This document shows, one piece after another, positions 1 to 39,830 of a stretch of 39,830 bases of DNA. The translations under genes were made by a program, and so were the position numbers. This stretch comes from a virus. The notes beneath the pieces are model-generated. The model saw nothing but the letters and a program-made list of their open reading frames with translations, was not told the origin of the DNA and ran no database searches. Every line of letters begins with the position of its first letter. Within the stretch, counting starts at the first letter, position 1. The DNA is taken from the IMG/VR virus record IMGVR_UViG_3300027985_000463, positions 1-39,830 of that record; one strand, given 5' to 3'.

Positions 1-109
1 TGAACCTTCAGAGATTAAACAAACAATTCTAGATTTAGAAAATTACACAGGTAAAAAATATAAATCATTCTTACTAACACTTACAAAATGGCTATCGAAC
101 AAAAAATAG
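1..109 (+). CDS. C-terminal end of a replication-type protein (partial)
   Basis: The window opens inside a reading frame that ends with TAG at 107-109; 35 residues are visible. They form an acidic helix followed by a basic, aromatic stretch (YTGKKYKSF, then LTKWLSNKK). Endings of this kind, with a K-x-Y-K...W pattern, are common in phage replisome-organiser (DnaD-like) proteins, and the next genes are an ATPase and recombination enzymes, which fits. The identification is inferred from this short tail and the context only. The frame overlaps the start of the next gene (88) by 22 bases, consistent with translational coupling. Confidence 0.5.
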   Translation, partial: EPSEIKQTILDLENYTGKKYKSFLLTLTKWLSNKK

Positions 110-516
110 AAAAGTTATATGACTTGATTCAAACATCTATGAAAGGAGGTAAATTAGATTATGCCACAACATTATTAAATTCAATAATTGACAGGATAAA
201 CTTAGATGATCAAGTTATTAAGAATATAAAGAGTAGAAAGATTAATATCGAAAATCAGAAGTTTGATATTTTCATTGAGAAATGTGTTTTTGTCATGAAA
301 GCAGTAGGTTTAGACATTACAGAGATTTCAAACTATGATGATGAAGCTTTAATATTTATAGTTAAACATAAAGACAAATTTAATAAACCACTTACAGCTA
401 AAAGATTAGATAGCTTTATGAGACTTTACAGATACTATATCTGGCAAAATAATAAGGAACCTGAAACAATTAAAGACTTAGCGAATGCCTATACCGAGAT
501 TGAAGAAGGTAGATGA
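88..516 (+). CDS. hypothetical protein in replication operon
   Basis: This 142-residue protein is not recognised. It is charged and predicted by eye to be largely helical, with an N-terminal helical segment of about 50 residues and no membrane segment or cysteine motif. It overlaps the preceding frame by 22 bases and the following ATPase gene by 32 bases, so it is probably co-translated with them. Its position between a replication-type protein and a RecA-fold ATPase suggests an accessory replication or recombination role, but this is inference from neighbourhood only. Confidence 0.75.
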   Translation: MAIEQKIEKLYDLIQTSMKGGKLDYATTLLNSIIDRINLDDQVIKNIKSRKINIENQKFDIFIEKCVFVMKAVGLDITEISNYDDEALIFIVKHKDKFNKPLTAKRLDSFMRLYRYYIWQNNKEPETIKDLANAYTEIEEGR

Positions 517-1300
517 TAACTACCAAGAAACAGACTATTCAGAACTATTAAAATCACTTTCAATTAACTTAGATAAATACATGGAAAAGCCACCAATTTG
601 CATTGAAATTATTCAGTACGGGAAGAAATATAGGTTTGGAACCCTTGGCAACTTCTCAGTTATCGGAGGTCAGAATAAATCTAGGAAAACATTTTTTATG
701 TCAGCCTTAGTAGGGGCCAGTTTAGGATCTAGGTTAATATTAAACATGAGGGGTTATTTTGAAGGTAAGGATGTTATATTTTTCGATACTGAACAGAGCG
801 AATACGATTTACATATGTCAGCACGAAGAGCAGTATTATTGAATGGTCATAAAGGTGGTTTATCAAATTACAAGATCTTTTGCCTTAGACCACTTACTCC
901 TGAAGGAAGAACAATGTTTATTGAGAGCTATCTCGAAAAAAATAAAAACATAGGATTAATAGTCATCGATGGAGTTAGAGATTTGATAACGGATGTCAAT
1001 AATCCAGATCAATCAACAGAGATAGTGACAAAAATAATGCAATGGACTAAGGTATATAATATTCATGCATCTTTAGTATTGCATGAGAATCCAGGCAGTG
1101 ATAAACTACGGGGACATTTAGGTACTGAAATTCAAAATAAAGCAGAAACTATTATACGAATAGAAAAACCTAAAGATGAACCGGAAATAAGTAGAGTAAT
1201 ACCAAAAGCTATTCGAGGTGCTAAGGAATTTGAACCGTATGCATTTAGAATTAACGATGATGTATTACCTGAATTAACAATTTTAGAAAATGCATTTTAA
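485..1300 (+). CDS. RecA-fold AAA ATPase, phage replication
   Basis: This 271-residue protein has the layout of a RecA/DnaB-fold ATPase (AAA_25 / RepA-like). A P-loop is at residues 61-70 (GGQNKSRKTF, lysine 68). A strand ending in DTEQ (101-104) supplies a candidate catalytic glutamate, and the Walker B strand is at 156-162 (IGLIVID). A C-terminal basic segment, RGAKEFEPYAF, follows. The P-loop deviates from GxxxxGK[ST], with serine-arginine before the lysine; this SRKT variant is, to my recollection, usual in Bacteroidota homologues. The likely role is a helicase, helicase loader or recombination ATPase. The start at 485 overlaps the upstream gene by 32 bases; an in-frame ATG at 581 would still keep the P-loop. 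Confidence 0.85.
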   Translation: MPIPRLKKVDDNYQETDYSELLKSLSINLDKYMEKPPICIEIIQYGKKYRFGTLGNFSVIGGQNKSRKTFFMSALVGASLGSRLILNMRGYFEGKDVIFFDTEQSEYDLHMSARRAVLLNGHKGGLSNYKIFCLRPLTPEGRTMFIESYLEKNKNIGLIVIDGVRDLITDVNNPDQSTEIVTKIMQWTKVYNIHASLVLHENPGSDKLRGHLGTEIQNKAETIIRIEKPKDEPEISRVIPKAIRGAKEFEPYAFRINDDVLPELTILENAF

Positions 1301-1301
1301 T

Positions 1302-1460
1302 ATGATTGGAGAAACTCAAATGAAACAAATTCATAATATTATTGATGAATTTGGAGGTGAAAGAAAACAATTATTAATGAGTAAAATTAAAAACTTACTC
1401 AGACATCATGATAGAATTATGAAGAATGAAATAAATAATCGATTAGCTGATATATTATGA
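1302..1460 (+). CDS. small helical protein
   Basis: This 52-residue frame begins with ATG two bases after the ATPase stop and ends with TGA at 1458-1460, overlapping the next ATG (1457) in the ATGA arrangement. It is highly charged, with one long predicted helix and no cysteines. It is not recognised. The tight packing on both sides is the main evidence that it is a real gene. Confidence 0.6.
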   Translation: MIGETQMKQIHNIIDEFGGERKQLLMSKIKNLLRHHDRIMKNEINNRLADIL

Positions 1461-1639
1461 CTCCCGCAAAAATTGAGTATTACAACAAATCTGGACACAA
1501 ATCAGAAATCTATGCTAATTATCATAAATTTGATAATTATATGGTAGTTGAGACATTCGGAAGTGATAAGGTATTTATCATTAAAATTCAAAACCTCATT
1601 AGTATAAATGAACTAAAAGAAGATCATGAACGAAAATGA
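1457..1639 (+). CDS. hypothetical small protein
   Basis: This 60-residue protein is not recognised. It has alternating hydrophobic and polar residues suggestive of a small beta fold (MVVETFGSDKVFIIKIQNL), with no membrane segment. It starts in an ATGA overlap with the upstream small gene and overlaps the resolvase gene start (1626) by 14 bases, so it sits inside a continuous translationally coupled operon. Confidence 0.65.
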   Translation: MTPAKIEYYNKSGHKSEIYANYHKFDNYMVVETFGSDKVFIIKIQNLISINELKEDHERK

Positions 1640-2201
1640 AATTATAACGCAAGCTTTCATAGCTAAAGAGCTATTCGGTGTTGATCCAGGTAAATCAAAT
1701 GGTGGAGTAGTTAGATATAAAGATAACATGTATAAAAGCTGGCCTATATCAAAAATGCACAGATTTGAAGACCTTTGTGATTTTTGGAGGTATCAGATCG
1801 ATATTTGTGAATTGCCTTTAGTTTTTCTTGAAAAGATAAATATGTATTCAGGTGATTTTGATAATATGGGTCGAATGTTTCAAATGAAGAAATTACAGGA
1901 TCATTATGTTGAATTGAAATCAGCTTTGAAATCATCTAAAATTAGATTTATTGAAGTTATGCCAGGCAGTTGGCAAAAATATATAGGAGTTCATGTTCCA
2001 AATGAAGAGACAGCATTAAGAAAAAGAAGATTAAAGGATATTGCAAAAGATTGGTACCCTGGTCAAAATATAGTAGGCTGGAATGCTGATGCATATCACT
2101 TAATAGAGTTTGGGAGAAAGAAACTCAAGTATGATACTAGGTGGATTCATAATAAATTAAAAGAAAATAAAATTCAAACAGGTAAATTATGGGACAGGTA
2201 G
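1626..2201 (+). CDS. RuvC-like Holliday junction resolvase
   Basis: This 191-residue protein has the three acidic positions of the RuvC/RNase H fold: D20 in FGVDPGKSNGG, E69 in VFLEK, and D155 in WNADAYHLIEF, with a following histidine (H158). These residues bind two metal ions for cutting four-way junctions. Phage RuvC-like enzymes resolve recombination and replication intermediates before packaging. Length and motif spacing fit the family. The gene lies between the ATPase and a possible NinB-like gene, typical of a phage recombination module. It overlaps the gene before it by 14 bases and the gene after it by 13. Confidence 0.85.
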   Translation: MNENEIITQAFIAKELFGVDPGKSNGGVVRYKDNMYKSWPISKMHRFEDLCDFWRYQIDICELPLVFLEKINMYSGDFDNMGRMFQMKKLQDHYVELKSALKSSKIRFIEVMPGSWQKYIGVHVPNEETALRKRRLKDIAKDWYPGQNIVGWNADAYHLIEFGRKKLKYDTRWIHNKLKENKIQTGKLWDR

Positions 2202-2638
2202 GTAGAAAGTTGCAACTATACGGTGTTATTGATAAATCTGGGACTAATCCTAATTATTCCGGATTAGAGAAGTATAAACAATTTCTTAAAGAGAATGCAG
2301 GTAAAGCAATAGTTATGGAGTTGAGTACAGAAGAAAGAAATACAACAAATCATCATATATGGTATATAATGAAAATGATATTACCAGCATGGATAAAGGG
2401 AAACTCAGAAAAGGGTAATGCATTAACTCCAGAAGAAGCACTGAATGATATCAGATATTCATGTCCTCTTTTTTATGAAACAAGCAATGTTGTAAATGAA
2501 TTGTTTGATTGGAGGAATTATGAACCTAATTGTTCAATGGAGCCATTCGAGTTAGAATGTTGCATAGAATGGTTGCATTTTTATTGTTTAGAAAATTTTA
2601 ATATTCCAATAGGTAATTTAAAACTAGTAATTGAATGA
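2189..2638 (+). CDS. putative NinB-like recombination protein
   Basis: This 149-residue protein has an N-terminal basic strand region, then the pattern S-T-E-E-R-N-T-T-N-H-H-I-W-Y, a helix, LTPEEALND, and a C-terminal helix ending near FNIPIG. The order (Arg/Asn-rich segment just before an aromatic helix, TPEE helix, C-terminal helix ending in IP) resembles phage NinB-type proteins that bind single-stranded DNA in recombination. This is a weak pattern match. The position, overlapping the resolvase gene and preceding an HNH nuclease, supports a recombination role. Confidence 0.55.
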   Translation: MGQVGRKLQLYGVIDKSGTNPNYSGLEKYKQFLKENAGKAIVMELSTEERNTTNHHIWYIMKMILPAWIKGNSEKGNALTPEEALNDIRYSCPLFYETSNVVNELFDWRNYEPNCSMEPFELECCIEWLHFYCLENFNIPIGNLKLVIE

Positions 2639-3231
2639 AAACACCGAACAGAAAAGAATTCTGTTTACGCAGAATGAAATTAAAAGAAAATGGAGCCAAA
2701 GGTATTGACACTAATTGGGCCTATCTTTGGGACATTGATGGATTACAACCTATAAACAGAGTAGGTTTAGAATCTGACCTTGTACCTCATAATGATCTTA
2801 TTAATTTAATGAAAGAATTAAGATCAATAGTAGCTAAAGTTGAAAATATCGACTATGCTAGAAATATTTTAACTGTACCAGGATTTGAACCAACAGATAC
2901 ACAGCAGTTAATTACTGAGGCAGGAGTTCAAGAAGCTTTGCAGCAAATTGAAATCACTGGAATATCACTCTCAACAAAGAAAGATGCAGAAGGTGTAATT
3001 ATTACTTACAAAAAATTTGATAATCAAGAAAGATGCAAAGGAACATCTACCAGTTGGATCAATATGGAGATTATAGAGTATGGTATTGAAGAAGAATTGA
3101 AAGATATCATTGATAACCTTAAAATTGAAGCTTATAGGTATGTTTATGAATACAAACATGCAGATTATGGTCAAATGACTATACCGATACCATCTGATAT
3201 AGTTGAAGAAGCTGAAGTAATTGAAGAATAA
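2635..3231 (+). CDS. hypothetical protein
   Basis: This 198-residue protein is not recognised. The N-terminal half is mixed (a WAYLWDIDG segment, then a helical region around VPHNDLINLMKELRSIV). The C-terminal half looks like an alternating beta fold (ITGISLSTKK, GVIITYKKFDN), ending in an acidic tail rich in E and I/V. An acidic C-terminus after a beta-rich domain is also seen in single-strand-binding-type proteins, but no specific motif supports that. It starts at the ATGA junction with the upstream gene and overlaps the HNH nuclease frame. Confidence 0.7.
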   Translation: MKTPNRKEFCLRRMKLKENGAKGIDTNWAYLWDIDGLQPINRVGLESDLVPHNDLINLMKELRSIVAKVENIDYARNILTVPGFEPTDTQQLITEAGVQEALQQIEITGISLSTKKDAEGVIITYKKFDNQERCKGTSTSWINMEIIEYGIEEELKDIIDNLKIEAYRYVYEYKHADYGQMTIPIPSDIVEEAEVIEE

Positions 3232-3679
3232 ATTAATAATAACAACCTTAGAGGAATATTATTTATGCCGGAGTAGAGGAATAGACCCTCTATTCTGGCA
3301 CTTTCATATTAAGTTAGATATAAGTTTAAGAATTTCTATTCAAAATAAGTTATTTGGACATACAACACTATCAAAAAAGAATATTCCACAAGCAAATGAC
3401 AAGTATTATCACTATTGCTATAACTATGGTCCCTTAGTATGTGAAAATTGCGGAGATTCATTATACAGAAATAGAAATATATTAGGCTCCTATTCTGCAA
3501 CATACATATCTCACATATTAAGCAGGTCAAATAAACCGGAAATGGCTCACGATCCCAGAAACTTTAATAAACTATGTGCAAAATGTCATGATAAATGGGA
3601 AAGTCAGAAAAAAAATGAAATGTTGATCTTTATGGATAACCAAATTATTATTAAAGAATTATTGAAAGATTACTCATAA
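3221..3679 (+). CDS. HNH endonuclease
   Basis: This 152-residue protein carries a zinc-bound HNH nuclease core. The first cysteine pair is in CENCGD (about residues 70-75), then SATYISHILSRS holds the candidate catalytic histidine, HDPRNFN is the central H/N segment, and LCAKCHDKWE holds the second cysteine pair and last histidine. Phage HNH enzymes act in recombination (NinG/Rap-like) or as the packaging nuclease; here the recombination operon favours the former. The start appears to be TTG at 3221, overlapping the previous stop; the next in-frame ATG (3542) would delete the cysteines. A terminator follows at 3732. Confidence 0.75.
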   Translation: MKNKLIITTLEEYYLCRSRGIDPLFWHFHIKLDISLRISIQNKLFGHTTLSKKNIPQANDKYYHYCYNYGPLVCENCGDSLYRNRNILGSYSATYISHILSRSNKPEMAHDPRNFNKLCAKCHDKWESQKKNEMLIFMDNQIIIKELLKDYS

Positions 3680-3731
3680 TTTCTTATATTTGAACTCTAT
3701 AGGCAAATGAGGTAAGATTTGAGTTTGGTTT

Positions 3732-3758
3732 AAGCTGGTAGAAATACCAGCTTTTTTT
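3732..3758 (+). terminator. rho-independent terminator of the replication operon
   Basis: A perfect 9-bp stem (AAGCTGGTA at 3732-3740 with TACCAGCTT at 3745-3753), a GAAA loop and a run of seven T make a textbook intrinsic terminator. It closes the overlapping operon from the window start to the HNH nuclease. Confidence 0.9.
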
Positions 3759-3779
3759 GTAAAAAATATTGAAAAAGTA

Positions 3780-3809
3780 TTGCATGAATGATAACTTTTT
3801 GTATCTTTG
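3780..3809 (+). promoter_or_regulatory. Bacteroidota-type promoter
   Basis: TTG at 3780-3782 is separated by exactly 19 bases from TATCTTTG at 3802-3809, matching the -33/-7 pattern of the Bacteroidota primary sigma factor. It lies just after the terminator and about 50 bases before the next start codon (3858). The -7 box is flanked by TTGTA (3799-3803) and TACAA (3814-3818), an inverted repeat that could be an operator. Confidence 0.75.
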
Positions 3810-3857
3810 ATCGTACAAGAAAATAATTCAAACGCTTATTAACCAAAACTCAACATC

Positions 3858-3998
3858 ATGAAAGACATAAACAAATTATTTGATGAGCTAGAACAAGGTT
3901 TAAAAGAATTTAGAGCTCAAATAGAAATTTTCTCACTTAACATAGATGGTTACCATAAATCAAGAAATTTAGATTGTGAACAAGTTGAATTGTGGTAA
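3858..3998 (+). CDS. small coiled protein, possibly cut short by an in-frame stop
   Basis: This 46-residue frame is the first gene behind the promoter at 3780. It encodes a charged helical peptide (LFDELEQGLKEFRAQIEIF). It ends with TAA at 3996-3998, but the same frame continues without another stop to 4085 with protein-like sequence (STAKEALNTIDEILTNKEE). A single C-to-T change of a CAA glutamine codon would explain the stop. The intact product would be about 75 residues. It may therefore be a pseudogene, or the stop may be read through. The function is unknown. Confidence 0.5.
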   Translation: MKDINKLFDELEQGLKEFRAQIEIFSLNIDGYHKSRNLDCEQVELW

Positions 3999-4065
3999 TC
4001 AACAGCAAAAGAAGCTTTAAATACAATAGATGAAATACTAACCAATAAAGAAGAAACTATTAATC

Positions 4066-4401
4066 ATGAAAAAATTAGGATCTAAAATTAAACAATGGTT
4101 TGAAAGTCAAAATGAACCTACTTATTGGATAGGTAGGCAGATAAAATATCAAGTCAATTCATTTTGGAATTTCACCCAATGGAGAAAAACTAAAAGGAGA
4201 TGTATAAGAGCTTGGAAATACACAGGTTTGCAGCATCATATAGTTCCTGCGTCTGATTCAACTTTAATGATTGTAAATAATCGATGGTTAAAGTGGTATA
4301 ATAAACAACCTGGTATACAAAAGAAAATTGATATCAGGGTATTATTGGAGTCGGCATATTTTTCAACTCCACAAGGAAACAGATTAATAACTAAAAATTA
4401 G
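4066..4401 (+). CDS. hypothetical basic protein
   Basis: This 111-residue protein is not recognised. It is strongly basic and rich in tryptophan (about seven W), with WFESQNEPTYWIGRQIKYQ near the start and a central RKTKRRCIRAWKYTG segment. No membrane segment or catalytic motif is apparent. The basic, aromatic composition would suit nucleic-acid binding, but that is only a possibility. It is in the operon driven from 3780 and is followed five bases later by another small gene. Confidence 0.7.
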   Translation: MKKLGSKIKQWFESQNEPTYWIGRQIKYQVNSFWNFTQWRKTKRRCIRAWKYTGLQHHIVPASDSTLMIVNNRWLKWYNKQPGIQKKIDIRVLLESAYFSTPQGNRLITKN

Positions 4402-4405
4402 GAAA

Positions 4406-4537
4406 ATGAAAAAGATCAAACAGTATCACGGACAAAAACAAAAGCAATTTCATAATCAGGGCGGCTTTAGAGAAGTAAATCAACAGGCTATTTTCTCACC
4501 TAAAAGAAGAGGTAAAATTAAAGGATATATGAGATGA
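4406..4537 (+). CDS. small basic protein
   Basis: This 43-residue frame is rich in lysine, glutamine and arginine (KKIKQYHGQKQKQF at the start, KRRGKIKGYMR at the end). It starts five bases after the previous gene and overlaps the next by ATGA. It is not recognised. The compact packing is the main support. Confidence 0.55.
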   Translation: MKKIKQYHGQKQKQFHNQGGFREVNQQAIFSPKRRGKIKGYMR

Positions 4538-4737
4538 GAAGATTCACTGATTACTTAGTAGATAATGATTTAGGCTATTTAGCTATATTTGCTATAATCC
4601 TAATGTTTTTAATCATTTCAATTGTAGCTGGAATAAAGCTATCGTCATCATTAAAAAAAGACATAGAATCTATTGAAGATGGTGAAATGAATTTATACGA
4701 TGATATAAAAGAATCTGAACAAATGACATTTATGTAA
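4534..4737 (+). CDS. small single-pass membrane protein
   Basis: This 67-residue protein has one clear membrane helix at about residues 15-37 (YLAIFAIILMFLIISIVAGI), followed by an acidic tail (SLKKDIESIEDGEMNLYDDIKESE). The basic N-terminus and acidic C-terminus suggest a cytoplasmic N-terminus by the positive-inside rule. It is not recognised. The stop codon TAA abuts the ATG of the ASCH-domain gene. Confidence 0.65.
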   Translation: MRRFTDYLVDNDLGYLAIFAIILMFLIISIVAGIKLSSSLKKDIESIEDGEMNLYDDIKESEQMTFM

Positions 4738-5082
4738 ATGAAAATATTACATTTAAATGTAAGTAAAGAGCCATTTGAGGTTATGATCTCAGGTGAAAAA
4801 AACAAGGAATACCGGAAACCTTCTAAGTGGATTAAAAGTAGATTATTCCACAAAAAAACGAGAGAAAAGAAGGTTTATAGCCATATCAAGGTTGTGTGGG
4901 GATATGGCTCCGGTAGACCTTTTTTTATAGCTAAATTCAAATACTTCATAACATCAGAAAGGAATTATACATTAAGCTTTTCTAATGGGTTAAAAGTAGA
5001 AGTAGAAAAAGGAGATTACATTATTCATTATGGCAAGATAGTTGCAACAAACATTAGTCTTCTTAACACATTATGGGAATGA
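4738..5082 (+). CDS. ASCH-domain protein (DUF3850-like)
   Basis: This 114-residue protein starts LHLNVSKEPFEVMISGEKNKEYR, a pattern typical of small ASCH/PUA-like domains: a beta strand, a helix that positions a substrate, a conserved G-x-K-x-x-E-Y-R, and a later strand with a basic cluster. ASCH domains are thought to bind RNA or modified nucleosides, and phages often carry stand-alone versions of unknown function. Length and motif position match the family. It begins directly after the previous stop (TAAATG). Confidence 0.7.
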   Translation: MKILHLNVSKEPFEVMISGEKNKEYRKPSKWIKSRLFHKKTREKKVYSHIKVVWGYGSGRPFFIAKFKYFITSERNYTLSFSNGLKVEVEKGDYIIHYGKIVATNISLLNTLWE

Positions 5083-5119
5083 AATCAAAATTTGGTATAT
5101 TGCACTTAAATTAAAAGTA

Positions 5120-5830
5120 ATGACTATCAAAATAAAATCAGATGAAATAGCTATAATGGCAAACAGACTAGATAAGATGAGTAGGTCTGATTTTCCCATT
5201 GCTGTAAGGTCAACATTGAATAACATGGCCTTTAGGATGCAAAAGGTTGAAATATCTAAATCAGCAGAAAGGGAATTTGATTATAAGAGAACTAATATTG
5301 TCAGTAATCTATCATGGGCAACAAAAGCTAGTGGCTTTAATATTTCAAAAATGAAAAGTGAAGCCGGAATAGTTGAGAGGCCAAATAGACAGAGAGTAGC
5401 CAGAGGGCTGGCAGCTCAAGAAGTGGGTGGAAGGATTCAAGGAAGATCAACTCCTAAATTAAGTGCAAGGGGAGGTTCAGCAGCTAAGAAAGTACGTAGA
5501 ACAAATCAACTTCAAAATAATAGGTTGATAAATGCCAGAAATAAAAGAAGGGATAAGTATATAGCAGCTGCATCCATGGCCAAACAAACAGGATCATTAT
5601 TAGTTATTTCAACTAAATCTGGATCAGCAGTTGCTAGGGTAGTTAGATTTACTAGAAAGAAAAATAATGCCGTCAATATACGCCTGAAATGGATGTATCA
5701 ACTTCATAATGAAGATAAGAGGATTGAGCCATCAAAAACCCGAAAATTTATTAAGAAAGCTTACATAAAAACAATGAATGGATTTAATTCAGAGTTTATG
5801 AGACAAGCGGAAAGGAGATTAAGAAAATGA
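5120..5830 (+). CDS. basic tail-associated protein, gpZ-like (tentative)
   Basis: This 236-residue protein is very rich in arginine and lysine. It begins with a helical segment (SDFPIAVRSTLNNMAFRMQK), has a basic linker (about residues 90-150) and ends with a basic helix (SEFMRQAERRLRK). The N-terminal pattern of a proline followed by A-x-x-x-x-L-N-x-M-A resembles minor tail proteins of the lambda gpZ type, which act at the head-tail junction. The match is weak. Immediate overlap (ATGA) with the DNA-circularisation gene supports a tail or connector role. A TTG at 5042 would add 26 residues; ATG at 5120 is preferred because it lies outside the ASCH gene. Confidence 0.6.
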   Translation: MTIKIKSDEIAIMANRLDKMSRSDFPIAVRSTLNNMAFRMQKVEISKSAEREFDYKRTNIVSNLSWATKASGFNISKMKSEAGIVERPNRQRVARGLAAQEVGGRIQGRSTPKLSARGGSAAKKVRRTNQLQNNRLINARNKRRDKYIAAASMAKQTGSLLVISTKSGSAVARVVRFTRKKNNAVNIRLKWMYQLHNEDKRIEPSKTRKFIKKAYIKTMNGFNSEFMRQAERRLRK

Positions 5831-7008
5831 GCTGGTTAGACAGAATAAATAACATACCCATAAGGATTACTACTGGAGATAGTAAAGTATATGAACCAAT
5901 TTTCAATACACTTTCAAGTTCTATTCCTCTCAATGAATCAGTATATGAATTTGTAGATAAAATAGGAGGATTAGTTGTTAGAGGTAAGATTGGAGTAGAG
6001 CAATTCAATGTAGAACTACACTTTACCGGAAATGATAATATTGATATAGTTGAAGCTTTCAAAGAATCATCTAAAGATCAAAGACCTTGGATATTTCAGA
6101 ATCCATTTATTGGAGTCAAAACAGTACAGCCAACAAATTTAAATATAAGCTATACTAATCTAAATGATATAATTGTTACTACAACTTTATATGAGACAAT
6201 TAGCGATTTACAACCGGAAAGTGTTTTGGATGTTCAATCAGATGTATTAGAATCAGTAGAAAATGTATCTAAAACAGCTATTGATACAGCAACAGAAACT
6301 AGCACTTCAATTACTAAACGAATACTAGATAAGTACAAACTGAGTGCTATTACATCAGAGGATTTAGAAATAGTAATTACATTAGGTAATAAAACATTAA
6401 ATAATGTATCAAATGCTACGGAGTTTATGAGGCAAAATACAGACTTCCTAAGAGCTCCAGCAAAATATTATGCATCTGCTAGAATAAGAATCAACAATTG
6501 TATAGAAGCATTCAATGAACTCACAGGAGCATTATTATCATTGCCGAACTATTACGTGACTTCAGGAGCTGTATTGATTACTGCATTATGTGAAGCGGCA
6601 GTAATTTCGAGTAATGAAATAGCAACTGAACAGGATCAACCAGAATTAAGTAATGATTACAGAACCAGAAATGATGTATTAGCAGTCATTGACCTTATCT
6701 CTTCAAATGCTACTCAATACTTTGATAATGTTGGAATAATTCAGAGTAATGGATATCTTCCAAATTATGTGATAATAAGAGAGCTTTTTACAACATTAAG
6801 TAAAACACTAGGCCAGCTATTTATTTATGCCCAAAATGCACTACAAGAAAGATCATATGTGTTACCTGAAGATTTGCCATTAGTAACATTGGTTCATAGA
6901 CTTTATGGCAACTTGGATAATATTGATGCATTTGTTGAGTTCAACAACTTGGAAATAGACAATTTGTTGATAATTCCAAAAGACAGAGAAGTAATATATT
7001 TTGTGTAA
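5827..7008 (+). CDS. DNA-circularisation / tail protein (Mu gp43-like)
   Basis: This 393-residue protein has an N-terminal domain with the order seen in phage DNA circulation proteins (DNA_circ_N): ITTGDSKVYEP, FEFVDKIGGLVVRGK-like strands, ELHFTGNDNI, and KDQRPWIFQNPFIGVKTVQP. The rest is helical. In Mu-like phages this protein is encoded between the tape measure and the gp44 hub and belongs to the inner tail/baseplate. Here it is followed by a lipoprotein gene and then the gp44-like hub, but the block lies far from the tape measure gene. Confidence 0.75.
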   Translation: MSWLDRINNIPIRITTGDSKVYEPIFNTLSSSIPLNESVYEFVDKIGGLVVRGKIGVEQFNVELHFTGNDNIDIVEAFKESSKDQRPWIFQNPFIGVKTVQPTNLNISYTNLNDIIVTTTLYETISDLQPESVLDVQSDVLESVENVSKTAIDTATETSTSITKRILDKYKLSAITSEDLEIVITLGNKTLNNVSNATEFMRQNTDFLRAPAKYYASARIRINNCIEAFNELTGALLSLPNYYVTSGAVLITALCEAAVISSNEIATEQDQPELSNDYRTRNDVLAVIDLISSNATQYFDNVGIIQSNGYLPNYVIIRELFTTLSKTLGQLFIYAQNALQERSYVLPEDLPLVTLVHRLYGNLDNIDAFVEFNNLEIDNLLIIPKDREVIYFV

Positions 7009-7022
7009 AAACCGACAAAACC

Positions 7023-7232
7023 ATGAAACTAACACTAATTATCCTAATGGCATTAATTCTTTCTTCATGCTATTGCTCTGATAAATATTTATATGTCAAA
7101 GAGGACTCAAATTTTAGAACAGCTAAAAATGTACAAATACAGATTGGGGATACACTTATAAAAGTTGGAAATAATAAGTACTATAACCTCTCTGAGGAAA
7201 GGAGACAGTTAACAAATATTGAGCTATATTAA
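7023..7232 (+). CDS. small lipoprotein
   Basis: This 69-residue protein begins with a lipoprotein signal peptide: charged start (MK), hydrophobic segment LTLIILMALIL, and lipobox LSSC with the acylated cysteine at residue 16. The mature part is about 53 residues, polar and mostly strand-like. Small phage lipoproteins are often superinfection-exclusion factors that block DNA injection or mask receptors (established for some coliphage and Streptococcus phage lipoproteins). Placing it in that group is inference. It sits between two tail genes with short gaps, so it would be expressed late unless it has its own signal. Confidence 0.8.
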   Translation: MKLTLIILMALILSSCYCSDKYLYVKEDSNFRTAKNVQIQIGDTLIKVGNNKYYNLSEERRQLTNIELY

Positions 7233-7241
7233 AGCTAAATT

Positions 7242-8222
7242 ATGATCAAACTAAAGATAGATAAGGAAATATTTGAAAGCTTCAGTGACTTTGAAGTAAG
7301 TTTGAAAAGAAACACAGTAGCTAGTACTTTTAGATTTACCGGCTTCAGCAAGTTTTTTCAGATAGTTAAATATCAAGATTGTGAAATATTCTTTGATAAT
7401 GACAAGATAATTACAGGAACCATATTAAACCCTGCATTTACATACAACAATAAACCAACACTAAATCAAATAAGCGGATACTCGAAAACAGGAGTGCTAG
7501 AAGATTCAAATATCCCAACAAACTTATACCCACTTCAATTTGATGGTTTAAGCCTAAAAGAAATAGCCCAAAAGATATGTAGAGAGTTTGGAATAAGAGT
7601 TAAGATACTTAATTCAGAATCACAAGTAAATCTACCATTCGAAAAGGTTTCAGCTTATCCGACTGATAGTGTAAAAGGATTTCTATCAAATTTAGCTAAT
7701 CAAAGAGGTGTCATTGTTTCTCATGATAATGAATCAAGGTTATTATTATTCAAAGTGCTTGGTAAAGTAGCACCAATAGCAAACTTTAATTTTGATGATG
7801 CAATAAATGTAACATTTACACCTAATGCACAGGGATTTCACTCATCAATTACCGGATTAAGACAAGCAAAAACAAATGATAATAACACTCAACAACTGAC
7901 AGTAACCAGCCCATTTATAAAAGGAATATTGAGACCAAAAGTGATAACAATAAATGATGGTGACGAACTACAAGAAACAGTAAATAAAGCTGTATGTGCT
8001 GAAGCGGTCAATTTTGCATTGAATATTCAATTTGAAGGATTATATAATATTAGGTCTGGATTCTATATAACACTTGATGGGCCTATACTCAAAAAAAGAA
8101 CAAAATTTTTAGTTGAAACCGTAACTTTCAATGGTACGAAGTCAGGAAACACTACTACCTTAGAATTAGTATTGCCTTGTGTTTATACTGGAGTTTTACC
8201 TGGAAGTTCACCATTTATTTAA
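7242..8222 (+). CDS. baseplate hub protein (Mu gp44 / P2 gpD-like)
   Basis: This 326-residue protein fits the gp44/late-control hub fold: an N-terminal strand domain around an epitope-like FEVSLKRN, a middle domain with TGTILNP, GYSKTGVLEDSN and the helix LSLKEIAQKICREFGI, and a C-terminal beta domain ending in a small terminal strand. The hub forms the trimer that connects the tail tube to the central spike. It precedes the spike gene by one base and follows the DNA-circularisation gene, the order found in Mu (gp43-gp44-gp45). Confidence 0.8.
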   Translation: MIKLKIDKEIFESFSDFEVSLKRNTVASTFRFTGFSKFFQIVKYQDCEIFFDNDKIITGTILNPAFTYNNKPTLNQISGYSKTGVLEDSNIPTNLYPLQFDGLSLKEIAQKICREFGIRVKILNSESQVNLPFEKVSAYPTDSVKGFLSNLANQRGVIVSHDNESRLLLFKVLGKVAPIANFNFDDAINVTFTPNAQGFHSSITGLRQAKTNDNNTQQLTVTSPFIKGILRPKVITINDGDELQETVNKAVCAEAVNFALNIQFEGLYNIRSGFYITLDGPILKKRTKFLVETVTFNGTKSGNTTTLELVLPCVYTGVLPGSSPFI

Positions 8223-8223
8223 T

Positions 8224-8751
8224 ATGTCAACAATAACAACAGTAATACAAAGCTTAATAAAATCAGGTATCCGAGTAATAAAATCTAAGACTTGGGGATC
8301 TAATGTTGAAACGGCTGACTTTGTTTCATCAGGTGGTATAGACTTCAACCCTCCAAATAACATGAAAGGGATATTTGTAAATACGGGTAACTCTTCACAA
8401 CCTGTTTGTATTGGTTTTATACTCAAATCAGCCATAGAGGAGCTAGATACTGGCGAATTAGCACTATTTAGTATAAATGATTCAGAGGCTATTCAAGCAA
8501 CCTTAATTGCTCGTAAAAATGGAGATATTGAAATAAACGGAAATTCTGACTACATGGTGCGTTATTCAAAATTGGAAGAGGCATATAATCAGTTAAAAAG
8601 TGATTTTGATAGTTTGGTTAGTACTTTCAATTCTCATGTACATCCAGGTGTTTTATCCGGTGGAGCTTCAACAGCCCCCACCATTACACCAGGATCGCCT
8701 TCTACTGGAGATATAACCGGATCCAAGATTGATAATGTGAAAACAAACTAA
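8224..8751 (+). CDS. baseplate spike protein (Mu gp45-like)
   Basis: This 175-residue protein has an N-terminal OB-like region, a beta-rich central part (NGDIEINGN), a short coiled helix (YSKLEEAYNQLKSDFDSLVST) and then H-V-H-P at residues 138-141, followed by a glycine/proline-rich end. An HxH motif near the tip is known in contractile-tail spikes, where three chains bind one iron atom at the point. The order of hub then spike supports the call. ATG at 8224 is chosen over an in-frame TTG at 8179, because it falls directly after the hub stop. Confidence 0.8.
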   Translation: MSTITTVIQSLIKSGIRVIKSKTWGSNVETADFVSSGGIDFNPPNNMKGIFVNTGNSSQPVCIGFILKSAIEELDTGELALFSINDSEAIQATLIARKNGDIEINGNSDYMVRYSKLEEAYNQLKSDFDSLVSTFNSHVHPGVLSGGASTAPTITPGSPSTGDITGSKIDNVKTN

Positions 8752-8812
8752 TAAATAAGAAATATCTTATATTATTGTCCGAGAATTAAAAGAAATTTCA
8801 TATATTTATCAT

Positions 8813-9001
8813 ATGGAAGCAAACGAAATAATAAATCACTCGGCCTTAGGAAGGTTTTATGGAGTACAAGCAAATGCAATAACTAAAAACAATATACCTA
8901 CAAAGTATAAGTACTCATATAGGTTATTATTACTTCTCATTGAAATGTGGATGAACTTAACCAAAGAAGATGACTATACACATAAATTTAAAAAATCATG
9001 A
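8813..9001 (+). CDS. small protein, possible helix-turn-helix
   Basis: This 62-residue protein has a helix (EANEIINHSALGRFYGV), then QANAITKNN, then a leucine-rich helix (YRLLLLLIEMWMNL). The segment LGRFYGVQANAITKN has the spacing of a helix-turn-helix recognition region, so it could be a small DNA-binding protein. The leucine run is short for a membrane segment. The call is tentative. It opens a short accessory group in a 60-base gap after the spike gene and is followed with overlap by the next gene. Confidence 0.55.
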   Translation: MEANEIINHSALGRFYGVQANAITKNNIPTKYKYSYRLLLLLIEMWMNLTKEDDYTHKFKKS

Positions 9002-9213
9002 CTCAACAAGAATTTACCAAAGTTATTATAGAAGGAAAGGTTTACATTAAAGTAAAAGCCTACCGAACAAAAGGCAGTACTCCAAAAACAAGACTATACA
9101 GGATAAAAGGTAAAGAATTTTGGATTGCAACATCTGTAATTATAGAAGATACAGCCAACGATTTAATATTAGTCGAAGAATGGTATTACTTCAAATGCAT
9201 ACATAACAAATGA
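8998..9213 (+). CDS. hypothetical small protein
   Basis: This 71-residue basic protein is not recognised. It has a beta-rich look (KVIIEGKVYIKVKAYR, RLYRIKGKEFWIATSVII) with one cysteine near the end. It overlaps the genes on both sides by four bases (ATGA), so it is translated together with them. Confidence 0.6.
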   Translation: MTQQEFTKVIIEGKVYIKVKAYRTKGSTPKTRLYRIKGKEFWIATSVIIEDTANDLILVEEWYYFKCIHNK

Positions 9214-9359
9214 CAATAGAAGAAGCCATAGCCGTATTAGAAGAATTCAATATGTGGAGAAGAGGTGAAATAGTTAACAATAATTATACTCCAAAAGAGA
9301 TAGGAGAGGCTATTGATTTGGCTACTAAAAGCCTAAAATTACTTTATACATATGAATAA
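9210..9359 (+). CDS. small acidic helical protein
   Basis: This 49-residue protein has two amphipathic helices linked by RRGEIVNNN (TIEEAIAVLEEFNMWRR, then PKEIGEAIDLATKSLKLL). Peptides of this pattern, with W-R-R-G and I-G-E-A-I-D, recur in phage genomes as uncharacterised small genes. The start overlaps the previous stop (ATGA). The function is unknown. Confidence 0.6.
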   Translation: MTIEEAIAVLEEFNMWRRGEIVNNNYTPKEIGEAIDLATKSLKLLYTYE

Positions 9360-9423
9360 TATAAAAAATCATTATATTAGCACCTGCAAAAATTCAATGC
9401 TCGGAGGTGAAGTACAGTAGCCT

Positions 9424-9510
9424 TTGGGCATTTCTTTTATAACTCAAACAAAACCTATAGGAGAAATAACTTATTGTACACATTGTATGGAGCCAAAAAC
9501 AAACAAATAG
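9424..9510 (+). CDS. possible 28-residue CxxC peptide
   Basis: A TTG-initiated frame of 28 residues ends in EITYCTHCMEPKTNK, with a single C-x-x-C of zinc-knuckle type. There is no ATG, and the frame could be chance or a remnant. The region 9360-9637 otherwise contains no convincing gene. Confidence 0.2.
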   Translation: MGISFITQTKPIGEITYCTHCMEPKTNK

Positions 9511-9541
9511 AGTTTTAGTTTAAGTGTAAATATAAGGTCAG

Positions 9542-9604
9542 AGTAATGCAGTCAAAGTTTAGCGGCTTTGTTCAATGAGGTTTCCTAATTCCTACCGCAT
9601 TGCT
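9542..9604 (+). ncRNA. foldable leader upstream of methyltransferase
   Basis: The arms AGTAATGC (9542-9549) and GCATTGCT (9597-9604) can form an 8-bp stem with one G-U pair. Inside it are a 5-bp hairpin (CAAAG 9553-9557 with CTTTG 9566-9570) and a smaller AGG/CCT hairpin. The fold resembles a three-way junction and ends 33 bases before the methyltransferase start. It may be a leader that regulates that gene; no known riboswitch class is recognised. Confidence 0.35.
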
Positions 9605-9637
9605 TCTTATTAATAATCAGGAGTAAAAATTAAGGGT

Positions 9638-10687
9638 ATGAATGTTCTAAGTACATTTAATGGAATGGGATGCATATGGTATGCATTAGATAGAGCTGGA
9701 ATAAAAGTAAATAAACGCTATTCATCAGAGATAGATAAATATGCGAATCAATCTAATGATATAGCTTATCCTGACACTATTCACTTAGGAGATATTACAA
9801 GTATAAAAGCGAGATATATTGAAAATATTGATTTATTCGTTGGCGGGTCACCCTGCCAAGGATTTAGCTTTGCAGGTAAACAATTAAATTTTAATGATCC
9901 TAGAAGTGCATTATTTTTTGAGTATGTAAGGTTATGGAATGAAATTGAGGAAATAAACCCAAACGCAAAGTTTATACTCGAAAATGTAAATATGAAAAAA
10001 GAGTATTTGCGAGTTATAAGCGAATATATGGGAGTGTTTCCAGTTAGGATAAACAGCAATTTAGTATCAGCACAAAACCGAGATAGATGGTATTGGACCA
10101 ACATTAAAACAAAAAAAGTCGGCTTATTTTGTGAGCTATGGTCAGATATACCACAGCCGGAAGATAAAGGGATAATGCTTAAAGATGTATTACAACCAGA
10201 AAGCGAAGTAGATGATAAATACTATTTGAGTGACAAACTAACTAAAAGCTTACTTAGTCATGCTAATAATAGAAATCAATCATTCACCACTCATGCAGAT
10301 AACGGGAAAGCTAAATGTATAACAGTATCACACCTAAAGCAAAACTTAGATAGTAATTATGTGTGCGTATCAATGATTGGCAGAAGGATTGACGAAAAGG
10401 GTATAAGAAAAGATAACAATAAGAATATTCCAGCAGTTCAGAGATTAGAGACAAATACGGACGGTAAAACTAATTGCATAACCAGCGTGTCGAAAGATAA
10501 CCTACTAACCGATGGCTACAGACTCAGAAGATTAACACCTATTGAGTGCGGGAAACTTCAGACATTTAAAGAGGAAGAAGTACAAAGACTTATTGACGGG
10601 GGATTGTCGGACACGCAACTATATAAACAATTCGGTAACGGATGGACTATTGATATATTTACTCACATGCTATCTTACATACAGTAA
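9638..10687 (+). CDS. C5 cytosine DNA methyltransferase
   Basis: This 349-residue enzyme transfers a methyl group from S-adenosylmethionine to C5 of cytosine in DNA. Motifs in order: I, LSTFNGMGCIWYAL (4-17); IV, GGSPCQGFSFAG with catalytic C73; VI, FILENVN (E115-N116-V117); VIII, QNRDRWYWTN (147-154); IX near PIECGKLQTF; X, FGNGWTIDI. The spacer between VIII and IX, which holds the target-recognition part, contains two related segments (AKCITVSHLK and TNCITSVSKD). No partner restriction enzyme is present, so the likely role is protecting phage DNA or changing host methylation. It is isolated from its neighbours by about 280 bases upstream and 155 downstream. Confidence 0.9.
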   Translation: MNVLSTFNGMGCIWYALDRAGIKVNKRYSSEIDKYANQSNDIAYPDTIHLGDITSIKARYIENIDLFVGGSPCQGFSFAGKQLNFNDPRSALFFEYVRLWNEIEEINPNAKFILENVNMKKEYLRVISEYMGVFPVRINSNLVSAQNRDRWYWTNIKTKKVGLFCELWSDIPQPEDKGIMLKDVLQPESEVDDKYYLSDKLTKSLLSHANNRNQSFTTHADNGKAKCITVSHLKQNLDSNYVCVSMIGRRIDEKGIRKDNNKNIPAVQRLETNTDGKTNCITSVSKDNLLTDGYRLRRLTPIECGKLQTFKEEEVQRLIDGGLSDTQLYKQFGNGWTIDIFTHMLSYIQ

Positions 10688-10789
10688 ATAGCCGTAAGGT
10701 ACTGTAAGAGAGAGCAAAAATGCCGAAATATGTTGCGCACGCCGAAAAACATCCATTTGACATTTTTTGAGCTTTGTAGTATGGCTAGG

Positions 10790-10819
10790 TTGTAAAGTTC
10801 ACATTTTGTAGTAAATTTG
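10790..10819 (+). promoter_or_regulatory. Bacteroidota-type promoter of the packaging/head operon
   Basis: TTG at 10790-10792 is followed after 19 bases by TAAATTTG at 10812-10819, an exact match to the -33/-7 pattern. It lies about 24 bases before the start of the small terminase gene, so this is probably the main late promoter for packaging and head genes. Confidence 0.8.
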
Positions 10820-10826
10820 TACTACA
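10807..10826 (+). promoter_or_regulatory. palindromic operator over the -7 box
   Basis: The arms TGTAGTA (10807-10813) and TACTACA (10820-10826) are perfectly complementary around a 6-base centre, AATTTG, which is part of the -7 box. A further copy of the half-site, TTTGTAGTA, lies at 10773-10781, 31 bases upstream of the matching half-site. A dimeric regulator binding here would block or control late transcription. The binding protein is not known. Confidence 0.55.
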
Positions 10827-10842
10827 GCGTTAAGAAATCAGT

Positions 10843-11403
10843 ATGCCGATATATTCAGTGAAAGAATTTGCAGAGCTTACAGGATGCCAGCCTAAGAATA
10901 TTCATACTTATGCTCAGAGAGGTAAAATCGTAAAGAATAAGAACAAGCAAATAGATACTACAAATCCAGTAAATAATGTATTTTTTGAAGAGAGAAGAGT
11001 AAACGGGAAAGCAACAATTACTACAAAGCCTGAGTCAAAATCAAAAGAGAAGCCGAAAAATGATGAAAAACCACCTTCAATAAGTAGTCATCAGAAAGTA
11101 TTAGAAGAGAAAGCCAGATTAGATTTAGATTTAAAAAGGAGGGATTTAGAGTTAAAAGAGATTGAATTAAGCAAGAAGAGAGGCGAACTTGTTGATTTGG
11201 AGCAAACAGGTGTATTAATTTCGCAGTATGTAGGACTGACAAATAAGAAGCTATGCAGTAATATTGAAACTTTCATACAAGATATTTGCGCCAGGCATAA
11301 TATAGAGACTTCCAAGGCTGGTAAGTACAAAGAGAATATCCGAGAGATTATCAATAAGATAAATGAAGAAAGTGTTAATGATATATTTGATAAAATTAAA
11401 TAA
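10843..11403 (+). CDS. terminase small subunit (Nu1-like)
   Basis: This 186-residue protein begins with a winged-helix/MerR-like DNA-binding segment (YSVKEFAELTGCQPKNIHTYAQRGKI). A Lys/Pro-rich linker (about 60-85), a long charged coiled-coil (about 88-125, ARLDLDLKRRDLELKEIEL) and a C-terminal helical part for the large subunit follow. This is the plan of lambda Nu1-type small terminases, which recognise the packaging site and deliver it to the ATPase. It is first behind the promoter at 10790 and about 340 bases upstream of the GpA-type large subunit. Confidence 0.75.
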   Translation: MPIYSVKEFAELTGCQPKNIHTYAQRGKIVKNKNKQIDTTNPVNNVFFEERRVNGKATITTKPESKSKEKPKNDEKPPSISSHQKVLEEKARLDLDLKRRDLELKEIELSKKRGELVDLEQTGVLISQYVGLTNKKLCSNIETFIQDICARHNIETSKAGKYKENIREIINKINEESVNDIFDKIK

Positions 11404-11432
11404 CGCACTGAGGTGGGATAAAAGCAGATAAT

Positions 11433-11645
11433 ATGTGTATAATATGTAGCGACCCAGACATAGGGCAAGAATACCTAAACAGCATGGCAATTGCCATATA
11501 TAACCTAAAGAAAGCAGAAAAAGCACTGTTAATACTTAGTAAAAAATATCCAAAAAGCAATTACGATAAAGCACATAAGATGCTAGTAAAAAGAAGAAAG
11601 CGACTTGGTGACGTAGAACAAGTGCGGGAGGCAAATGAAGCCTAA
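11433..11645 (+). CDS. small CxxC protein between terminase genes
   Basis: This 70-residue protein starts MCIICSDPDIGQEYLNS, a cysteine pair followed by an acidic segment, then a basic helical body (NLKKAEKALLILSKKYPK; KMLVKRRKRLGD). It is not assigned to a family. The leader before it shares GGTGGGATAAA (11412-11422) with the region before a cassette gene at 37063 (37040-37050). The stop is followed by GCCTAAC, a form seen at cassette ends. It may be a late-acquired insertion between the terminase genes. Confidence 0.65.
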   Translation: MCIICSDPDIGQEYLNSMAIAIYNLKKAEKALLILSKKYPKSNYDKAHKMLVKRRKRLGDVEQVREANEA

Positions 11646-11742
11646 CGCCTACCATACATAAAAACTAATACGTAATTATCAAATAATTAACGCATTACAA
11701 TGTTTAACTATCAAAAACAATAAATAAAATTTGATTGTTGAA

Positions 11743-13773
11743 ATGAAAGAAGATCACCCTTTAAAAAAATACTTTCATCAACCAGTTTCAAACCTTACTC
11801 CTGTTGAGTGGGCCGAGAAAAATAGAGTACTGACCAAAGATATTACACCTTGGCCAGGTCCTATGAATTATTCACGGACTCCATATTTAAAAGAAATAGC
11901 TAACTCTATAATGCAGAGTGATCCAGGACAGATATTTGCTATAATGAAAGGTTCGCAGATTGGATTTAGTATTGGTGGAATATTCACTATGCTAGGATGG
12001 ATCATTGCTGAGAGTCCAGCAAACACATTATTTATTGTAAATGATGATGAAGGATTGAAGAGAGCAATGCAGGGTCCAGTTGATCAAATGATAAACAGCT
12101 CCGGTATTGGACACTTAATAAAAGCTCAAAATGTTAGAAGCGGAAGAAATCAGAAAACAGGTGATACAATAAAAGGCAAATCTTTTCCAGATGGTAATTT
12201 ATATACATGGTCTGGCCAGTCAATAGGTAAACTAGCTCAGATTTCAGTCAAGTATGGTTTATATGATGAGGTTGAAAGATATAAATTAGCAGATAAAGAT
12301 TCAGGAAACTTCTTTTCACTTATTGAGAAAAGGCATAGAGCTTTTAAGGATACGAAAAAATTATACTTTATTAGTACACCTGAGATTAAGCAAACATCAA
12401 GAATTGAACCGTTATATCTTAGAGGCGATCAAAGAAAATACCATATACCTTGTAAATGTTGTGGTGAAATGATTCCGCTTGAATGGCATTTAGATGTAGA
12501 ACATTTGAATAAAAAAGCTGGTGTTACTTTTGATCGGGGACCTGATGGAACATTGATTAAAGATTCAGTTTTATACACCTGCCAGAAATGCGGGGGCAAT
12601 TTCCATCAAACACACGTTTATGATTGTTATGATGATGATTTAGGTCAATGGATACCAACAGCGAAACCAATAGATGAAATATATAGAAGTTATCATATTT
12701 CAGCGTTATATGCACCTGCTGGTATGGATGATTGGATTGTTCTTGCAAAAAGATGGTGTGAAATTCATCCGGTAAATAAACCGGTCCGAATAGAAGAATT
12801 GAAAGCTTTTATAAATCAGGATTTAGGTCAAACGTGGGAGGCTCAAAGCAAATCAATTAAAATAAATCAATTTGCAAAAAATACATTTAACTATGAAATT
12901 GGTACCATTCCAGTTGAACTATCTAAACAGCATGGTAATGGATTGATAGTATTATTGACATGTGCAGTTGACTTGAATGGTAAAGTTGACGATGCACGTT
13001 TAGATTATGAGATAAGGGCATGGTGCGAGAATGGATCAAGTTATTCTATTGATCATGGAAGTATTGGAACATTTCAGCGGTCAAAAGTAATGAGAAGTGG
13101 CCAATCAAAGAGTCATCAGGATGAGGAAGAAAAAAGAATTAAGTGGACCTATCAACATGGCTATAGCAATTCTGTTTGGGATGAGTTTTTAAATACAGTA
13201 ATGCTTAAACAATATCCTACAGATTCAGGAAAAACAATGCCGCTTATTTTTACCGGAATAGATACCGGCAATTTTACGCAATATGCATATGATTTTGTAA
13301 ACAAACATTATCCAAGAACTATAGGCTTGAAAGGACCATCAGATAATAAAATTTCAAAGTTCGATAATAATAAAGCCTTGTTTAAGCAATCTCAAGAGGT
13401 CAAAAACTTATTTCTTCCAGAAGTAAACAAGTTAAAAGATATCATATCAAATAGAATTGAATTACATTGGAGTGAAGAATCTGAAGTTGATCAACCTGCC
13501 GGATTTATTAATTTTCCTAATCCAGATGGTGAGAAATATACAATGAAGAATTATTTTTCTGATTACGAAGGCGAGGTTAGAGATATAGAGTTAAACGATT
13601 CAGGTACCGCAATTGGTTCTAGGTGGGTAAAAAAACACTCTTCATCATCAAATCACTTTTTTGATTGTGCAGTATACAATGAAGCTATGAAAGAAATAGT
13701 TACACACTTATTATGCAAGGAATCAAAAGTACCTGTTAGTTGGTCTAATTATGTCGCAATGATAAAAGGTTAA
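11743..13773 (+). CDS. terminase large subunit (GpA family)
   Basis: This 676-residue packaging motor belongs to the lambda gpA class. The N-terminal ATPase has the deviant P-loop of the family, MKGSQIGFSIGG (residues 68-79). A zinc-binding element with two C-x-x-C pairs (CKCCGE near 236 and CQKCGG near 283) is typical of GpA. The C-terminal nuclease region includes FTGIDTGNFTQYA. The enzyme translocates DNA into the prohead and cuts it. ATG at 11743 is chosen; an in-frame TTG at 11731 would add four residues. Next comes the small gene in the gpW position, then the portal. Confidence 0.92.
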   Translation: MKEDHPLKKYFHQPVSNLTPVEWAEKNRVLTKDITPWPGPMNYSRTPYLKEIANSIMQSDPGQIFAIMKGSQIGFSIGGIFTMLGWIIAESPANTLFIVNDDEGLKRAMQGPVDQMINSSGIGHLIKAQNVRSGRNQKTGDTIKGKSFPDGNLYTWSGQSIGKLAQISVKYGLYDEVERYKLADKDSGNFFSLIEKRHRAFKDTKKLYFISTPEIKQTSRIEPLYLRGDQRKYHIPCKCCGEMIPLEWHLDVEHLNKKAGVTFDRGPDGTLIKDSVLYTCQKCGGNFHQTHVYDCYDDDLGQWIPTAKPIDEIYRSYHISALYAPAGMDDWIVLAKRWCEIHPVNKPVRIEELKAFINQDLGQTWEAQSKSIKINQFAKNTFNYEIGTIPVELSKQHGNGLIVLLTCAVDLNGKVDDARLDYEIRAWCENGSSYSIDHGSIGTFQRSKVMRSGQSKSHQDEEEKRIKWTYQHGYSNSVWDEFLNTVMLKQYPTDSGKTMPLIFTGIDTGNFTQYAYDFVNKHYPRTIGLKGPSDNKISKFDNNKALFKQSQEVKNLFLPEVNKLKDIISNRIELHWSEESEVDQPAGFINFPNPDGEKYTMKNYFSDYEGEVRDIELNDSGTAIGSRWVKKHSSSSNHFFDCAVYNEAMKEIVTHLLCKESKVPVSWSNYVAMIKG

Positions 13774-13811
13774 ACTTTCCCTCTTTTAAAATGCTTTAAA
13801 ATATTGTATTA

Positions 13812-13833
13812 TTGTATAAAATTTCTTATACAA
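13812..13833 (+). repeat. perfect inverted repeat over a start codon
   Basis: TTGTATAA (13812-13819) and TTATACAA (13826-13833) form a perfect 8-bp dyad around AATTTC. The last base is the A of the following ATG. As RNA it would fold next to the start codon; as DNA it resembles the palindrome at 10807 (same 6-base gap, AATTT centre). It may regulate translation or bind a protein. Confidence 0.5.
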
Positions 13834-14144
13834 TGGCTTCATATGATACAATATTAAATTATATCGATTGCGCCCAGGGCGTAAAAGATGAGATAGCACG
13901 AATAAATGCTATAATATCAGCTTTAGTAGATGCTGAATTGAAAGTAGCTTTAGAGGCTGGAGATACAGAAGAGTATTCACTGGATGACGGCCAAACAAAG
14001 ATCAAAACAATTATTAGGGATCCTCTTAAAATTGAAAAAGCAATTGAAGCACTGGAAAGAAGGAAAAACAGATTGATTAATGCAAATTGTTTAGGTAGGG
14101 TAATTAAACTAAGAGATAAAGATTCATTCAATATAAGTAAATAA
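13833..14144 (+). CDS. small head protein in gpW position
   Basis: This 103-residue protein is helical, with a strand-rich centre (YSLDDGQTKIKTIIRDP) and a C-terminal basic helix (IEKAIEALERRKNRLIN). In lambda-like phages the short gene between large terminase and portal encodes the gpW head-completion protein, which has two helices around a short strand pair with a similar G-x-x-x-x-x-T pattern. The call rests on position and general pattern. ATG 13833 is preferred over an in-frame TTG at 13812. It ends two bases before the portal ATG. Confidence 0.65.
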   Translation: MASYDTILNYIDCAQGVKDEIARINAIISALVDAELKVALEAGDTEEYSLDDGQTKIKTIIRDPLKIEKAIEALERRKNRLINANCLGRVIKLRDKDSFNISK

Positions 14145-14146
14145 CT

Positions 14147-15691
14147 ATGAATTTATTTGGGATATTTAAAAAGAATATTACTTGGACTCAAGAAGCAAGT
14201 AGAGCAATTATTGATAATAAGCCAGTTGAAGCTAGTTATTATTCGATATATCAAGAATTTTATGATGGAGAAAAAAGTCCAGGTGAATTAGGTGCACCTG
14301 TTCATATTATACCAGACTTTAGATCACTAGGAATTAGGTCAAGAGAGCAATATTTAAAATCGGACATTGCGAAAATTATAATTAACACTTATGTTGATTG
14401 GGTTGTTGGGGCTGGATTGAAGTTGCAAAGTGAACCGGTATCTTCAGAAATAGTTAAAGAAGGTTTCAATTTTAATAGAGATAAGTTTGTTAAAGATGCT
14501 GAAACGAGGTTTAGACTTTATGTAAATACTAATGCTGTAGACTATCAAAAGAATACAAGTTTAACCAAAATAGAAAGAATGGCTAAAAAGTCAGCTATTA
14601 TTGACGGTGATGTTTTAGTAGTTTTAAGAACTAGCAAGCAGGGGCCGAACATACAATTAATAAACTCTCATCATATAAATAGCCCATTAGGTGGTAAATG
14701 GGAAACCGAGGCAAAGAATAGAGGTAATAAAATTAGACATGGTGTAGAAGTTGACGACAAGGGGCAGCATATTGCATTCTATGTATCTAATGATGATTTT
14801 ACTTATACAAGAATTACAGCAATGGGCGAAAGAACAAATAGGTTGCAAGCTTTTTTATTATATGGTGATGAATTCAGAATTGATGATGTGAGAGGTTTAC
14901 CGATATATGCAACAAATCTGGAAAAGATGAAAAAGATTGATAGGTATGTTGAAGCTACAGTTGGAAGTGCTGAAGAACGAGCAAAGGTTCCGTTTTTCTT
15001 TGAGCATGGAATAAATTCATCAAATGAAAACCCGCTTAAAAATACTATCAAAATGGCATACAATGCTGGTGAGGGTAATGAACTTATTACGCAATCTATT
15101 GAAGATACTTCAAAGAAAGTTGCACAGACTACTGGCAAGAATGCAATTAATTTGCCGAACGATGTAACCATGAAATCTATTGAAAGTAAAAATGAATTAG
15201 CTTTTGGTGATTTCTTAAATAACAATTTTATTTTCATTTGTGCATCGGTTGGAATTCCTTATGAGGTAGCATTGAGTAAATTCGAAAATTCATTTAGTGC
15301 ATCTCGAATGGCAGCAAAGCAATGGGAGCATATTTTGAAAAAAGAAAGATCTCTATTTTCTGATGCTTTTTTGAAGCCATTTTATAATATATTCCTAGAG
15401 CTTGAAATATTAAATGGAAAAATAAGTGCTGAAGGTTATTTTGTAGCTATACAGCGAAAAGATGTAATATTATTAGAGGCATATAGAAATTGCCGGTTTA
15501 TTGGTGCGAACGTTCCACATGTTGATCCGGTTAAAGAAACTAATGCTGAGATATTAAAGATTAATAATAATTTAACAACTTATGAACGTGCCACTGAAGA
15601 GTTAGGTACAGGTGACTTTGAAAGTAATCAAGATAAATTAAAAAGCGAAATACCGAAACGAGCTTTCGGGGATGAGGAAAAGATTAAATAA
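14147..15691 (+). CDS. portal protein (lambda gpB-like)
   Basis: This 514-residue protein matches the lambda-type portal family: an N-terminal region with DFRSLGIRSREQYLKSDIAK, a conserved membrane-proximal region (IINTYVDWVVGAGLKLQ), the segment SAIIDGDVLVVLR, and VPYEV-like and SFSASRMAAKQWEH motifs near residues 365-395. The twelve-subunit ring is the packaging channel and the tail attachment vertex. It is preceded by the gpW-position gene and followed by a terminator and the inserted minus-strand regulator, after which the head protease resumes. Confidence 0.9.
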   Translation: MNLFGIFKKNITWTQEASRAIIDNKPVEASYYSIYQEFYDGEKSPGELGAPVHIIPDFRSLGIRSREQYLKSDIAKIIINTYVDWVVGAGLKLQSEPVSSEIVKEGFNFNRDKFVKDAETRFRLYVNTNAVDYQKNTSLTKIERMAKKSAIIDGDVLVVLRTSKQGPNIQLINSHHINSPLGGKWETEAKNRGNKIRHGVEVDDKGQHIAFYVSNDDFTYTRITAMGERTNRLQAFLLYGDEFRIDDVRGLPIYATNLEKMKKIDRYVEATVGSAEERAKVPFFFEHGINSSNENPLKNTIKMAYNAGEGNELITQSIEDTSKKVAQTTGKNAINLPNDVTMKSIESKNELAFGDFLNNNFIFICASVGIPYEVALSKFENSFSASRMAAKQWEHILKKERSLFSDAFLKPFYNIFLELEILNGKISAEGYFVAIQRKDVILLEAYRNCRFIGANVPHVDPVKETNAEILKINNNLTTYERATEELGTGDFESNQDKLKSEIPKRAFGDEEKIK

Positions 15692-15693
15692 CG

Positions 15694-15716
15694 AAAGGGG
15701 CAATTAAGCCCCTTTT
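15694..15716. terminator. bidirectional terminator after portal
   Basis: The stem AAAGGGGC (15694-15701) / GCCCCTTT (15708-15715), a 6-base loop and T runs on both strands make an intrinsic terminator for the portal transcript and for the convergent minus-strand regulator gene. The stop codon of that gene (15704-15706) lies in the loop. Confidence 0.8.
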
Positions 15717-15922
15717 ATTATGGAATTTATCAAGATGTTTAGTTCCTTATCTGATAATGATTCTACAAAAAACTCAATTTTATTTTTTCTATGTAACATT
15801 ATTTCACGCCTAGATGCTATCTGAACAAACCGGCTAACTGATATTCCTAATTCCGATGATGTATTTCTAATATCATTTATCAAATCAGTATCAAAACTTA
15901 CTCCTGTTGTAATTGTTCCCAT
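15704..15922 (-). CDS. ribbon-helix-helix regulator (CopG/Arc-like)
   Basis: This 72-residue protein is the only convincing minus-strand gene. It begins with a short beta strand (TTGVSFDTDL), then two helices separated by a turn (LINDIRNTSSELGISVSRFVQIASRREIML), the fold of ribbon-helix-helix DNA-binding proteins. The C-terminal helix may mediate dimers. It has a perfect TTG-N19-TATTTTTG promoter with a palindrome in its spacer, and a terminator shared with the portal gene. This is the arrangement of a self-regulated, independently transcribed inserted gene. It may act on its own promoter and on the head-gene promoter next to it. Confidence 0.85.
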   Translation of the reverse strand: MGTITTGVSFDTDLINDIRNTSSELGISVSRFVQIASRREIMLHRKNKIEFFVESLSDKELNILINSIIKGA

Positions 15923-15938
15923 ATCTTTTCTATTTTCT

Positions 15939-15968
15939 CAAAAATACAAAATTGTTGAATATCAACAA
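15939..15968 (-). promoter_or_regulatory. Bacteroidota-type promoter of the regulator
   Basis: On the minus strand, TTG (complement of 15966-15968), then 19 bases, then TATTTTTG (complement of 15939-15946). The fit is exact and the box lies about 17 bases upstream of the regulator start at 15922. Confidence 0.8.
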
Positions 15969-15969
15969 T
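15951..15969. promoter_or_regulatory. palindromic operator for the regulator
   Basis: ATTGTTGA (15951-15958) and TCAACAAT (15962-15969) form a perfect 8-bp dyad with a 3-base centre, ATA. It fills the spacer and -33 box of the minus-strand promoter, so binding of the encoded ribbon-helix-helix dimer would repress the gene. The role of the encoded protein is inferred. Confidence 0.7.
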
Positions 15970-15985
15970 AAATAGACAATGTAAA

Positions 15986-16016
15986 TTCATTTTATAGTCA
16001 TATTCCAATAGATTTG
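15986..16016 (+). promoter_or_regulatory. weak promoter of the head-protease operon
   Basis: TAGATTTG (16009-16016) matches the -7 pattern; 20 bases upstream there is TTC (15986-15988) instead of TTG. Because a terminator precedes it, a promoter is expected here for the protease and capsid genes. The imperfect -33 box suggests an activator or weak use. Confidence 0.45.
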
Positions 16017-16030
16017 TTAAAAATCTTATT

Positions 16031-16996
16031 ATGGCTAAAGAGTTATATATATACCAACCTATTCATAGATACACAGCGGAAGCTGTTGTAAAATCACTAA
16101 ATGAAGTTGCTAACGATGAAGAATTGACTATAAGACTAAATACCCCTGGGGGTGAAGTTAATGCCGGTTGGGCTATAATTAGTAAGTTAAGCGAAAGAAC
16201 TGGAAAAACTAATATGATAATTGATGGTGAAGCTTCAAGTATGGGAGCTATTTCATTAATGTTTGCCGATAATGTAATAGCTAATGATACTAGTTCTATA
16301 ATGTTTCATAAAGCTGCATATCCTAGCTGGTATGAACCAAATCAACAAGAACAACAAACATTAAAAACTATTAACTCACAATTTCAAGATAAGCTAACAA
16401 AAAAGGTTTCAGGGAAACCAGGGGCAGATGCTTTTTTAGCTAGAGTGTTTGAATCAGATGTTAGGAATGATGTTGAAATAAGTCCGGTTGAAGCTAAGAA
16501 TCTAGGGATAGTTGACGAGATAAGGCAATTAGAACCTAAAGCTTTTGATTTCGCAACACCAATAGTAGCTATGGTTGAAAATAATGAAAGTAAAGGCCCT
16601 GAAAGTGGGGTAATTAATAATAATTTAAATAAAAAATCGATGGATTTAGCTAAATTAAAAGCAGAACATCCCGCACTTTATGCCCAAATTATAGAAGAAG
16701 GCGAAAAGCGGGGAGTTCAAGCTGAAAGAATTAGAGCCAAAGCATGGTTAGCTTTTATTGATATTGATGCCAAAGCAGTTTCTGATGGTATTAAAGAAGG
16801 TAAAGAGTTTGATCAGGCTGTATCTGCTGACTTTACAGCAAAAGGTATAGCAATGGCACGTGTAGGAGATCATGAAAAAGATAACTCCGGAAGCACTAAA
16901 ACACCTGAAAATGGTAAAACAGAAGAAGAGTTGAAAGCAGAAGCTAACGAAAAGGAAGCTATTGAAGCTCTTAAAAAAGCAGGAATTAAAATCTAA
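16031..16996 (+). CDS. ClpP-type head maturation protease with scaffold-like tail
   Basis: This 321-residue protein has a ClpP fold in its first ~190 residues: TPGGEV (38-43), catalytic S70 in GEASSMGAIS and H93 in MFHKAA. After a linker comes a second part (204-321), basic then acidic, with KLKAEHPALYAQIIEEGEKRG and a helix AERIRAKAWLAF, of the type seen in fused protease-scaffold proteins. An in-frame ATG at 16640 (M204) could start a separate 118-residue scaffold, as lambda does with C and Nu3. It opens the second head operon, followed by the decoration protein. Confidence 0.88.
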   Translation: MAKELYIYQPIHRYTAEAVVKSLNEVANDEELTIRLNTPGGEVNAGWAIISKLSERTGKTNMIIDGEASSMGAISLMFADNVIANDTSSIMFHKAAYPSWYEPNQQEQQTLKTINSQFQDKLTKKVSGKPGADAFLARVFESDVRNDVEISPVEAKNLGIVDEIRQLEPKAFDFATPIVAMVENNESKGPESGVINNNLNKKSMDLAKLKAEHPALYAQIIEEGEKRGVQAERIRAKAWLAFIDIDAKAVSDGIKEGKEFDQAVSADFTAKGIAMARVGDHEKDNSGSTKTPENGKTEEELKAEANEKEAIEALKKAGIKI

Positions 16997-17001
16997 GGAT
17001 C

Positions 17002-17445
17002 ATGAGTTTAACAGCAAGAAATTTAACAAGAAACCAAGGTACTTATGATACCGATAGGAAAAAGCTATTAGTTTTTGATAACAGCTTTGTTTCTGGTATA
17101 TATTCTAATGTTTCTGGTGCATTGGAAAGTGTAGCTTTAGGCCAGATAATGGGTGTTATTGCAGCAACTGGCCAGTGGACAGTATGCAAATCAGCAGCCG
17201 TTGACGGTTCAGCAATTCCAAGAGGTATTATGCTAGACGTACTTACTGATATTGCTATTTCAGGAACTGTAGATCCTGTTAATATTGTGAACGGAGGTAA
17301 GGTAAGAGTAGACATGCTTGTTTTTGATGGAACAGATGACCTTGACACACTTGTAGGAGGTGTAAGAATGCAAGATTTATTGATTTCTAATTCTAAAGAT
17401 TTAGAGCTTGTTTCTGTTGAGGACGATACAAAATTTGATAACTAA
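17002..17445 (+). CDS. head decoration protein (lambda gpD-like)
   Basis: This 147-residue beta-rich protein has a flexible N-terminal arm (SLTARNLTRNQGTY), then strands with alanine and glycine (GQIMGVIAATGQWTVCKSAAVDGSAIPRGIML). Such proteins trimerise on the outside of the expanded capsid and stabilise it. Its position between the protease and the major capsid gene is the lambda C-D-E order. It starts five bases after the protease stop. Confidence 0.85.
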   Translation: MSLTARNLTRNQGTYDTDRKKLLVFDNSFVSGIYSNVSGALESVALGQIMGVIAATGQWTVCKSAAVDGSAIPRGIMLDVLTDIAISGTVDPVNIVNGGKVRVDMLVFDGTDDLDTLVGGVRMQDLLISNSKDLELVSVEDDTKFDN

Positions 17446-17457
17446 ATAATTTAAGAA

Positions 17458-18531
17458 ATGGCTTTAGATATTTCATATGCAAGAGGTGAATTTACTAAGA
17501 GAGTCTTAGGAGCATTCACAGATATAGCACAACCTACTTTATTTTTCAAATCTTTTTTCCGTAGTGAGACTACTGAAGCTTTAGATTTGGCAATTGAAGT
17601 TGAGAGAACTGGAAGGCAGGTAGCTGTTGATATACTTAGAGGTACAGAGGGTGTAATTACACGTTCAGATAAATCAACAGAAAAACTATACCGCCCACCT
17701 TTATTTGATTACAAATACAATTTGACTGCCTTAGATGGTTATGATCGTTTATTTGGAGAGTCCAATGAAATAAGTGGTGGACATTGGGCTAGAATTGTTG
17801 CGAAAACAGCAAAAGAAGTTGCAAAAAATGTTGATCGAATTAACAGACGTTATGAACTTCAATCTGCACAAGCTTTCTTGGATGGCATTGTAACTATGAA
17901 AAATGGTGACAACATTGACTTCAAAAGAAAAGCGGCCTCACTTGTGGCTTATAATGCAGCTCATAATTGGGCGTCGAATACCGTTAACCCTGGAGCTATC
18001 CTAGAGCAAGGGGCTAGATTTATGGTGACTGATGGACTTGTAAGCCCTGGAACTACTTTCAATGTGGTTATGGGTTATCAGGCATGGAATGCATTTAGAG
18101 CAAATGAGCTAAGATCAGCAGAAGGTGACATTAAGGATCAGAAATTTCAAGATCTTACTTCTCCTATTCCATTTGGTAATGGAGCTGTATTGATGGGTAG
18201 ATATTCTTATGGTTCTTATAACTTTGTTATTTGGGGTTATGAAGGATACTATGACGATCCAGACAATAGCAATACTACTACTCCTTATATGGACCCAAAA
18301 AAAATAATTATTCTTCCAAATGAACAGGATTTTATTTTCGGTTATGGTGGAGTTCCAGCAATGGTTAACGTAGGTCAAGATCAAATACCTTCAACTATGG
18401 AAGGTGAGATGGTTGGATATCGCTACAATGACACAGCAAAAACAGCAGCTTTTTTTGGTGTTCGTTCCGCAGGTATGCCAATTCTTCAATATGTAGACAG
18501 AGTATTTACAGCTCAAGTAATCGCACCTTAA
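17458..18531 (+). CDS. major capsid protein (lambda gpE-like)
   Basis: This 357-residue protein is a lambda E-type HK97-fold capsid subunit: early segment FTDIAQPTLFFKSFFRSE, ALDLAIEVERTGRQVAVDI, RPPLFDYKYNLTALDGYDRLFG (residues ~82-105), and a C-terminal P-domain-like region with PFGNGAVLMGRYSYGSYN and GVRSAGMPIL. It lies directly after the decoration protein gene. Length and motif order agree with lambda E (341 residues). Confidence 0.92.
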   Translation: MALDISYARGEFTKRVLGAFTDIAQPTLFFKSFFRSETTEALDLAIEVERTGRQVAVDILRGTEGVITRSDKSTEKLYRPPLFDYKYNLTALDGYDRLFGESNEISGGHWARIVAKTAKEVAKNVDRINRRYELQSAQAFLDGIVTMKNGDNIDFKRKAASLVAYNAAHNWASNTVNPGAILEQGARFMVTDGLVSPGTTFNVVMGYQAWNAFRANELRSAEGDIKDQKFQDLTSPIPFGNGAVLMGRYSYGSYNFVIWGYEGYYDDPDNSNTTTPYMDPKKIIILPNEQDFIFGYGGVPAMVNVGQDQIPSTMEGEMVGYRYNDTAKTAAFFGVRSAGMPILQYVDRVFTAQVIAP

Positions 18532-18541
18532 TAATTGATAT

Positions 18542-18868
18542 ATGAAGGGAAAAGTAAAGTGTTTGGCAATTAGCCATATTAATGGAAGATCCATTTTAAG
18601 AGATGGAGATGAAGTGACATCATCAGATGTGACAGATTTCAAAAGTCTTGTAAAAAATGGAGCAATTGAGCCAGATGAAGAAACAAAAAAACTTTTATCA
18701 TCAAAAGGTTCAGATAAAACTGAGAATGAATCAGGGCTTCTAAAATTAAAGAAAAATGAACTTCAAGGAAAGTGTAAAGAGCTTGAAATTGAATTCAAAG
18801 ATTCTGATAATAAAGAAGATTTAGTTGCTATGATTGAGGAAAAACTATATCCTAAAATTAAGGATTAA
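18542..18868 (+). CDS. capsid-associated protein with SAP/HeH-like end
   Basis: This 108-residue protein begins with a short beta domain (VKCLAISHINGRSILRDGDEV) resembling small head proteins encoded after the capsid gene in Mu-like phages (FluMu gp35-like). It ends with a helix-extension-helix pattern (KKNELQGKCKELEIEFKDSDNKEDLVAMIEEKL) like SAP/HeH modules that bind DNA or RNA. The role, perhaps a head-tail or head-DNA contact, is inferred. It starts ten bases after the capsid stop and overlaps the next gene by one base (TAATG). Confidence 0.65.
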   Translation: MKGKVKCLAISHINGRSILRDGDEVTSSDVTDFKSLVKNGAIEPDEETKKLLSSKGSDKTENESGLLKLKKNELQGKCKELEIEFKDSDNKEDLVAMIEEKLYPKIKD

Positions 18869-19248
18869 TGCCTTTAGGATCATTAATTCAACGTGCGAGA
18901 TTGGACGCTCAGAGATATCTTGAGGGTTCATTCTCGGTTGAATTAACCTTAGACCCAAATAACGGAGATGATGCAATAATTGTTCAAGGTCTTGCAACTA
19001 GACATAGTACAACATACAATCCAGATACAGGGTTAGAACAAGTAGGTGAAAATTGCCATTGTTCTTTTTCTGAACAAACATTGAATGATGCAGGTGTAAC
19101 TACTAGAGATGCAAGAGGAAAATTGATATTGAGGAATTGGTTGGTTTCTTGGGATGATATTACAGGTATTGCAAATTATAAAATCAGAGAAGTATACCCA
19201 GATGAAAGTCTAGGGTTAATAAAATGTCTTTTAGCATTGTATGAGTAA
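18868..19248 (+). CDS. head-tail connector protein
   Basis: This 126-residue protein is predicted to be helical at the N-terminus (LIQRARLDAQRYLEG) and beta-rich afterwards (FSVELTLDPN, AIIVQGLATRH, GKLILRNWLVSWDD). The position after the capsid gene and before the tail terminator is where Mu-like and lambda-like phages encode head-completion or adaptor proteins (FII/gp36-like). No decisive motif is seen. Confidence 0.65.
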   Translation: MPLGSLIQRARLDAQRYLEGSFSVELTLDPNNGDDAIIVQGLATRHSTTYNPDTGLEQVGENCHCSFSEQTLNDAGVTTRDARGKLILRNWLVSWDDITGIANYKIREVYPDESLGLIKCLLALYE

Positions 19249-19885
19249 ATTGACATACATAATATCAGAAAGCAATACAGAAAAAGTGAGAAAGCAAATC
19301 TCATTTATTCTTGCTGATGAATTATCAAATCAAGTAGCTCTAATAGATGCGGAAGGTGCACCAACTGAAGATCAATTATTATTACGTGAATCTATTCCAG
19401 ATAAAGTTTATGATGAAAGATTTCATAGGCAATCAGGAGATGAAGAGGTTTATTTGAATGTTATATTAGTCAATAATCCATTGGGAGAGTTAACAGGTTA
19501 TGAACAGCAAACAGATACAGCCAGATATAACATTGAATATTATTCTTCTGCCAAAGATTCAAGCACTTATGACGGTGACACCAAAGCATCAATGAAAATG
19601 CAAAGGTGTTTAATGGCTTGTAGACATATATTAATGTCATCAGGTTATGAAACATTAGATTTGCCTTTGGGTATTATAGGTTCAATTATAGCAAGGAATT
19701 TACAAATTATTCAGCCGGATAATGGTGTAGATTCAAATTACACTATAAACGGAATGTTTACACTCGAAGTGAAATTAATTGAAACTCAGAATCGGATTGA
19801 TGGTATAGAATTACTAGGTAATGATACAAATCACCGATTATACGACACAGGAAAAGGTTATTATTACGAAATAAACAATACTTAA
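19241..19885 (+). CDS. tail terminator / completion protein
   Basis: This 214-residue protein starts SKLTYIISESNTEKVRKQISFILADELSNQ, has a beta-rich middle with the variable DVYLNVILVNNPLGE-like segment, and a C-terminal strand region (INGMFTLEVKLIETQNR). Its location immediately before the sheath gene is that of gpU/gp37-type tail terminators, which close the tail tube and join it to the head. The identity comes mainly from context. It overlaps the preceding gene by eight bases. Confidence 0.6.
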   Translation: MSKLTYIISESNTEKVRKQISFILADELSNQVALIDAEGAPTEDQLLLRESIPDKVYDERFHRQSGDEEVYLNVILVNNPLGELTGYEQQTDTARYNIEYYSSAKDSSTYDGDTKASMKMQRCLMACRHILMSSGYETLDLPLGIIGSIIARNLQIIQPDNGVDSNYTINGMFTLEVKLIETQNRIDGIELLGNDTNHRLYDTGKGYYYEINNT

Positions 19886-19889
19886 AAAT

Positions 19890-21416
19890 ATGGCAGCAAT
19901 AAGTACAGCCGTGAGCTTAGACCGAGTGTCGGCAATAGTCGGTTATGAATTGAAATCATTTTTGCCAGCAATTGCAGCTGGTAATCTGCCACAGAGAATA
20001 GCTGTATTAGCGGAGAGCAATACAGCTAATCAAAGTGGTTTACCTACTAAATTGAACTTTACAAATGCAAAAGAAGTAGCTGATATATTTGGTTATGGAT
20101 CTCCAGCTTATGGAGTAGCAAGAATTTTGAGACCAAAAACCTCCGATAGACTTGGAGGTATTCCAACTATTATTTATCCAGTAGCTCAGGCAGGTGGAGC
20201 AACTGCAACAGTTATTACATATGGCATTACTGGAACGGCAACAAAAACAACTACCCATCTATTGAAAGTGAATGGAAGAACAAGCTTAGATGGAGCAGTT
20301 TATCAATTTGTGGTAGAAACCGGAGATACTGCAACAGAGATTTCGCAAAAAATGGTAGATGCTATTAATAATGTAATTGGAGCTCCAGCAACGGGAGCTG
20401 TTAATGTTGGTGATGCAGTATTTACTTCTAATTGGTCCGGTATTTCTTCAGCAGAATTAAATATTGAAATTGATTTACAAGGAGAATCAGCAGGTATTAC
20501 ATATACTCAGGATTCTAAGGTTAATGGTGCAGGTTTACCAAGTGTAGATACAGCATTAGCTGTATTCGGTGAAGAATGGAATACACTTGTAATAAATGCA
20601 GTTGCAGCAGATACAACAACACTTGATGCACTTGAAACATTTAACGGTAATCCTGATGATAAGACGGGAAGATATGACGCAATAACATTCAAGCCTTTCA
20701 AGGCATTTACTGGAGCAACAACATTAACTACATTAGCTAATGCAATTTCAGTTACTGATGCAAGAAAAGATGAAGTTACAAACTGTATCGTTCCGGCACC
20801 TAATTCAAAAGGTTTTAGCTATGAAGCTGCTGCAAGTGTAGTGTTTTATTATGCAACGATTGCTCAAAATACTCCACATATTGATCCTATTCAGACTGTA
20901 TTAAAAGATATGCCAGGATCAACAAATGCGGGTGATTTTGCAGACCCTGCAAAGCGTGATCAGATCGTAAAAGTAGGAACATCAACAATAAAGCTTAATT
21001 CTGAGTTGTTTGAAATCGTTGATTTAGTAACTACAGCACATCCAGATGATGAACCACAAACAGCGGTATTATATCGTTGGGTTCGTGATTGGACTGTTAA
21101 TATGAATATTGCATATAGGTATAAGCAATTAGAGCAAAGATTTGTAATCGGTAAAACATTAGTACCTAATGGATCTCCAACATCTGCACCTGATACTATT
21201 TCACCTAATCAGTGGAAATCTGTATTATATGGATTAGCTGATCAACTTGTTGATGAAGGTTTAATAGCTGATGCTGATTATATGAAGGGTTCAATAGAGG
21301 TTCAAATAGGAGAAAGTAATCCTAACAGATTAGAAACTAATTTCAAAGTTCAATTAACTGGAACCGCTAGAGTATTAAGCACTACAAGTCAATTTACTTT
21401 TAATTTCGGAGGATAA
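19890..21416 (+). CDS. contractile tail sheath protein
   Basis: This 508-residue protein has the sheath plan of Mu gpL: N-terminal arm with IAVLAES and PTKLNFTNAKEVADIFGYGSPAYGVARIL, a central insertion domain rich in T/A, and a conserved C-terminal part (LYRWVRDWTVNMNIAYRYKQLEQRFVIGKTL, then SIEVQIGESNPNRLETNFKVQLTGTARVL). The sheath surrounds the tube and contracts to drive it through the envelope. It defines the particle as a myovirus. It is followed three bases later by the tube gene. Confidence 0.9.
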   Translation: MAAISTAVSLDRVSAIVGYELKSFLPAIAAGNLPQRIAVLAESNTANQSGLPTKLNFTNAKEVADIFGYGSPAYGVARILRPKTSDRLGGIPTIIYPVAQAGGATATVITYGITGTATKTTTHLLKVNGRTSLDGAVYQFVVETGDTATEISQKMVDAINNVIGAPATGAVNVGDAVFTSNWSGISSAELNIEIDLQGESAGITYTQDSKVNGAGLPSVDTALAVFGEEWNTLVINAVAADTTTLDALETFNGNPDDKTGRYDAITFKPFKAFTGATTLTTLANAISVTDARKDEVTNCIVPAPNSKGFSYEAAASVVFYYATIAQNTPHIDPIQTVLKDMPGSTNAGDFADPAKRDQIVKVGTSTIKLNSELFEIVDLVTTAHPDDEPQTAVLYRWVRDWTVNMNIAYRYKQLEQRFVIGKTLVPNGSPTSAPDTISPNQWKSVLYGLADQLVDEGLIADADYMKGSIEVQIGESNPNRLETNFKVQLTGTARVLSTTSQFTFNFGG

Positions 21417-21419
21417 GAA

Positions 21420-21818
21420 ATGCCAGTAGCAGGTGATTTAAGAGAAATAAATGTCAAACATCCTGAACTAGGTTCAAGGAATTTTGAAGCAAAAGCCGGA
21501 GAAGATTTTTCATATCAAAAAGGCGGCTACAAATCAAATGATGATGATGGGAATATAGGTGTTAATTTAACACGAATTGACCAACAAAATGCGTTTCCAT
21601 GGTCTGGTGAATTTACAATTGTAAGAAAAGATGAAGATCATGACTTTCTACAATCTCTAACAGAAAATGCATTAGAGGGGATATGGACTTTTTCACATCG
21701 TTCTGGCGAGGTATTAACCGGTACCGGAAAGCCAGTAGGTGATATAGCTACAAATGCACAAGCTGGAACAATTGCAGTTAAGTGTGCGGGTAGTGGAAGA
21801 CTTGAAAATATTGCATAA
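21420..21818 (+). CDS. tail tube protein
   Basis: This 132-residue protein has the size and position (directly after the sheath) of contractile-tail tube proteins such as Mu gpM. The beta-rich pattern (LREINVKHPELGSRNFEAKAGED, FTIVRKDEDHDFLQSL, TGTGKPVGDI) fits a tube subunit made of antiparallel strands and one helix. It precedes the tail assembly chaperone gene by 12 bases. Confidence 0.8.
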   Translation: MPVAGDLREINVKHPELGSRNFEAKAGEDFSYQKGGYKSNDDDGNIGVNLTRIDQQNAFPWSGEFTIVRKDEDHDFLQSLTENALEGIWTFSHRSGEVLTGTGKPVGDIATNAQAGTIAVKCAGSGRLENIA

Positions 21819-21830
21819 CAAACATAAGAC

Positions 21831-22292
21831 ATGAAGAAATCAGAAAATCAGACAAAGAAAAGAGAACCTATTTTGGTACGTGAAGTTGCTGAAATGGAAA
21901 TAGAAAAATGGTTTGATCTAAAAATGCTAGATCCAGATCAAAGAGATAATGTAAATGAAATCACTGAGAAGGATGAAAATAAAGAAACGTTAATTCGTGG
22001 CTTTATGTGGGGATATCTTACATTAGAACCTGATTCAGGAATGATAACTCAAAAGTTAAAATTCCCTTTAAAAAATGAGAGTGGTTTAACTACACTAGAT
22101 TCATTAAATTATAAGTATCGATTGAATCAGAAACAGGTTAAGGATAGTAGTATAGGTTTAAAAGCAAGAGATATAGAAGGGAAAGTGGCAGCCTATATTG
22201 CAGCATTAACAGATCAATCACGATCTATCATAAACCTTCTTGACACAGAAGATAGGAAAATTGCAGATGCAATTGTAACCTATTTTTTGTAA
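21831..22292 (+). CDS. tail assembly chaperone, short form
   Basis: This 153-residue protein lies between tube and tape measure, the normal position of tail assembly chaperones. It has an acidic N-terminal region (LVREVAEMEIEKWFDLKM) and a C-terminal helical part (EGKVAAYIAALTDQSRSIINLL). It ends at TAA (22290-22292) immediately after T-TTT-TTG (22283-22289), a slippery heptamer. The -1 frame then stays open to 22510. The arrangement is the known E/E', G/GT type in which a minority of ribosomes shift to make a longer chaperone. Confidence 0.85.
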   Translation: MKKSENQTKKREPILVREVAEMEIEKWFDLKMLDPDQRDNVNEITEKDENKETLIRGFMWGYLTLEPDSGMITQKLKFPLKNESGLTTLDSLNYKYRLNQKQVKDSSIGLKARDIEGKVAAYIAALTDQSRSIINLLDTEDRKIADAIVTYFL

Positions 22293-22510
22293 TAGCGGAG
22301 GATCCAGATACAGGTGAGCCTATTGAATCTTGTTGTGGTTTTAGTATTGATAACGCAAATGCAATAATAGGATTAGAAACAGGTTGGGCCCCTGATATCT
22401 TGGATACTCTTTTCTTAGATGACATTGATTACCATTCATTAATTTGGTGGGCGAAACATATCCATAAACAGAATCAGAATATAAAGAAAAAACAGGATGC
22501 CAACAGCTAA
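22289..22510 (+). CDS. -1 frameshift extension of the tail assembly chaperone
   Basis: This frame of 73 residues (starting V-I-A-E-D-P-D-T-G-E-P) has no start codon of its own and is in the -1 frame relative to the chaperone. Slippage on T-TTT-TTG at 22283-22289 would fuse it to give about 226 residues. It is acidic and contains SCCGFSID and LIWWAKHIHKQNQ segments; it overlaps the tape measure start (22497) by 14 bases. The P2 E/E' system is described with the same type of T-run slippery site. The longer product is expected to help load the tape measure. Confidence 0.8.
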   Translation, partial: VIAEDPDTGEPIESCCGFSIDNANAIIGLETGWAPDILDTLFLDDIDYHSLIWWAKHIHKQNQNIKKKQDANS

Positions 22511-24419
22511 CTATACGGTAAAAACAACATTTACAGCTGTAGATATGCTAAGTGCAAAAATGTATGCGATGAGTAAAAAAGTTGCAGCATTTTCCAGTAA
22601 AGCACAAGCACATTTTGCAAGGTTAGATATGGCAGCCAGAAAATTAACTAGGGGTGTTTCAAACTTAATGAAAAGATTTGGAGCTCTTGGTTTAATAGTT
22701 GGTGGTAGTTTAGTTGTAGGCGCAATTGGCAGTGTTATAGATAAGTTTGCAAGCTTTGAACAAGCGAATGCAAGTTTATCATCAGTAATGGCAACAGCTA
22801 CCAGAGCGGAATTACAAGATTTGCAAAAAGATGCAAAAAGATTAGGCGCAACAACGGCAAAAAGTGCAACAGAAGTTGTAGGGTTACAAGAAGCGTTTGC
22901 AAGATTAGGATTTCAAGCACCTGCTATAATTGATATGACGGAATCAACCATTGCGGGGTCTATTGCGATGAAAGGAGAGCTATCAGATACAGCAGAACTT
23001 GTAGGTGCAATGGTAAGGTCATTTGATAATTTAGAAAGTGTCAATGCACCATCAATAATAGACCAAATGACAAGAGCAACTCAGCAAAGTGCATTGAACT
23101 TTGAGAAATTGCAGACATCACTACCTATTGTTGCAGGTGCTGCAAATGCAGCTGGAATTCCTTTTAATAAATTATTGGCATTATTGGGTAAGTTATCCGA
23201 TGCTGGAATAGATGCTAGTAGTTCTTCAACAGCATTAAGAAACATTTTTATTGATTCTGCAGCACAAGGTTTATCATATGAACAGATTCTGCAAAAAATA
23301 GCAAATAATCAGGATAAATTAACAGCTGCAAATGATGAATTTGGAAAACGAACAGCAGTATCAAGTGTTATTTTAGCAAAGAATTTAACGCAAACAGATC
23401 AATTATCTGATAGTTTATTGGTTGGAGCTGGAGCTCAGGAGGCAGCAGCGAAGCAATTAGATACGCTGAAAGGTAGATTAACTATACTTAATAGTGCATG
23501 GGAAGGATTTATACTAAATATTGAATCTGGAAACGGTAAGTTTGGTCAATTCCTAAAAACTACAATTGAAGTAGCTACAGAAATATTATCGCTTGCTTCA
23601 GGTACAGAAAAAGCAAAAGAAGAATTAACAAAAGCTGAATTAAGAGTAAGAAAGTTTGCAAATAGAGCTATATTTTTCATAAAAGTATTGGGAGGTGTTA
23701 CGGCTGCATTTGTTGCGTTAAAAGTTGCGATACTAGCTAATCAGGCAGTAATGGCCGCAGCAGGATTCATAAAGTTTATTGCAATTTTCATGAAAATTGC
23801 AAAAGCTGAATCATTATGGACCGCAGCACAATGGGCACTTAATATTGCATTATCCGCAAATCCAATAGGCTTAATAATTATAGGAATAGTTGCACTCATT
23901 GCTATAATAGTATTACTTATAGTTAAGTGGAAAGAAATAGTTAATTGGGTTAAAACTTCTGATAATTGGTTTGCTAAGTTTATAAGAAATAGCTTAATAC
24001 CTGTAATTAATTTATTCAGATTACTTAGAGATACTTGGAATTCAATAGTGAATGCATTTAAAGCTGGAGGAATAAAAGCTGGATTATTACAAATAGGAAA
24101 ATCGATACTTAATTTCTTATTAGCTCCAATACAAAAATTACTTGAATTAATAGGTAAGATCCCGGGTGTAGATATAGCAGATAGAGGTGCTGCAAATATA
24201 GCATTATTCAGAGAAAGCCTAATAGCAGGTGAAAGTGGAGAAGGAAATAAAGTCACAGAGTTGAATACTAGTAAAACTACAGCAGCTCAAGAGAGTTTGA
24301 AACGTGAAGAGAGATTGGAAAAACAACAAGTAGAATTGAATTTAAAAACTGATCCAGGCGTACAAATATCTGGCATTATACCACAAGGAGTTCCTATTAT
24401 CGTTACTAATACATTTTAA
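22497..24419 (+). CDS. tape measure protein
   Basis: This 640-residue protein begins with an amphipathic start (YTVKTTFTAVDMLSAKM), then the TMP core (residues ~50-340) with alanine-rich helices (TATRAELQDLQKDAKRLGATT, VVGLQEAFARLGF) typical of phage tail length proteins. Several hydrophobic segments follow (around 395-415 and 450-475, IGLIIIGIVALIAIIVLLIV), and a GIKAGLLQIGKSILNFLLAPI-type motif near the end. The protein sets tail length and is ejected into the host envelope. It overlaps the frameshifted chaperone and precedes the gp46-like gene by two bases. Confidence 0.9.
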   Translation: MPTANYTVKTTFTAVDMLSAKMYAMSKKVAAFSSKAQAHFARLDMAARKLTRGVSNLMKRFGALGLIVGGSLVVGAIGSVIDKFASFEQANASLSSVMATATRAELQDLQKDAKRLGATTAKSATEVVGLQEAFARLGFQAPAIIDMTESTIAGSIAMKGELSDTAELVGAMVRSFDNLESVNAPSIIDQMTRATQQSALNFEKLQTSLPIVAGAANAAGIPFNKLLALLGKLSDAGIDASSSSTALRNIFIDSAAQGLSYEQILQKIANNQDKLTAANDEFGKRTAVSSVILAKNLTQTDQLSDSLLVGAGAQEAAAKQLDTLKGRLTILNSAWEGFILNIESGNGKFGQFLKTTIEVATEILSLASGTEKAKEELTKAELRVRKFANRAIFFIKVLGGVTAAFVALKVAILANQAVMAAAGFIKFIAIFMKIAKAESLWTAAQWALNIALSANPIGLIIIGIVALIAIIVLLIVKWKEIVNWVKTSDNWFAKFIRNSLIPVINLFRLLRDTWNSIVNAFKAGGIKAGLLQIGKSILNFLLAPIQKLLELIGKIPGVDIADRGAANIALFRESLIAGESGEGNKVTELNTSKTTAAQESLKREERLEKQQVELNLKTDPGVQISGIIPQGVPIIVTNTF

Positions 24420-24421
24420 GA

Positions 24422-24874
24422 ATGAAGAACTATACAATATATGAGGATGGTAATGGAGGTCAATTAGAGGTTCAGAGTAACGATATATTGACTACTGATT
24501 CTTTGTATACATTAGCTTATCTTAAAATGTTTGGGGGTAATGTTGAAGCAGATACTAGACCGCAATCAGATGTTATAGAATTACATTCAGATTGGTGGGG
24601 AAATGACAAGACGAAACCGTCAGATATGTGGATAAATTCAAAGACTGAGAGAACTTTAAAAGGGATAGAGTTAAGCAGTAGGAGCTTAGAAACAATTAAG
24701 CAAGCTGTAAAACAGGACCTTGATAGTTTAACTCAATTTGGAGGTATAGAAGTTACCATAAACATAGTATCTTTGAATAGAGTTAAAATAACAATTGATA
24801 CGACACAAGGTGATAATTTATCTATGATTTGGGATAACACCAGAAATGAAGTAATACAAGAAAGATGGCTGTAA
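24422..24874 (+). CDS. baseplate protein (Mu gp46-like)
   Basis: This 150-residue protein has the arrangement of Mu gp46-type proteins: strand NGGQLEVQSNDIL, helix, IELHSDWWGND (W-W-G-N/D motif), a helical part (RTLKGIELSSRSLETIKQAVKQDL), and C-terminal strands with INIVSLNRVKITI. It assembles into the baseplate next to gp47. It is followed with a 10-base overlap by the baseplate J gene, the standard order. Confidence 0.8.
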   Translation: MKNYTIYEDGNGGQLEVQSNDILTTDSLYTLAYLKMFGGNVEADTRPQSDVIELHSDWWGNDKTKPSDMWINSKTERTLKGIELSSRSLETIKQAVKQDLDSLTQFGGIEVTINIVSLNRVKITIDTTQGDNLSMIWDNTRNEVIQERWL

Positions 24875-26058
24875 GTATACCAACATTAAAAGAATTAGAA
24901 CAGAAGATATTAAACTATTATGCTTCTGAATTTGGAATTTCAGTAGATGAATTAGGAGATACTTTTATTGTTGAGAGTAAAGTACTATCTGCCTTATTAT
25001 ACCCATTTTATCTAACAGCAGGACAAGTTGAAAAAAATGTGTTTCCAGATCAAGCGGATGATGAGACATTAATAAGGTTCGGTCAAGGTGTTTTAGGTAG
25101 AAGTCCGGCACCAGCTACAGCAGGAGAATATACGATTGAAGTAAATGGAACCATTGGAGCAACTATTCCAGCAGGTACAAGATTTTTATCTAATGATGAT
25201 TCTAATGCATCAGGTTATTTATATATAGTAGATACAGATTTCACATTGAGTGCTACAACTGACACACTTAATATCAGAGCTTTGACATCAGGACTAGAAT
25301 CAAAATTGAATATAGGTGATCTAGTGACTTCAACACAACCATTGACTAATGTTAATGATGAGGCTGAAATAACAGTAATAGTGACAAATCCAACTGATGC
25401 AGAAAGTATTGATTCTTATAGAGAGGATGTATTAACAGCTTATAGATTAGAACCTCAAGGTGGTAGCCCTTCAGATTATAGGTTGTGGGCTTTGGATGTT
25501 CCAGAAGTTAGAACAGTTTATCCATATGTTGAAGAAAATAATGCAGGTTCAATAAAGATTTACGTTGAAGCTACACCAGAAAATAGTGAAATTATTGTTG
25601 GTGTACCAAGTCAAGAAATACTAGACGATATATATAAGGCACCAACAGGAGGCGAACAAGAATCAGGAGCAATAGTATATAATGAAGCTGAACAGAGAGG
25701 TAGAAGGCCGATGATAGTTTTTAATATACAGTCATTACCAGTTGAGCCATTACCAGTTGATTTAGAGTTTACGGATTTAACCAATACTGCGGCTAGTGAT
25801 GCTATTCGTACTACAGTTGATGAATTTCTATATAATAAAAGACCTTACATAGCTGGAGCGGAAAGTATACTAAATAAAAATGATATACTTACAATTGGTC
25901 AATTAATATCAGTGGTTGTAAGTGTATTAGAAGATGAGGGAGGTAATTTTAGTAATCTTGAAATGAAAGTAGATAGTACACTAGAGAGTACTTTTACTTT
26001 TACTTTAGGGAATTATCCATATTTAAGAAACATCAATAATAATGGATTACCAATCTAA
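24865..26058 (+). CDS. baseplate J-like protein (Mu gp47-like)
   Basis: This 397-residue protein is a baseplate_J family member: an N-terminal helix with ADDETLIRFGQGVLGRSPAPAT, a beta domain (TIPAGTRFLSND), the conserved segment VNDEAEITVIV, the block SIDSYREDVLTAYRLEPQGGSPSDYRLWALDVPEV (residues ~183-217), and a C-terminal wedge-like part. It forms the wedge ring of contractile tails. It overlaps its neighbours on both sides (10 and 17 bases), indicating coupled translation. Confidence 0.9.
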   Translation: MAVSIPTLKELEQKILNYYASEFGISVDELGDTFIVESKVLSALLYPFYLTAGQVEKNVFPDQADDETLIRFGQGVLGRSPAPATAGEYTIEVNGTIGATIPAGTRFLSNDDSNASGYLYIVDTDFTLSATTDTLNIRALTSGLESKLNIGDLVTSTQPLTNVNDEAEITVIVTNPTDAESIDSYREDVLTAYRLEPQGGSPSDYRLWALDVPEVRTVYPYVEENNAGSIKIYVEATPENSEIIVGVPSQEILDDIYKAPTGGEQESGAIVYNEAEQRGRRPMIVFNIQSLPVEPLPVDLEFTDLTNTAASDAIRTTVDEFLYNKRPYIAGAESILNKNDILTIGQLISVVVSVLEDEGGNFSNLEMKVDSTLESTFTFTLGNYPYLRNINNNGLPI

Positions 26059-26941
26059 AATAAGAAAGTTATACGGATTATTATTTCCAACTGGAAGAGC
26101 TTGGCAATATAGTCGAGGTTCTGAAGATAGGGAGGGAATAGTATCGCTTTTTGTGGATGGTTTTGATAATGAGTTTACAGATGGTTTTGGTAATGCATTT
26201 GTAAGTGTGTTGCCAACATTCACAGCGTCAACAGGTAAAAGATTAGCAGATGCAAAATTAAAAATATTTGATGATGCTTATGCAGAGGTTATAGGTATAC
26301 TTAATAGTATTCTTCCAGATAATGATAAATTTGATGAAACTGATGCATCTAATTGGGAAAAAGTATTACAAATAGCTCTAAACATTACGGACCTTGAGCA
26401 AAGAAAAGATAGGATAGCTCAAAAAATTTATTATCCTAATGGTATAGTTGAAAGATCGCATTATCAGTTTATAGAAGATCAAATAAGAGCTGCCGGTTTT
26501 GATGTTTATATTATTGAAAATAGATTTTGGAATGGTTCAGAATTTGAAATTACTGATCCTGATACATTAGGAACTCAAGATGTAGAATTAGGTACAGTTG
26601 AATTAGGAGATTTTGAATTAGCTGGAGAGATTCAAGGGGTTAATTACACAAGAATAATAGCTAATTCACTTGATGATAGCATTGATAATAATTTCTTTAA
26701 TGCAGTTTTGGAAGATCCTGTTGAACTTGGCACAGTAGAATTAAATGATTTTGAATTAGGAGGGGGAGGTAGTATAGGATTGCCAAGAGAACAGCAATTA
26801 CAACAATCATTTTTTATAGGTGGTTCATCATTTCCTTCAATAGTAGATATAGATAGTAACAGAAAGGATGAATTAATACAATTAGTATTAACTTACAAAC
26901 CACTTCACACTATAGGTTTTGCATATATAAATTGGATATAA
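26042..26941 (+). CDS. tail protein (Mu gp48-like, DUF2313)
   Basis: This 299-residue protein starts with YQSKIRKLYGLLFPTGRAWQYSRG and continues with LADAKLKIFDDAYAEVIGILNSILPDND and EKVLQIA, the pattern of YmfQ/gp48-type tail proteins that join baseplate to fibres. It contains two related copies of V-E-L-G-T-V-E-L-x-D-F-E-L (near 180 and 230). The C-terminus resembles other proteins of the family (PLHTIGFAYINWI). It overlaps the J gene and is followed by the first fibre gene. Confidence 0.8.
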   Translation: MDYQSKIRKLYGLLFPTGRAWQYSRGSEDREGIVSLFVDGFDNEFTDGFGNAFVSVLPTFTASTGKRLADAKLKIFDDAYAEVIGILNSILPDNDKFDETDASNWEKVLQIALNITDLEQRKDRIAQKIYYPNGIVERSHYQFIEDQIRAAGFDVYIIENRFWNGSEFEITDPDTLGTQDVELGTVELGDFELAGEIQGVNYTRIIANSLDDSIDNNFFNAVLEDPVELGTVELNDFELGGGGSIGLPREQQLQQSFFIGGSSFPSIVDIDSNRKDELIQLVLTYKPLHTIGFAYINWI

Positions 26942-26953
26942 AATATTAATAAA

Positions 26954-27973
26954 ATGGGAAGAAGAATAACTGACGGAACAAATGTTGATGCGCCAACAAC
27001 AGACTATCCAAGTGGACGGATTAGAAATAAATCGGGGGGAACATCAGGCACAATAGTTAATGAATCTATATTGGGGGACATTGTCCAGTTTTTTGCTAAA
27101 TTAGGTAGAGATGCTCAACCAGCAGTTACTTTTGATGGCTCTCCAGATAATCAGAGTAATGGATTCCAATATTTTCAAGCTTTTATTAATTATGTACGTA
27201 ATGTTTTACTAGCAACAGAAAGTGCAAAGGGAACAATTGAGATAGCTACTTTAGATGAAACTATTGATGGTGATGGTACTAATTTAGCAGTAGTTGCAAA
27301 TAAATTTGCAGACACAAAGACAATAGCTAGAGGATTATTGACAGTATCACAATCAGGAGGTAATTATAGTATTATAGATGCAAATGATATATATCATTTT
27401 ACATCACCTACTCCGCCTGATATAACAATGCCTAACCCTACAAATTATAAAAATAGAGTTGTGATATTATTTCACAATAATGCATCTCCTGTAAATATGT
27501 CTATAAATAATACACTTACTGGTGAATCTCAAATAAATGATTTTTATCCAGGTGAAGGTGGGATTCAACCAAATACTAATAATGGTGTTTTTGGCTCACA
27601 AATGACATTTATTAGTGATGGTATTAGGTGGTTATGCATAGCAACAAAGGAAGAGCAAGTAGCATGCCCATTCATTTATATTAATGGAGAATATTTTGAT
27701 GAGATTCTTAAAAACCAAGTAGGCTTTAATAATTACAGGGAAGAAATAATTGATATTGAATTAAAAGAAGGTGAGAATGTAATTAGATTATCCGAAGAGA
27801 AAAAAGAGACTACATTCATTGATTATTTAATATTGACAGTTGATGGAGTAGAAACAGTTCTTTTTGATGAAAGAAGAGTAATGAAATTAGGAGACTTCTA
27901 TGAATTTACTGTAAATGTAAATAAACACGAAGTTGCAACATTAAAAGCAAAAGGATATTATATAAAAGACTAG
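26954..27973 (+). CDS. tail fibre protein
   Basis: This 339-residue protein starts with a short basic segment (GRRITDGTNVDAPTTDYPSGRIRNKS) of the type that anchors fibres to the baseplate, then a region (ATLDETIDGDGTNLAVVANKFADTKTIARGL) seen in many phage fibre shafts, and a beta-rich tip. No signal peptide is present, unlike the two larger proteins downstream. Position after gp48 supports the fibre call; receptor-binding function is inferred. Confidence 0.7.
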   Translation: MGRRITDGTNVDAPTTDYPSGRIRNKSGGTSGTIVNESILGDIVQFFAKLGRDAQPAVTFDGSPDNQSNGFQYFQAFINYVRNVLLATESAKGTIEIATLDETIDGDGTNLAVVANKFADTKTIARGLLTVSQSGGNYSIIDANDIYHFTSPTPPDITMPNPTNYKNRVVILFHNNASPVNMSINNTLTGESQINDFYPGEGGIQPNTNNGVFGSQMTFISDGIRWLCIATKEEQVACPFIYINGEYFDEILKNQVGFNNYREEIIDIELKEGENVIRLSEEKKETTFIDYLILTVDGVETVLFDERRVMKLGDFYEFTVNVNKHEVATLKAKGYYIKD

Positions 27974-27977
27974 AGCT

Positions 27978-28355
27978 ATGTCAGGAACACCACAGGAATT
28001 ATTTAATGGAACATTACAAACTACTATTGCTGGAGATGAAAGAATAGCTTTCGGTAAACCTGGCGAATTAGGATCAAAAAATATATCTTTTGCTAATTTT
28101 GCGGCAGCCATTACAGGCAGTTCGATACCTATTAAAGCTGAGATTGTAAACGCTAATTTAAACTCAGGTGATAATTATAGCCTAATAATTAACCATATTA
28201 GAAAAACAAACTATGTTGGAGTTGCCTTATATAATAACAATGGAGTTCAACAGGCAACAGATGGATTATTTTCAATAATTGATATTGATAATGTCAAGTT
28301 TACATTTAATGCACCTATAACAGGAACTTGGAGGTATATTTTAACATTCTTTTAA
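27978..28355 (+). CDS. small fibre-associated protein
   Basis: This 125-residue protein is beta-rich, with SGTPQELFNGTLQTTIAGDERIAFGKPGELGSK near the start, resembling shaft-linking segments in fibre clusters, and a hydrophobic beta-structured C-terminal part (YVGVALYNNNGV, WRYILTFF). It may be a short fibre or a fibre cap. It is encoded between two fibre genes with gaps of four and two bases. Confidence 0.65.
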   Translation: MSGTPQELFNGTLQTTIAGDERIAFGKPGELGSKNISFANFAAAITGSSIPIKAEIVNANLNSGDNYSLIINHIRKTNYVGVALYNNNGVQQATDGLFSIIDIDNVKFTFNAPITGTWRYILTFF

Positions 28356-28357
28356 TC

Positions 28358-31156
28358 ATGAAAAGACTAGCAACACTATTTATTATTGTATCATTAAGCT
28401 TATTTTGTTATTCTCAAACTGAGCATATAATAAGACAAGATACTATTGAGCATATAGCAAAAGGCAATGATACTAAGCTTTATCATACAGATACCAGATA
28501 TGAGTTTAAAACAAATAAGGACACGTTTAATTTTAATAAAATAATTACTGTTAATGGTATATCAGTTGCTGGAGCATTTCAACAGCCATTTGATAGCTTA
28601 GTGTTGAACCCTAATGTAAATAATTCATACGCAACTAATTATAAGATGTTTGCAAATAATGATTTAAAGGTGCTGTCGTATTATAGGCCTGGTGCAGATT
28701 TCTTAGTTCATTTCGGAGAGGACGATATTTCTCCAGTAATCAATAGAACTTCGGATACGATACTCAAGGGGCAACCTATTTCGGCTGACACAGCAGACTT
28801 AATAAATGGCGTTTTAACAATAAATAGAGCTTATGCGGATACATTAGAGCAAGCTAGTTTTTTTATAGGACTTGCAGAGCAAGATATATACCCTGATAGT
28901 CTAGGGATAGCTTTAAGATATGGAGCAATTTTCTATAATACGTCGAATTGGGACGAAAAAGACCTGATATATGTCTGCGCTGATACCTGTGACTTGACCA
29001 ATATCAGGCCGCCTGCCCCCGCCTATCCTCTACTAGTAGGATCTGTCCTAATAAAAGGCAACCCCGGGGTGCTTGGTATAAATGCAGTACCGTTTACACG
29101 AACTGATACAGAAGTAAACTTAGACGGTATATTAAACGGCGTAATTACTAAAACGCAAGCTATTAGAGATACCATAATAGGCGGTCTTCTTTATTTTGAA
29201 ACTTATAATGAAAGTGACCCAACAAAGGATTTGCCATTCATGTACAAAGGGGATAGATGTAAATTGAATACTACTACTAATAGCGGTACTAACGGATACG
29301 CAAGAGTTCAATTAACTTATGGAACTTTGACAAATCCACAAACAAACTACATTTATATAGATAATTCAGGGTTAGTGCCTGTTTTGGCCGCTAATACTAC
29401 AGGATTTCCAGCTATAGGCGTTAGATTAGCTGAAGTAGCTGTATTGAACGAAACTGGCCATAATAATTATGGATTTGTTAAAATACAAAGATTCAACAAC
29501 TCAGTAGATGGAAGTGAGGCTGAGGGGTGGGTAAGCCGGGCAGCCAAAAGATTAAGATTAGATGGCTCAAAATACGATTACGGGGTAGATCCTACAGTAA
29601 CTATTGTAACTAGTGCCGGATTAGATAGTTTACAAGTAAGTACCACTTCTGGCGTAATATGGCAATTTAATAGCCAGATATTTCCTGCTCAGGATGGACA
29701 TAAATATTTGTGGATTAATAACCCTAACGCAGCTGGCGGATATACATGGATAACTGATTTGAACCAAATTGGCGTTGATGCAAATAATGTGACGTTGAGA
29801 AACAATAATACCAGATACGGCCTTAATTTATTCTTTGTGCAAAATTCAGGTTCTTATGGTGGTTACATAGCCGTTGCAACGCCAAGCGGTTCATACGGTT
29901 CGGATGTAAATGCAATAAATGATATATATAATTATGCTATAACCTCCTTACCTTCTGAATTATCTAAAGTGGGAGTGAGAGGATTAAGGATAGTTGTTAA
30001 TTACTCAACCGCTTCTGGTGGAATATTCACCAATTTATTAGGTGCCGGAGAGTTTCAGGATGAAAGAGGTTTTCCCCTTGGTACTGCTGGCGGTGGCAGC
30101 GGTTCAGGAAGTGCAATAACTAATTTTAGTGATGCTAATTTTACTATTTATAATTCAGCAGATCCAACTAGAATTATGGATTTTGATGCAAGTGAAATAA
30201 CTACAGGAACAACAAGAACGCTAACAATACCAGATAATAGTGGAGTAATAGGAATTGTAGCTGGTAGCAATAAAGAAGTACAGTATAATGACAATGGTGT
30301 TTTAGGCTCATCAAGTAATTTCACATGGAACGACACAGCATTAAGTATCGAGACAGGCATACACAACATATATATTATTGATAGTTTGCATACACCTTTA
30401 TCGGCTACAGGCGAAAAAAATACAATAGTATCTTCAAGCAATAACGGACATTATATAACTACAGGAGACTTTAATAGCTTTTTTGGATTTACATCCGGAG
30501 AAAACACTACCACAGGTAACGGTAATAGCTTTTTCGGCGTAAGCTCTGGACAAATAAATGAATCTGGGAACTATAATTCTTATTTTGGATTTGGTTCTAA
30601 TTTCTTTAATACTGGCAGTAATAACATAGGATTAGGGGCTTATTCCGGATTCAACATTTCAGGGTTATCAAACAGGCTAATAATTAATTCAATAGCAAGA
30701 AGCACAGTGTCTAATGATACTACGCAAGCTATAATTTTCGGTTTTCAAAATTCAACTGTATCAAATCAAAAGCTTTATTTAAATGCAAACGTTGATATAT
30801 CAGAAAGTTTAACATTGAATGGCTCTCCAGTTTTAACAAGTTCGCAAAGCTTACCTGAGGCTATCAATGAAATTAGAGATGTTCGATCATACTCAGGTTC
30901 AGTAAGCAATTATATTTCTGGCGATTATGTAGTAATATCGACTAATACAACCGGAGCAACATACCTACTGCCAGCAGCTTCAGGGAATGCAGGGGTAGAG
31001 CTTATACTAAAAAAGTATGCTGCAAGTGGTACGCTGACAGTAGACGGAAACGCAAGTGAAACTATAGACGGAGCAACGACACTTGTAGTTAATTTTGGTG
31101 AAGCTTACACAATTATATGTGATGGTACTGAATGGTTCATAATATCTAAATATTAA
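28358..31156 (+). CDS. large fibre-like protein with Sec signal peptide
   Basis: This 932-residue protein begins with a signal peptide (RLATLFIIVSLSLFCYSQ, cleavage likely after a residue near 18-20). It has a long beta-rich body and, at about 695-770, repeats of the form N-S-F-F-G-x-x-S/T-G alternating with T-T-G-x-G/N, a pattern found in trimeric adhesins and phage tail fibres. The C-terminus ends in a common fibre-tip sequence (ATYLLPAASGNAGVELILKK, then IICDGTEWFIISKY). ATG 28358 is preferred to an in-frame TTG at 28328 because only it gives a clean signal peptide. A signal peptide is unusual for a virion fibre; the protein may be displayed by infected cells. Confidence 0.75.
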   Translation: MKRLATLFIIVSLSLFCYSQTEHIIRQDTIEHIAKGNDTKLYHTDTRYEFKTNKDTFNFNKIITVNGISVAGAFQQPFDSLVLNPNVNNSYATNYKMFANNDLKVLSYYRPGADFLVHFGEDDISPVINRTSDTILKGQPISADTADLINGVLTINRAYADTLEQASFFIGLAEQDIYPDSLGIALRYGAIFYNTSNWDEKDLIYVCADTCDLTNIRPPAPAYPLLVGSVLIKGNPGVLGINAVPFTRTDTEVNLDGILNGVITKTQAIRDTIIGGLLYFETYNESDPTKDLPFMYKGDRCKLNTTTNSGTNGYARVQLTYGTLTNPQTNYIYIDNSGLVPVLAANTTGFPAIGVRLAEVAVLNETGHNNYGFVKIQRFNNSVDGSEAEGWVSRAAKRLRLDGSKYDYGVDPTVTIVTSAGLDSLQVSTTSGVIWQFNSQIFPAQDGHKYLWINNPNAAGGYTWITDLNQIGVDANNVTLRNNNTRYGLNLFFVQNSGSYGGYIAVATPSGSYGSDVNAINDIYNYAITSLPSELSKVGVRGLRIVVNYSTASGGIFTNLLGAGEFQDERGFPLGTAGGGSGSGSAITNFSDANFTIYNSADPTRIMDFDASEITTGTTRTLTIPDNSGVIGIVAGSNKEVQYNDNGVLGSSSNFTWNDTALSIETGIHNIYIIDSLHTPLSATGEKNTIVSSSNNGHYITTGDFNSFFGFTSGENTTTGNGNSFFGVSSGQINESGNYNSYFGFGSNFFNTGSNNIGLGAYSGFNISGLSNRLIINSIARSTVSNDTTQAIIFGFQNSTVSNQKLYLNANVDISESLTLNGSPVLTSSQSLPEAINEIRDVRSYSGSVSNYISGDYVVISTNTTGATYLLPAASGNAGVELILKKYAASGTLTVDGNASETIDGATTLVVNFGEAYTIICDGTEWFIISKY

Positions 31157-31157
31157 T

Positions 31158-33377
31158 ATGAAAAAACTTTTAATAATAGCATTAATATTTGTTGGCTTGC
31201 CTGTTTGGGGGCAGACCTTGAATTTTAGATGGAAAAGTGGTTATACAATTAATGGAAATGATACTACATTAACTGATAGTATCACAGGCGGTGCGAGTTC
31301 GTTTATTCTTAGAAACATTGACTTCCCATTGACATATATAACAGACTCTAATTTTATCCCTGTAAATAATAGAACTAGTATAGAGTTACCTAATGGGGAT
31401 AGCTTGAATTTAATGACATTTGGCGTTTATAAGCGAAACTATAATTATGATTCATTATACTTCTTTCAGATATACGAGACACAAACAAAAGCAGATAGCA
31501 CATTATTAAGACCAATGAGAATTGGTAATATATCAGGCTTTTCAAGTGAGGCAGATAAGGATAGTGAGTTTAATGTTATTCCTTACTCTGACACTTGGCT
31601 TGATGTGCCAAATGAATATGGCAGTATTACGGCAGCTCATACGGCTGCAAGTTCAGGAGATACAATAATTTGGCGAACAGGAACGCAGGGTTTCTATACT
31701 TTTACAAAATCTCATACCCTTGCAGCTTCAGGAGATTGTAATTTTTCAGGTGGTGGTTCAATAACAACAACATCTAGTTTGACTTATCGACAATCCGGTG
31801 TATTTGCTACCAGAACTGAGACGGCTAATTTATACACACTTCAAGGTACTGGAAATGATATTGAAATAGCTAATTGTTGGTTTGATTCACCTCAAAATGC
31901 ATTATCAAATAATGTAACGTATACTAATTGTCATTTCAATGGTAGGATTGATTTATCTGTTAATCCAATCATACAAGATTGTTATTTTACACCAAGTCAT
32001 ATAACATGGCTAAGGAGTGGGGTGAATGCTAAATTTTACAGATCAGAAATAAACGGAGCTTCCGGAAGTAGAAACACCACTACTTTAGGTGCTGATCCTA
32101 TAGTTAGATATAGAGGTTGTAATATTTACGATGGATTTTTTACTTCTTCAGTTAGGGATTTGGTTTTGGATATAATAAAGTGTAATTATATCGGCACTAC
32201 ATCAACATTCAGATTTATGTCATTAAATGGTGAGACTATTAATATTGATTCCAGTAATTTTGAGACAGGCGAAATGTTCACGCAAGATTGTGAAACAAGT
32301 TTGAGAAATACCACATTTGATAACATGTATTTATTTCAAAATAGTGTACTTTCGACTTTCTCTAATTTCACAATGACAGAATGTATTTACAATAATGATC
32401 TCACTAGTACGATAAGCTTATTTAATACTATTCCAACAATAAACAGTAACGAGTTTATTTGTTCGGGTAGATTTCAAATATCATTTACGAATACAGCGAT
32501 TAATCCTAATGAGATTGAAGTAAACAATAATAGTTTTAAGTGGAGCTATTCAGGCACGCCAGAAAACTTATTATACATCGATACAGATAGCTCAACAGCT
32601 TTTGCAAAGGCTAATGTAACACGAAATGAGTTTTTCTTGTCTCACTACTATGGTAACGATACAGCACATCACACTTATTTAAATTTCAACACACCAAGTT
32701 ATTTTGCTTATAATTATGTTCATGGTGCTATAATTGGTAATGTGGTTAAAAACACTGACTATATAACTAATGATGTAGAAAATGTAATATTTGCGAATAT
32801 CTTTTCAGAGTGTGAAACACCTATATTTTTCAGGAGTTCAAGAAAATCTCAAGCTTATAATAACACTATTTATAATGATACTATACAATTATCAAATGCT
32901 TTCTCCATAGATGATAACGGAGGGAACAGAAACAGCGATTCATGTATAATTAAAAATAACATTATAAGAGATAATAACGGAAATTACCTTTCGTTTGGCT
33001 CTACAGCAGATACAGTTGGCATTCAAACATCAAATAATATTGTTTATAATGCTAACGTAAAGATAGTTGGAAGTACGCTAGGTTTTACAACGTGGCAAAG
33101 TTTAGGCTATGACGCAAATAGCTACAACACCGACCCTAACTTCAAAAGCTCAACAGAACTATGGCCGGTTTATCCAAGTGATGCAATAGGGAATGGTCAA
33201 ACTTTAGGTACTCCATATAATATAGGATTGGATATTACAAGTTCGTGGCCTGATGATGTACTTCTAAGAAAGCAAACAACACCGCCAACAATAGGGTCAT
33301 ATGTAATTAAAAAACCTTCATTAATCCAGTATAATAACAACATAATTCAATTTAATAACAAATTAATAACATTTTAG
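31158..33377 (+). CDS. right-handed beta-helix spike with Sec signal peptide
   Basis: This 739-residue protein starts with a signal peptide (KKLLIIALIFVGLPVWGQ). The middle (about 130-640) has serial short strands with asparagine and serine turns (IEIANCWFDSP, YTNCHFNG, IIQDCYFTP, NVTRNEFF, SCIIKNNIIRDNNG), the mark of a right-handed parallel beta helix as in pectate-lyase-like tailspikes. The end (DPNFKSSTELWPVYPSDAIGNG, TPPTIGSYVIK) matches the closing segment common in polysaccharide-degrading beta-helix proteins. It probably binds or degrades a cell-surface glycan; no catalytic residues are identified. It follows the fibre gene by one base. Confidence 0.75.
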   Translation: MKKLLIIALIFVGLPVWGQTLNFRWKSGYTINGNDTTLTDSITGGASSFILRNIDFPLTYITDSNFIPVNNRTSIELPNGDSLNLMTFGVYKRNYNYDSLYFFQIYETQTKADSTLLRPMRIGNISGFSSEADKDSEFNVIPYSDTWLDVPNEYGSITAAHTAASSGDTIIWRTGTQGFYTFTKSHTLAASGDCNFSGGGSITTTSSLTYRQSGVFATRTETANLYTLQGTGNDIEIANCWFDSPQNALSNNVTYTNCHFNGRIDLSVNPIIQDCYFTPSHITWLRSGVNAKFYRSEINGASGSRNTTTLGADPIVRYRGCNIYDGFFTSSVRDLVLDIIKCNYIGTTSTFRFMSLNGETINIDSSNFETGEMFTQDCETSLRNTTFDNMYLFQNSVLSTFSNFTMTECIYNNDLTSTISLFNTIPTINSNEFICSGRFQISFTNTAINPNEIEVNNNSFKWSYSGTPENLLYIDTDSSTAFAKANVTRNEFFLSHYYGNDTAHHTYLNFNTPSYFAYNYVHGAIIGNVVKNTDYITNDVENVIFANIFSECETPIFFRSSRKSQAYNNTIYNDTIQLSNAFSIDDNGGNRNSDSCIIKNNIIRDNNGNYLSFGSTADTVGIQTSNNIVYNANVKIVGSTLGFTTWQSLGYDANSYNTDPNFKSSTELWPVYPSDAIGNGQTLGTPYNIGLDITSSWPDDVLLRKQTTPPTIGSYVIKKPSLIQYNNNIIQFNNKLITF

Positions 33378-33379
33378 CT

Positions 33380-33451
33380 ATGAAAAATTACAAAAGACCG
33401 GGGGACGACGATGGAGACGCACCCAGACCAAAGCCGCCTCACAAATATTAA
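33380..33451 (+). CDS. possible 23-residue Pro/Asp-rich peptide
   Basis: A frame of 23 residues (MKNYKRPGDDDGDAPRPKPPHKY) starts two bases after the spike gene and runs across the start of the next membrane protein in another frame. Such very short peptides occur before lysis genes in some phages. It may be real or merely a translational coupling leader. Confidence 0.3.
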   Translation: MKNYKRPGDDDGDAPRPKPPHKY

Positions 33452-33776
33452 AATAGTGTGGGTAATAGTAGGGGTTTTGGCTTATGCCTTACCCTTCCTA
33501 TTTAAATCAGAGTTTTTAGACATGTTCTACTTTTTGGGTTCGTGTCTTTCTTTAGGAGGGTATTTGATTACTGATTCATACAAAATGAGGAGTATACAAG
33601 AAAGAGTTTCAATGAGTGCCGGAATATTCTTTATTTGTTTATTTCTTATATTTGAAGGAGATGATTTATTAGATTGGGAGTATCAAACTTACTGGTACGT
33701 AATTTTTTGTGTAGTTATAACAATTTTATTATGGTTTATCTTATTAGTTTTCAAGAAGCATTATATCCGGCACTAA
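33411..33776 (+). CDS. membrane protein of the lysis region (4 TM)
   Basis: This 121-residue protein has four hydrophobic segments (about 14-32, 36-54, 68-81 and 92-113) and short loops. It could be a holin or an accessory membrane protein, but it has no diagnostic motif. ATG 33411 overlaps a 23-residue upstream peptide; a GTG start (33459) would start just before the first segment. It overlaps the next gene by 46 bases. Confidence 0.6.
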   Translation: METHPDQSRLTNIKIVWVIVGVLAYALPFLFKSEFLDMFYFLGSCLSLGGYLITDSYKMRSIQERVSMSAGIFFICLFLIFEGDDLLDWEYQTYWYVIFCVVITILLWFILLVFKKHYIRH

Positions 33777-34042
33777 TGTTTATTATTGCAGGAGGTGGAT
33801 TTATGCTTAATATTCGAGTTGCAAAAAGAAATAATGAAAAATTCATTAAGGATAATGAAAGATTCATTCAGGATAAATTTGACAAGAAACTTGATAAAGA
33901 TGATTTTCAAGTTTACAAAGAAGATCACGAAAAAGATCATAAAGATATGAAGGAAAACCAAACGTATTTATTTGATAAGTTTGTTGAGCATGTAGACACT
34001 AGGTTTAATGATATTAAGGATTTAATCAGGGCGAATAAATGA
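33731..34042 (+). CDS. membrane protein with coiled-coil (i-spanin-like candidate)
   Basis: This 103-residue protein has one membrane segment near the N-terminus (about 10-28, ALYPALMFIIAGGGFML) followed by a highly charged coiled-coil of about 70 residues (EKFIKDNERFIQDKFDKKLDKDDFQ). A single helix followed by a periplasmic coiled-coil is the plan of inner-membrane spanins and of some holin accessory proteins (XhlA-like). The call is tentative. ATG 33731 is preferred over TTG 33674. It overlaps the muramidase gene start by four bases (ATGA). Confidence 0.6.
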   Translation: MVYLISFQEALYPALMFIIAGGGFMLNIRVAKRNNEKFIKDNERFIQDKFDKKLDKDDFQVYKEDHEKDHKDMKENQTYLFDKFVEHVDTRFNDIKDLIRANK

Positions 34043-34551
34043 AAGAAATAGCAAGAAAATGCATAGAAGTTATATTGAAAAATGAAGGAGGTTTTCAGAA
34101 AAACCATAATGATGCCGGTAATTGGGTAGGAGGATATAAAACCGGTAAATTAGTAGGGACAAAATACGGTATTGCTGCAAAGTTCTTTCCTAATGAAGAT
34201 ATTAAGAATCTAACTATTGAAAGAGCTACAGATATTTATTATAATAATTACTGGAAGCGTATGAGATTAGATAATCTATTTTCTCATGAAGCCGTATTAC
34301 AAATATTTGATTTTGGAGTCAATGCCGGAACTAAAAGGTCGATTAGACTAGCTCAGAAAGTATCAGGGGTAAAGCAAGATGGTATATGTGGCAACTTAAC
34401 AACATTAGCTATCAACTATTATAATGGTGATTTTGTATTAGACTTTAAAGAAGCTAGAAGAGATTATTATAAATGGCTGGTAGAAAAAAAGCCTGTTTAT
34501 TCAGTGTTTTTAAATGGCTGGCTTAACAGGGTTGATAAAACACACTTTTGA
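34039..34551 (+). CDS. GH108 muramidase (endolysin)
   Basis: This 170-residue protein fits glycoside hydrolase 108: catalytic glutamate E16 in LKNEGGFQ, N-D-A-G-N (24-28), then T-K-Y-G-I (41-45), and a C-terminal peptidoglycan-binding part (VNAGTKRSIRLAQKVSGVKQDGICGNLT). It cuts the glycan backbone of peptidoglycan. It has no signal peptide, so it needs a holin. It is surrounded by three membrane-protein genes and ends one base before the next start. Confidence 0.85.
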   Translation: MKEIARKCIEVILKNEGGFQKNHNDAGNWVGGYKTGKLVGTKYGIAAKFFPNEDIKNLTIERATDIYYNNYWKRMRLDNLFSHEAVLQIFDFGVNAGTKRSIRLAQKVSGVKQDGICGNLTTLAINYYNGDFVLDFKEARRDYYKWLVEKKPVYSVFLNGWLNRVDKTHF

Positions 34552-34552
34552 T

Positions 34553-34756
34553 ATGTATAAAGAACTATTTATATTTCTAGTCGGATTTATATCCGGTATG
34601 ATATGCATGTTTCTATTGATTAAATCAGAAATAGGCAACGACTATGAAATAAAAAAGCTCAGACAAAAAGGAGCTTCAAACAATATTGATATTGATCAAA
34701 AGCCTCCACAAAAGAAAAAGAGGCATATAAGTTTAACTAAAAAGAAAAAAGAATGA
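34553..34756 (+). CDS. small membrane protein of the lysis region
   Basis: This 67-residue protein has one membrane helix (5-23, LFIFLVGFISGMICMFLLI) and a basic, lysine-rich tail ending in KKKKRHISLTKKKKE-like sequence. A single-helix N-terminus with a basic tail could fit an antiholin or spanin subunit. ATG 34553, just after the muramidase stop, is preferred; ATG 34514 would run through the muramidase gene. It ends with ATGA overlap with the next gene. Confidence 0.55.
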   Translation: MYKELFIFLVGFISGMICMFLLIKSEIGNDYEIKKLRQKGASNNIDIDQKPPQKKKRHISLTKKKKE

Positions 34757-35106
34757 AATTAAATGCATTTTACAAAGGATTGATAATGGCTTTGGTTGGC
34801 TTTGTAGCCTCAACATTATCAGAAATGGAAACTTTTAATATAGCTTATGTATTAATTGCGACTGGAGGATTTACGCTTGTATACTTAGTTAAAAATGCGA
34901 TTATGCCATCTGTTTCAATAATAGGAGTTGACATGAAGGATATAATTAGCGGTGCAATATTAGCTCTTGGGATGGCATTATCAAGTTATGCGGCTCAAGT
35001 TTTGACTATTGGCTTTGATTGGCAAACATTATTAGTATCTGTTTCAGGAGCCGTACTCGGTTATTTCACTAAAACAATACCTCACAAAGGAGATAAAGGA
35101 AGCTGA
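34753..35106 (+). CDS. holin candidate
   Basis: This 117-residue protein has three or four hydrophobic segments (7-22, 30-46, 64-82, 86-104) and a short polar C-terminus. Length and small size are typical of holins, which form the pore that releases the endolysin. It is the last gene of the lysis operon, 28 bases before a strong terminator. The call is from size, topology and position. Confidence 0.6.
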   Translation: MKLNAFYKGLIMALVGFVASTLSEMETFNIAYVLIATGGFTLVYLVKNAIMPSVSIIGVDMKDIISGAILALGMALSSYAAQVLTIGFDWQTLLVSVSGAVLGYFTKTIPHKGDKGS

Positions 35107-35133
35107 TTTTTTTCATGTCTGTTTTCACGTTTG

Positions 35134-35164
35134 ACCCTGGTTAATTATTTAATCAGGGTTTTTT
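35134..35164 (+). terminator. strong intrinsic terminator of the late operon
   Basis: ACCCTGGTTAA (35134-35144) and TTAATCAGGGT (35149-35159) form an 11-bp stem with one G-U pair, a 4-base loop and a T run. It ends the late operon. Its arm also contains GTTAATT (35140-35146), the complement of the box that begins the first attC-like site. Confidence 0.9.
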
Positions 35165-35187
35165 ATTTAAAAAAAGATAGAAAAAAG

Positions 35188-35218
35188 TTGCAATTAAATA
35201 TTAAATGATATAAATTTG
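35188..35218 (+). promoter_or_regulatory. Bacteroidota-type promoter before the cassette array
   Basis: TTG at 35188-35190 and TAAATTTG at 35211-35218 are 20 bases apart. The -7 box is flanked by TGATA (35206-35210) and TATCA (35219-35223). The promoter is about 37 bases upstream of the first gene of the array and may drive it, as a Pc promoter does for integron cassettes; this parallel is inferred. Confidence 0.75.
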
Positions 35219-35254
35219 TATCAGAAGTTTATGTAAAACCTAAATTTTGATACT

Positions 35255-35446
35255 ATGAGAACTATTATGTTTTTAATCGGAGAGCTTTATGATAATAAGC
35301 TTGTAAAAGAATTGAAAGAATTAAGAAATCAATACTTTATTAGACCTGGTTACACTAGAATGCAAAGATTAGAAAGTGCATTAATAGTAGATACTATTGA
35401 TGATAGATTGAAAGATCTTGGAGTTTATTTTAATATATCGAATTAA
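35255..35446 (+). CDS. hypothetical small protein, first gene of the array
   Basis: This 63-residue protein is not recognised. It has a helical start (LIGELYDNKLVKELKELRNQ) and an internal aromatic PGYTRMQRLESALI segment. It is the first gene behind the promoter at 35188. Its stop codon TAA lies inside the left arm of the first attC-like site (35441-35535), as is common for integron cassettes. Confidence 0.65.
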   Translation: MRTIMFLIGELYDNKLVKELKELRNQYFIRPGYTRMQRLESALIVDTIDDRLKDLGVYFNISN

Positions 35447-35535
35447 CGTTGGCGTATGGTTTCGTAAGCCATGCACCAACTTTCAAAATTTAGTACAAAC
35501 CTTACTTGGCTTATGAACTATACGCATTGTTAGCT
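35441..35535 (+). repeat. attC-like site A
   Basis: The left arm (35444-35470) and right arm (35508-35534) pair along about 25 bases with few mismatches, around a 37-base centre containing ATGCACC. The outer boxes are AATTAAC (35441-35447) and GTTAGCT (35529-35535). The form matches integron recombination sites: two imperfect palindromic arms, AAC at one end and GTT at the other. Confidence 0.65.
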
Positions 35536-35566
35536 TTTCGGCGGTCAAATAGCAAAAAAAATAAAT

Positions 35567-36220
35567 ATGAAAGAATTAAACGATTTTTTATTAAACCTAT
35601 ACACAAGCTCTGATGAAAACAGACCTTCAATGTGTTTTCCAAATGCTGAAAATGGTAATGTATATGCAACCGATGCACATGCTTTAATTGTAGTGCCTGA
35701 AAGTGAATTGTGCTTAAAATACAGCACAAACGAAAAATACCCAAATGCACAAAAATTAATTGACGAAATTGAAGCTAAAGAACTTAATAGTATTAATGCT
35801 AAAGTTTCAGAAGTCGCCAAAGAATTAACTAAGGCACGAATTGAAGTAGATAAAGATTCTATTAAATGTAAGGAGTGTAAAGGAAGCGGAACTGTTGATT
35901 TTAAGTATGAAGATAAAACAGGCGAAACGCATAGTATTGATGGTGATTGCCCTATTTGTGATGGCGAGGGTGCTGATGAAAAAGACTCCAAATTTGCCCG
36001 AATAAAATTATCAATGATTGAAAAAGAAGATGGTAATTATACAGCTATTCAAATTGGTGACTTATATTTTCATCCATTCCAGTTGTATAGGATATTCATG
36101 GTCGCATCATTAAACCATGAAGAATTTATCAATATTAATTATGATGCTGAAAATTATGGTAGTTGTATTTCTTATATCGGAAAAATCAAAGTACTAACGA
36201 TGTTGTATGCACGTCCGTAG
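35567..36220 (+). CDS. cassette protein with DnaJ-like zinc motif
   Basis: This 217-residue protein is not assigned to a family. At 101-108 it has CKECKGSG and at 128-135 CPICDGEG, two C-x-x-C-x-G-x-G elements as in DnaJ zinc fingers, so it probably binds one zinc ion. The N-terminal region holds NVYATDAHALIVVP, which faintly resembles sliding-clamp segments; this is not enough for assignment. It is the first full cassette gene, located between right box A and left box B. Confidence 0.65.
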   Translation: MKELNDFLLNLYTSSDENRPSMCFPNAENGNVYATDAHALIVVPESELCLKYSTNEKYPNAQKLIDEIEAKELNSINAKVSEVAKELTKARIEVDKDSIKCKECKGSGTVDFKYEDKTGETHSIDGDCPICDGEGADEKDSKFARIKLSMIEKEDGNYTAIQIGDLYFHPFQLYRIFMVASLNHEEFININYDAENYGSCISYIGKIKVLTMLYARP

Positions 36221-36225
36221 CTGAA

Positions 36226-36883
36226 CGCTAACGATTAGTATTATGGTGTGTAGCGTGAATTACGCACTGCCGCTGAATTGAAAAACGAACGTAAAAATTA
36301 AATTTATGGGAGGGCAAAAAATAAACAGTGAATTAATTGAGAAGTTCTGTTCTGAATTTAAAGGTAGATACTTGACTTTAAGAGCTTTTAAAAACCTAGA
36401 CAAAAGGGAGCGACAATTTCATTTATTTGGACATTGGAACGTGCTGCATAGCGATGATAATAACATTTACCATAGTTACTTAAATGGAGCTACAGGAGAT
36501 ATTGAAAAATGTTTTTGTGAAATGCCTTTAAGTGACCTTGATAAAATAGTGTATATAAAACATGATGACACTTTTATACTATTTAAACGCTCTAAAGGAA
36601 TGCTGAAACCTGAATTTGTATATACCCAACTAGACACACTTACCAGAATAGATAATAAGCGTATATGGTTGCATGAAAATGGGATACAGATAAGAAGAAA
36701 GTATTTTGTATTTAACCAGAATATGTTGATTGAATGGAAAATGCAGGATGCTTTTACTGGTGAAGAACTTGACCCAAATGCTTTTGAAAAAAGCAAAGCG
36801 CGAGGGCAAATTTAATTTTTGGAATTATGCACAGACTTACATTAATTGCACGAACAAGCTATACACTATATTATGTGTTAGCT
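36226..36883 (+). repeat. attC-like site B, with a gene in its loop
   Basis: The left arm 36227-36255 and right arm 36858-36882 are complementary over about 20 of 25 bases (GCTA-x-ACAC-x-ATA core). The boxes are CGCTAAC (36226-36232) and GTTAGCT (36877-36883). The gene 36306-36815 lies between the arms. The left box complements the front of its cassette (GTTAGC at 35529) over six bases. Confidence 0.6.
36306..36815 (+). CDS. hypothetical protein inside attC-like site B
   Basis: This 169-residue protein is not recognised. It is mixed helical and strand, with FHLFGHWNVLHSDDNN and KHDDTFILFKRSKG segments and no membrane helix. Its last codons contain GCGAGGGCAAATT (36800-36812), also found exactly at the end of gene 37063. 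It is enclosed by the two arms of the attC-like hairpin B, so it is not at the usual place for a cassette gene. Confidence 0.65.
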   Translation: MGGQKINSELIEKFCSEFKGRYLTLRAFKNLDKRERQFHLFGHWNVLHSDDNNIYHSYLNGATGDIEKCFCEMPLSDLDKIVYIKHDDTFILFKRSKGMLKPEFVYTQLDTLTRIDNKRIWLHENGIQIRRKYFVFNQNMLIEWKMQDAFTGEELDPNAFEKSKARGQI

Positions 36884-36898
36884 TGTCGTTTTAATGCA

Positions 36899-37026
36899 AG
36901 CTAACGTTGAATATATGGTTAGTGGCGATTTAAAGCACTGACCAACCGAATAAACACAGAAGTAAATTAAAAAAATAACAGTTAATAACCGCACAAAACC
37001 GCCATTAACTATACATATTGTTATGG
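36899..37026 (+). repeat. attC-like site C (gene-less cassette)
   Basis: The left arm 36900-36927 and right arm 37000-37026 pair over about 20 bases (CGCCA-x-TAAC-x-ATA core). The boxes are AGCTAAC (36899-36905) and GTTATGG (37020-37026). CAAGCTAAC (36897-36905) perfectly complements the cassette front GTTAGCTTG (36877-36885). Only a short CGTTTTAATG spacer lies between them; no gene is present in this unit, whose interior of 72 bases is AT-rich. Confidence 0.7.
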
Positions 37027-37062
37027 TTAGTTTTAGTGCGGTGGGATAAATGCTGATTAGAA

Positions 37063-37305
37063 ATGAAAACTTATTATTTTGAATGTACAGTTAGCTTTAC
37101 CGACTTTGTGCCAGAAGAGGATACTTATTACGGTGAAGAATGTTATAGTGGAATAGTTGAAGCAAAGAACCGAAAGCAAGGTAAAGCGGATGCAGAGAGG
37201 AAAGGGCTTGAAATGTTTGAGGCTGACTTGGGTAAATACAATGATGATGTTAAGGTTAAGATTGATACCTTTTATGAAACCTGTGAGGGTGCGAGGGCAA
37301 ATTAA
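37063..37305 (+). CDS. hypothetical cassette protein
   Basis: This 80-residue acidic protein is not recognised. It begins with a beta hairpin (KTYYFECTVSFTDFVPEED) and continues with a helix (NRKQGKADAERKGLEMFEADL), like small alpha-beta folds. It starts 37 bases after right box C and its stop codon (TAA) overlaps the AAC box of site D. The GTGCGGTGGGAT before its start is also found at 37528 inside the next gene. Confidence 0.65.
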   Translation: MKTYYFECTVSFTDFVPEEDTYYGEECYSGIVEAKNRKQGKADAERKGLEMFEADLGKYNDDVKVKIDTFYETCEGARAN

Positions 37306-37864
37306 CCATAACGGACGAGTACATGGGTAGTGTGCTTTTCCGATAACCTACTGAGCTACCCACGAAGAACAAGTAAAATTAATTTTTGAGCGATGGAAAA
37401 TAGATTAAAATTTAGAGTATTGGATTGCCAACGTGGAGCGTGGGCGAGAGAATCAGAAGCAATTGAGAGCATGGGTTTTGAATTTGGAGTAAAAGACTAC
37501 TTTAATAATATTGCAGGTGAACGTGCGGTGCGGTGGGATTTTATGCAATATACGGGCTTTAAGGACAATAAAGGCAACCCGATATACGAGGGGGATATTC
37601 TTAGCGACTGGACAGAAACAGACGAGGGGATGAAGCAAAGCAGCCTACAAGTTTACTGGTGTGAGAGCGTTGGAGGGTGGAAGCTTGACCATAGTTTTAA
37701 CCAAGATAAAAGTAGCGGTGATTTGCTTAGTGAAGAATTGGCTGATTTTGCCTATGAAATTACTGGAAACGTGTGGGAGGGAAAGAAAAATTAATTTTAC
37801 TCTTCCAATTTTGCACTGCCTTAAATTCGGAGAGCAAGCATATTACCTATGTACTGTGTTGTGC
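37306..37864 (+). repeat. attC-like site D, with a gene in its loop
   Basis: The left arm 37306-37335 and right arm 37838-37864 share a nearly exact complementary core (TACC-x-ATGTACT). The boxes are CCATAAC (37306-37312) and GTTGTGC (37858-37864), which are not complementary to each other. AACCATAAC (37304-37312) perfectly complements the cassette front GTTATGGTT (37020-37028). The gene 37393-37794 lies between the arms. Confidence 0.7.
37393..37794 (+). CDS. YopX-like protein inside attC-like site D
   Basis: This 133-residue protein has the YopX family plan: N-terminal basic strand (RLKFRVLDCQRGAW), QYTGFKDNKGNPIYEGDIL (about residues 52-70), a central strand with EVYW-like LQVYWCESVGGWKLD, and YEITGNVWEG near the end. 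YopX proteins are phage-encoded and of unknown function. It lies within the loop of attC-like site D, so a typical phage gene is part of the array. Confidence 0.85.
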   Translation: MENRLKFRVLDCQRGAWARESEAIESMGFEFGVKDYFNNIAGERAVRWDFMQYTGFKDNKGNPIYEGDILSDWTETDEGMKQSSLQVYWCESVGGWKLDHSFNQDKSSGDLLSEELADFAYEITGNVWEGKKN

Positions 37865-37888
37865 TTAACGAAGTGGCGTTTTAATGAA

Positions 37889-38016
37889 GCACAACGTGTT
37901 GCATAAGACCAGTAAAGGAATGCGAGAGATGAATTATCAAGATACACAATACTTTGAACGGGCTACGATGCTGAAATTACCACTACAACCTTTATTGGTT
38001 TTATGCGGTGTTAGCC
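37889..38016 (+). repeat. attC-like site E (gene-less cassette)
   Basis: The left arm 37889-37918 and right arm 37989-38016 are complementary over about 22 bases (CCTTTA-x-TGGT-x-TTATGC core). The boxes are GCACAAC (37889-37895) and GTTAGCC (38010-38016). AAGCACAAC (37887-37895) perfectly complements the cassette front GTTGTGCTT (37858-37866). A GGCGTTTTAATG spacer like that of site C precedes it. Confidence 0.7.
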
Positions 38017-38050
38017 GTTCGGTTTTTATTAATCTAAATATCAAATTATT

Positions 38051-38482
38051 ATGAAAGACGGATACCCAGAAGAAAAAGAACTCAAGAAAATAAAAGAGTG
38101 GGAAATATATGATTTTATAAACCTTATAGACTATATAAGAGATTTATGGAATTATAACAGATACATTAAATGCTTTTGGCATAATAACAATAAACTTGGC
38201 TACACAATGCGATTAGAGCTTGTAACTTGCGGATGGTCTGGAAATGAAAGTATTATTGAGGCATTACTCGGAAATAATATGTTTAGAATGCTTTGGTATG
38301 CAGAATGGTACAGAGGTGGAAAGCACGTATTTGAGATTAACCCTGTAAATGTTGGCTTTAAACTTGTTTCAGATTATTGTAGGGAAAATAAGATTTCCAG
38401 ACAGGCAGTTTATAAATCAAAACATAAATACATTTTCATCAAGGCAAGTGAAAAGATTGTGTTTGTTAGGCCTTTAAACTGA
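38051..38482 (+). CDS. hypothetical cassette protein
   Basis: This 143-residue protein is not assigned. It has an N-terminal helix rich in Trp/Tyr (EWEIYDFINLIDYIRDLWNYN), the central segment LELVTCGWSGNESIIEALLGNNMFR, and GGKHVFEINP. The GWSGNE motif recurs in small uncharacterised phage proteins as far as I recall. It begins 34 bases after right box E. Its stop TGA is followed immediately by left box F. Confidence 0.65.
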   Translation: MKDGYPEEKELKKIKEWEIYDFINLIDYIRDLWNYNRYIKCFWHNNNKLGYTMRLELVTCGWSGNESIIEALLGNNMFRMLWYAEWYRGGKHVFEINPVNVGFKLVSDYCRENKISRQAVYKSKHKYIFIKASEKIVFVRPLN

Positions 38483-38483
38483 C

Positions 38484-38578
38484 GGCTAACGGGCTTGGTG
38501 TATGAAACGTGGCGGAGTAGAACGCCAGAATAATGCACCGAACTTTCAACCGCCATGTTTTATGACACCGTGTTACCA
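38484..38578 (+). repeat. attC-like site F
   Basis: The left arm 38484-38515 and right arm 38550-38577 form a strong hairpin (CCGCCA-x-GTTT-x-AT core). The boxes are GGCTAAC (38484-38490) and GTTACCA (38572-38578). ACGGCTAAC (38482-38490) perfectly complements the cassette front GTTAGCCGT (38010-38018). The interior of about 34 bases contains AATGCACCGAACTTTC. Confidence 0.7.
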
Positions 38579-38639
38579 ACTGGCGGTTATTGCGAACCTC
38601 GATTAAATGAACGGAAGTAATAATTAAATATTTTATACA

Positions 38640-38987
38640 ATGAAAAACTTAACATTACAAGATTTAGCAGTAGACCACGATTACTACTGCTCTGATAGCA
38701 ACTATTACAGCAATGAGGCTTCTTTAAAGTACGACACTTTTGCTGATTTTTACGAAGAGTTCCACGATGCAGATGTAGATATGAATTTGGTGTTTAGATG
38801 GGATTTAAAAGAACGAGAAGAAAGCAAAAGACACTACTTAGAAATATTCCAAATGAAACAACGAAAAGGTGTATTTACACCAATATACATTGCTTATTTT
38901 GATGAAAAGGACATCCCTTTATTTTTGGAATATTTAAAGCCTCACATTGAAAAATTAAAGAGCATTTGGCAGCCACTTGAATTTTAA
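38640..38987 (+). CDS. hypothetical acidic cassette protein
   Basis: This 115-residue protein is not recognised. It is acidic and aromatic (DHDYYCSDSNYYSNE near the start; DVDMNLVFRWDLKEREES in the middle), and ends in a helix (FLEYLKPHIEKLKSIW). It follows site F by 62 bases. The region after it, to 39049, contains GTTACCA again (38998-39004) and the left box of site G. Confidence 0.65.
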   Translation: MKNLTLQDLAVDHDYYCSDSNYYSNEASLKYDTFADFYEEFHDADVDMNLVFRWDLKEREESKRHYLEIFQMKQRKGVFTPIYIAYFDEKDIPLFLEYLKPHIEKLKSIWQPLEF

Positions 38988-39040
38988 TTATGGGCAAGTT
39001 ACCACATAAGCCGATTAAATGCACTGCCTTTCTTCCGCTT

Positions 39041-39099
39041 GTTGGTAACTACGTAATATGTGTACTTTGATAGACTAAACACTTAAATACTAAGAACTT
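39041..39099 (+). repeat. left half of attC-like site G
   Basis: GTTGGTAAC (39041-39049) perfectly complements the cassette front GTTACCAAC (38572-38580). It is followed by TACGTAATATGTGTAC, which has the form of a left arm. The matching right arm was not found before the window end; it may lie beyond the genes that follow. Confidence 0.45.
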
Positions 39100-39327
39100 A
39101 TGAATTCACTTGATACCCAAAATAACCGGAAAATCTTTGAAAAAGTTAAATGGCTGTGTGGTGATAGTTATATAACTATTGATAATAAGGTGTTTAGTCT
39201 ATCATTTAAAGAGAAAAAAGAGGTTTTGAAAGGCGGTTCTTATTGTTTCTATATCTGCGGAGACTACAGAACTAAGAAGTGGATAAGGGAGAATTGTATT
39301 AACATTGATGGGATTAAAGATTTTTAG
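39100..39327 (+). CDS. hypothetical small protein
   Basis: This 75-residue protein is not recognised. It is basic, with KVKWLCGDSYITIDNKVFSLSFKEKKEVL and three cysteines near CFYICGD. It may lie in the loop of attC-like site G, as genes 36306 and 37393 do in sites B and D, but this depends on a right arm outside the window. Confidence 0.6.
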   Translation: MNSLDTQNNRKIFEKVKWLCGDSYITIDNKVFSLSFKEKKEVLKGGSYCFYICGDYRTKKWIRENCINIDGIKDF

Positions 39328-39354
39328 ATATGAAAAAAAAATTAATATTTTTGC

Positions 39355-39384
39355 TTGTAAATGAAACAATAATGATTATATTTG
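39355..39384 (+). promoter_or_regulatory. Bacteroidota-type promoter
   Basis: TTG (39355-39357), 19 bases, then TATATTTG (39377-39384) fits the -33/-7 pattern exactly. It lies 35 bases before the ATG at 39420 and supports that start over the ATG at 39330. Confidence 0.75.
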
Positions 39385-39419
39385 CGTATACATTATTAGA
39401 AACAACAAAAACAAACATT

Positions 39420-39674
39420 ATGAACTCATTTAAATTTTACTCAGAGCTAAAAAAAGTAAACGAAATCAGAACAGCAATTGAAAACAATGGTGGTTTAACC
39501 TCTTTCTCTTCAAAAATTAGAAAAATTAGACCAGAAGGTTGTCCAATGAAAAATATGATGGTTGATGAACTTCAAGAACTAAGCAAAGAGGAATTACACG
39601 TAGCTTTTCACTTAGGATTAATCGGAAACGCAAATATAAAAGGTTCGATTGTTGAAAATTCAAAGCGCAATTAA
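39420..39674 (+). CDS. hypothetical protein
   Basis: This 84-residue protein is helical and charged (SFKFYSELKKVNEIRTAIENNGGLTSF; DELQELSKEELHVAFHLGL) and is not recognised. An upstream ATG at 39330 would add a hydrophobic segment of 30 residues, but the promoter at 39355-39384 lies inside that extension, so the later ATG is preferred. It ends one base before the ATG of the next gene. Confidence 0.6.
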   Translation: MNSFKFYSELKKVNEIRTAIENNGGLTSFSSKIRKIRPEGCPMKNMMVDELQELSKEELHVAFHLGLIGNANIKGSIVENSKRN

Positions 39675-39830
39675 ATGAAAAATACAGTAATAATTTACAC
39701 GACCCCAGTACCTGAGTGCTGGGGTAATCTAAAGTTTTTTTGCAAGGCAAAAGGATTGAAGTATAGCACAATTAGCAAATTGAAATTACCTATCAAACAT
39801 GAAGGTTATGAAGTTCACAGGGTGATTAAT
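39675..39830 (+). CDS. small helix-turn-helix-like protein (partial)
   Basis: The frame runs off the window end; 52 residues are visible. KFFCKAKGLKYSTISKLKLP has the spacing of a helix-turn-helix recognition region, and the following KHEGYEVHRVIN is like the wing/strand of small phage DNA-binding proteins. The identity is tentative. It starts directly after the upstream stop codon (TAAATG). Confidence 0.5.
   Translation, partial: MKNTVIIYTTPVPECWGNLKFFCKAKGLKYSTISKLKLPIKHEGYEVHRVIN

Follow-up and report, generated by a model that had tools for sequence, protein, structure and literature searches.

Toward its right end, the viral DNA analysed here (IMG/VR record IMGVR_UViG_3300027985_000463; 39,830 nucleotides, hereafter the window) carries a row of small genes with hairpins between them. 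A preliminary description had taken this row for an integron-like cassette array without an integrase in a phage. The question is whether the hairpins are recombination sites of mobile gene cassettes and, if so, which recombinase would act on them. Our answer, held with high confidence, is that the region 35445-39049 is an integron-type cassette array of a recombinase lacking the IntI domain, carried by a Bacteroidota phage; recombination in this phage itself is inferred.

Organization of the array in the window

The array lies on the + strand and consists of six hairpin sites (S1 to S6) and six cassettes. The mobile unit is a hairpin site together with the body to its right, cut at the AAC box, and parsing the array in this manner gives one gene per cassette. 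The left boundary is formed by S1 (35445-35531), an AAC...GTT hairpin whose AAC overlaps the TAA stop codon of the gene at 35255-35446. Cassette 1 (35448-36232) comprises S1 and gene A (35567-36220, 217 aa, with a weak DnaJ-type zinc-finger match, phrog_20807). In cassette 2 (36233-36905), the whole of gene B (36306-36815, 169 aa, no family) is enclosed in the long loop of S2 (36230-36879), and the body that follows, GTTAGCTTGTCGTTTTAATGCAAGCTAAC, is only 29 bp long. Cassette 3 (36906-37312) comprises S3 (36903-37022, loop of 75 nt) and gene C (37063-37305, 80 aa). Cassette 4 (37313-37895) is the second case of a gene lying wholly within a site loop: gene D (37393-37794, YopX family, PF09643) is enclosed by S4 (37310-37860), followed by a similarly short body of 38 bp. 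Cassette 5 (37896-38490) contains S5 (37893-38012, loop of 75 nt) and gene E (38051-38482, 143 aa). From our reading of the sequence, a leader ORF (37929-38054) runs in frame through the right arm of S5 and its GTT (...LLVLCGVSRS...), and overlaps the start of gene E in ATGA. Cassette 6 (38491-39049) consists of S6 (38488-38574, loop of 39 nt) and gene F (38640-38987, 115 aa, phrog_7880), homologues of which in other phages were found mostly outside arrays.

The right end of the array (39047-39090, + strand) has an AAC that is not followed by a site with two wobble pairs. By analogy, this is where an attI would be expected, and it is regarded as a candidate position only, undemonstrated in the window. 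The record is linear, and its contig stops 0.8 kb beyond the array, on the side where the phage Freya has its integrase. As for the CALIN criterion (at least two attC sites and no integrase), the window has six sites and no recombinase was found in its 39.8 kb by a search for PF00589. Hence the words "without an integrase" hold for the record, but absence from the phage as a whole cannot be asserted. An Rfam scan of the window gave no match, and none of four loci from relatives of the window's endolysin contained a convincing array.

Another way of dividing the array, body plus following site, was considered and rejected. It gives 2, 0, 2 and 0 genes per cassette, cuts 175 phage ORFs, and disagrees with the boundaries observed in the phages Danklef and Freya.

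Anatomy of the sites

In all six stems of the window, including the long-range stems S2 and S4 with a whole gene in each loop, the arms differ at two fixed positions five bases apart, where a G on the left is opposite a T on the right. S1 has an additional bulged T, and the scanned arms of S4 and of S6 contain one more wobble pair each. The search pattern having first imposed the G.T positions, we measured them again on sites detected without that condition; they were present in 302 and 251 of 318 sites, respectively, and shuffled controls gave 0 matches. The base after GTT was A or G (0.60/0.37) and the next was G or T (0.54/0.39), that is, GTTRK as compared with GTTRRRY in the classical R' box, the GTT itself being fixed by the detector. 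The detected cores are ungapped with two fixed G.T pairs (A.C on the other strand), although the detector demands ungapped cores and S1 is bulged. In classical attC stems, unpaired extrahelical bases give the polarity.

Complementarity of cassette ends

According to the preliminary description, the start of each unit is complementary to the end of the same unit, and the two boxes of one hairpin mostly are not complementary to each other. Both statements were borne out. When the start was compared with the reverse-complemented end, 10 bases matched in the unit 37020-37312 and 9 in each of 36877-36905, 37858-37895, 38010-38490 and 38572-39049; in the first unit (35529-36232, the end boxes of cassette 1), the match spans only 6 bases. 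The two boxes within one site agreed at only 2-4 of 6 positions. The preliminary description would have been refuted if shuffled sequence had done equally well. The array region had five GTT...AAC 9-mer pairs against a shuffle mean of 0.30, and none of 2000 shuffles reached five; the remaining approximately 36 kb outside the array had four such pairs. Furthermore, the true start-end pairing was the best of 720 possible pairings (35/36 positions, mean 17.5). With the bulge of S1 and the six-base match beside it, the left edge of the array may be decaying.

The same rule was observed elsewhere. Adjacent bodies obeyed it at 6/6 positions in 72 of 169 cases in viral contigs and in 166 of 214 cases in bacterial genomes (179 at no fewer than 5/6), compared with 1.1% for random pairing. 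Some adjacent viral pairs, mostly widely spaced ones, break the rule; sites may have been missed or lost between them.

Bacterial arrays and the recombinase beside them

Sites of this type are common in Bacteroidota, being present in most of the flavobacteria tested (37 of 41 genomes sampled from one family) and in many of their viruses. They were concentrated at loci of a tyrosine recombinase (54 sites in 339 kb), as against XerCD loci (2 in 198 kb) and random loci (5 in 200 kb). At all 14 site-bearing recombinase loci the sites were located downstream of the recombinase stop codon, and 53 of the 54 had the same orientation. An attI was observed after the recombinase stop at eight loci, where the first cassette start, 28-115 nt away, exactly complements its own end. 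The bacterial loci are complete integrons with a tyrosine recombinase, attI and cassettes.

The associated recombinases, bacterial and phage alike, are related to IntI and lack the IntI-specific domain (~45 aa). An IntI above the TIGR02249 cut-off was found in only 1 of 42 site-bearing genomes. XerC/D proteins of the same flavobacteria formed a separate, fully supported clade and were not beside arrays. Recombinases of the right clade were common among site-bearing flavobacteria and were detected in 9 of 50 viral records, in one of them only as a weak partial match. TIGR02249 alone was discarded as a means of identifying the recombinase; matches below the cut-off occurred in all genomes and controls, and it was adjacency to sites that discriminated.

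Cassette differences between Polaribacter phages

Exact cassette differences were observed in sister phages. The Danklef strains differ by one 781-bp cassette, from TAAC to TAAC, even though the Danklef integrase is annotated only as a 44-aa piece. At one extreme of the Freya strains the attI is empty, and at the other there are 5 kb of cassettes; seven pairwise comparisons gave only clean AAC-bounded insertions, six of which were at the constant ACCCCTATAACAACAATAAG adjoining the 271-aa integrase and one internal. In both phages, single exact units differ between non-identical sites. The Freya integrase forms a long branch in the tree. Seven sites of the present type were also found in Polaribacter phage P12002L. 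It thus appears that phages swap genes by means of their own integrons; the evidence is entirely comparative, without experiment, and drawn from relatives of the window's phage.

An identical gene order and spacing in all related phages would likewise have spoken against the preliminary description; the Freya and Danklef strains differ, and no refutation came from them, the comparison covering these relatives and no strains of the window's own phage. The proposal that a cassette is excised as a circle joining its front and end gains support from the end-box rule in bacteria, from the attI and recombinase adjoining arrays, and from the exact cassette differences in sister phages.

The authors who described Freya took its integrase to indicate temperate potential (PMC8776804); the present data offer an alternative reading. 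In the Freya and Danklef strains, nature seems to have documented how cassettes are gained and lost, and since both phages are cultured on named hosts, integron function in a virus is directly testable.

Phage cassettes differ from bacterial cassettes

The polarity of genes relative to the site was opposite in the two groups, 48 to 6 in viral contigs and 5 to 159 in bacterial genomes. At 158 of 355 phage sites, compared with 12 of 392 bacterial ones, a gene starts within the loop and crosses the GTT. Of the site edges crossed by phage ORFs, 175 were on the GTT side and 19 on the AAC side, as is expected if the cut falls at AAC. Phage cassettes are a distinct form with reversed gene polarity, a gene start often in the loop, and an end at the next AAC. 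G064 and G079 are the identical phage sequence and were counted once. A terminase scored over the cut-off in only 11 of the 50 surveyed viral records, and the viral status of the others rests on IMG/VR.

We consider it rather probable that a separate integron lineage, marked by integrases without the IntI domain and by sites with two G.T pairs, is widespread in Bacteroidota and has a mirror-image branch in phages, which would have its own integrase and attI, genes on the opposite strand, and protein-coding sites that contribute the start codon and, in a preferred frame, an N-terminal leader. By this route, phages could exchange counter-defence genes and perhaps fit different protein bodies to a shared leader. 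The existence of two cassette pools with one type of site raises the question of how they are kept apart, given site-borne start codons and opposite polarity in phages.

Proposed mechanism

The site is presumed to fold in single-stranded form, the most stable fold being that of the strand carrying both G.T pairs (the + strand here). An IntI-related tyrosine recombinase without the IntI domain would then cut the AAC box (opposite strand: G|TT); both the catalysis and the exact crossover base are inferred. The excised cassette would be a circle, in which its two end boxes pair, and would be inserted next to the integrase gene, at attI, or else at a different site. The enzyme may be supplied either by the phage itself, as in Freya, from a gene past the end of the contig, or by the flavobacterial host. 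That the array is active in the window's own phage is an inference, as is the benefit expected from swapping anti-restriction and other accessory genes.

Alternative explanations

Could the phage simply have captured a CALIN fragment of its host, with classical attC sites served by a classical IntI? Integron components and CALINs in phages have been published, and one attC of P12002L (attC2) reportedly recombined with IntI1 (PMC9892861); the present sites are also abundant in flavobacterial genomes. Such a capture is nevertheless improbable. It fits neither the opposite gene polarity nor the loop-borne gene starts crossing GTT described above, nor the scarcity of IntI above the cut-off, nor associated recombinases devoid of the IntI-specific segment. 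It is still less probable that the hairpins act only at the RNA level, as terminators or translation-start structures, with gene content varying by homologous recombination. The phage stems fold on the gene-sense strand with G.U pairs and often have start codons in the loop, and for this reason an RNA role in addition to recombination is plausible. However, an RNA element leaves unexplained that a box is complementary to the other end of its own unit and not to the adjacent box, and it does not account for Freya and Danklef differing by single exact units between non-identical sites, or for the opposite gene sense and the attI beside a recombinase in bacterial arrays. Transposon-like gene carriers with terminal inverted repeats, or hairpins of the MITE or REP/IS200 type, would also have units bounded by short inverted repeats; here, however, the repeats vary between units and match only within a unit, the stem of every site is long and imperfect and has G.T pairs at fixed positions, and insertions occur at one fixed attI adjoining a tyrosine recombinase, without target duplication beyond the shared AAC. 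We regard this explanation as hardly credible.

That the array was built by site-specific recombination and no integrase now acts in this phage lineage is unlikely and cannot be dismissed. The window has no recombinase, S1 is bulged with a six-base match, a site at the far right is absent or degenerate, and Danklef is annotated with only an integrase fragment, though one cassette still separates its strains. Against such a fossil state, the end boxes of five of the six cassettes retain 9-10 complementary bases without drift, and enzymes of the appropriate clade are frequent among site-bearing flavobacteria and occur in some viral records. We retain the integron-type array as the preferred reading.

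Comparison with known systems

The preliminary description considered an integron array in a phage to be new, which cannot be maintained. Qi et al. (2023; PMC9892861) reported attC clusters in phages using IntegronFinder and HattCI models, including P12002L with methyltransferase cassettes, and complete integrons only in temperate phages; in the parts consulted, it does not describe reversed polarity, site-borne gene starts, cassette exchange at the level of strains, or integrases of the present clade in phages. Most of what is known of integrons comes from IntI and its attC models. Such a survey of the same phylum with IntegronFinder 2.0 (PMC9024848) reported almost none in Bacteroidetes proper, only In0 (from an earlier study) and one complete integron of Salinibacter ruber, as against the 37 of 41 genomes here, and the present flavobacterial arrays are unmentioned. 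We found no described flavobacterial integron of this kind in the open-access literature, subscription papers and preprints being outside our scope. The integrase and site class and the reversed, gene-containing phage cassettes appear to be new.

Xer and archaeal XerA (4a8e, 5hxy; NF040815) are the closest solved structures and give profile scores similar to the present recombinases; they differ in that flavobacterial XerC/D form their own clade away from arrays. Cassettes whose start pairs with their own end, a feature of integrons, are found in the window, viral contigs and bacterial genomes. An attI by the integrase that receives cassettes is present in bacterial loci and Freya, the window having only the candidate position, and movement of whole cassettes is met comparatively in the Danklef and Freya strains. 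In Freya, attI and a phage integrase come next on the right of the array; in the window, the sequence stops too soon on that side to show such an order. The IntI-specific additional domain is a classical criterion of integrons (PMC9668308), and it is not met by the site-associated bacterial and phage recombinases. Taken together, the present systems have in common with classical integrons a tyrosine recombinase, attI, one-gene cassettes, GTT/AAC boxes, own-end complementarity and insertion on the integrase side. The integron of Treponema denticola, with a classical IntI and attC, resembles the present bacterial ones in that integrase and cassettes point the same way. From classical integrons the present systems differ in the missing IntI domain, in the two fixed G.T pairs of the sites, in the shared orientation of integrase and bacterial array, and in the phage cassette gene located on the other strand relative to the site.

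Pairing of the boxes and stems in the array

In the array at 35445-39049, each site (S1 to S6) is a hairpin running from AAC to GTT. The preliminary description had stated that the start of each body, the stretch between adjacent sites, is complementary to its own end, and this pattern was present: five units (36877/36897, 37020/37304, 37858/37887, 38010/38482, and 38572/39041) matched over 9-10 bases and one (35529/36227) over 6 bases. Five such pairs were obtained in 0 of 2000 shuffles of the region, and the true start-end pairing scored top among all 720 pairings. The two boxes within one site agreed at only 2-4 of 6 positions. The left and right hairpin arms paired over approximately 13-19 bases, and every stem was mismatched at the same two positions, five bases apart, where a left G lies opposite a right T (G.T pairs). 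S2 and S4, whose boxes seemed to be orphans, had the same stem type with a complete gene inside the loop. When cassettes were cut at AAC (site plus the body to its right), each contained one gene: A, B (in the loop), C, D (in the loop), E, and F. A stem scan across the full 39.8-kb window matched the array sites and none outside.

Gene F (38640-38987, phrog_7880) shared 50-57% identity with a protein from KVP40-like Vibrio phages; its identity with genes of other viral contigs lacking these sites was 69-77%. Immediately to the right of the array, a 22-nt inverted repeat (39068-39089 and 39183-39204, 86%) spans the start of a gene at 39100-39327.

Occurrence of the sites in other viruses and bacteria

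Using a search pattern with only a few stem bases fixed, we obtained at least 120 matches in viral contigs and at least 118 in bacterial genomes; the bacterial matches listed belonged mostly to Bacteroidota, Flavobacteriaceae included, and a few to metagenome bins under other labels. Four unconstrained inner positions were fully complementary in 92 of the 131 viral matches listed (chance, 1 in 256), and a search without any requirement at the two special positions showed G.T there in 302 and 251 of 318 further sites. The spacing varied little: AAC and the first G were mostly 11-12 nt apart, and the last T mostly preceded GTT by 9 nt. Of 41 sampled genomes from the family to which Psychroserpens luteolus belongs, 37 had sites according to a covariance model, with a maximum of at least 80 per genome. 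Between neighboring sites, the body start was complementary to its own end at 6/6 positions for 72 of 169 viral bodies and 166 of 214 bacterial ones (random pairing, approximately 1%); within a single site, the two boxes did not reach 6/6 in any case of this wider set. This rule is the trace expected of a circular intermediate in which the site is fully paired.

Loop lengths of all sites fell into classes near 41, 77, and 142 nt. Four other viral contigs (L055, L095, L040, and L046) likewise had sites whose loop enclosed an entire gene; in L055, a tiny body behind such a site resembled that of the window.

Gain and loss of cassettes in Polaribacter phages

Identical gene order and spacing in all related phages would have refuted the preliminary description; sister strains of the isolated Polaribacter phages Freya and Danklef (not the window's own phage) differed by AAC-bounded units. 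Among Danklef_1-5, strains 1 and 5 had a methylase unit, exactly 781 bp long, that strains 2-4 lacked. It ran from TAAC to TAAC with a site at its start, and its body start and end matched at 11 of 12 positions. Freya_1-10 belong to one host strain, and Freya_1 and six others were examined. The interval separating a conserved gene from a 271-aa 'integrase' was empty in Freya_1 (...TGTTTACAAC|ACCCCTATAACAACAATAAG...) and contained 842 to approximately 4,940 bp of cassettes in the six others. In each of seven pairwise comparisons, the sole difference was one insertion with AAC on both borders; six were located at the integrase-proximal attI, the insertion point beside the integrase (842, 902, 472, and 307 bp and two larger blocks), and one, a 902-bp unit, was internal. 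The Freya integrase, on a long branch, clustered (97/90) with viral recombinases encoded in other viral records that carry such sites.

Danklef phages retain a 44-aa annotated integrase piece (42351-42482 in L360, a Danklef phage) where Freya phages have 271 aa. The paper on these phages interpreted integrases as an indication of temperate potential, without using the word integron (PMC8776804).

Bacterial recombinase and attI

Besides XerC/D, the site-bearing genomes encoded a further tyrosine recombinase, mostly of 370-400 aa. The bacterial enzyme scored 200-224 bits on the integron-integrase model TIGR02249 (cut-off 265) and lacked model positions ~183-238; in an alignment, the IntI-specific segment (~45 aa) was absent from the new recombinases. 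XerC/D formed a separate, fully supported clade; the branching of IntI versus the new enzymes was unstable between the two trees built.

Among the recombinase loci L270-L289, most bacterial enzymes had an N-terminal extension of approximately 80-90 aa that was absent from the phage versions; that of the L281 enzyme (578 aa) was longer than the others. A Calditrichaeota bin (L250; G042:C93) with the new-type site pattern also encoded a true IntI (463 bits on TIGR02249).

We found 54 sites in 14 of 20 recombinase loci, versus 2 in ten XerC/D loci and 5 in ten random loci; in the remaining six recombinase loci the contig ended at most 0.6 kb from the recombinase stop. All sites lay downstream of this stop, all except one shared orientation, and the bacterial cassette genes were co-directional with the recombinase gene. 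The stop was directly followed by a short stretch, often TATATAAC(Y)A, and then GTT. In eight loci this GTT, 28-115 nt past the stop, opened a cassette whose first nine bases exactly complemented its own end. The stretch and the following cassette are an attI with its first cassette.

Polarity of phage and bacterial cassettes

Viral bodies mostly had the main ORF on the site's own strand (48 of 54), and bacterial bodies mostly on the opposite strand (159 of 164). The G.T strand folds more stably than its complement in 771 of 792 sites; it is the bottom strand for bacterial genes and the top strand for phage genes. Not all 'viral' contigs are proven viral (terminase over the cut-off in 11 of 50); checked terminase-bearing records with rule-obeying bodies, the window excluded, showed the same viral polarity by 11 to 2.

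ORFs starting within the loop were frequent at short and medium viral sites (158 of 355) and rare at bacterial ones (12 of 392). These viral ORFs mostly started 45-80 nt after AAC, read through the right arm and GTT, and stopped near the next AAC, often as TAAC; GTT was an in-frame codon in 123 of the 158, exceeding the expectation from frames open in the arms alone. They shared a leader, roughly (K/P)(Q/A)L(N/H)I.DVS.S, ahead of unrelated proteins, including many N6/N4 and C5 DNA methylases, a Mom-family protein, and an RNA ligase. Of the site borders crossed by phage ORFs, 175 were on the GTT side and 19 on the AAC side; hence, cutting at GTT would disrupt many genes, and cutting at AAC few.

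Interpretation of the array

Given the shared sites, polarity, gene-in-loop cassettes, and end-box rule, the best reading is that the mechanism inferred for its relatives also applies to the window array; activity in the window's phage is inferred by analogy, as are the acting enzyme, single-strand folding, and the exact crossover base. No integrase was found in the window; this linear record reaches 0.8 kb beyond the array at the end where, in Freya, attI and the integrase are located.

Comparison with known integrons

The preliminary description had considered an array of this kind in a phage, downstream of lysis genes, to be new. Integron components as such are already known from phages: a 2023 report described CALINs and complete integrons in phages as well as IntI1 activity on attC sites of phages, including one site of a Polaribacter phage (PMC9892861). 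The IntegronFinder 2.0 paper mentions almost no Bacteroidetes integrons (PMC9024848). The open-access literature searched yielded no earlier account of the present integrase/site class in Flavobacteriaceae, of phage cassettes that are reversed and contain genes, or of cassette exchange between phage strains. The system functions like an integron. Judged by the IntI-specific domain, the published criterion, its enzymes do not qualify as IntI; we therefore place it outside the classical integron family, as a variant.
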